This document shows, piece after piece, positions 1-34,765 of a DNA stretch of 34,765 nt (within the stretch, counting starts at the first letter, position 1; each line of letters opens with the position of its first letter). The notes below the pieces were generated by a model, which saw only the letters and a list, made by a program, of their open reading frames with translations, did not search any database and was not told the DNA's origin. A program made the position numbers and the translations under genes. This DNA comes from Nitrososphaerales archaeon (GTDB taxonomy: Archaea; Thermoproteota; Nitrososphaeria; Nitrososphaerales; JANXEG01), in contig JANXEG010000007.1 in NCBI GenBank assembly GCA_025058425.1, forward strand, positions 1 through 34,765, given 5' to 3'.

Positions 1-2
1 AT

Positions 3-86
3 ATAAGGGTAATCAGAGTATGCCCTTTCTCCCCAGAGGATTACGTTAAACTTTGGCAGACAAAATTAAAGAGCGCTAAAGAGTAA
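3..86 (+). CDS. C-terminal end of an unidentified protein (partial, cut by window edge)
   Basis: An open frame enters from the left edge and stops with TAA at 84-86, giving 27 C-terminal residues that include a PFSPEDYVKLW stretch and a Lys-rich end. The frame is open over the whole visible part, and the stop lies 19 bp before the convergent stop of the crotonase gene, which fits a real gene end. There is too little sequence to name a product. Because UbiX lies nearby, a UbiD-type partner was considered, but nothing in these residues supports it. Confidence 0.4.
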   Translation: MRVIRVCPFSPEDYVKLWQTKLKSAKE

Positions 87-105
87 CTTCGTTAAATATA
101 CTTCA

Positions 106-900
106 TCACTTCCCTTTCCATTGGGCCTTCCTTTTATTGAGGAAGGCATCGACACCCTCTTTAAAGTCTTCTGTCTGAAATGTTATCAAAATCAAATCAC
201 TCAACGCTTCTTTAAGATCTCTTAATTGGTTGATCAAATGTTTATTCATAATCTTCTTCATCGTACTCAATGCGATAGGCGCTGAAGTATCGATACTCTC
301 AACGAGCTCTTTTACAGCATCTTTAAGTCTATTTGATGGCACAACCTTATTCACCAAGCCTATTCTTTCTGCCTCGTTACTCGATATCGGATTGCCAGTA
401 AAGAGCAACTCAGATAGCTTTCTTCTATCGATAATGGAAGGTCCAAATACAGATGCCATCGGTGCTATGATCCCCAAACGCCCCTCTGGCTGTGCAAATC
501 TAGCATCTTCTGAAGCTATTACCAAATCACAGACCATGACCAACTCACAACCACCACCATACGCCAATCCATTTACAGCAGCGACTACCAGCTTCTTGCT
601 ACTCAATATCTTTTCAAAAGTAGGATACAAACACTCAAAGAACGCTACATAAGCATCCTTTGCATTTTTGTATAGGGATGGGAACTCACTTATATCGTAA
701 CCCGCACAGAACGCTCTACCGCTCCCCGTTATAACTATGGCAGATATCCCATCATCTATCTCAGCCTTCTCAATGGCTTTGTAAATCTCGTACCACGCTT
801 CTCTATTGAGCGCATTAAGTTTCTCGGGTCTATTTAACGTTATCCAAGCGATCTTCCCCTCCTTCTCATATTTTAAATATTTGAATTCAAACTCGGACAA
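106..900 (-). CDS. Enoyl-CoA hydratase/isomerase (crotonase) family protein
   Basis: A cytosolic crotonase-fold enzyme of 264 residues, the usual family length. It should act on an acyl-CoA thioester, most likely by hydrating an enoyl-CoA. The N-terminal ITLNRPEKLNAL motif (about 20-31), the CAGYD oxyanion-hole segment (65-69) and YGGGCEL (114-120) are canonical. Both glutamates that activate water in hydratases appear to be present: E119 in GGCEL and E139 in QPEGRLG. The segment after QPEGRLG departs from the common PGAGGTQ motif, so the substrate cannot be named; in archaea such proteins serve fatty-acid or branched-chain degradation and, in some lineages, 3-hydroxypropionyl-/crotonyl-CoA hydration. 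The start is TTG at 900, just before the first beta strand. It stands alone on the minus strand, divergent from ubiX. Confidence 0.88.
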   Translation of the reverse strand: MSEFEFKYLKYEKEGKIAWITLNRPEKLNALNREAWYEIYKAIEKAEIDDGISAIVITGSGRAFCAGYDISEFPSLYKNAKDAYVAFFECLYPTFEKILSSKKLVVAAVNGLAYGGGCELVMVCDLVIASEDARFAQPEGRLGIIAPMASVFGPSIIDRRKLSELLFTGNPISSNEAERIGLVNKVVPSNRLKDAVKELVESIDTSAPIALSTMKKIMNKHLINQLRDLKEALSDLILITFQTEDFKEGVDAFLNKRKAQWKGK

Positions 901-1070
901 ATTCCCACCTTCTTACTCCATCCTTCATCTTTAAAATTCTCTTTAACATAAAGCTTGCTATTAATTTTTGACTTTTGACTTTGGATGGAAATTTCAAAAA
1001 TCCTCTATACCTTTTCCGATCTATTTAAGTATCTCAACGATTTAACTGGAGTACGGAGTAAGTGGTGTAG

Positions 1071-1640
1071 TTGCAGATAATCGTCGGGATGTGTGGGGCT
1101 AGCGGTATTATCTATGGCCTCAGATTTTTAGAGGTTTCAAAAGAAATCGGTATCAGAACCCATCTGGTACTAACAGAGGGTTGTAAAAGATTGATCGGTC
1201 TAGAAACTGAGTACAGCATTGAAGATATCAAATCCTTGGCTTCGGTAACTTATGAGATAGACGATATGTTTGCACCTATAGCGAGTGGATCATTTAAGAC
1301 CGATGGCATGGTGGTTATACCATGTAGTATGAAGACCCTCGCTGGCATAGCGTGTGGCTATTCGGAGAATCTCCTTCTAAGGGCTGCCGATGTCACCATT
1401 AAAGAAGGTAGGCCCTTAATACTCGTTACTCGGGAGAGCCCTCTGAGCCCGATCCATCTGGAGAATATGCTAAAGTTGGCAAGGATCGGTGTTTACATCT
1501 TGCCAGCCTCACCATCTTTCTATGGAAGGCCAAAAACGATTCAGGATCTTGTTAACACCGTTGTAGGAAGGGTCCTCGATATCCTGAAGGTCGAACATAA
1601 AGTCTATAAGAGATGGGGCGAAGAGTATGAGTTCGATTGA
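1071..1640 (+). CDS. ubiX: Flavin prenyltransferase UbiX
   Basis: UbiX joins dimethylallyl phosphate to reduced FMN to make prenyl-FMN, the cofactor of UbiD-type decarboxylases. The 189-residue length is normal. The N-terminal G-x-C-G-A-S-G flavin loop (residues 6-12) follows the first beta strand directly. The central IPCSMKTLAGIA block, the NLLLRAADV-KE segment and the RESPLSPIHLENM segment are the family signature. Since the first strand begins at residue 2, the TTG at 1071 must be the start; the next ATG would delete it. In archaea prenyl-FMN is needed by UbiD-family enzymes, including anhydromevalonate-phosphate decarboxylase of the archaeal mevalonate pathway, so this gene may support lipid synthesis (inference). 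No ubiD is visible in the window. Confidence 0.95.
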   Translation: MQIIVGMCGASGIIYGLRFLEVSKEIGIRTHLVLTEGCKRLIGLETEYSIEDIKSLASVTYEIDDMFAPIASGSFKTDGMVVIPCSMKTLAGIACGYSENLLLRAADVTIKEGRPLILVTRESPLSPIHLENMLKLARIGVYILPASPSFYGRPKTIQDLVNTVVGRVLDILKVEHKVYKRWGEEYEFD

Positions 1641-1667
1641 TGCATCGCTACAAATACTAATCAAATT

Positions 1668-1685
1668 TTAATCGAATTCGATTAA
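1668..1685. terminator. Perfect 18-bp palindrome between convergent ubiX and phosphoesterase genes
   Basis: The 18 bases centred between 1676 and 1677 read identically on both strands. They lie in the 58-bp gap between two gene ends that face each other. A symmetrical site here could act as a bidirectional 3'-end signal, or as a protein-binding site. As an RNA hairpin it would have no unpaired loop unless the central pairs open. The function is inferred only from position and symmetry. Confidence 0.35.
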
Positions 1686-1698
1686 GCTGGTTTTAGTT

Positions 1699-2538
1699 TT
1701 ATGAAAGGTGCTTAAGGTTAGATAAGTAACCTAAGTACGTTCCATCGAGAAGGTATAACTCAGATTTTTCTATATCGATCGCGCTCGATCTAAATATGGG
1801 TCCAAGATACCTCGTATCCGCTTCTCTATTCACAGCCATACCCTTCAGTAGGGGGTTGAAGGTGGGCATGACTACGATGCGAGAGTTTTTTGGTGTAATT
1901 CTAAACGATCTTTTAAAGAAGTCGATAGGATCCCCTTTCACCTTTAACCTCTTCGATTTAAGGAAATATGCTATAATCTTCGACCTATCCCATCTTGTAA
2001 CGAGCCAGACCGGCTCGATCAATCGAAGCCCAGAGTCCTCGACCATCTCTACCACAAAGTGGTGATGGCCCATAATCAGGATATCGGCACCGAAGGCTTC
2101 TGGATACGGCCATGAATGACCGTGGATGAGATAAACCGCTCTTTTACCGCTCTTCAACATTAAGCCTTTTGGAGTATGGAGATTCACCTTGGAAGGGAGT
2201 AGTGTCTTTAAACCACCGTCATGATTCCCGGGAATTATATCGATTTTATCTATACATGTTAACAATCTTTCGAAGAAGTTGGGCAGATCGCCCCATTCAT
2301 GAGGTAAAATCTTACCCATTCCATGCTTAACATCTCCTAGTATGATCAATCTATTCGGTTCTTGAGCATCTAATATCTTCTTTAATTTATCATAAATCTT
2401 TTCGATTTGGGAAGGGATGTTAAAACCATGAGTATAAAGCTCTCTTTCAAAACCTAGGTGCAAGTCTGAGATCAAAAGGATCTTTTCAACATTCGTTTTG
2501 AGAATCAGAGCAGGTTCATTCTGTACGATGTTTAACAT
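1699..2538 (-). CDS. Metallophosphoesterase of the Lhr-associated (PdeM/ICC-like) group, orphan copy
   Basis: A calcineurin-like, dinuclear-metal phosphoesterase of 279 residues. All metal-binding motifs are visible: SDLHLG (D25, H27), GDVKHG (about 69-73), GNHD (104-107), HGHS (139-142) and GHHH (157-160). The GDVKH form of the second motif also occurs in the gene next to lhr at 19.8 kb, so the two are paralogues of the same subgroup, whose bacterial members are nucleases or phosphodiesterases linked to Lhr helicases. This copy has no helicase neighbour. Its ATG start at 2538 lies only about 55 bp from the hairpin at the end of the IS607 element, so the element may sit in or close to its promoter. 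The substrate is unknown; DNA or RNA phosphodiester hydrolysis is the best guess. Confidence 0.8.
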   Translation of the reverse strand: MLNIVQNEPALILKTNVEKILLISDLHLGFERELYTHGFNIPSQIEKIYDKLKKILDAQEPNRLIILGDVKHGMGKILPHEWGDLPNFFERLLTCIDKIDIIPGNHDGGLKTLLPSKVNLHTPKGLMLKSGKRAVYLIHGHSWPYPEAFGADILIMGHHHFVVEMVEDSGLRLIEPVWLVTRWDRSKIIAYFLKSKRLKVKGDPIDFFKRSFRITPKNSRIVVMPTFNPLLKGMAVNREADTRYLGPIFRSSAIDIEKSELYLLDGTYLGYLSNLKHLS

Positions 2539-2592
2539 CTTCTAACATCTTCAAAATTTCATTCTTACTTCCGATATTTAACTTACCGTTGT

Positions 2593-2620
2593 CGGATAGT
2601 TAACTTTTTATAACTATCCG
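2593..2620 (-). other. Stem-loop at the 3' end of tnpB (possible omega-RNA or element-end structure)
   Basis: A 10-bp perfect inverted repeat (2593-2602 and 2611-2620) with an 8-base loop overlaps the last codons and stop of tnpB. In characterised IS200/IS605 and IS607 elements the guide RNA used by TnpB (omega-RNA) is transcribed across the 3' end of tnpB and the right end of the element. A conserved-looking stem exactly here could therefore be part of such an RNA, a transcript end, or a recombination end. The pairing is seen directly; the role is inference. Confidence 0.45.
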
Positions 2621-3412
2621 TTCCACCTCAGCCTTTAGGGCTTCATCGATGGCTTTCGCCGCCAACGGTAAAGGACGGCACATCGGAAGTTTATTCGCTA
2701 TATTCCAAGCGGCAACAAAATGCCTACCTGCTTGGAAGCCACATCGTTTGCATTTGAAGACATGCCCATTCGGCTTACTAGTTTCGCCACATATCGGGCA
2801 TGTTTTAGAAGTATTTTTAGCATTTATGAACTCGGGTTTGAATCCAAGCTCCATGGACTTATATGAAATGTAAAACTGTATCTTTCTGAATGGTATTGTG
2901 TGGAGCCTTCTATTCATAATCTTAGTATAGTGCACTTTTTCCCTAATACCTTTTAACTCCTCCATTATCGGCTTGACCTCTTCCTCATCCACAATTTTAG
3001 CTATAATTTTAGATGCTCTATGGATTATCGCATCGACTCTCTTCTTCTCTCTTCCAGAATACTTAGCCAGCAACGAGGCTTTAATCTTCCCCAATCTTCT
3101 ACTTTGTATACTTCTTCTCTTCTTGAAATACCTGTCTCTGATGTATTTAGCTTCACTTATGTCTATCTTTATGAACTTTACCTTATCTGGCTTGACCAGT
3201 GCTAAATCTATACTCTTCTCATTAATATCTATGCCTAATACACCTTCAGTTTCCCTTTCTTCAACAAGTTTCCTAAAAGTCACGTGTAAGAAGAAGCCGT
3301 CTCTATTCCTCACGAGCCTTGAGCCTTTAACCTGCCAATCCATGAACTTCTTTGAATGCTCATGAACTTCGAATGGAATAATTACATGCCCCTTATGCGT
3401 AGCCAACTTCAA
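2600..3412 (-). CDS. tnpB: TnpB C-terminal part (RuvC-like nuclease and zinc ribbon), frame-shifted from the N-terminal part
   Basis: 270 residues carrying the nuclease half of a TnpB protein. RuvC-I is present as GIDIN (D62) and RuvC-II as IMEELKGI (E151). The zinc ribbon is CPIC...CKRC (C205, C208, C221, C224). The third motif, usually DRDxNAAxNI, reads GRHFVAAWNI here: the catalytic Asp position is His231 and the preceding Asp is Gly. The frame opens at a TTG that overlaps the stop of the upstream part (TTGA, four bases). The first residues continue the beta-rich region expected straight after the end of that part, so the two frames are one ancestral TnpB of about 400 residues with a -1 shift between them. 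It could be made as a separate chain by reinitiation, by frameshifting, or not at all. Confidence 0.8.
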   Translation of the reverse strand: MKLATHKGHVIIPFEVHEHSKKFMDWQVKGSRLVRNRDGFFLHVTFRKLVEERETEGVLGIDINEKSIDLALVKPDKVKFIKIDISEAKYIRDRYFKKRRSIQSRRLGKIKASLLAKYSGREKKRVDAIIHRASKIIAKIVDEEEVKPIMEELKGIREKVHYTKIMNRRLHTIPFRKIQFYISYKSMELGFKPEFINAKNTSKTCPICGETSKPNGHVFKCKRCGFQAGRHFVAAWNIANKLPMCRPLPLAAKAIDEALKAEVERIVIKS

Positions 3413-3798
3413 GCTTCCCAGCTAAACCAGAATAGATGCATATCGTCTAGAAGAACAACTTTCAGATTCTTAACGTTTGGAGGGCTAATGTTCATCCTTT
3501 TCCTAGAGAGCCTTCTGCATGACTTGAACATAGCTAAAGCCTGCGTTATAGCCGTGTAGATATAATGAGAGGGATAGCGGGGATATTTTTCTCTCAACTC
3601 TCTATAAACCACCTCATGGAGCTTCTTTCGAGAAGTCACGTTTAAACGCATAACTTTAAGCAAGCATACTTTAACCATTTCGGAGTATGCTTTAAAGAGT
3701 TCATCCAGTACAGTTATCTGCTCTTCTTTAGGCTCAAGTTTAAATCTACATGTTTCACTCAGCAATAAGCTGTTTGACACCTTCAACCACCCTCTCAT
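3409..3798 (-). CDS. tnpB: TnpB N-terminal part, ends at frame break
   Basis: 129 residues corresponding to the N-terminal half of TnpB: an RFKLEPKEEQ segment near residue 20 (the usual start of TnpB after the leader), a helical region rich in Lys and Arg, and a beta-rich end. It stops at a TGA (3411-3409) exactly where an unbroken TnpB would run on in the -1 frame. In the -1 frame a TAG lies ten bases upstream of the switch point, so any slippage must occur within that short stretch. The gene overlaps the end of tnpA by 44 bases, so it is translated from the same transcript. The start is ATG at 3798. A sequencing error cannot be excluded from the sequence alone. Confidence 0.72.
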   Translation of the reverse strand: MRGWLKVSNSLLLSETCRFKLEPKEEQITVLDELFKAYSEMVKVCLLKVMRLNVTSRKKLHEVVYRELREKYPRYPSHYIYTAITQALAMFKSCRRLSRKRMNISPPNVKNLKVVLLDDMHLFWFSWEA

Positions 3799-4366
3799 AC
3801 TTGTGGCTTCTCATTCCATAGAGCTTTCCAGCGAAGCTCGAAACCAAGGCTATTAAATCTTCTACAAGTTCTTGGTAAGCATCTTTTGGCTCCTCACCGT
3901 TAACAACTTCTATTCTAACATTGTGGGATATGAAGTAACGCTCTAAATACCTGAAGCCGAATCTTGTAAGCCTATCTTTAAATCCGATGATGACAACACC
4001 TACCTCTTTCCCCTCAACCATATCAAATAGTTTATTCAAGGACTTCCTATTTTCATTAAGCCCACTTGCAACGTCCTCCAATATCGAAATAACTTCATAG
4101 CCTTTAGACTTAGCGTATTCTAATAAGCCGTGTTTTTGTCTATCCAAATCGCCCTTCTGGTCATGAGAAGAAACTCTACAATAGATTATGGCTTTTTTAG
4201 ACACATCTGGTCTAACGATTCCCATTAAACGTTCGACTTCATGTTTAGGTATTCTTCTTCTACCGCCAACTGTTCTAACAACCTTAATCTTACCTTGCCT
4301 ATCCCACTTCCTAAGCGTATTTGGATGAACACCTAACCTTTCACATGCTTCTTTAAGTGTCAGCAA
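3755..4366 (-). CDS. tnpA: IS607-family transposase TnpA (serine recombinase)
   Basis: A small serine recombinase that moves the element through a circular intermediate. The first 50 residues are a MerR-type helix-turn-helix (LTLKEACERLGVHPNTLRKW). A resolvase catalytic domain follows: IYCRVSSHDQ with nucleophile Ser66, the DLDRQ segment, then a DVASGLNENR segment and GFKDRLTRFG, both typical of IS607 TnpA. The DNA-binding domain at the N-terminus rather than the C-terminus separates this group from ordinary resolvases. Length (203 residues) is standard and no damage is visible. The start is TTG at 4366; a TATA-like GTATAAC lies about 24 bp upstream, so the transcript may be leaderless. Translation runs into tnpB with a 44-base overlap. 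Confidence 0.93.
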   Translation of the reverse strand: MLTLKEACERLGVHPNTLRKWDRQGKIKVVRTVGGRRRIPKHEVERLMGIVRPDVSKKAIIYCRVSSHDQKGDLDRQKHGLLEYAKSKGYEVISILEDVASGLNENRKSLNKLFDMVEGKEVGVVIIGFKDRLTRFGFRYLERYFISHNVRIEVVNGEEPKDAYQELVEDLIALVSSFAGKLYGMRSHKYERVVEGVKQLIAE

Positions 4367-4432
4367 CTTCTCTGAAGTGGTAAGAAATGTTATACAAAGT
4401 TAATTATTTAGAAAGTGCAGCTTAACCCTTCT

Positions 4433-5122
4433 TTAAACGATGAGCGGATATATTTCATTTATAATATAATTTATGAGTTCGTCTTCTCCAATTTTACTGA
4501 ATACTGTGATTACAGCATTTCTTGTTACACCAACGATATAACCGTACTTCTTTGACTTTACTACTACGTACCAGATCTTTCCATGTGCACAATAATCATC
4601 GTATAGAGTTGTATTTGAGAGTTCGGAACCATACAACGATAACTTTTTGATATTTGGGATATCAACTTCATCGAAGAAGATGACCTTCGCATCTTCGTAA
4701 TTATCCTCATGAAATCTTTTAAGGACTTCAGGAGGGATTCTTACTTCCACTATGTATCCAGTCGTTATGAATAAAATCTTACTTAATTGGTTGGCGATAT
4801 TATTCGCCCTCTCTTTCTTCTCTAATATAGTCAATAGTAACTTGTCTCCAACTTTATTAAAGATGAATGGTGCAACGATGGTTTTTGGTATGGGGATTAT
4901 TTCACCATGGTGAAATACGTTTAAAATTTGGTCTTGAGAGAAGATTCCCTTTAGAGATTCAGCCACCATATTAAGATTGGTAATTTCAGTAATCAATTCG
5001 ATCTTTCTTCCATCGTATTCAAATAGCTCTATACTCTTGTAATTCTTCAACTTCTTTGCTATGGTGTCTAAATCGATATCTTCACGAACGATAAAGACCT
5101 TCGCTGCTAAAACCATGATCAC
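4433..5122 (-). CDS. Unrecognised 229-residue protein next to the IS607 element
   Basis: I do not recognise this protein. It has no signal peptide, clear membrane segment or cysteine cluster. It looks like a soluble alpha/beta protein with alternating hydrophobic strands (for example KVFIVRE near the start, VEVRIPPEVLKRF in the middle, IWYVVV and YGYIVGV near the end). The C-terminal segment (from about residue 170) with YCAHGKIWYVVVKSKKYGYIVGVTRNAVITVF reads like a compact conserved domain. The start may be GTG at 5122 or ATG at 5116. It is transcribed towards the element, has its own upstream region shared with divergent priL, and stops within 66 bp of tnpA. Its A+T-rich codon use is similar to its neighbours, so there is no strong sign of recent transfer. 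It could be a passenger gene or a resident gene beside the insertion. Confidence 0.7.
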   Translation of the reverse strand: MIMVLAAKVFIVREDIDLDTIAKKLKNYKSIELFEYDGRKIELITEITNLNMVAESLKGIFSQDQILNVFHHGEIIPIPKTIVAPFIFNKVGDKLLLTILEKKERANNIANQLSKILFITTGYIVEVRIPPEVLKRFHEDNYEDAKVIFFDEVDIPNIKKLSLYGSELSNTTLYDDYCAHGKIWYVVVKSKKYGYIVGVTRNAVITVFSKIGEDELINYIINEIYPLIV

Positions 5123-5288
5123 ACCCTTATGTAATCATTCAACTAACTAGATTTAATAACTCTACTTTCTCTTCAACTTCAATATGGATATTTAAATTCA
5201 AATTCTTATGCTCTTACGAATTTACAAATTTACAAGTGGGTGTAAAGAGAAATAAGTGAGTATATTGTTTTAGTATAGCAGTATTACC

Positions 5289-6302
5289 TTGTCGGTCGAA
5301 TTGGGGTTAGAGGACTTAGCCAAATACCCTTTTATTAAGGAAACAGGGGAGTATATCAAGCGACTTAATCTTCGAATAGAAGATCTAACCCAACCTGATT
5401 ATAACAACATCGTTAAAAGGGCTAAAGAAAGAATTATGGAGGCTATACGCAAAAGGGCATTATCGGAGGATATACGTGAACCAGAGGTAGAGATACTTTC
5501 ATTTCCAATATCTCTTCTAATGGTAAAAGCTTCTGGAAGTGATCATCTTGCCTCTATATATTCGTTAGCAGAAGCAACCCGTATAGAGGGGTTCTTAAAG
5601 CGTGAAAGAAAACCAGTCATCTATCACATCATTAAAGATGCTTTTAATATCGATCTGGTGGAAGTTTCAGAAGAAGAACTTAGATCAAGGTTCGATTATA
5701 AAATTAAGATCAAAGAGTATTTGAAAAGGGCTACCTATTTTCATGAGTTAGAGTGGAAATTGATCAATAAAGTTGTACATCAAGGATATGTATACCTAAA
5801 AACCCACGAGTTGGTACGCTTAATTAGAGAAGAGATTCGAAGAACCATCTACAATCGAATCAAGGATCTAGCGGTACCTAAGTTGCCCGAGGTGATAAAG
5901 AGCGCTGTGAATGAAATCTCAAATCTGATTCAAAAACTATCAAGTAAGGAGCGAATATCGATCATTCCTAAAGATTATCCACCCTGTGTAAATTATACTC
6001 TCGAACTTCTTCAAAGGGGGCAGAATATACCACACTTTGGGAGATTCTTGATGAGTACATATCTACTCAACATCGGTAAAACGGTAGATGAGATTATACA
6101 ACTTTACCCGAAAGCGCCAGACTTCAACGAACGAGTCACCAAGTATCAGGTAGAGCATATAGCCGGGCTAAGGGGTAGTAGGATAAAGTATAAGTGCCCA
6201 TCGTGTAGAACCCTTCAAACACATGGTCTGTGCTTTAAAGATGAGACTTGTGATGAAATTAAAAATCCTTTACAGTATGGGAGGGTTAAATCTAAAAGGT
6301 AA
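5289..6302 (+). CDS. priL: DNA primase large subunit PriL
   Basis: The non-catalytic subunit of the archaeal/eukaryotic-type primase. It supports initiation and product-length control through an iron-sulfur domain. Four cysteines positioned as the 4Fe-4S ligands are visible: C233 in DYPPC, C306 in CPSC, C315 in GLC and C321 in ETC, with the family spacing; C303 is an additional nearby cysteine. The N-terminal helical domain (1-210) and total length of 337 residues fit archaeal PriL. The start is TTG at 5289, with a TATA-like stretch roughly 25 bp upstream. It is the first gene of an operon with priS, gins51 and rpo12; priS begins 36 bp after its stop. Confidence 0.93.
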   Translation: MSVELGLEDLAKYPFIKETGEYIKRLNLRIEDLTQPDYNNIVKRAKERIMEAIRKRALSEDIREPEVEILSFPISLLMVKASGSDHLASIYSLAEATRIEGFLKRERKPVIYHIIKDAFNIDLVEVSEEELRSRFDYKIKIKEYLKRATYFHELEWKLINKVVHQGYVYLKTHELVRLIREEIRRTIYNRIKDLAVPKLPEVIKSAVNEISNLIQKLSSKERISIIPKDYPPCVNYTLELLQRGQNIPHFGRFLMSTYLLNIGKTVDEIIQLYPKAPDFNERVTKYQVEHIAGLRGSRIKYKCPSCRTLQTHGLCFKDETCDEIKNPLQYGRVKSKR

Positions 6303-6338
6303 AAAGGTAATTAGAGATTATAATCTTAGGGTTAAAGG

Positions 6339-7508
6339 TTGGAAGGATCTTTAGATGAGAAGACTCTAAATTTGATGAAGCAAGCCTTTAAGCAATACTA
6401 CTTTAAAGCTGGAGATCGCATATCGCCTCCGAGCCGAATGAATGAACGTGAATTTGGATATATACCATTCGGAGGCAGTATGATTAGACACCTTTCTTTC
6501 AAAACATTTGGAGAGTTATATGCATTACTCGTGAGGGAAGCTCCTCACTCTGTGTTCTATTCGGCCGCTTACTACCTCGAACCCACTCTACCGATGCATG
6601 AGAAAGGGTGGAAGGGTGGGGATCTGATCTTCGATATCGATGCAGATAATCTACAATTACCTTGTAGGAAAGATCATAATCTGTGGACATGTAAAGGTTG
6701 TGGTTTGAAACGAATCGGTTCAAGGCCAAAGAAGTGCCCAAACTGTGATGGAGGTAGTATTTCAGAGTTAAACTGGGCATGTGAAAAGTGTCTTGAAGCG
6801 GCAAAGAATGAAGCATTGAAGCTGATCGATATTTTAATGAAGGATTTTGGGATAAATAAGAATGAAATTAAGGTGTACTTTTCTGGTAATATGGGTTATC
6901 ACGTATCTGTTGAAAGTAAAGAGTTTGAAGAATTGGATCAGGCCGCTAGAGGTGAGATCGCGGATTATGTCTCAGGTAGAGGTTTAATCCCTGAAAGTAT
7001 CGGTGTATTTAAACGTGCCACCTATGAAAGTTTGGTGGAGAATTTACCGCGTATAGGAGAGCCCGGTTGGAGAGGGAGGTTGGCGGCGAGCTTTGCAAAT
7101 TGGAAGGTGGATGGATTTGGTGATGGTGATACAAGAGAGAAGATTGCAGCACTTTATGGTAAGATCCGTTATTCAAAGTTTAAAAAAAGATTGGAAGTTG
7201 AAATGTTAAAGATCGGTGTTAGGATAGATACGATGGTTACGACTGATATACATAGGATATTCAGGATGCCAGGCACACTTCACGGTGAAACAGGGCTTTT
7301 AAAGATGTTATGTGATGACTTGGTAAGTTTTAACCCTCTAAATGATGCGGTAGTGTTAAGTGATGAGCCTGTGGATGTATTTATCGAATATTCACCAAGG
7401 CTACAGTTGAAGGATCAGATATATCCACCTTTTAAAAGAGAAAGGGTAAAGTTACCTTTGATGGTTGCTGTATATCTAGCTGGTAAATGTTTAGCAAGGG
7501 TGGTGTAA
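6339..7508 (+). CDS. priS: DNA primase small (catalytic) subunit PriS
   Basis: Makes primers at the replication fork as the catalytic half of the PriS/PriL heterodimer. The metal-binding FDIDAD motif (D99 and D101, with D103 following) and the SGNMGYHV motif, containing the conserved His that contacts the nucleotide triphosphate, are both present. A zinc-binding knuckle is inserted after the DxD motif: C109, then C-x2-C (CKGC) and two further cysteine pairs (CPNC, CEKC) by about residue 155. The late DIHRIFRMPGTLHGETGL segment contains the conserved Arg/His region. The 389-residue length is at the upper end for archaea because of the cysteine-rich insert. It starts with TTG at 6339. Its stop is one base before the gins51 start. 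Confidence 0.95.
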   Translation: MEGSLDEKTLNLMKQAFKQYYFKAGDRISPPSRMNEREFGYIPFGGSMIRHLSFKTFGELYALLVREAPHSVFYSAAYYLEPTLPMHEKGWKGGDLIFDIDADNLQLPCRKDHNLWTCKGCGLKRIGSRPKKCPNCDGGSISELNWACEKCLEAAKNEALKLIDILMKDFGINKNEIKVYFSGNMGYHVSVESKEFEELDQAARGEIADYVSGRGLIPESIGVFKRATYESLVENLPRIGEPGWRGRLAASFANWKVDGFGDGDTREKIAALYGKIRYSKFKKRLEVEMLKIGVRIDTMVTTDIHRIFRMPGTLHGETGLLKMLCDDLVSFNPLNDAVVLSDEPVDVFIEYSPRLQLKDQIYPPFKRERVKLPLMVAVYLAGKCLARVV

Positions 7509-7509
7509 A

Positions 7510-8070
7510 ATGGTCGAACCGATCCTTAATGAGCTCTACAAAATTTTGGAGGAAGAATCAAAGTCTGAGAAGTTGATAAAGATTCGTAGAACCCTGTATA
7601 AAGATGTAGCCACGTACATAAAGATGATTAAGGCCAATACCGAACGAAATGATCACGATGTTGTCAGTAAATTGATAACGAGAGAGCGAGAGTTGATCAT
7701 AGATTTGGTAGAGAGGCTTTTGAGGTTGAGAATAAGTAAGATAATACGTTCGATGAATGAAGTTGAATACGTTCATTTAACGCCTGAAGAGAAGTATATA
7801 GTCGAGTCTATCAACCTTTCGGTAAAGAAATATGAGAAGATAAAGAGAGCGATCTGGAATGGCCAACCCTCGGTTTTAGAATTTATAGCGGAGAAGATGG
7901 CATCAAAGTATACTGTGGTAAGGTTTTTACAACCCTCTCCGCCGATCGTAGGTACAGATCTTACAAAGTACGGCCCATTCCAAAAGGAGGATGTAGCCGT
8001 ATTACCATCGGATAACGCATGGCCTCTTATAAAGCGTGGTATAGCGGTAGAACTTTGGGATATAGATTAA
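7510..8070 (+). CDS. gins51: GINS complex subunit, Gins51 (Gins15) type
   Basis: A component of the archaeal GINS complex that bridges MCM helicase, the RecJ/Cdc45-like protein and primase at the fork. The helical A domain comes first (about 1-125) and the small beta B domain last, which is the Gins51 order. The B domain has the hallmark VRFLQPSPPIVGTDLTKYGPF segment followed by DVAVLPSDNAWPLIKRGIAVEL. The gene begins one base after priS, so the primase and GINS are translationally coupled; GINS-primase contacts are known in archaea. No Gins23 gene is visible. Length (186 residues) is normal. Confidence 0.92.
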   Translation: MVEPILNELYKILEEESKSEKLIKIRRTLYKDVATYIKMIKANTERNDHDVVSKLITRERELIIDLVERLLRLRISKIIRSMNEVEYVHLTPEEKYIVESINLSVKKYEKIKRAIWNGQPSVLEFIAEKMASKYTVVRFLQPSPPIVGTDLTKYGPFQKEDVAVLPSDNAWPLIKRGIAVELWDID

Positions 8071-8115
8071 TGAGAACTAAATGAAAACGTTCATATATCA
8101 CCTATCTTCTTCGAT

Positions 8116-8304
8116 ATGATTGGCCGTAGAGAGATGGAGAGTTCCAGTAAATCTTTCGGTGGAGTAATATATGAATGCGTAAGGTGTGGGACTAAAGTAT
8201 CTGCTGAGGAATTGGCCCAATTACCTGAGATTAAGTGTATTTGTGGGTATAGAGTTTTGAAAAAGTCAAGACCTCCAGTAGTAAAGCAATTAAAAGCGAT
8301 TTAA
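8116..8304 (+). CDS. rpo12: RNA polymerase subunit Rpo12 (RpoP)
   Basis: The small zinc-ribbon subunit of archaeal RNA polymerase, equivalent to eukaryotic Rpb12. Visible features are YECVRCG near residue 20 and CICGYRVLKKSRPP near 41-54, the four Cys and the basic tail that define the family. The usual protein is about 45-50 residues, so the real start may be the downstream ATG at 8134 rather than the ATG at 8116. It follows gins51 by 45 bp and is probably the last gene of the primase operon. It converges with the MFS gene, 31 bp away. Confidence 0.93.
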   Translation: MIGRREMESSSKSFGGVIYECVRCGTKVSAEELAQLPEIKCICGYRVLKKSRPPVVKQLKAI

Positions 8305-8335
8305 TCTAAATGATAAGTACTCCTAATTTAATTGA

Positions 8336-9547
8336 TCATTCAGACTTCCAATAGCCCTTCCCATGAGTTTTAGGCATAATTGTTAAGAGAAATATTAAGC
8401 CTGTAAAATAGGCGAAGATCGGTATAAAAAATGCATTCTCTAGACCAAAATTTTGTCCCACATATCCTGCAATAGCTGGGGCGATGGTGTTAGCGATATA
8501 AGTAGGTAAGAAGAAGAGCGCATAACCGACACCTCTCTTCTTTGCAGGGGTGAGTTGAGCAAGTAAAGAAGCGGTCGCTGCCATTGCAGTAAAGTTAAAA
8601 GTTCCATAAATCAAGATAAAAGCAATAATAAGTGTAATATGATTTGCATAGATGAGTCCGAGGAGAGAAAAGGGTGTCATGAGTAATGAGACGGCGAACC
8701 ATCTTTTCGCACCAATCTTATCGGTCAAAAAACCACCTATCAGAGCAGCTATACCACCCATGAGTGGCATCAATCCGAAGATTATACTCGCTGCATCCTT
8801 GGGAACATTTCTCTCAAATACAAGGAAGGGCGATAAGATCGTCGAAACCATCTGCATCCCAATAGCCCTTAAAGAAATTATAAAGAGAAATATTAAGAGC
8901 GCCAGAGTTAAGAATTGGCTAGTGGGAGGTGCGCTTTCTTTATCACTAACGCTAAACTCTCTCTTAGTACTCTGAGAAGTAGTAGGCTTTACTCTTAGAA
9001 GTATAAGAGCACTGATAATCGTAGGTACCATCCACAGTAGATACGTAAAGCGCCAACCGTAAGATGATAGCAGAAGACCGGCTGTAATAGGGCCAAGGGC
9101 TAAGCCTAAGGTCCCTGCTCCACCGTGAATACCTAAAGCTTTTCCTCGATTATTCGGCTCCATCAATCTACTGGCCAAACTATACGCGGGCGGATGGTAG
9201 ATCGCGGTTGAAAGGTTTATTATGGATATACCCAAAATCACCATATACTCATTGGATGCGTTACCCATCATCAATGCACCACTTAAGGTTAGAAGAAGGC
9301 TGATAAGAATTACTTTAACGGATCCGAGTTTATCCGCAATTATTCCACCTGGAATCGTGGCTACTACTTGGCATAAGGTGGCTATTGAAAGGATTATACC
9401 AATTGTGGATAAATTAAGGTTGAATTCGATCATAATTACTGGTAATAAGGCTAAGTGGATTTGAAGGTATGCGTGGTTTATCATATGTGTAGATGCAACG
9501 GCACCTAAACTAAGGGCCTTCTTTAGGTTATGGACCAGGGTTGACAA
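8336..9547 (-). CDS. Major facilitator superfamily transporter
   Basis: An inner-membrane secondary transporter of 403 residues with about twelve hydrophobic segments in two halves and a more polar central loop (around 195-215, Ser/Lys/Glu-rich). The first cytoplasmic loop carries a GGIIADKLG motif, matching the MFS motif A (G-x-x-x-D-R/K-x-G), and the second half repeats it as GGFLTDKIGAKR. The substrate cannot be read from the sequence. It is monocistronic with A+T-rich DNA upstream, facing the end of rpo12 and unrelated in function to its neighbours. Confidence 0.9.
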   Translation of the reverse strand: MSTLVHNLKKALSLGAVASTHMINHAYLQIHLALLPVIMIEFNLNLSTIGIILSIATLCQVVATIPGGIIADKLGSVKVILISLLLTLSGALMMGNASNEYMVILGISIINLSTAIYHPPAYSLASRLMEPNNRGKALGIHGGAGTLGLALGPITAGLLLSSYGWRFTYLLWMVPTIISALILLRVKPTTSQSTKREFSVSDKESAPPTSQFLTLALLIFLFIISLRAIGMQMVSTILSPFLVFERNVPKDAASIIFGLMPLMGGIAALIGGFLTDKIGAKRWFAVSLLMTPFSLLGLIYANHITLIIAFILIYGTFNFTAMAATASLLAQLTPAKKRGVGYALFFLPTYIANTIAPAIAGYVGQNFGLENAFFIPIFAYFTGLIFLLTIMPKTHGKGYWKSE

Positions 9548-9704
9548 AGGCTTTCTTTATTTAATCTCTAATTAGTTATTTTAATCTTACTCTATATTCT
9601 ATGACGCAATGTTAATATTAGAAATTTAATTAATTCTGAGGTATTAATTACTAGAAATTATAATATGATGTGGTGATAAATCTAATTTTTATTAAATATA
9701 ATCG

Positions 9705-10637
9705 TTAATTTGTTAATCTGTTTAACGCTGAGAAACAGATATCCTTTAAATGCGTAAAGGCTTCTTCAAATCTATCTCTATCTACACTTCCAAACGCATA
9801 TTCAGGTTTGCCGCCGCCACGCCCTCCAAATTTCACCAATGCTTCTTGCAGTAGTTTGCTACAATCTATATTAATATCATAACTTCTTGCGAAGATCATC
9901 AATCCTTGATCTTCCATATTCCCGATCAACACTATAACTTTATCACCTTTAATTAACTCACCAATCTTCTTCATCAGGATCTTTCTATCCAGGCCTTCAA
10001 AGATCTGGTGATAAAACTTGAACCCTTTCCCTTCAACGAATGTAAGGTCATTTAACTTTTCAAGGGTTAAAATCCTAATCTTCCTCCTTAAATCCGCTAC
10101 TTCGTTACTGATATTCGAAGCGGTCTTTACCAAAGTTTCATACGTAGCGCCAAGGATTTCAGCTACCTTCATACATGTATTAGAAATTTCGAGCGCTTTT
10201 ACCTTTGCACGTTCGCCAACTTCAAATGTTATCTGAAATGTTCCGTCGTGCGCCTTAGAGAATCCAGTAATCAGGAAGAAATCACATTCTTTAGTGTTAT
10301 TCACATGTTCTCTATTACATGCAGAGTAATCATAACCATCGATTTCTATTACCCTTACCTTACCTGAGATTCTTTCTTCATACGCTCGAAGTGTTGGAAA
10401 GACTTTCTTCGCTTCATCTAACGTGTTGAAGAAATGTTCCTTTACGACTCGCCCTTCAGATATCACTTTATTGGTAATACGTTCAGCCTCCCAGATGGTA
10501 TCCCAATTCAATTTATCACATATCAAATAGATGAAATTACCCTCAGCGGTATGTTCGACCTTCTTAACTTTAACACCCTGTATTAATCTGCTCAAACTAC
10601 CGACGAAGATATGCTCAGCGGTATGTTCCGATCCCAT
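9705..10637 (-). CDS. Trans-editing AlaX-like protein with C-terminal DHHA1 domain
   Basis: Hydrolyses mischarged tRNA-Ala (Ser or Gly on tRNA-Ala). The AlaRS-type editing domain is at the N-terminus with zinc motif HTAEH (H5, H9) right at the start and the second metal pair in the SACNREHVNN segment near residue 109. A helical linker (about 165-200) leads to a DHHA1 domain (about 205-310) with the GGRGGGKPE glycine loop. The N-terminal beta-barrel seen before HxxxH in AlaX-M/L and AlaRS is absent, so the architecture is a short editing core plus DHHA1. The gene starts (ATG at 10637) 7 bp after the Lrp-type regulator and is probably co-transcribed with it. Confidence 0.87.
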   Translation of the reverse strand: MGSEHTAEHIFVGSLSRLIQGVKVKKVEHTAEGNFIYLICDKLNWDTIWEAERITNKVISEGRVVKEHFFNTLDEAKKVFPTLRAYEERISGKVRVIEIDGYDYSACNREHVNNTKECDFFLITGFSKAHDGTFQITFEVGERAKVKALEISNTCMKVAEILGATYETLVKTASNISNEVADLRRKIRILTLEKLNDLTFVEGKGFKFYHQIFEGLDRKILMKKIGELIKGDKVIVLIGNMEDQGLMIFARSYDINIDCSKLLQEALVKFGGRGGGKPEYAFGSVDRDRFEEAFTHLKDICFSALNRLTN

Positions 10638-10644
10638 AAACGAA

Positions 10645-11118
10645 TCATACAGGGATTGTATAATGAGGTATTCTTCGGGTCTTCTTCATCTCCATAAATG
10701 TCTCTGTGCGAACGATACCATTAATCCTTCCTATATTTTCTGAAATCAATCGGTGTAGTTCATCGAGAGTTCTTGTCTTCACCTCAACCAACAAATCAAA
10801 ACGCCCCGTCACTTCTGAAACACTTCTTACTTCATTCAAATTAAGAAGTTCCTTTAAAATACCATCCCTTAACCTCTGCTCAATGTTAATACCTATGATA
10901 GCGGAGATGGTCAGGCCTAACGCTTCTTCGTTAACTTCAACGGTGAACTTCTTGATCAAATCCTTTTTTATTAACCTTTTTATCCGACTGTAGATAACCG
11001 ATGCGTTAACGTTGATCTTCTTGCTGAGTTTAGGGACGGATAGACTAGCATCTTGAATAAGTTCAGCCAAAATTTTCATATCGATATCGTCAATCTTTTT
11101 CATTTTTGTTTGCCCCAA
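10645..11118 (-). CDS. Lrp/AsnC-family transcriptional regulator
   Basis: A 157-residue feast/famine regulator. The N-terminal helix-turn-helix (about 8-60; DDIDMKILAELIQDASLSVPKLSKKINVNASVIYSRIKRL) is followed by a RAM ligand/oligomerisation domain with alternating strands (GLTISAIIGINIE; VRSVSEVTGRFDLLVEVKTRTLDEL). The effector would be an amino acid or similar small molecule, but cannot be predicted. The stop lies 7 bp before the AlaX-like gene, hinting that amino-acid status and tRNA-Ala proofreading are co-expressed. The 275-bp region upstream to divergent pyrE is A+T-rich. Confidence 0.93.
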   Translation of the reverse strand: MGQTKMKKIDDIDMKILAELIQDASLSVPKLSKKINVNASVIYSRIKRLIKKDLIKKFTVEVNEEALGLTISAIIGINIEQRLRDGILKELLNLNEVRSVSEVTGRFDLLVEVKTRTLDELHRLISENIGRINGIVRTETFMEMKKTRRIPHYTIPV

Positions 11119-11368
11119 TCAATATCTACTATAGCTTCTTTAGACTTAGTTTAAATATTTTATGGTTATCATTAAATACTTAAGAATGTTTTAACTTACA
11201 ACTTTTTAATATCAATATTTTTCAATGATATTCGGAAGGACGTTCGATTATATTTGATTTACGCCCTGCTGCTATTACATTTTCTTCTGAGCTTATCCTC
11301 TCAAGCTCGAGAAGATTTTGCATAGAATTAAAATTTGCATCCAGACTTTACATTTTTTTATTTTAATC

Positions 11369-11376
11369 TTTTTATA
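11369..11376 (+). promoter_or_regulatory. TATA box of pyrE
   Basis: A TTTTTATA stretch centred about 22 bp before the pyrE ATG, preceded by T/A-rich DNA. This spacing places the transcription start at or next to the start codon, so the message would be leaderless or nearly so. On the opposite strand the same site reads GTATAAAAAG and could serve divergent transcription. Confidence 0.5.
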
Positions 11377-11393
11377 CCCCTGATTGAGAATTA

Positions 11394-12074
11394 ATGGGTG
11401 GGTTTTTGCTTTCTACACCCTACGATGTCATATGGCTAGAGAAAAAGCCCATATTGGCTAAAGAAGTGGCTCTCCTCCTTCACAGGATAGGTGCGATAAG
11501 GTTTGGTAACTTTATTTTAAGCTCTGGTCGAGAAAGTCCATACTATATAGATCTTCGAATCCTACCTTCATACCCTGAGATTCTTAAGAGAGTAGTGGAG
11601 CTCTACGTGGAGATGATAAATAATGAGATTCGAAGTAAGGAAGAGATCCATCGAATAGCTGGCATACCAACAGCTGGTCTACCGATAGCTACACTAGTGA
11701 GCCAATTGATACCCTTGCCCCTTTTATATGTGCGCAAACAAGAGAAGAAGTACGGTCTCGAAAAGATTGTAGAAGGTGTTATAAAGGCTGGGGATCGTGT
11801 GGTCGTCGTTGACGATGTTGTAACTACGGGCCATAGTGCATTAGAACAGATTCGAGTATTAAGAGAGCATGGTGGCATAGTGAATCACCTTGTCGTCCTT
11901 ATCGATAGAGATGAAGGAGGCGAATCGAATCTGGCAAAAGAAAATGTCACACTACACTACCTTATGAAGATAGGAGATTTATTCACATACCTAAAGAATT
12001 TAAATCTGGTCGATCAAGAAAAGTATGATGAAGTTATGAAGTATGTTATGAAGTACCGTAAAGGAGGTTCATAA
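11394..12074 (+). CDS. pyrE: Orotate phosphoribosyltransferase PyrE
   Basis: Transfers phosphoribose from PRPP to orotate to give OMP in pyrimidine synthesis. The substrate-binding hood SSGRESPYYIDLR (about 43-55), the flexible catalytic loop RKQEKKYG (about 111-118) and the PRPP motif VVVVDDVVTTGHS (about 136-148) are all intact. At 226 residues it is slightly longer than bacterial OPRT. It starts with ATG at 11394 near the TATA box and runs straight into a second OPRT-like gene with no gap. No pyrF (OMP decarboxylase) is visible, unlike many genomes where the two are linked. Confidence 0.93.
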   Translation: MGGFLLSTPYDVIWLEKKPILAKEVALLLHRIGAIRFGNFILSSGRESPYYIDLRILPSYPEILKRVVELYVEMINNEIRSKEEIHRIAGIPTAGLPIATLVSQLIPLPLLYVRKQEKKYGLEKIVEGVIKAGDRVVVVDDVVTTGHSALEQIRVLREHGGIVNHLVVLIDRDEGGESNLAKENVTLHYLMKIGDLFTYLKNLNLVDQEKYDEVMKYVMKYRKGGS

Positions 12075-12656
12075 ATGATGATGAGTAGTGATTGGTTAAA
12101 AATCAAAAGGATTCACGCTGAGAAACTTCTCTCAATAATCGTCAAAAGGCAGATTCTGAAGAAGGGGAACTTCGCCCTACATTTAGGCCATTCGACCGAA
12201 TACTATCTAGATTTTCGGCTGGTCCCTTCACATCCAAATGACTTTATAGATGTATGCACAGCATATGCAGATTTGATTAAGAATGAAATAAGTGAATTTG
12301 ATGCTCTAACGGGTGTTGCTTATTCAGCGATACCGTTTGCGGCTGGAACGAGCGTTAGATTAAATGTACCCTATATTCTTATGGAGAAGATCGAGAAAGA
12401 AGGTAGTCTGCGCACACCTGTGTATGGGCATATTAAAAAAGGAGATAGGATTGTGATACTTGATGATGTGTCAGCATCTGGTGTTACGCTACTTTGTGTT
12501 GCGAGTGTGCTACGTGCTTTGGGTGGTGTAGTGAAGGACGTCGTCGTACTTGTAGATCGAGAACAGGGTGCCGATAAAGTACTTAGTGAACAAGGAATAA
12601 ATCTACACTATTACCTAAAGTTGAGTGAGATCTTATCCTACGTATCATCGCGATAG
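12075..12656 (+). CDS. Second orotate phosphoribosyltransferase-like protein, catalytic loop degenerate
   Basis: A paralogue of the gene just upstream, 193 residues. The fold is the same: hood segment LHLGHSTEYYLDFRLVPSHP, core, and PRPP motif IVILDDVSASGVT with both acidic residues kept. The mobile loop that supplies catalytic Lys/Arg in OPRT (RKQEKKYG in the first copy) is replaced by MEKIEKEGSLR, so at least the Arg-Lys pair and the YG end are lost. It begins directly after the pyrE stop, so the two should be made in similar amounts. It might form a mixed dimer with PyrE, act on another base, or bind PRPP as a regulator; the sequence does not decide. The end is 12 bp from the convergent pyrI. 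Confidence 0.8.
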   Translation: MMMSSDWLKIKRIHAEKLLSIIVKRQILKKGNFALHLGHSTEYYLDFRLVPSHPNDFIDVCTAYADLIKNEISEFDALTGVAYSAIPFAAGTSVRLNVPYILMEKIEKEGSLRTPVYGHIKKGDRIVILDDVSASGVTLLCVASVLRALGGVVKDVVVLVDREQGADKVLSEQGINLHYYLKLSEILSYVSSR

Positions 12657-12668
12657 CATTATATAACT

Positions 12669-12878
12669 TCACTTAACCATCTGCCCAATCTGTTTTAATA
12701 TCTTATCCTCAGTAAGGTACCTTTCACAATAGTAGCATTGTAGTATAACAGGCTCCGTCGATTTTATATAGAACTTAACCTTGGCCTCTTCCCTAGGTTG
12801 GTTTGTTATACAATTGGGATTCTCACATTTTAATGGTTTCTTCAAGAGCGATTCCAAATCTATCTTCATGATATTCAC
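12669..12878 (-). CDS. pyrI: Aspartate carbamoyltransferase regulatory chain reduced to its zinc domain
   Basis: A 69-residue protein that aligns with only the C-terminal third of PyrI. The zinc ligands are clear: CENPNC (C18 and C23 if GTG 12878 is used) and CYYC (C48 and C51), around a four-strand beta core. The roughly 100-residue N-terminal domain that binds ATP/CTP in normal PyrI (about 150 residues) is missing, and the DNA upstream is pyrB coding sequence, so it was not overlooked. The GTG start overlaps the pyrB stop (GTGA); an ATG nine bases further in is an alternative. In E. coli ATCase the zinc domain is the part that contacts the catalytic chains, so a structural role without nucleotide control is the likely reading. 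Confidence 0.88.
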   Translation of the reverse strand: MNIMKIDLESLLKKPLKCENPNCITNQPREEAKVKFYIKSTEPVILQCYYCERYLTEDKILKQIGQMVK

Positions 12879-13801
12879 CCCACTTCGACACCCATTATAA
12901 GGGAGATTAAAGCCATTCGGACAGGTATGGCATTCTTTGCCTGTTGAAAGTATAATGCGTGGGGTGTATTATCTAATTCATGAGATAATTCTGTAACCCT
13001 TGGAAGAGGGTGTAAAATCACCATACTCTCTTTCGCGTTCTTCACAGCTTCATAATCGAGCCGGTACAGATCTTTGATCTTTTCATACTCCTCAACGTCT
13101 GTAAATCTTTCTTTTTGGACCCTTGTGATGTATATTACATCTACATCCCTTATTACATCGCTCAATTGCTCGATTTCATTTACATTGGGCAATACCTTCT
13201 TCAAATGATCTATAACTTCTCTCCTCATTCTTAATTGATAAGGTGATACTAAAGTCAACTTTACATTATACTTTGAAACTCCATATGCAAAAGAAATCGA
13301 TGCTCTAGCATGTGCAAGATCGCCCATTATCGCTATGTGAAGACCATCGATCTTTCCAAACCTTTTCTTAATGGTATAGAGGTCGAGCATAGCCTGCGTA
13401 GGGTGGTGAGTTGAACCATCTCCACCATTGATGACAGGTATTTTAGCGATTTCAGCTGCGTACCTTGCAGCACCATCTACGGGGTGCCTCATTATTATCA
13501 GATCTGCATATTCATCGACCATCCGTATCGTATCGGCAAGGCTTTCACCCTTCGCTATCGAAGATATCGTCGGCTCAGAAAAACCTATGCACTTACCACC
13601 GAGTCTGAGTACGCTCGTTTCAAAGCTTAACCTTGTTCTCGTACTCGGCTCGAAGAAGAGCACTGCAACGATCTTATCACTTAAGATAGGTAGGGTCTTA
13701 TTAGAATAGTATTCCATCTTTTCGGCCGTCCTAAAGATCAAATCTAACTCATCTTTAGAGAAGTCATTAATAGATATCACATCTCTACCCTTTAAACTCA
13801 T
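12875..13801 (-). CDS. pyrB: Aspartate carbamoyltransferase catalytic chain PyrB
   Basis: Condenses carbamoyl phosphate with aspartate in the first committed step of pyrimidine synthesis. Visible motifs are the carbamoyl-phosphate loop STRTRLSFE, the AKGESLADT loop (the 80s loop), HPTQAMLD in the middle and HPLPRVTE near the C-terminus. All are intact, and 308 residues is the normal length. The ATG at 13801 lies about 26 bp from a TATA box, so the mRNA is probably leaderless. It overlaps the truncated pyrI by four bases. With pyrE and its paralogue convergent across 12 bp, the pyrimidine genes form one locus of two face-to-face transcripts. Confidence 0.96.
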   Translation of the reverse strand: MSLKGRDVISINDFSKDELDLIFRTAEKMEYYSNKTLPILSDKIVAVLFFEPSTRTRLSFETSVLRLGGKCIGFSEPTISSIAKGESLADTIRMVDEYADLIIMRHPVDGAARYAAEIAKIPVINGGDGSTHHPTQAMLDLYTIKKRFGKIDGLHIAIMGDLAHARASISFAYGVSKYNVKLTLVSPYQLRMRREVIDHLKKVLPNVNEIEQLSDVIRDVDVIYITRVQKERFTDVEEYEKIKDLYRLDYEAVKNAKESMVILHPLPRVTELSHELDNTPHALYFQQAKNAIPVRMALISLIMGVEVG

Positions 13802-13822
13802 ACCATCTAATTTTAAATAAAA

Positions 13823-13832
13823 AATATAAAAA
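13823..13832 (-). promoter_or_regulatory. TATA box of pyrB-pyrI
   Basis: The minus strand reads TTTTTATATT here, centred about 26 bp upstream of the pyrB ATG. This is the standard archaeal distance between TATA box and transcription start, so pyrB should be transcribed from at or near its own start codon. Confidence 0.5.
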
Positions 13833-14066
13833 GTTTAGGTAAATGCTGAAAGGAATCTAATTCTTGACATCTGTTAAAATTCTACAATCCTAAAACCTCA
13901 ACTTTTTAAATTCATCCGCTAAGGTATCCATTTCCATTTCAGAATTGAGATACGGGATCGAATCTGATTTTCTATTGAGAGGTAATTTGATCGAATTATT
14001 AAATGGTAGATGTGCCTTAAGATCATACAAAAAATGAATATACGGAGTACATAAAATATTCTTGAT

Positions 14067-15209
14067 ATGCCTGAAATTTGGTTACCCTATGGTCAGGTTG
14101 AAATCGTCGTAGATGTGAAGGCAGAGAATTTAGCAGATGTGATCGAACCATCGTATCCTTCTATAGACAGTACAAATTTGGTTGAGAGGTTAAAAGATTT
14201 GGAAGTTCATGAGAGGGCTTTGATAATCGTTGAGGGTTACAACGATTCATCTCTTACAATACTCTCAATCTTGTTAGATACCTTGGGTCAAGATGTACAC
14301 ATCTTAACAACTAAAGGAGGTTTATCGAATGTAAAAAAGTTGTGTGAAGGTAAATCGATCAAGGTCTCAACCTTAAGTGGAGTGGCTGGGGTTAATAGCA
14401 TAGTGGATGGTATAGAAATTCGAATACCATCGATATTCTCTGATTTCGATACAAAGATCTTGATTTCGGAGGCAACATTCGACCCACTTTTTGGATTTAG
14501 AGGTGGTCCAATCACTCTTCTAACGATTTTGGATGATCGATTGATCGGCGAAGCATTCAAGATAAGTTCGTATAGCTACCCGAAGCCGGGTGTAGAGACC
14601 GAAGCTAGTAAATTCGCTGATAAAATCGCGGAAAAGATTGATGATTTCATCTCTATCGAGCTCGTATCCCATCATGGAGGAATATCGGAAATCTTCATTG
14701 GAAGTGTAGTTGATACTCATAAAAAGGCTTCACAAAAGCTTCTTGAAATTGCGAAGAGAAGTTTATCTGAACCGGCTAAAGCGATGATCGTTAGTGCGGG
14801 TGGTTTGAATAATGATCTCACATTGGCATCTTCGATAAAATGCTTATGGAATGTAATTGGCGGATTAAAAGAACAAGGTTCGATAGTTCTTATAGCCGAA
14901 TGCTCTCAAGGTTTAGGTTCTGAAGCACTCAAATTATACGTTTCTGGAAGGTTAGATATTGCAGAGATGATTAAAAAAGGCGAGTATATCGATGGTCTTG
15001 AAGACCTGATCTATTTAAGAGAGGCCCTAACGCGGTATAAGATTCAACTCGTCTCAACCCTACCCCATTACTATGTTGAGAATGTATTGGGTTTACGTAC
15101 CGCTCGTAAGGCTGGTGATGCTTTAAATAGCATCCTTAGTAGCCATGGGACGAGAGTTAAGATATACATCGTACCGAGAGGCCGTGAAACATTACTTACG
15201 CTTGAGTAG
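14067..15209 (+). CDS. LarA-fold (DUF2088, nickel-pincer racemase family) protein lacking the catalytic residues
   Basis: 380 residues with the overall layout of lactate racemase LarA. The N-terminal LPYG...V..VLEPSYP-type opening (WLPYGQVEIVVDVKAEN) and the C-terminal half (AGGLNNDLTLASSIKCLWNV, then GSIVLIAECSQGLGSEA, then a KIYIVPRGRETLLTL end) match the family in order. The active-site blocks do not. Where LarA has SSDHTRP this protein has VEGYNDS. The GFHRP histidine is replaced by KGGLS. The segment holding the His and the cofactor-bearing Lys (ESHFFAGFSGGRKS in LarA) reads DPLFGFRGGPIT. It is therefore unlikely to carry the nickel-pincer cofactor in the known way. The gene is monocistronic, and its end overlaps the convergent protease gene by 14 bp. 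Function unknown. Confidence 0.72.
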   Translation: MPEIWLPYGQVEIVVDVKAENLADVIEPSYPSIDSTNLVERLKDLEVHERALIIVEGYNDSSLTILSILLDTLGQDVHILTTKGGLSNVKKLCEGKSIKVSTLSGVAGVNSIVDGIEIRIPSIFSDFDTKILISEATFDPLFGFRGGPITLLTILDDRLIGEAFKISSYSYPKPGVETEASKFADKIAEKIDDFISIELVSHHGGISEIFIGSVVDTHKKASQKLLEIAKRSLSEPAKAMIVSAGGLNNDLTLASSIKCLWNVIGGLKEQGSIVLIAECSQGLGSEALKLYVSGRLDIAEMIKKGEYIDGLEDLIYLREALTRYKIQLVSTLPHYYVENVLGLRTARKAGDALNSILSSHGTRVKIYIVPRGRETLLTLE

Positions 15210-16305
15210 TTACGAATAAACGGAATATAGGATTATTGTATATGGTGAAGTAGAATAGCCCTGCAGCTAAGATGATGGTAAGAACGAACACGATCTTTCT
15301 AACTCTTGAGAGTGGCGAGATATCGTCGAGCGGCCTTGTCTCAGCACGCATAGTAGAGAGGAAGAGTAAAAGAAATGCCATAGTCCAGAATCCAAGGGCT
15401 GCCATAACCATGATACTTAGATAAGTCGTTAATCGATGCCACTTTCTACCTAGCGCTGCTCTTGCAATATGCCCACCATCAAGTTGCCACGCTGGCATCA
15501 GGTTGAGAAAAGTTATAAGAAAACCTAGTGAAGAGGCGAAGAGTAATGGTGATAGAATCGGTGCACCTGAAGATGGTTTGATAAATAACTTTAATAGAGA
15601 TTCTGTGAATATATCGAGTGTCTTTACCTCTATCAGAACTCCGGACTCCATCAACCTTTTGAACTCTTCAACGGTGATGGTGGGTGAGGTTAACGCTCCG
15701 CCTATGGCAACGAGTATAGATACCATAAGTCCTGATAATGGACCTGATATGCCAAGATCGAATAGAGAATCACGATTTACTGGAGGTTCTGAAGATAGAA
15801 TCACCGCCCCTAACGTTGGAATTACTCCAGGAATGCCTGGAATGAAGTATGGAAGTGATGATCTCGCTCCATGCCTGGCCGATGTTAATTTATGCCCTAT
15901 TTCATGCACGAGGACGATGCCCATAATACTTAGTGTGTATAGAAGGATCATTAACCAACTCTCATACTTTGGAAAACCGATGGAGCGTATATACCCATCG
16001 ATGATTATCGTGAGCAAGGTTAATATAAAAAGAATCATAGGTGTACGATTCCCGAAGGTTCGTGTGGTAGCCATCTTACCTGCCATTAAGACTATTTCAT
16101 CATCGATTTTGGTTAAGAAGGCGATCAATCCATGCCTTTTTAAATTATTCACCAAATTAACGAAGTTCTGTTTCATATCTTTAGATTGAATGATTCGGAA
16201 CTCTACCGAGCCATCTTCTCTTAAGTAACTTTCTTTGATCTGAAAATGCTCTCTCACTATAGAGGTTATGAGATCGTAATTGCTGAAGATCGCCTCGTTA
16301 GACAT
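15196..16305 (-). CDS. Site-2 protease-like membrane metalloprotease (M50 family)
   Basis: An intramembrane zinc protease of 369 residues. The HEIGHKLTSARHG motif (HExxH, about 135-147) and the late LMPAWQLDGGH motif (the third zinc ligand, Asp, in an N-P/A-x-x-x-DG context) are both present within hydrophobic segments. A soluble N-terminal domain of about 80 residues precedes the first membrane segment near 88-105. At least six hydrophobic stretches follow. An FTP-like or PDZ domain is not evident. S2P enzymes cut membrane-bound regulators or leftover signal peptides; the substrate here is not indicated. It is convergent with and slightly overlaps the LarA-fold gene. Confidence 0.92.
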   Translation of the reverse strand: MSNEAIFSNYDLITSIVREHFQIKESYLREDGSVEFRIIQSKDMKQNFVNLVNNLKRHGLIAFLTKIDDEIVLMAGKMATTRTFGNRTPMILFILTLLTIIIDGYIRSIGFPKYESWLMILLYTLSIMGIVLVHEIGHKLTSARHGARSSLPYFIPGIPGVIPTLGAVILSSEPPVNRDSLFDLGISGPLSGLMVSILVAIGGALTSPTITVEEFKRLMESGVLIEVKTLDIFTESLLKLFIKPSSGAPILSPLLFASSLGFLITFLNLMPAWQLDGGHIARAALGRKWHRLTTYLSIMVMAALGFWTMAFLLLFLSTMRAETRPLDDISPLSRVRKIVFVLTIILAAGLFYFTIYNNPIFRLFVTTQA

Positions 16306-16396
16306 TTAAAAATGATCAATAATTCTTATTTTATACAGTTTTTTAGCTCTTTCTATTTTTATCTCATCGATCTCGATCTACCATAAATTCTCGGTT

Positions 16397-18565
16397 TTAC
16401 CTATAATAAGGTACTGTAACCTTTTCTACAGGCTTGCCTTCTTTTGAAGCCCTGACCTTTTTGACAGCTTCTTCGAAGTGCCTCATCGTCACACTGACTT
16501 CATCTAAATGCTTCTTTGCATCTTCAGGTTTAGGATACTTTGCCATAAATTCTTGTAGCACCAACGAGAGTGCGGTATTAACTACACCGGCAATCTCTGC
16601 ACCACTAAAACCATCCGTTAAGTCGACGAGTCTTTCGATATCGACATCTTTGCTTAACGGTTTACCACGAGTATGGATGTTGAATATTTGTAATCTAGCT
16701 GCCCGATCGGGTAAGGGTACATAGATGAGTTTATCGAACCTACCGGCCCTGAGGAGTGCTGGATCGATCATATCGATTCGGTTTGTAGCAGCAAGTACCA
16801 CTACACCCTTTAAAGATTGAATACCATCCAATTCTGTGAGCAACTGGCTTACAACCCTTTCGGTTACCATACTATCCCCGCCCAAACCGCGGATCGGTGC
16901 TAATGAATCGATCTCATCAAAGAATATAATACAGGGTGCGGCCTGTCTCGCCCTTCTAAATACCTCTCGAACCCCACGTTCAGATTCGCCAACCCATTTT
17001 GATAATAACTCAGGGCCACGGACACTGATAAAGTTGGCTTCACTTTCTGTTGCAACAGCTTTCGCCAATAAGGTCTTGCCCGTGCCAGACGGGCCATATA
17101 ATAAGATGCCTTTTGGTATGCTATACCCGAGCTTTCCATAAAGTTCAGGGTACTTAAGGGGCCATTCGACAGCCTCTTGCAACTCTCTCTTCACATTCTC
17201 CAGATCGCCAATATCGCTCCACCTTACATCGGGCGTCTCCAAATATACTTCTCTCATGGCAGAGGGTGTTATTTCTTTCAACGCATCTTCGAAATCCTTC
17301 ATGGTGACTTGAAGAGAATTCAACACTTCTGGGGGGATCCTATCTTCTTCCAACTTTAACTGTGGGAGTATCCTCCTCAGAGTCTTCATAGCCGCTTCTT
17401 TACAGAGATACTCTAGATCTGCACCGACGAAGCCATGGGTTACCGAGGCTAACTTTTCTAAATCGACATCTGGTGCTAAAGGCATATGCCTTGTGTGGAT
17501 TTGAAGAATCTCCAACCTACCTTTCCGATCTGGCACTTTGATCTCGATTTCACGATCAAATCTGCCCGGTCTCCTTAGGGCTGGATCGAGGGCATTCGGT
17601 CTATTCGTTGCTGCGATGACTATTACTTTACCCCTTGCCTCTAAACCATCCATCAACGATAGAAGTTGACTCACAACCCTTCTCTCGACTTCACCGGTAA
17701 CTTCCTCTCTCTTTGGAGCGATAGAATCGATCTCATCGATGAAGATGATACTCGGTGCCTTTTCCTTCGCTTCTTTAAAGATCTCCCTAAGCCTTGCTTC
17801 AGATTCACCATAGAATTTACTCATGATCTCCGGTCCACTAATACTGATGAAGTGCGCGTTACTTTCATTTGCAACAGCTTTCGCCAACAATGTCTTGCCC
17901 GTGCCCGGAGGGCCATAGAGTAGAACACCCTTCGGAGCTTCTACACCTAACTTTTCGAAGATCTCTGGGTGTCTAAGAGGCAATTCGATCATTTCACGAA
18001 CCTTTTGTATTTCATCCTTCAAGCCACCAATATCTTCATAGGTAACTTGAGGGACGCCTCTCAACACCTCACCCCTCTCCGATATTGTGAAGATCGTTCT
18101 CTGAGTAATCAATACCGCATCGACCGCCGGGCTGACACCTATAACCTGGAAGGTCAATCTACCGCCAAAGTAAGGTATCATGATGTTATCTCCTTTCGTT
18201 ACTGGCACACTCTCTAACGCATCGGCTAAGTATCGTTCATCGATAGGAGGTATCGCCTCTAAAGGTGCTACGATAACCCTCTCCGCTGGGAGTGCCTTGA
18301 TCTTTCGAATCGTTACCATATCTCCAATCGCTACACCAGAATTGCTTCTAATTAGACCATCGATTCTGATCACACCTTTACCTTCATCAGATGGATACAG
18401 AGGAAGGCACTTTGCTACAGTCCTACGCCTACCTTTTAATTCGATAACATCACCGGTAGAAGCATCGATAGCATCCATCGCATCATAATCTATCCTCGCT
18501 ATACCTCTGCCTACATCCTTCGTATAAGCCTCCATCACCTTCAACGTTATAGTCTTTTGGCTCAT
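16397..18565 (-). CDS. cdc48: Cdc48/VCP-type AAA+ ATPase
   Basis: A double-ring unfoldase of 722 residues. The N domain (about 1-165) has the Cdc48 double-psi barrel ([21 protein letters not shown]). D1 has Walker A GPPGTGKT (218-225) and Walker [16 protein letters not shown]2 has Walker A GPSGTGKT and Walker [16 protein letters not shown], followed by the family's second-region-of-homology arginines in both rings. The D2 P-loop has Ser in place of the usual second Pro. The C-terminus ends Pro-Tyr-Tyr-Arg, an HbYX-like tail of the sort that lets archaeal Cdc48 dock on the 20S proteasome. It starts 16 bp after hsp20 and is co-transcribed with it. Confidence 0.97.
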
Positions 18566-18581
18566 GCTCTATCGACCGCTG

Positions 18582-19100
18582 CTATTCTATCTTTACTCGG
18601 TAACCTTTATTAGCATTACTCTTGAGCTTAAATGTTACATCTAGCACACCATTTCGATATACTGCATGGGCACTTTTAGGATCTACAGCACTCTTCAATT
18701 TGATATTCGCCTTATAACGTCGTTCACCACGTTCAGCCAATATCATGACTTCATTCTCTAAACTCTCGAGTTTGATATCCTCTTTCTCTACACCCGGTAA
18801 CTCCACTATGAGCTTCAATTCATGCCTTTCTTCATCGACGATCTGATCGTATACAGGCTCCCTAAATCCATCTCCACGAAGGATCTTATCCCCGAATGTA
18901 CGTATAATGGGTTCACCTTCAGGCCCGATCTTCACTGAAAATCCGTACACCATAGGTCTATTGAATAGTTCACTTCTTGATTCGAACATGCTCTTTATAG
19001 TACCTTCTAATTCACGCTCTACTTCATCGATGAATCGATCGAGTTCGTCCATAAGTCTTCTAAACTTTTTATAACTATTAAACATATGGTTATCAACCAA
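18582..19100 (-). CDS. hsp20: Small heat-shock protein (Hsp20/alpha-crystallin family)
   Basis: A 172-residue holdase. The alpha-crystallin domain occupies roughly 80-172, with the LIVELPGVEKEDIKLES and YRNGVLDVTFK (V-L-D-V) signatures. A long, charged N-terminal arm rich in Arg and Glu precedes it. The C-terminal I-x-I/V tail motif is not obvious (it ends YRVKIE). Start choice: TTG at 19100 or, more likely, ATG at 19085, which places an 8-bp inverted repeat immediately upstream of translation. It is first in an operon with cdc48 (16-bp gap) and divergent from a winged-helix regulator across a very short intergenic region. Confidence 0.93.
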   Translation of the reverse strand: MVDNHMFNSYKKFRRLMDELDRFIDEVERELEGTIKSMFESRSELFNRPMVYGFSVKIGPEGEPIIRTFGDKILRGDGFREPVYDQIVDEERHELKLIVELPGVEKEDIKLESLENEVMILAERGERRYKANIKLKSAVDPKSAHAVYRNGVLDVTFKLKSNANKGYRVKIE

Positions 19101-19114
19101 TAGTTAATAACCAT
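19086..19114. promoter_or_regulatory. Candidate operator between hsp20 and its divergent regulator
   Basis: Perfect 8-bp arms ATGGTTAT (19086-19093) and ATAACCAT (19107-19114) are separated by 13 bp. The site covers the expected transcription start of hsp20 and lies just upstream of its ATG at 19085. A winged-helix regulator is encoded divergently next to it. In Archaeoglobus fulgidus a regulator (HSR1) linked to hsp20 and cdc48 binds a palindrome in its own promoter region, so autoregulation by a similar mechanism is a sensible hypothesis. Confidence 0.5.
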
Positions 19115-19122
19115 CGGCATAG

Positions 19123-19128
19123 TTATAA
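19123..19128. promoter_or_regulatory. Shared symmetric TATA element for hsp20 and the divergent regulator
   Basis: TTATAA is the same on both strands. To the left it lies about 26 bp from position 19099, the predicted hsp20 start. To the right it lies about 31 bp from the ATG at 19157. One element could therefore direct both transcripts, which would couple the expression of regulator and chaperone. Confidence 0.45.
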
Positions 19129-19144
19129 GCTTTTCTAAAGTATT

Positions 19145-19789
19145 ATGTTATTAGTCATGTCACCAGAAGATTTTATCGAAATTATGGGATCACCTCTGAG
19201 GCTGATGATATTGAAGCTCTTAGCAGAAAGGCCTCGATCGATCGGCGAACTTTCGCACCACTTAAATGTAACACCCCAGGCGATTCAAAAACATCTACGA
19301 ATACTGCAAAGATTTGATGTTATATCGACGATACCGATAGAGAAGGAAGAGGGTAGCATAATTAAGAAGTTATATCGATCGAACCTTCCTATAGATATCG
19401 ATTTAAGCTCCAAAGATGGTATATTGAGCATATCTGCCCATATCGTTACAGATAAGTATTTAAAGAAGTTAAAGAGGGAATTGCCCCTTCAATTTGAGAA
19501 GAATCTTTTAAAGACCCTTCAGGAAATCGATTATGAAAAGGCTTCTATAAAAAGAAATTTACACGCTCTTAGGGAGAAGGAATTTAGATTATTTAACGAA
19601 TTGATCGAATTAGAAGTCATGGAGGATAGAGTGATAGAACAGGCGAAGTGCAGTATTATAGAAGAGGCGATTCTCAAAGCTTATCTTAAACCCGATGCTG
19701 ATAAAGAATTACCATCGTTAATCTCACATCTTGGGATCGATCGGTCTAAAGTTTTAAATACACTTAAAAGATTTGGTGCAGATTTATAA
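19145..19789 (+). CDS. ArsR-type winged-helix transcriptional regulator (candidate heat-shock regulator)
   Basis: 214 residues (210 if the ATG at 19157 is used, which better fits the TATA spacing). The N-terminal winged helix (about 8-80) contains GSPLRLMILKLLAERPRSIGELSHHLNVTPQAIQKHLRILQRFDVIS, typical of the ArsR group. The rest is helical with many Lys and Glu residues, suitable for dimerisation or sensing. It lacks the metal-binding cysteines of classical ArsR. Its position divergent from hsp20-cdc48 resembles the hsr1/cdc48/hsp20 linkage of Archaeoglobus and suggests control of the heat-shock operon. That role is inference from context; the fold assignment is secure. Confidence 0.88.
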   Translation: MLLVMSPEDFIEIMGSPLRLMILKLLAERPRSIGELSHHLNVTPQAIQKHLRILQRFDVISTIPIEKEEGSIIKKLYRSNLPIDIDLSSKDGILSISAHIVTDKYLKKLKRELPLQFEKNLLKTLQEIDYEKASIKRNLHALREKEFRLFNELIELEVMEDRVIEQAKCSIIEEAILKAYLKPDADKELPSLISHLGIDRSKVLNTLKRFGADL

Positions 19790-19832
19790 GAAATTTATTC
19801 AAAGAGGATCATTATCTTCAACTTATGAAAGA

Positions 19833-20621
19833 TTACATCAGTAATTTTAACTTGGGGAAACTCTTTACAACCACACCTATCTCTATAGCGTATGGTATTA
19901 AATCATCTATTCCCGCCTCTCTAAGTATTGGTGAAAGGAGCTCTTGAACAGGAACCTCATTTATATCTGTACCATAAGCTAGTGGTGAAATCGATGGCAA
20001 GACTGTAATAACTTTATTTCCTAACTTCCCATGAAGAAATGCTTTGAATCTATGCTTTACCCCTACATCATCCTTTATTGCGATGACCGGATGCTCGTGG
20101 CCGATGATGATCTGCTTCATTCTTTTCTCATCATCCTGTAACGGTTCATGGCCATGCTTTATAAGAAAGCGGTCTATAAGAAGGCTCGATCGATGAAGCT
20201 TTATACCCAACTCCTTCAATATATAGATGATATAATTATCATGATTTCCCTTTACCACCTCGATTTCACAACCTACCTCTCTTAAAGCTTTAAATAACCT
20301 CTTTACACCCCACCATTCAGCTTCGGTAGGCTTTCCAAACTCATGTTTTACATCACCTGCAATTACCAATCGAGAACAGCCTGTTTCTTTTACTGGATTG
20401 ATTATCGCATTAAGGATCTTTGGAAGAAGTGTCGTTGGTATATGCACACCCTTGATCTCCCTTTCGTCCTCTAATCCTATATGGAGATCGGCCACTACCA
20501 ACGTGTTGGTTCTCTCTATGAATAATGCTGGCCATGGTGATACGATACTTAATCCTTTAACCAACTTTATCATTTCCATCTCTTTATTTTGCTTATTTTG
20601 CTTATTTTGTGGAATTTTCAA
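19833..20621 (-). CDS. Lhr-associated metallophosphoesterase (PdeM-like)
   Basis: A calcineurin-like phosphoesterase of 262 residues or less. Motifs are ADLHIG (D45, H47), GDVKHEFG (from about 89), GNHD (125-128), HGHE and GHEHP. The same GDVKH group is found next to Lhr helicases in bacteria, where it is called ligase-associated endonuclease PdeM. Translation could begin at TTG 20621, overlapping the lhr end by 20 bases, which gives an N-terminus of repeated Gln-Asn-Lys. It could instead begin at ATG 20579 or ATG 20573 just after the lhr stop; the downstream ATG starts are more natural. It is the third gene of an exo-lhr-mpe operon and probably trims or nicks nucleic acid worked on by the helicase. 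Confidence 0.87.
   Translation of the reverse strand: MKIPQNKQNKQNKEMEMIKLVKGLSIVSPWPALFIERTNTLVVADLHIGLEDEREIKGVHIPTTLLPKILNAIINPVKETGCSRLVIAGDVKHEFGKPTEAEWWGVKRLFKALREVGCEIEVVKGNHDNYIIYILKELGIKLHRSSLLIDRFLIKHGHEPLQDDEKRMKQIIIGHEHPVIAIKDDVGVKHRFKAFLHGKLGNKVITVLPSISPLAYGTDINEVPVQELLSPILREAGIDDLIPYAIEIGVVVKSFPKLKLLM
20583..20609. repeat. Three 9-bp tandem units at the lhr/phosphoesterase junction
   Basis: Two identical CTTATTTTG units and a third with one mismatch lie in tandem across the lhr stop codon. Read on the minus strand in the phosphoesterase frame they give three Gln-Asn-Lys repeats. The run is a simple-sequence tract where slippage by 9 bp would keep that frame, so it could vary in length without harming either gene. 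Confidence 0.6.
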
Positions 20622-23250
20622 CCCTCTTCTCTCGGATCTTCCTCATTACACTTTCATAAAGTTGTTCTAATAAAACCTTCTTATCTGCCATGAGTACTAC
20701 ATCACTATACCCGAGGAGGATGAGATCGTGGGTGAATGGTGATGGTAAGTTTAATGTGGGACATACCACGAATCTCCTATTACCACATTCGATATCACGA
20801 AGAATCTGCTCAGCTGTATTTACATCCATCAGATCTTCGATCACTTCCCTATAAGTCTCCTCCAAGACCGGGAATCGGTCCAATTCTTCACAGATGTTCA
20901 TCAAGATCTGTGCATTCGTCTGCTGTCTAGCGACGGTAATTTCATGTCCCTTGTAATTTCTAAGGATCATCAGAGCTCTTGTAGCACAATGGCGAAACCT
21001 TCTTCTCACCATCTCAGTCCTCTTTACAGCATCTATCAAAATATTTCTCAAATTCTTTGAAGATAGCTTTCCGATGAGCCATTCGATATCGACCTTGACA
21101 TCCCTAGGTAGAGTGATCATAAACCCACTATCACTCACTGTAACCATCACACTCCTCTTCTTCTCCATCATTACTATATGGCCGTATGCCCTTGACAAGG
21201 CATCATGCACCCTCCTTCCGAACACGCAGTTAAAGATGATATTCTGCCTACCCATGGAATCTACATAATCTTCGATCAAAATCTCTCTGTTATTTGGGAA
21301 GGCATCGATACCAAAGAAGCGGAGAAATTCATATTCGGCCTTTATATATTTGGCGATGGCCTTCGAAGCGTACTCATCAGAATTAGTTTCATTAGCTATA
21401 AAATTTACAATCTTATACATAGGTACCTTATTCTTGAGCATCTGAAAGATTTTATCACGGAATCTACCTATTGCCTCACCGAGATCGAAACTTAAAGGTA
21501 GCATTTCGCTAAACCATGTAGGGACTGTAGGCTTTTCACCTTCAACGGGTACCACGTAGGCTTTCAATCCCTTTGCATATCTGAATTGGTACGTTTTACC
21601 ACCTAAGATGAATATATCCCCTTGGCTCAACCTCTCCAAAAACTCCTCTTCGATCAATCCTACCCATCTACCATCGGTAGTGTACACTTTTACAGCCACT
21701 TCATCCGGTATCGTACCGGCATTCGCGCTATAGATCACACGAAGTAGTTTACCCCTTTTACCAAAGACTTCTTCTTTTTCATCGTACCATATCTTCCCAT
21801 AGACTTTAAAATTCTCTAAACTTTGATAACCACCGCTCAAATATTTGAGGACCCTCTTAAACGTCTCTTTACTTAAATTTCGATAACAATAACTCCTCGT
21901 AATCACTCTATACGCATCTTCAACGCTCCATTTCTTCTCGATCGCCATGCCCACGATATGTTGAGCCAAAACATCTAATGCTCCACAAGGAATATACACA
22001 CGGTCCAGCCTACCCTTCATGGCTTCGGAGACGATGACCGCATCCTCCACCAACTCATCACGCTCCATAGCGATCAGGTAACCTTTGGAGATACGATCTA
22101 AAGCATGGCCAGATCTCCCTACCCTCTGCAAGCATCGTGAAATCGATTTTGGTGAACCGATCTGTACGACCAGATCTATACTGCCAATATCGATCCCCAA
22201 CTCTAAACTCGTACTCGTAACGACCGCCCTCATCTTCCCTTCTTTTAATCGGTCCTCCACATCCTTTCTAATCTCACGAGATAGGGAGCTATGGTGAGCT
22301 GCCAGTTCGTCACCATCTACAACATTCAATTTAGATAGATGGTATACGACCCTCTCAGTACCCGATCGAGTATTTGTGAAGATCAAGGTAGTATTGTGCT
22401 TCTTTATCAAATCCCTGATCCTTCGGTACATACTACTCGTAACGTACGATGCAGATGCATGTATGAGATCTTTAACCGGGCTACTGACCGTGAGCAGGGA
22501 GGGCTTCACAAATCTCGTATCGACTATTATACAATCCCTCTCTTTACCATCCTTAAACCCGACAAGGAATTTGGCCACCTCTTCTAAAGGATGTATCGTG
22601 GCCGATAATCCGATTCGAGCGTAAGGTTTGGAACATAACTCTTCCAACCTCTCCAGACTTAAGGTTAGGTGTGTACCTCTCTTCGAGCTACAGATTTCAT
22701 GTATTTCATCCACAATCACCCACCTTACGTACTTTAGAAGCTCTCTAAACTTTGGTGCACAGAGTACTATCGCGATACTTTCCGGTGTTGTAATTAGGAT
22801 GTGGGGTGGCCTGCGAAGCATCATCGTCCTCTCACTATTCGTAGTATCTCCCGTCCTTATCCCCACGCGGATCTCCAGCAAATTTATTCCATGCTTTTCA
22901 GAGATTTCTTTGATCGCATTCAAAGGTACCATGAGGTTTTTGTAGATATCGTTATTGAGAGAGCGCAACGGGCTTATGTATATGCAATATACCCGATCCT
23001 CCAACTTACCTTCACGTGCCAACTTTACCAACTCACTGATTATGCTAAGAAAAGCGCTCAAGGTCTTGCCACTACCCGTTGGACTCGCGATCAAAGTATT
23101 CTTACCTTCATGAATATTGACGATCGCATACCTTTGAGGAGGTGTTAGATCTGGGAAGATGGAGAACCATTCCGCTACCAGCGGATCGAGTATGGATAAT
23201 ACCTCATCCTTGGTGTAACTTCGAGTGGCTATCGTGATTGTCATATTCAT
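20602..23250 (-). CDS. lhr: Lhr-type superfamily 2 helicase (Lhr-core)
   Basis: An ATP-dependent 3'-to-5' DNA/RNA helicase of 882 residues, the Lhr-core length. Motif Q/I are TPPQRYAI and ASPTGSGKT (55-63), motif II is DEIH (181-184), motif III is GLSATIHP (about 214-221), and motif VI is QRVGRSGH. A winged-helix domain and the Lhr C-terminal beta-barrel domain should follow from about residue 430. In archaea such proteins (Hel308-independent Lhr/aLhr) act in repair and RNA handling. The ATG at 23250 overlaps the end of the upstream exonuclease gene by four bases (ATGA), and the downstream phosphoesterase begins at its own end, so three proteins are translated as a tight unit. Confidence 0.95.
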   Translation of the reverse strand: MNMTITIATRSYTKDEVLSILDPLVAEWFSIFPDLTPPQRYAIVNIHEGKNTLIASPTGSGKTLSAFLSIISELVKLAREGKLEDRVYCIYISPLRSLNNDIYKNLMVPLNAIKEISEKHGINLLEIRVGIRTGDTTNSERTMMLRRPPHILITTPESIAIVLCAPKFRELLKYVRWVIVDEIHEICSSKRGTHLTLSLERLEELCSKPYARIGLSATIHPLEEVAKFLVGFKDGKERDCIIVDTRFVKPSLLTVSSPVKDLIHASASYVTSSMYRRIRDLIKKHNTTLIFTNTRSGTERVVYHLSKLNVVDGDELAAHHSSLSREIRKDVEDRLKEGKMRAVVTSTSLELGIDIGSIDLVVQIGSPKSISRCLQRVGRSGHALDRISKGYLIAMERDELVEDAVIVSEAMKGRLDRVYIPCGALDVLAQHIVGMAIEKKWSVEDAYRVITRSYCYRNLSKETFKRVLKYLSGGYQSLENFKVYGKIWYDEKEEVFGKRGKLLRVIYSANAGTIPDEVAVKVYTTDGRWVGLIEEEFLERLSQGDIFILGGKTYQFRYAKGLKAYVVPVEGEKPTVPTWFSEMLPLSFDLGEAIGRFRDKIFQMLKNKVPMYKIVNFIANETNSDEYASKAIAKYIKAEYEFLRFFGIDAFPNNREILIEDYVDSMGRQNIIFNCVFGRRVHDALSRAYGHIVMMEKKRSVMVTVSDSGFMITLPRDVKVDIEWLIGKLSSKNLRNILIDAVKRTEMVRRRFRHCATRALMILRNYKGHEITVARQQTNAQILMNICEELDRFPVLEETYREVIEDLMDVNTAEQILRDIECGNRRFVVCPTLNLPSPFTHDLILLGYSDVVLMADKKVLLEQLYESVMRKIREKRVENSTK

Positions 23251-24251
23251 TCATCTTTCGCGTAATCGGTTATCGATCTTTGGAAGTTTAGAAGGGGTTC
23301 GGCATCAAAACCTAACCTTCGAAGGTAAGTGGCGAGCTCTGATGAGAATCCATGTGTCGTATAAACTTTCTCTGGGTCACATTCCTTTACGATACCTATT
23401 AACTCTTCGAGATCACAATGATCACTTAATGGGTACGCATGATCGACCATCATCGCATAACGATACTGGGGTATGATCGACCATCCTGTAAAAGCGATCG
23501 TAACTGCACCAAAATCCTTCTTCAACCTTCTTATAAAGTTGCTCCTTCCACTATATAATGGAGCTATCAGTACCCAGGGCTTTCGACTCAACCAACCTTT
23601 CTCCATAGCTTCTGAATACGATCTAAATTTATCAGGCAACTTCACTCCCAAATCTATATACGCTCTATTCATCCTCTCTATCGATCCATGGACGTATATA
23701 GGGTCCCAGTTGGAAAATAGATAAGATAGGATTTGGGCCTTCCCAAGAGGATACCCCATCAATACCACAGGCACACCTTTAGAGAATAGATCGGCTATAA
23801 GCCGATTCACTTCATCCAAAATCTTCACCAGAGGAGGGAATATGAAGCCTTCTTTACCATAGGTCGATTCAACGATTAAGACCTTGCACTTCACACCTTT
23901 GCCCTTAGGCAAAAAACCTCTAGCCCTACCAGCTATATCGCCCGTGTAGAACACATCCCCACCGATCAGCAAACCTCTAGCACCTAATATGTGGCCAGAA
24001 TCGATCAATTCGAGCCCATCCAGACCCTCCTTCGTATTGCCTAGATCGATACCCCTTACCCTTGCTAAAAAGGCCGTTTCATTCGAAGTTATTATACATC
24101 CATTATTAGCAGAGTTGGGGATATGATCCACGTGGGCATGCGAAATAAAGATTATACGATTGGAGGGTGCCCTGATCGGATCTAGCATCACCTTAAAGGA
24201 GCCATGCTCCACAATGATACCACCTTCATATTTGACATCGATTCTTACCAA
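23247..24251 (-). CDS. Metallo-beta-lactamase-fold exonuclease of the Lhr-linked (ligase-associated) type
   Basis: A 334-residue nuclease in the beta-CASP-like branch often labelled mRNA 3'-end processing factor. The zinc motif HAHVDH (H38, H40, D42, H43) is followed by a DSGHILGARG segment, a YTGDIAG aspartate motif and a late PLSDHCDLEEL histidine motif. It lacks KH domains. In bacteria the same family sits beside Lhr and an ATP-dependent DNA ligase as the ligase-associated exonuclease. It starts with TTG at 24251, heads the exo-lhr-mpe operon and shares a four-base overlap with lhr. Whether DNA or RNA is the natural substrate is not shown by the sequence. Confidence 0.87.
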   Translation of the reverse strand: MVRIDVKYEGGIIVEHGSFKVMLDPIRAPSNRIIFISHAHVDHIPNSANNGCIITSNETAFLARVRGIDLGNTKEGLDGLELIDSGHILGARGLLIGGDVFYTGDIAGRARGFLPKGKGVKCKVLIVESTYGKEGFIFPPLVKILDEVNRLIADLFSKGVPVVLMGYPLGKAQILSYLFSNWDPIYVHGSIERMNRAYIDLGVKLPDKFRSYSEAMEKGWLSRKPWVLIAPLYSGRSNFIRRLKKDFGAVTIAFTGWSIIPQYRYAMMVDHAYPLSDHCDLEELIGIVKECDPEKVYTTHGFSSELATYLRRLGFDAEPLLNFQRSITDYAKDE

Positions 24252-24457
24252 TAGGCACCCTCCTACCTTTAATGGCTATGATTTAAACATTTTTAACATT
24301 CTTGACAATTCTTGATAAATAAATCTAACACCTCTCCAATCCAAACGAAGATGATGAACGAAAGGTCGATGCAAAAAATTCTCTTAAGTACCGCTGAACA
24401 TATTAATTCATTAAGGTCTTAAAATTTAAATCTAAAGTATTCGTTTATTCAGATGGC

Positions 24458-25675
24458 TTGGTAATCAAGATCGGTTTAATAGGGAAGACCAATACTGGCA
24501 AGACTACATTCTTCAATTCAGCTACTCTACAATCTGCCGAAGTCTCTACTTATCCATTCACTACGAAGACACCGAATGTAGGCATAGCGCATGCGATCAC
24601 GCTCTGTGTCCATAAAGAGTTTAAAGTGGAGGATAATCCGAAGAACTCACAGTGCATAGATGGATGGAGGTTTATACCTATAGAACTCATCGATCTACCG
24701 GGGTTGATAAAGGGTGCATGGCGAGGAAAAGGTTTGGGGAACCAATTCCTCTCGGTAGCGGCACAGTCCGATGCTTTACTCCATATCGTCGATGCATCGG
24801 GTAGCGTGGATGCGGAGGGTAGAATCACCGAGCCTGGTGTTGGGGACCCGGTTGCAGATATAGGCGATATAGAAGAGGAGCTGGTGATGTGGTATTTGAA
24901 GTTATTCGAATCGAATAGAGATAAGGTTGTGCGTTCGATAAAGTCTGGGGAGAGTGTAGTAAGGGCGATTACAGAGATATACAAGGGAATTTCTGTTAAA
25001 GAAGAGCATGTCTCATTAGCCCTCAATGAAGCGAATCTGCAAAATAAGGATATTGAAAATTGGTCGATCGAGGATGCAAAACGTTTCTCATGGATCTTAA
25101 GGGATATATCGAAGCCTACACTGATCGTTGCGAATAAGATGGATCTACCCACAGCTGCAGAGAACTTTAAAAGGATTCAAGAAGAGTATCGTGATCTGAT
25201 CGTCGTTCCAGCGAGTGCTGAAGCCGAACTCACTTTAAGGAGGGCTGCCCAACTCGGATTCATCAAATATATACCGGGTGAAGAGAGGTTCGAGATCATC
25301 GATCAAAACAAGCTCAACGAGAAGCAAAAGTGGGCCCTTTCGTATATTCGAAAGACGGTTCTTGGAGAATATATGAGAACAGGTGTTCAATTCGCCATCA
25401 ATGTTGCAATCTTCAAACTTTTGAGAATGAATACCGTATATCCCGTCTATGATCCTCATAAACTCTCCGATAAGCATGGTAATGTATTACCGGATGTACT
25501 TCTACTACCATCAGGCTCGACGGTCGTCGATCTCGCTAAAGCTATCCATACGGAACTCGCAAAAGGCCTATTGTATGCGATAGATGCTAGGAGTGGGTTA
25601 AGATTGCCGATCGATTACCAATTGAAGGATCGAGATGTCCTTTCGATCGTATCTACATCGAGAAGAAAGGTGTAA
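24458..25675 (+). CDS. YchF/Obg-related translation GTPase/ATPase (archaeal type, with TGS domain)
   Basis: A P-loop NTPase of 405 residues that probably binds the ribosome. G1 is GKTNTGKTT (about 9-17), G3 is DLPGLIKGA near 87, and G4 reads NKMD near 227. An archaeal helical insert occupies about 130-200. The C-terminal TGS domain (about 310-405; PDVLLLPSGSTVVDLAKAIH ... LKDRDVLSIVS) is typical. NKMD is the normal GTP-specific G4, unlike the NxxE of bacterial/eukaryotic YchF/OLA1, so GTP is the likely ligand. It starts with TTG at 24458 directly before the first beta strand; an ATG a few bases upstream is out of frame. A TATA-like tract about 30 bp upstream fits a leaderless message. Confidence 0.88.
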   Translation: MVIKIGLIGKTNTGKTTFFNSATLQSAEVSTYPFTTKTPNVGIAHAITLCVHKEFKVEDNPKNSQCIDGWRFIPIELIDLPGLIKGAWRGKGLGNQFLSVAAQSDALLHIVDASGSVDAEGRITEPGVGDPVADIGDIEEELVMWYLKLFESNRDKVVRSIKSGESVVRAITEIYKGISVKEEHVSLALNEANLQNKDIENWSIEDAKRFSWILRDISKPTLIVANKMDLPTAAENFKRIQEEYRDLIVVPASAEAELTLRRAAQLGFIKYIPGEERFEIIDQNKLNEKQKWALSYIRKTVLGEYMRTGVQFAINVAIFKLLRMNTVYPVYDPHKLSDKHGNVLPDVLLLPSGSTVVDLAKAIHTELAKGLLYAIDARSGLRLPIDYQLKDRDVLSIVSTSRRKV

Positions 25676-25840
25676 ACTCTTCGAATGTTATGATTGACGA
25701 GATTGGCTAAATTGTTCGATAATCAAGGCTATACTAATCAATTCCATTCGAACTTCTACCCTCACACAATACTCAATCACCTTCTTACTCCAGCTTCATA
25801 ATTGTATTTGAACCAAGTCTATGATGTTGTGATTTTAGGG

Positions 25841-27256
25841 TTATCTGCTGACTCTCCTCTTCCACTTAACACCTTCTGGAGTATCTTCGAGTATTATGCC
25901 CCTTTCTAAAAGTTGGTTCCTCAATCTATCGGCGGTCTCCCAATCTTTCCTACGCCTCGCCTCTTCCCTTAACTCTATCATCTTCAAAACTTCTTCTGGT
26001 AATTCCTCATCTTCTCTTTCCCTCTCCATTATATCTAAAACTCTATCGAACTTCATCATCAATTCTTTAACTTCGTCAAGATTTCTTTGAGAGATTGATC
26101 CTTCATCTATCGCGCGGTTCACCCTCCTTACCAAATCGAAGATCACCGAAAGTGCCAAGGGCATATTCAGATCATCATCCAAAGCCTCTTCAAACTTCTT
26201 CTCAGCCTCTAATACCGCCCTATGAATATCTTCATTATATTCACCAGTCGGATGGATCGTTTTAATCCTCCTCATGAACTCGTTGAGCCTTTCAACACTC
26301 CTCTCCGCCTGCTTTAAACCTTCTTCGGTAAAGTTCAGTTGGGCTCTATAATGGGTTGAAAGTAGTAAGTATCTAACTCCCAAAGGGCTGTAGCCTTTAT
26401 CCAAAAGGTCTTGGAGTGTGTAGTAGTTACCGAGAGATTTTGACATCTTCTGCCCCCTCACTATAAGGTGCTCACAATGGATCCAGTATCTTACGAATGG
26501 TTTACCTGTAGCGGCTTCCGATTGGGCGATTTCATTCTCATGGTGTGGAAAGATCAGATCGACCCCGCCAGCGTGGATATCGAAACTCTCTCCAAGGTAC
26601 CTCATCGACATCGCCGAGCATTCGATATGCCAACCGGGCCTGCCTCTACCCAATTCAGTATCCCAATAGACATCACCATCGGCTTCGTCCCAACCCTTCC
26701 ATAGGGCAAAGTCCCTTACTTCTTCCTTTGAATATTCATCCGCCTTTATTCTACTTCTGGCCTTCGATTCATCCATCCTTATCCCCGAAAGCTTACCATA
26801 ATCCTTGAACTTCGATACATCGTAGTAGATCGAACCGTCATCACCCTTGTACGCGTAACCCTTATCGATCAACTTCTTCACCAATCGGACCATATCATCG
26901 ATATGCTCCGTAGCCCTCGGATACACTTCAGCACGCTCTATCCTCAATCGGTCAAGATCCTCAAAGAAGGCCTTAATGTAGCGATCTGTAAACTCTCTTA
27001 AACTTACTCCCTCTTCACGTGCACCCTTGATAGTTTTATCATCCACATCCGTTATATTTTGGCATAGATACACCTGGTAACCCTTGTACTTCAAGTACCT
27101 TCTCAATATATCCCATGCGATGAATGATCGAAGATTTCCTATGTGTGGCCTTTGATACACCGTAGGTCCACAAGCATACATTCTAACCAATGGTGGGTTG
27201 AGTGGTTTAAACTCCTCCTTGGTGCGGGTGAGTGTATTGTATAATTTGAGTACCAT
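25841..27256 (-). CDS. cysS: Cysteinyl-tRNA synthetase
   Basis: A class I aminoacyl-tRNA synthetase of 471 residues that charges tRNA-Cys. The catalytic signatures are CGPTVYQRPHIGNLRS (HIGH-type, about 29-44) and GQKMSKSLGN (KMSKS). Zinc-binding residues are expected from C29, the WHIECSAM segment and the PHHENE histidines, all visible. The C-terminal helical anticodon domain (about 310-471) is rich in Glu and Arg. Having CysS means this organism does not rely only on the indirect SepRS/SepCysS route. It is monocistronic with an A+T-rich promoter, and convergent with the YchF gene. Confidence 0.97.
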   Translation of the reverse strand: MVLKLYNTLTRTKEEFKPLNPPLVRMYACGPTVYQRPHIGNLRSFIAWDILRRYLKYKGYQVYLCQNITDVDDKTIKGAREEGVSLREFTDRYIKAFFEDLDRLRIERAEVYPRATEHIDDMVRLVKKLIDKGYAYKGDDGSIYYDVSKFKDYGKLSGIRMDESKARSRIKADEYSKEEVRDFALWKGWDEADGDVYWDTELGRGRPGWHIECSAMSMRYLGESFDIHAGGVDLIFPHHENEIAQSEAATGKPFVRYWIHCEHLIVRGQKMSKSLGNYYTLQDLLDKGYSPLGVRYLLLSTHYRAQLNFTEEGLKQAERSVERLNEFMRRIKTIHPTGEYNEDIHRAVLEAEKKFEEALDDDLNMPLALSVIFDLVRRVNRAIDEGSISQRNLDEVKELMMKFDRVLDIMEREREDEELPEEVLKMIELREEARRRKDWETADRLRNQLLERGIILEDTPEGVKWKRRVSR

Positions 27257-27327
27257 TAAGTACCATTCATCTCTATCTTACTTATTCTTATTTATATCAT
27301 CTTCTATTATGAAGATGGTTGTAAGAT

Positions 27328-28605
27328 TTAAGCGAGATCTCTAGGATCACATATATATCCTTTAACGGCGGAGGCAGCGACGGTCCTCGGAGATGCCAGA
27401 TATGTCTCAGAATCTCTATGGCCCATTCTACCTCTGAAGTTCCTATTCGTTGCACTTATGCATCTTTCACCCTCTCCCAACACGCCCATGTGCCCTCCAA
27501 TACATGGTCCACAGGTAGGTGCACCCACGATAGCGCCCGCCTCCAGAAAGATTCTGATCAACCCTTCATCTAAAGCCTGCATGTATATACTTTGAGTAGC
27601 GGGTATGATTATCGTCCTTACTCTCACTTTTCTACCCTTCAATACCTTTGCAGCCTCTCGCAGATCGTGCAACTTCCCACCAGTACATGAACCGATGAAT
27701 GCTCTATCGATCTCTACATTACTTAACTCTCTCGCTGTAGAAACGTTCGCAGGTGAAAATGGCTTCGCCACTACAGGTTCAAACTTTTCAGCTTCATAAT
27801 CTATTACATCTGCATACTCAGCATCATCGTCACTATAGACTGGTGTGAATCGCTGAGTAGTTCGATTGGTGATATAATCCAATGTTATTTGATCCGGTTC
27901 GATGATGCCATTCTTCGCACCACACTCGGTAGACATGTTGGTGAGTGTGAAACGCTCATCCATAATCATACGCTTTATCGTCGAGCCGGTGAATTCCATC
28001 GCCTTATAATTCGCACCATCCACGCCTATATCTCTGATGATAGATAGGATAACATCCTTTGCCATGACACCTTCACGCAGATCCCCTTCGATTCTGAATA
28101 ACATCGTTTCAGGGACCTTTAACCAAATCTTTCCATAGATTAATACGTAGGCTATATCGGTATGGCCAAGGCCGGTAGCGAATGCACCTAACGCACCGGC
28201 GGTATTCGTATGAGAATCTCCACCAACGTAGACCTCTCCCGGTAAGACGTAACCCCCCTCTGGAATGAGTGCGTGGCATATGCCATAATAACCGATACCG
28301 TGCTTAAAGTAGTTAGTTACATTAAACTTCCTCGCAATCTCCTCTAATATGCGAATATTCTTAGCGCTCTGTATATCTGGGCATGGTACAAAATGGTCTT
28401 CAACGATCAACACTCTGCTAGGATCCCAAAACTTACTGATCGGACCTGACTTCCTTTCTAATTCATCTAGAACGAACTTTACACCGGGCCCACTTACATC
28501 ATGAATCATCACTTTATCAACATTCACGAAGACTACTTCTCCGGGTGTTACCCTTTGCCTTCCCGATGCACGGGCAAGAATCTTTTCGGTGATTGTCATC
28601 CTCAT
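27328..28605 (-). CDS. 3-isopropylmalate dehydratase / homoaconitase-type large subunit
   Basis: The iron-sulfur subunit of an isopropylmalate isomerase or homoaconitase; 425 residues, the archaeal LeuC/HacA length. The three cluster cysteines are visible in GSCTGG (about 308-313) and the CGPCIGG motif near residue 368. The HDVSGPG, GGDSHTNTAGALGAFATGLGHTD and ASPRTVAASAVKG segments are also conserved. LeuC and HacA cannot be told apart from this chain alone, because specificity lies largely in the small-subunit loop. No small subunit is encoded beside it, which is less usual. The ATG at 28605 lies below an operator-like palindrome at 28625-28637. Confidence 0.9.
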   Translation of the reverse strand: MRMTITEKILARASGRQRVTPGEVVFVNVDKVMIHDVSGPGVKFVLDELERKSGPISKFWDPSRVLIVEDHFVPCPDIQSAKNIRILEEIARKFNVTNYFKHGIGYYGICHALIPEGGYVLPGEVYVGGDSHTNTAGALGAFATGLGHTDIAYVLIYGKIWLKVPETMLFRIEGDLREGVMAKDVILSIIRDIGVDGANYKAMEFTGSTIKRMIMDERFTLTNMSTECGAKNGIIEPDQITLDYITNRTTQRFTPVYSDDDAEYADVIDYEAEKFEPVVAKPFSPANVSTARELSNVEIDRAFIGSCTGGKLHDLREAAKVLKGRKVRVRTIIIPATQSIYMQALDEGLIRIFLEAGAIVGAPTCGPCIGGHMGVLGEGERCISATNRNFRGRMGHRDSETYLASPRTVAASAVKGYICDPRDLA

Positions 28606-28932
28606 TATTCATGCACGACAGATCTTAGCAATGCTAAATTATTAATATGTTACGTTACATCGAGGAAGAATTGATCAAAAGTACCAACCTTTAAATGAAG
28701 TTGTCTAATGGATTTTAAACTAAACATGCCGAACTAATCATATTGAATTAAAGATTTAAGGGTAAAGAGGGTGAATATCGAAAGCTTTTTGATACGAAAT
28801 ATGTGAAGAATAAAGATAGAAATGAATTAATTTTTGCGTAGATTATTAGATCAAGATAAAGATGGGAAGATTTATTTAAGAGCGTATTGCACTTATATGT
28901 TGGGCTTAGGCCCTACATCATATCAATAGAGG
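28606..28932. other. 327-bp intergenic region between the dehydratase and psmB
   Basis: The two flanking genes diverge, so this stretch must hold both promoters. It contains a 6-bp-arm palindrome near the dehydratase start and a TATA-like CTTATATGTT about 36 bp before psmB. Between that box and psmB a GC-rich GGGC-TTAG-GCCC element (28902-28913) stands out against A+T-rich DNA. No RNA gene or plausible small coding frame was seen in the middle part. Confidence 0.5.
28625..28637. promoter_or_regulatory. Operator-like palindrome upstream of the LeuC/HacA-type gene
   Basis: TTAGCA and TGCTAA arms flank a single central base, about 20-32 bp before the start codon, at or just downstream of the expected promoter. 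The symmetry is perfect over 12 of 13 positions. A repressor or Lrp-type site is plausible, but such short palindromes also occur by chance in A+T-rich DNA. Confidence 0.3.
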
Positions 28933-29592
28933 ATGCGATTTAAATTGTCCGTGTTGAATTTTGCTAAGCATCGTGGTACGACTACCGTAGGATTGGTATG
29001 TAGTGACGGGGTAGTATTCGCTACAGATACACGTGTAACTCTAGGTTACTTATTTATTGCCCACAAGAAAGGAAAGAAGATCTACAAGATCGATGACCAC
29101 TTGGGCATGACCATCGCTGGCAGTTTGGCCGATGCCCAGAATATCGTCGATACATTAAGGTACTATACTAGTCTTTATAAACTCGAAAGAAAGGCACCGA
29201 TACCCATAAGGTCTGCAGCGCGCTTGACCGCAAATGTATTCTTCTCCTCTCGCCTATTCCCATATATCGCTGATGTTCTGGTCGGGGGTGTCGATGCATC
29301 GGGTGGGAGTGTATTTAATATCGATCTATTCGGTTCACTCACCGAGGAGAAGTTCGTATCTACTGGGAGCGGCTCACCCGTGGCTTACGGTATCCTCGAA
29401 AGTGAATACAGAGAGGGTATCTCTACCTCCGATGGTATCCTATTAGCGGTGAAGGCCATCATTGCTGCGATGAGGAGGAATGCAGGTACTGGTGATGATA
29501 TCGATGTCGCAGTGATATCGAAGGATGGTTTTAGAGAGCTATCTCCAGATGAAAAGAATCGAATCATCACCCAGATAATTGGGAGAAGCTGA
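28933..29592 (+). CDS. psmB: Proteasome beta subunit (catalytically competent)
   Basis: A 20S proteasome beta chain of 219 residues. Cleavage after Gly15 would expose Thr16 as the N-terminal nucleophile (HRG/TTTVG). Counting from that Thr, Asp17 (ATD) and Lys33 (KGKK) are in place, and the GSG motif (TGSGSPVAYG) and later acidic residues are normal, so the subunit should be active. The short 15-residue propeptide is usual. No alpha subunit or PAN ATPase is in the window, but Cdc48 with an HbYX-like tail is encoded 10 kb away. The end overlaps the start frame of aCPSF1 by 14 bases, so the two are co-translated. Confidence 0.96.
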   Translation: MRFKLSVLNFAKHRGTTTVGLVCSDGVVFATDTRVTLGYLFIAHKKGKKIYKIDDHLGMTIAGSLADAQNIVDTLRYYTSLYKLERKAPIPIRSAARLTANVFFSSRLFPYIADVLVGGVDASGGSVFNIDLFGSLTEEKFVSTGSGSPVAYGILESEYREGISTSDGILLAVKAIIAAMRRNAGTGDDIDVAVISKDGFRELSPDEKNRIITQIIGRS

Positions 29593-31513
29593 CCCTTTGC
29601 AAGGGAAGAATTCCAATTCATCGACGAGTTTGATGAATTTAATACTCAAAGATATACCCTCAGAAGCGGGTATAACGAGGGTTGAGTATGAGGGGCCACG
29701 CATAGCACTTTATACAAAGAATCCCCGATTCCTGATGGAGAATAACTACATCATATCCGATATAGTGAATACGGTGAAGAAGAGGGTCGTTTTGAGGATA
29801 GAGAAGACGGTAAGGAAGCCTGAAGAAGAAGCGAAGAAGATCTTGACCAATATAATTCCGAAGGAGGCTGGTATTACCAACATCTTCTTCGATGATGCGT
29901 TGGGTGAGGTGATCATAGAGGTAAAGCGCCCCAACCTACTCCTCAATAATAACCTCAACTCTGTAGAGTTGACCAACGAAATCGGGTGGAAGATAAAGGT
30001 AAGAAAGGCCCCTCATATAACATCCAGTAGTATGAATAACATTTACTACACGTTCAAGTCGAGCCCGGAGGATAGAGAGAGGATCTACAGAGCGATCGGG
30101 GAGCGAATATTCAGACCGAGGCTTTTATCGGATTCTGAGATCACCCTTCTGACCCTAGGAGGATTCGGCCATGTCGGTAGATCATCGATGCTATTGGAAA
30201 CATCGGAGAGCAAAGTCTTAATAGATTGTGGTATTCATCCCGGATCCCGCAACCCCTTGGAGAGCTATCCACGGCTCGACTGGGCAGATATAGAGCTTGA
30301 AGAATTGGATGCCGTCATCATAAGCCATGCCCATCTGGACCATTCGGGCTTCCTACCCGTACTATACAAGTATGGTTACGATGGACCGGTCTACTGCTCT
30401 GAACCTACTTTGCCACTCATGGTCCTCCTCCTCACCGACTTTGTGAAGGTTGCATCTATGCAGGGCGAGTATGCACCGTACGATATGAGGGATATTCGAG
30501 AGGTGATCAAACACTGCATCACTTTACCTTATGGATTGGTAACCGATGTATCACCAGATATAAAGTTGGTCTTGAATAATGCGGGGCATATACTCGGCTC
30601 TTCGATCATCCATCTACACATCGGTGAGGGTGCTCATAATATAATATACACTGGCGATTACAAGTTCGAGAGGACTCTACTATTTGAAAGTGCCGTCTGG
30701 AATTATCCTCGCGCAGAGACCTTGATTACAGAATCCACCTATGGAGCGAAGGAGGATATCATGCCCAGTCGAGAGGATGCGGAGAATGACTTTGTGAATA
30801 AGATCAATGAGACTCTAAAAGAAGGGGGTAAAGTGCTGATACCAGTTCCGGCCGTAGGAAGGGCCCAAGAGATCATGCTCGTCTTGGATAGATATATGAG
30901 AATGGGCAAGTTGATCGAGGTGCCGATATTTATCGAGGGCATGATCTCTGAAGCTACCGCAATTCACGTCGCTTTCCCTGAATACTTAGCGAAGGATTTG
31001 AGAAGTAAGATATTGGAAGAGGATACCAATCCATTCGTTTCGGAGTATTTCACAATAATCGAGCATCCGAGCAACCGTGAAGAAGCGTTGCAAGAGGGTC
31101 CGGCATTGATCATGGCCACATCGGGAATGTTGGAGGGAGGTCCAGTCTTGGAGTATTTCAAGGAGCTCGCGACTTCAGACAAAAATAAGATACTCTTCGT
31201 ATCTTATCAGATCAATGGGACTTTGGGTAGGAGGATACTCGATGGTGCTAAAGAGGTGAATCTGATCGATGAGAATGGCAAGATCAAGGTCGTGAATATC
31301 AAATGCAAGGTGGAGAAGGTTGAAGGCTTTAGCGGCCACAGTGATTATAATCAGATCGTAAGATTCGTCGCCAAACTTCGGCCAAAGTTACGCCGTATCA
31401 TCGTATCTCATGGTGAGAAGAAGAAGATTGAGAATATGGCTTATGCATTATCGAAGATCTTTAAAATACCGACTCTTCAACCTGAAGTTCAAGAAGCTAT
31501 AAAGATACGTTAG
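29579..31513 (+). CDS. KH-domain beta-CASP ribonuclease aCPSF1 / FttA (transcription termination factor)
   Basis: A 644-residue archaeal CPSF73 relative that cuts nascent RNA at 3' ends and releases RNA polymerase. The N-terminal region (about 1-140) has two KH-type domains (DIPSEAGITRVEYEGPRIALYTKNP; IPKEAGITNIFFDDALGEVIIEVKRP). The metallo-beta-lactamase core has HAHLDHSG (about 245-252), and the beta-CASP domain includes PAVGRAQEIM and ATSGMLEGGP. The late FSGHSDYNQI and SHGEKKK motifs complete the active site. The TTG at 29579 overlaps psmB; an in-frame ATG about 18 codons later, just before the first KH strand, is an alternative. Linkage of proteasome and RNA-processing genes is a recurrent archaeal theme. 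Confidence 0.94.
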   Translation: MGEADPLQGKNSNSSTSLMNLILKDIPSEAGITRVEYEGPRIALYTKNPRFLMENNYIISDIVNTVKKRVVLRIEKTVRKPEEEAKKILTNIIPKEAGITNIFFDDALGEVIIEVKRPNLLLNNNLNSVELTNEIGWKIKVRKAPHITSSSMNNIYYTFKSSPEDRERIYRAIGERIFRPRLLSDSEITLLTLGGFGHVGRSSMLLETSESKVLIDCGIHPGSRNPLESYPRLDWADIELEELDAVIISHAHLDHSGFLPVLYKYGYDGPVYCSEPTLPLMVLLLTDFVKVASMQGEYAPYDMRDIREVIKHCITLPYGLVTDVSPDIKLVLNNAGHILGSSIIHLHIGEGAHNIIYTGDYKFERTLLFESAVWNYPRAETLITESTYGAKEDIMPSREDAENDFVNKINETLKEGGKVLIPVPAVGRAQEIMLVLDRYMRMGKLIEVPIFIEGMISEATAIHVAFPEYLAKDLRSKILEEDTNPFVSEYFTIIEHPSNREEALQEGPALIMATSGMLEGGPVLEYFKELATSDKNKILFVSYQINGTLGRRILDGAKEVNLIDENGKIKVVNIKCKVEKVEGFSGHSDYNQIVRFVAKLRPKLRRIIVSHGEKKKIENMAYALSKIFKIPTLQPEVQEAIKIR

Positions 31514-31544
31514 GTTTTCTCCTCCGATCTCGATCTTCTATAAT

Positions 31545-31850
31545 CTATATTAAGCCCCTCCAGATTTTTACTCCCGGTGGTGTGATTATAATTCTTTCTT
31601 CTCCGAGTCTGGCGATATCTCCACCGATCGAGACTGTGAAGTCGTAAAGTTCCTCGACCGCACGTTTTAACTCATCCACGTCCTTTTGGGCTAACGGTGT
31701 AACCCTTAGGATCACGATCACCCTTTTAGAGACATCATCCTTGATCTTCTGTAATTCATTTATATTTCTTAGAGGAAATGCTTTAAGGTAGATCTGTGAA
31801 ACCCCTTCACTCTTATCTTTACTACTCTGTTCTGTTAAATCTACGCTCAA
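31545..31850 (-). CDS. sepF: Archaeal SepF-like cell-division protein
   Basis: A membrane anchor for FtsZ in archaea that divide with FtsZ. The 101-residue protein has a SepF core (about 20-101): YLKAFPLRNINELQKIKDDV, then VIVILRVTPLAQKDVDELKRAVEELYDF, then GGDIARLGEERIIITPPGV, matching the archaeal family strand by strand. The usual N-terminal membrane-targeting helix is short or weak here; the first 18 residues are mainly polar (SVDLTEQSSKDKSEG), so membrane attachment is not obvious. The start is TTG at 31850. No ftsZ is visible. It converges with aCPSF1 across about 30 bp. Its presence argues against a purely ESCRT (Cdv)-dividing lineage such as Sulfolobales. Confidence 0.85.
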   Translation of the reverse strand: MSVDLTEQSSKDKSEGVSQIYLKAFPLRNINELQKIKDDVSKRVIVILRVTPLAQKDVDELKRAVEELYDFTVSIGGDIARLGEERIIITPPGVKIWRGLI

Positions 31851-32031
31851 ACCTATCCTTTAATAAGTATGTTGTGACTTATTAATTTACCTCAGTCAAA
31901 TCTGATTAACTGAAGCAGAAATACTCAGTTAACTGAAAGACTTTGATGATTGATTGATAACGATTATGAGATGTATGATATGTATGAGATGTTGTAATTC
32001 TTAATTCAAGATTTCTTAATGGTATAAAATG

Positions 32032-32553
32032 CTATTTTATTTCAAAGCCATCACTTCTCAATTTCTTGTAAGCCTCCCATACCTTATCTCCAACGTAATG
32101 TAGATTCTTCACAATAGCGCCTTTACTCATAGCTTTTGCATCACCAAGGCTATATAACGCTAGACCGATCGCGATATTCTTCTGATACTTCACTTCACGT
32201 ACAACGATTATATCATCCTTTTTAAAATCTCCTACGAATTCGATGATCCCCGGCCTCATCACATCGGCACCATTGCACACGAATGGTATCGCGCCCTGAT
32301 CCACAACGACCCTCGGGAATGATTCAAGAACTTTTTCAGAACCGAGGAAAGGGATGATTCTATCCATACACTTCACCGCGACAAAGTCCGTAGAAACCAA
32401 TAACCTTCTTTTCTCATCGATCTCAACAACCCTTACTCCCTTGAGTCTATGAGGGTAAGAACCCTTGGGCCAATCTTTAACCAATACATCGATCAATCTC
32501 TGAATATCTCTCTTCGATAGTGAGAAGACCTTCATCACAGACCGATACAGCAT
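32032..32553 (-). CDS. PUA-domain RNA-binding protein (MCT-1/Tma20-like)
   Basis: 173 residues with a pre-PUA domain (about 1-85) and a C-terminal PUA domain (about 86-165). The latter is recognisable by RVVVDQGAIPFVCNGADVMRPGIIEFVGDFKKDDIIVVRE and GLALYSLGDAKAMSKGAIVKNLHYVGD. This two-domain layout is that of eukaryotic MCTS1/Tma20 and its archaeal relatives, which are thought to bind RNA or tRNA during translation. The start is ATG at 32553 or the in-frame ATG at 32535 before VFSLSKRD. It is divergent from lsm-eL37 by about 60-80 bp, so translation-related genes share the promoter region. Confidence 0.87.
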   Translation of the reverse strand: MLYRSVMKVFSLSKRDIQRLIDVLVKDWPKGSYPHRLKGVRVVEIDEKRRLLVSTDFVAVKCMDRIIPFLGSEKVLESFPRVVVDQGAIPFVCNGADVMRPGIIEFVGDFKKDDIIVVREVKYQKNIAIGLALYSLGDAKAMSKGAIVKNLHYVGDKVWEAYKKLRSDGFEIK

Positions 32554-32606
32554 CGATAGATATAACTTCTATTATGCCCTTGCATAACCTTTATGAATCT
32601 AAATGG

Positions 32607-32615
32607 TTTAAATAA
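32607..32615 (+). promoter_or_regulatory. TATA box of lsm-eL37
   Basis: GTTTAAATAA-type sequence centred about 26 bp before the ATG at 32637. This supports that ATG, rather than the TTG at 32616, as the lsm start and predicts a leaderless message. Confidence 0.45.
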
Positions 32616-32882
32616 TTGGTTGTAAAGATAATCGCTATGGAGATGGCGTTTATGTCTGTAGATATGGCTGTGAAGGTGTTGAGTGAAAGCTTAGGTAAGT
32701 TGGTACTCATCAAGCTGAAGGGTGGTAAAGTGATTAGAGGGACTCTACAGGGCTTCGATCAGCATATGAATCTACTTCTGAACGAATCTGAAGAGATCTT
32801 AGAGGAGGGTAAGACGAACGCTTTGGGCACGATCATCGTTAGAGGCGATAACGTGATCATGATCTCGCCACCGCCCAAGTGA
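32616..32882 (+). CDS. Sm-like archaeal protein (Lsm)
   Basis: A ring-forming RNA-binding protein of the Sm family. The Sm1 motif is visible in the segment LIKLKGGKVIRGTLQGFDQHMNLLLNESEEI, and the Sm2 motif as GTIIVRGDNVIMISPPPK; both match archaeal SmAP closely. The full frame from TTG 32616 is 88 residues, but the TATA spacing and family length favour ATG 32637 or ATG 32652. It is followed after 24 bp by eL37, a linkage widespread in archaea. Confidence 0.95.
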   Translation: MVVKIIAMEMAFMSVDMAVKVLSESLGKLVLIKLKGGKVIRGTLQGFDQHMNLLLNESEEILEEGKTNALGTIIVRGDNVIMISPPPK

Positions 32883-32906
32883 AGTGATAGAGTAGGTTGA
32901 AGAGTC

Positions 32907-33074
32907 ATGGTGAAAGGGACTACATCGTTCGGTAAGATGGGGAAAGGGAAGACCCATATTAGGTGTAGAAGGTGTGGTAGGCATTCGTTTCATGTAAGAA
33001 AGAAGAGGTGTGCACACTGTGGTTTTGGGAGCTCGCCAAAGATTCGCAGATATTCGTGGCTATCACACAAATGA
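32907..33074 (+). CDS. rpl37e: Large ribosomal subunit protein eL37
   Basis: 55 residues, easily missed because of its length. It begins ATG GTG AAA and reads [20 protein letters not shown], followed by a zinc finger with C20 and C23 (CRRC), then C35 and C38 (CAHC), and the basic tail [12 protein letters not shown]. Length, cysteine spacing and the [12 protein letters not shown] opening are those of archaeal/eukaryotic eL37, which sits in the core of the 50S subunit. An AGGTTGA sequence 5-12 bases upstream may be the ribosome-binding site. It is the second gene of the lsm operon. Confidence 0.95.
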
Positions 33075-33125
33075 TGAGTGAAAATTTAATAAAATATGAA
33101 GATGAATTAACCTGATATGATAGCT

Positions 33126-33135
33126 ATTATATATT
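33126..33135 (+). promoter_or_regulatory. TATA box of the coiled-coil protein-rpiA operon
   Basis: ATTATATATT centred about 26 bp before the ATG at 33157, so the transcript should start at or next to the start codon. Confidence 0.5.
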
Positions 33136-33156
33136 AGGCTATCTTAATCACAATTA

Positions 33157-33834
33157 ATGGACGTTCTTAGCTTAGTAATAGGCTTCATCGTCGGCCTGGT
33201 ATGTGGATCTTCAGCTATCTACATCTATACGAAGTATCGAGGCAAGGGCGATAAAAAGGTGAGCATCACATCATCACCATTATCACCATCGGCACCTACT
33301 GGAGCAAGGTTGGTGGAGAGTGTAGCGTTAGATAGGGCGAAGAGAGAATTGAAGACCCTGCTGTTAGAGAAGGAGCTACTGAGCAATGCACTTACGAGGG
33401 TCTATGAGGCTGAAAGTGAGGGTATGATTACAAAGGAGGAGCGAGAAAAACTTTCAGAGAAGTATCGAGAACAACTAAAATCTGTAAATGAGAAACTCAG
33501 CAATTTAGAAGCCCTCATCGAGGTTGGTGAGTTGGAGAAGTTACGCAATGAGCTCTTCAATCTGTTAAAACAGAAGATCGAGCAGATAGAAGAGAGGCTT
33601 CAACGTGCCCGATCGAGGCTCGAAGAGATGCGTGGAGTTGCAAAGCCCACAACCTCGATAGAGGCTACACACCCCACTCCCATCCCCGTCCCCATTTCTA
33701 CAACTCCCTCTGAGAAGAAGGTTGAGAAACCTGTAGCGCGTGAACAGCCGGAGGTCGATACAAGGGTAAAGAAGTTAAGGGATGAGGTTTTGGAGGCGCT
33801 GGCGAAGCTCGAACAGATCGATATCGAGGAATGA
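33157..33834 (+). CDS. Membrane-anchored coiled-coil protein of unknown function
   Basis: 225 residues in four parts. An N-terminal membrane helix (about 4-26, VLSLVIGFIVGLVCGSSAIY) is followed by a basic stop-transfer patch (KYRGKGDKK) that places the rest in the cytosol. A Ser/Pro linker comes next (36-50). A long coiled coil runs from about 55 to 160, rich in Leu, Glu and Lys with heptad-like spacing. A second Pro/Thr-rich linker (163-195) leads to a C-terminal amphipathic helix (about 200-225, KKLRDEVLEALAKLEQIDIEE). I cannot name a family. The shape suits a scaffold at the membrane. It is followed three bases later by rpiA, a functional mismatch often seen in compact archaeal operons. 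Confidence 0.75.
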   Translation: MDVLSLVIGFIVGLVCGSSAIYIYTKYRGKGDKKVSITSSPLSPSAPTGARLVESVALDRAKRELKTLLLEKELLSNALTRVYEAESEGMITKEEREKLSEKYREQLKSVNEKLSNLEALIEVGELEKLRNELFNLLKQKIEQIEERLQRARSRLEEMRGVAKPTTSIEATHPTPIPVPISTTPSEKKVEKPVAREQPEVDTRVKKLRDEVLEALAKLEQIDIEE

Positions 33835-33837
33835 TAC

Positions 33838-34530
33838 TTGAGGCTTCGTAACTTTCTTAAGAGGATGGCTGAAGTCGTTGTAAGAGATTTAGAAGGTGCT
33901 AACGTAAATATTGTAGGTTTGGGAAGTGGTAGTGCTGTAGCAGCCTTCGTAAGGGCTTTGGGCGATTATGTAAAGCATCATCGAATCGGTATTTCGGTGA
34001 TCCCATCATCCATACAGATTCAACTCATCGCTGAAAGATTCGGTCTGAATATTTGCTCACACCATCTAATCCCATTCATCGACCTTGTAGTAGATGGTGC
34101 CGACCAGATCGATCGGCAATTCAGAATGATAAAGGGTGGTGGGGGTGCTTTATTCAAAGAAAAGATACTGTTAAACTCTGCGAAGAGGAGGTTCATCCTT
34201 GTGGATGAGAGTAAATTCACAGAATCATTGAATAAGCCGGTACCAATTGAAGTCCATCCCTTCGCCCGGACTGTGATCGAGAGGTCTTTAAAATCGATGG
34301 GTGGTATACCAAAATTAAGATTAAGAGAGAAAGGTTATCCATTCATCACCGATAATGGTAACCTTATATTGGATACGAATTTTGGTGAAATCTCTCAACC
34401 AAAAGAGTTAGAATTGAAGATCAAGGCTTTGCCAGGTGTTATAGAGGTTGGGATCTTTACATGTAAAATCGATAGAGTGTATAAAGTAAGTAAAGATGGT
34501 TATGTAGAGCGTATCGATGTAAATCTTTAG
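33838..34530 (+). CDS. rpiA: Ribose-5-phosphate isomerase A
   Basis: Interconverts ribose 5-phosphate and ribulose 5-phosphate, supplying ribose for PRPP. The active-site motifs are GLGSGSAVAAFV (about 27-38), VDGADQID (about 84-91, with catalytic Asp residues) and KGGGGALFKEK (about 97-107), followed by VDESK near residue 122. The 230-residue length is normal. It starts with TTG at 33838, three bases after the stop of the coiled-coil gene, so translation is coupled. PRPP made from its product would feed the two OPRT-like proteins at 11-12 kb. A repeat region begins 10 bp after its stop. Confidence 0.95.
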   Translation: MRLRNFLKRMAEVVVRDLEGANVNIVGLGSGSAVAAFVRALGDYVKHHRIGISVIPSSIQIQLIAERFGLNICSHHLIPFIDLVVDGADQIDRQFRMIKGGGGALFKEKILLNSAKRRFILVDESKFTESLNKPVPIEVHPFARTVIERSLKSMGGIPKLRLREKGYPFITDNGNLILDTNFGEISQPKELELKIKALPGVIEVGIFTCKIDRVYKVSKDGYVERIDVNL

Positions 34531-34540
34531 AGACTTTTGA

Positions 34541-34590
34541 GCTAGTTCGAGTTAGTTCAAGTTAGTTCAAGCTGGTTCGAGTTGTTTGAG
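34541..34590. repeat. Five 10-bp tandem units after rpiA
   Basis: The stretch divides exactly into GCTAGTTCGA, GTTAGTTCAA, GTTAGTTCAA, GCTGGTTCGA and GTTGTTTGAG: two identical copies and three variants. No gene covers it, and it ends where a long inverted repeat begins. A unit length of one helical turn could place repeated protein contacts on one face of DNA, or the run may be slippage. Confidence 0.7.
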
Positions 34591-34645
34591 TTAGTGTCAG
34601 AATCGCAAGGAAAAATAATTTTTTCTTTTAAAAATCTGACACTAA
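34591..34645. repeat. 55-bp inverted-repeat structure (hairpin, possible MITE or terminator)
   Basis: Perfect 11-bp outer arms TTAGTGTCAGA (34591-34601) and TCTGACACTAA (34635-34645). Inside, a 9-pair stem (34607-34615 with 34619-34627, one G-T pair) has a 3-base loop. The structure is longer and more symmetrical than a simple terminator. It could be a small non-autonomous element or a strong 3' end for rpiA. No target duplication was recognised. Confidence 0.55.
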
Positions 34646-34765
34646 ATATAAAGCTCCATTTTAAAGATCACTTTTGATCCCATGACTTAAGCTTTTTCAC
34701 AAATTTGAAGCATTAGAGTTAATATTTTAATATTAAAGGGGTCATCCTATTACCGATTCATCTCG

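What the first reader, a model, noticed from the sequence alone, without database searches (positions are those of the whole stretch)
2600..3412. TnpB with the third RuvC acidic residue replaced by His
RuvC-I Asp62 and RuvC-II Glu151 are intact, but the DRDxNAA motif reads GRHFVAA, so the catalytic Asp position is His and the preceding Asp is also gone. Known possibilities are a nuclease-inactive TnpB with an RNA-guided regulatory role, a relocated acidic residue as seen in some rearranged TnpB clades, or plain decay. The zinc ribbon and the TnpA gene are intact, which makes simple decay less obvious.
Basis: partly seen in the sequence, partly recalled or inferred. Interest (0 to 1): 0.52.

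Follow-up and report, generated by a model that had tools for sequence, protein, structure and literature searches.

The report
TnpB nuclease with relocated catalytic residue
A jumping-gene nuclease that seems to have lost one of its three catalytic residues belongs to archaeal families that carry a replacement acidic residue elsewhere in the same active-site region, so the family is probably working, although this particular copy is broken by a frameshift.

Summary
In detail: the RuvC-III motif reads GRHFVAA, with Asp62 and Glu151 intact. Two things were missed. First, this tnpB is split by a one-base frameshift: its N-terminal third lies at 3409-3798 in another frame, so this copy is not intact. 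Second, His is not a lesion of this copy. It is fixed across a family of archaeal IS607 elements, several with intact ~400-aa TnpB, dN/dS around 0.1 and His codons split CAT 11/CAC 10. Only the Gly is private within that family.

The family carries a candidate compensating carboxylate: an Asp seven residues after the RuvC-I Asp (D69 here; motif D-x-N-x-x-S-I-D). Across 109 TnpB ORFs, 46 of 50 with His or Gln at RuvC-III have this Asp, against 4 of 52 with the usual Asp. The pairing recurs in up to five lineages, including a large DRQ group with four intact copies per genome in two genomes. A structured omega-RNA scaffold is conserved.

Best reading: the third metal-binding Asp moved from RuvC-III to RuvC-I +7, and the clade probably still cuts DNA. 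Geometry and cleavage are untested. A RuvC-III-rearranged clade (RIII-r4) is already named in print; whether it is this one could not be checked.

The parts
2585..4428 (-). IS607-type element: left end near 4424-4428, right end at 2585
   Evidence: Right end CCGACAACGGT shared (with small variants) by 24 loci, followed by full divergence; left end inferred from an alignment of upstream regions; coordinates. The left boundary is good to a few bases only.
3755..4366 (-). tnpA, IS607 serine transposase with N-terminal HTH, 203 aa, intact
   Evidence: NF033518 227 bits vs cut-off 110; Resolvase and HTH_17 in Pfam; 74-83% identical to full-length tnpA of close relatives
3409..3798 (-). tnpB, N-terminal part (129 aa), in another frame from the rest
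   Evidence: tblastn to in-frame N-termini of relatives, 54-74% identity
3409..3421 (-). frameshift junction between the two tnpB parts
   Evidence: the other 8 copies aligned lack the one-base gap; intact copies exist
2600..3412 (-). tnpB, C-terminal part: RuvC-I to RuvC-III and zinc ribbon, 270 aa
3227..3229 (-). RuvC-I catalytic Asp62
   Evidence: invariant in all 109 TnpB ORFs
3206..3208 (-). Asp69, RuvC-I +7: candidate relocated third carboxylate
2960..2962 (-). RuvC-II catalytic Glu151
2720..2722 (-). His231 at the usual RuvC-III Asp position
2726..2728 (-). Gly229, where 27 of 28 distinct family loci have Asp
2741..2800 (-). zinc ribbon CPIC...CKRC
2585..2690 (-). omega-RNA scaffold and right end: stem with internal hairpins, terminal hairpin at 2593-2620, long-range ACCGTTG/CAACGGT pairing possible
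   Evidence: conserved and covarying in 23 distinct aligned scaffolds; not in Rfam at gathering score
2560..2584 (-). predicted guide segment (host flank after the right end)
   Evidence: first 18 bases match only their own site in the window's genome, up to 3 mismatches

Best explanation
This is an archaeal IS607 element whose TnpB belongs to a lineage in which the third RuvC carboxylate has moved. The Asp that normally sits on the RuvC-III helix has become His (Gln in sister groups), and an Asp has appeared on the strand after RuvC-I, seven residues after the first catalytic Asp. The inferred active site is therefore Asp (RuvC-I), Asp (RuvC-I +7) and Glu (RuvC-II), with His/Gln left as a neutral neighbour. 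The clade's TnpB is expected to pair with the omega-RNA made from the element's right end, use the flanking sequence as guide, and cut matching DNA, as ordinary TnpB does to keep the transposon in place. In this window the gene is frameshifted, and the Asp two residues before the His is also Gly, so this copy is probably a recently broken member of a working family. Shown here: the sequence facts, clade-wide His, the +7 Asp association, purifying selection, the conserved omega-RNA scaffold, and the frameshift in this assembly. Inferred: that +7 Asp sits in the metal site, that it substitutes for the lost Asp, and that the intact relatives cut DNA.
For: His at RuvC-III in 28 of 28 distinct family loci from several named archaeal lineages. 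Seven full-length family ORFs of about 400 aa (L031, L032, L033, L035, L036, L049, L143). Group pairs give dN around 0.19 with dS mostly above 1.2 (dS near saturation), pN/pS 0.15-0.29; His codons CAT 11, CAC 10 of 21 read. A scan of acidic columns conserved in the His groups A and B but rare in Asp-type rows turned up P0002 position 199 = RuvC-I +7: A 10/10, B 9/9, E 2/2, NxQ/H 4/6, Asp-type 4/52. In the final set of 109 ORFs, 46 of 50 His/Gln proteins have +7 Asp and 4 of 52 Asp proteins do (Fisher p 3e-19, not corrected for relatedness). The RuvC-I Asp and RuvC-II Glu are invariant in those 50 of 50. On the 102-row tree the Asp/non-Asp change occurs 5 times, each non-Asp group carrying +7 Asp in most or all rows. 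Mobile and functional context: an IS607 tnpA in or beside family loci, a structured omega-RNA scaffold with compensatory pairs such as CG17/GC6 and CG14/GC7, and a DRQ/+7D element present as four intact copies in each of two genomes, copies 87-96% identical over about 1.9 kb with dN/dS 0.09-0.19. The model of an intact relative (pLDDT 82.9) has the whole Cas12f/TnpB fold, Z up to 23.7. From memory, not from a call: in the related ASKHA beta1-beta2 hairpin the +7 side chain points to the active site (actin D11/K18, glycerol kinase D10/R17).
Against: No coordinates were available, so the distance of D199 from the metal site is not measured; the model's secondary structure (strands 187-193 and 197-204) alone does not fix which face D199 is on. 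Two His proteins (L139, L152) and two Gln proteins (L170, L174) lack +7 Asp. Independent-pair testing has only 3 pairs on well-supported branches and cannot reach significance. A single origin of all non-Asp types is only weakly rejected (AU p 0.043; groups A+B alone 0.086, not rejected). Four Asp proteins also have +7 Asp. No activity data exist for this clade in what I read. Many group A copies are broken, so decay is common in it.
Confidence: 0.62

Rival explanations
1. The clade is cleavage-dead: TnpB with omega-RNA binds matching DNA without cutting, as Cas12m does, and is kept for silencing or for controlling transposition.
For: Cas12m2 with an H-D-D triad binds one Mg2+ and does not cut dsDNA (PMC10442227, passages); Cas12m H-D-D and N-D-D forms likewise (PMC11013384, passages). 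Mutating the third Asp of SisTnpB1 (D335) or ISFba1 TnpB (D371) compromises or removes activity (PMC10640517; PMC11061315). Purifying selection and a kept omega-RNA scaffold fit binding as well as cutting.
Against: RuvC-I Asp and RuvC-II Glu stay invariant in 50 of 50 His/Gln proteins, and a new Asp appears with the loss. Elements carry TnpA and multiply, unlike regulators exapted from transposons (recalled). Viral-contig scans found no relatives.
Confidence: 0.22
2. His itself replaces Asp as metal ligand (D-E-H site), and the +7 Asp is incidental.
For: His is strictly kept in groups A and B with silent codon changes in A. From memory: the Cas9 and Thermus RuvC sites include a His.
Against: Gln, a poor metal ligand, stands at the same place in 30 of the 50 non-Asp proteins, and +7 Asp accompanies both His and Gln.
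Confidence: 0.08
3. Plain decay: GRH and the split gene are both degeneration of an ordinary D-E-D TnpB.
For: The gene is frameshifted here, and the Gly is private within its family.
Against: His is common to the whole family and under purifying selection. The window has only 3 private changes at columns invariant in the other 8 rows, against 3-12 in the others, so little has decayed besides the frameshift.
Confidence: 0.05
4. A side question, independent of the others: the frameshift is an assembly or sequencing error and the window's TnpB is an intact DRH-clade protein with one unusual Gly.
For: The shift is one base in a short run of one base; the rest of the protein shows no excess of private changes; Gly before R-H also occurs in the intact L155.
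Against: About 20 other genes in the window appear as single full ORFs, and frameshifted copies are common in this family. Not testable without reads.
Confidence: 0.3

Closest known systems
TnpB clade RIII-r4 (RuvC-III rearrangement) of the 2023 TnpB/Cas12 classification, as cited in PMC10278001
   Same: A TnpB clade defined by an atypical RuvC-III catalytic motif; PMC10278001 states that such clades need not be inactive, since compensatory changes may permit function (passages and section 13)
   Different: The text I could read gives no residues for RIII-r4, and the source paper is not held, so identity with the DRH/DRQ + RuvC-I +7 Asp groups is unknown; the DRQ group may well be it
Fanzor and pro-Fanzor TnpBs with a relocated RuvC-II Glu (PMC10711439, passages)
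   Same: Relocation of one catalytic carboxylate within RuvC of an IS607-associated TnpB
   Different: There the Glu moves next to the zinc finger; here the RuvC-III Asp is lost and an Asp appears at RuvC-I +7
Cas12m (type V-M), H-D-D triad (PMC10442227, PMC11013384; passages)
   Same: A His replaces one RuvC carboxylate; fold match of the model at Z 14.3 (8hhm) and 13.4 (8pm4)
   Different: His is at the first, not the third, position; CRISPR-associated; does not cut DNA; no +7 compensation described in what I read
SisTnpB1 and ISFba1 TnpB (canonical D-E-D; PMC10640517, PMC11061315)
   Same: RNA-guided TnpB of an archaeon and of IS607, respectively; same fold (8iaz, ISFba1, Z 18.1)
   Different: Third Asp (D335, D371) present and needed for activity
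TldR, nuclease-dead TnpB-derived transcription regulators (PMC13418256, search listing only)
   Same: Altered catalytic site in a TnpB relative (recalled)
   Different: TldR is described as phage-encoded (abstract); here elements carry tnpA and keep the other two catalytic residues

Membership tests
IS607-family insertion sequence | tnpA serine recombinase with N-terminal HTH next to tnpB | tested here: met
   NF033518 227 bits vs 110; Resolvase and HTH
IS607-family insertion sequence | defined ends without target-site duplication, GG core | tested here: inconclusive
   A sharp right end in 24 loci and a G-rich left boundary; no empty site was compared
TnpB RNA-guided endonuclease family | sequence family score | tested here: met
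   NF040570: window C-part 106.9, intact relative P0002 127.6, cut-off 100
TnpB RNA-guided endonuclease family | full-length protein with WED/REC, RuvC and zinc ribbon | tested here: not met
   For the window copy: frameshifted. Met by seven relatives and by the model of L033
TnpB RNA-guided endonuclease family | canonical D-E-D RuvC triad | tested here: not met
   Third Asp is His; candidate replacement Asp at RuvC-I +7
TnpB RNA-guided endonuclease family | omega-RNA at the 3' end of the element, ending at the right end | tested here: met
   Conserved covarying scaffold; expression not testable here
TnpB RNA-guided endonuclease family | guided DNA cleavage | not testable with these tools
   needs a cleavage assay
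TnpB clade RIII-r4 | its specific RuvC-III rearrangement | not testable with these tools
   Source paper not held; PMC10278001 names the clade without residues in the text read
Cas12m (V-M) | CRISPR array beside the gene | tested here: not met
   No CRISPR-like repeat array in window 1-9000
TldR | loss of transposon context (no tnpA) | tested here: not met
   Intact tnpA adjacent; feature recalled, not from a paper read here
TldR | erosion of several RuvC catalytic residues | tested here: not met
   RuvC-I Asp and RuvC-II Glu kept in 50 of 50 His/Gln proteins; feature recalled

The most novel reading that the evidence does not exclude
The third catalytic carboxylate of TnpB has moved repeatedly, in up to five archaeal lineages, from the RuvC-III helix to RuvC-I +7 on the neighbouring strand, leaving His or Gln behind, with a possible double-Asp intermediate (AQDLNF...S(V/I)D with (D/G)RD: L014, L017, L022). 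The result would be a second, convergent active-site layout for RNA-guided RuvC nucleases with altered metal use, and conceivably altered cutting.
Probability: 0.3. Interest if true: 0.65.

Novelty: new variant of a known kind. Interest (0 to 1): 0.5.

Why it matters
TnpB activity is often judged by the D-E-D triad, so whole archaeal families with H or Q at RuvC-III could be discarded as dead. If an Asp at RuvC-I +7 takes over, these are a separate set of compact RNA-guided nucleases, and the case shows how a nuclease can move a catalytic residue while the transposon keeps moving. It also gives a one-residue test that separates 'relocated' from 'dead' in any TnpB or Cas12 sequence.

Tried and rejected
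His as a lesion of this copy: rejected. Relocated Glu next to the zinc finger (Fanzor-like): rejected, RuvC-II Glu is in place. Other compensating acids: the scan listed 11 columns acidic in group A and rare in Asp-type rows, and 9 in group B. Position 199 is the only one fully kept in A, B and E; position 206 came next (A 0.90, B 0.67, NxQ/H 0.67, E 1.00, Asp-type 0.08 of 25 rows filled) but is a gap in 27 of 52 Asp-type rows.

Programmed frameshift at the tnpB junction: considered because two broken copies (window and L003) break near the same residue, but the nine aligned copies showed me no shared slippery stretch (read by eye); not pursued.

Viral and plasmid origins: three viral-contig scans found no relatives. 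In tblastn, 102 plasmid and 10 phage records matched, all under 60% identity (listed plasmid rows 25-29%, phage rows 28-31%).

Structure: the fold was predicted and matched, but no coordinates are given out, so active-site geometry could not be measured. Rfam found nothing at gathering score. My first alignment of the right end used approximate ends and was replaced. Clustering of all non-Asp types into one clade was tested and only weakly rejected. In the 54-row tree I left out 29 of 83 rows: distant Asp-type rows, fragments and broken frames. In the 102-row tree I left out 7 of 109, where RuvC-III was missing or not D/H/Q (listed). In the first tree I left out 6 of 59.

Literature: none of the ten searches listed a paper that I could see describing an Asp at RuvC-I +7; that covers open-licence PMC papers only, and mostly their listings or passages.

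Full report
What is there. The minus-strand ORF 2600-3412 encodes the C-terminal 270 residues of a TnpB, with Asp62, Glu151, a zinc ribbon and GRH at residues 229-231. The gene is not whole, though: the preceding 129 residues are encoded at 3409-3798 in another frame, and an alignment with eight other copies shows a one-base gap in the window at the junction. tnpA (3755-4366, minus) is intact. The element runs from about 4428 to 2585. Its right end is shared by 24 loci, after which the sequences diverge completely. The window's genome, a 1.28-Mb draft in 101 contigs, holds one copy.

His is a clade feature. A scan of genome contigs returned 15 related loci from records named Terraquivivens, Nitrososphaerales, Methanomethylicales, Bathyarchaeota, Jordarchaeum and others. 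The 14 that cover the motif all have His (12 DRH, one DKH, one DGH). With loci from whole-genome searches, 28 of 28 distinct family loci have His and 27 of 28 have Asp two residues before it; the window's Gly is the exception. Seven ORFs are full length. Group pairs show dN near 0.19 with dS near saturation (pN/pS 0.15-0.29), and the His codon is CAT in 11 and CAC in 10 of 21 sequences read. The window has 3 private changes at 254 compared columns, no more than the others, which have 3-12. So His is maintained, and the window copy looks recently broken rather than long decayed.

Where the missing carboxylate may have gone. I asked which acidic columns are conserved in the His groups but not in Asp-type TnpBs. 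The standout is RuvC-I +7 (P0002 position 199): 10 of 10 in group A, 9 of 9 in group B, 2 of 2 in group E, 4 of 6 in the NxQ/H group, against 4 of 52 Asp-type rows. Position +5 changes with it, mostly from Asn to Ser. Extending to 109 TnpB ORFs brought in a large group with DRQ and the same +7 Asp. Overall, 46 of 50 proteins with His or Gln at RuvC-III have +7 Asp and 4 of 52 with Asp do; of the remaining 7, five do not cover RuvC-III, one is Glu (L100) and one is read in a broken frame (L039). Fisher's p is 3e-19 but ignores relatedness. The four His/Gln exceptions are L139, L152, L170 and L174. Three of the four Asp proteins with +7 Asp (L014, L017, L022) form one group and could be intermediates; the fourth is L036:82-1269.

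Phylogeny. Trees built without the RuvC-III motif columns (one search also without the +6/+7 columns) place the non-Asp proteins in several groups: at least three changes of the His label on starred branches in the first tree, three Asp/non-Asp changes in the second with two forced by starred branches, five in the 102-row quick tree. The support is not decisive: one origin of all non-Asp types gives AU p 0.043 and A+B alone 0.086, and only three independent pairs stand on starred branches, where +7 Asp went the same way in 2.4 on average and the other way in 0.0. I therefore claim a strong association with probable, not proven, convergence.

RNA and mobility. The last ~105 nt of the element form a conserved scaffold, with pairs that change on both sides between sequences (CG17/GC5, CG17/GC6, CG17/GC6, CG14/GC7 among 23 distinct sequences) and with ACCGTTG upstream able to pair with the terminal CAACGGT. 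The Asp-type relative L005 shares the scaffold type. The window's scaffold is intact. The 18 bases after its right end match only themselves in its genome at up to 3 mismatches, as expected for a guide equal to the flank. In two genomes a DRQ/+7D element is present as four copies each, all with open frames, 87-96% identical within a genome over about 1.9 kb, with dN/dS 0.09-0.19. A TnpB of this active-site type is thus kept while its element multiplies.

Fold. The model of the intact relative L033 (mean pLDDT 82.9, pTM 0.72) matches Cas12f and TnpB structures across most of its length (AsCas12f Z 23.7 over residues 14-373, ISDra2 TnpB Z 19.9 over 12-377, ISFba1 TnpB Z 18.1). A profile-to-sequence alignment places the His under the Asp of the RuvC-III motif of Cas12f. 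Distances could not be measured. That +7 faces the active site in related hairpins (actin K18, glycerol kinase R17) is from memory.

Mechanism. Most likely the intact relatives are RNA-guided nucleases with an Asp-Asp-Glu site made of RuvC-I, RuvC-I +7 and RuvC-II, and His/Gln is what is left where the Asp was. That explains why the RuvC-I Asp and RuvC-II Glu never vary in the 50 His/Gln proteins, why both His and Gln occur, and why +7 Asp accompanies them. The main rival is binding without cutting, as in Cas12m (PMC10442227 and PMC11013384, passages), where a His-bearing site holds one metal and does not cut. Published D335 and D371 mutants show that simply losing the third Asp harms canonical TnpBs (PMC10640517, first part of the text; PMC11061315, passages), which makes compensation the more natural reading of a thriving lineage without it.

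Novelty. Relocated RuvC residues in TnpB are known: the Glu of Fanzor-like proteins (PMC10711439, passages) and a RuvC-III-rearranged clade, RIII-r4, which PMC10278001 names while noting that compensatory mutations may permit function (passages and section 13). I could not read the paper that defines RIII-r4, so the DRQ group, or all of these groups, may already be described. I rate this a new variant of a known kind, with that reservation.

Noticed in passing
L014, L017, L022 (TnpB ORFs): TnpBs with RuvC-I AQDLNF(R/K)S(V/I)D and RuvC-III (D/G)RD: both the usual and the +7 Asp, a possible intermediate state.
   Followed up: partly
L139, L152, L170, L174: His or Gln at RuvC-III without +7 Asp (Ser, Ala, Thr, Thr): the best candidates for truly cleavage-dead TnpBs in this set.
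   Followed up: no
L011, L012, L013, L016, L086, L089, L036:82-1269: NAD-type TnpBs (NVD in L011) whose aligned RuvC-II Glu is Gly (ILGDL/IIGNL-type motif), so their Glu must lie elsewhere if active: a second kind of rearrangement in the same archaea.
   Followed up: no
L031-L036, L042 right ends: Two versions of the terminal omega-RNA hairpin and TnpB C-terminus (VERIVIKS with CTATCCG, EVRGKG with GAGTCCC/GAATCCC) occur within one TnpB family, suggesting exchange of right ends between elements; the Asp-type L005 has the second version.
   Followed up: partly
L155: An intact 446-aa TnpB with GRH, the same pair of residues as the window, in a lineage distant from group A.
   Followed up: partly
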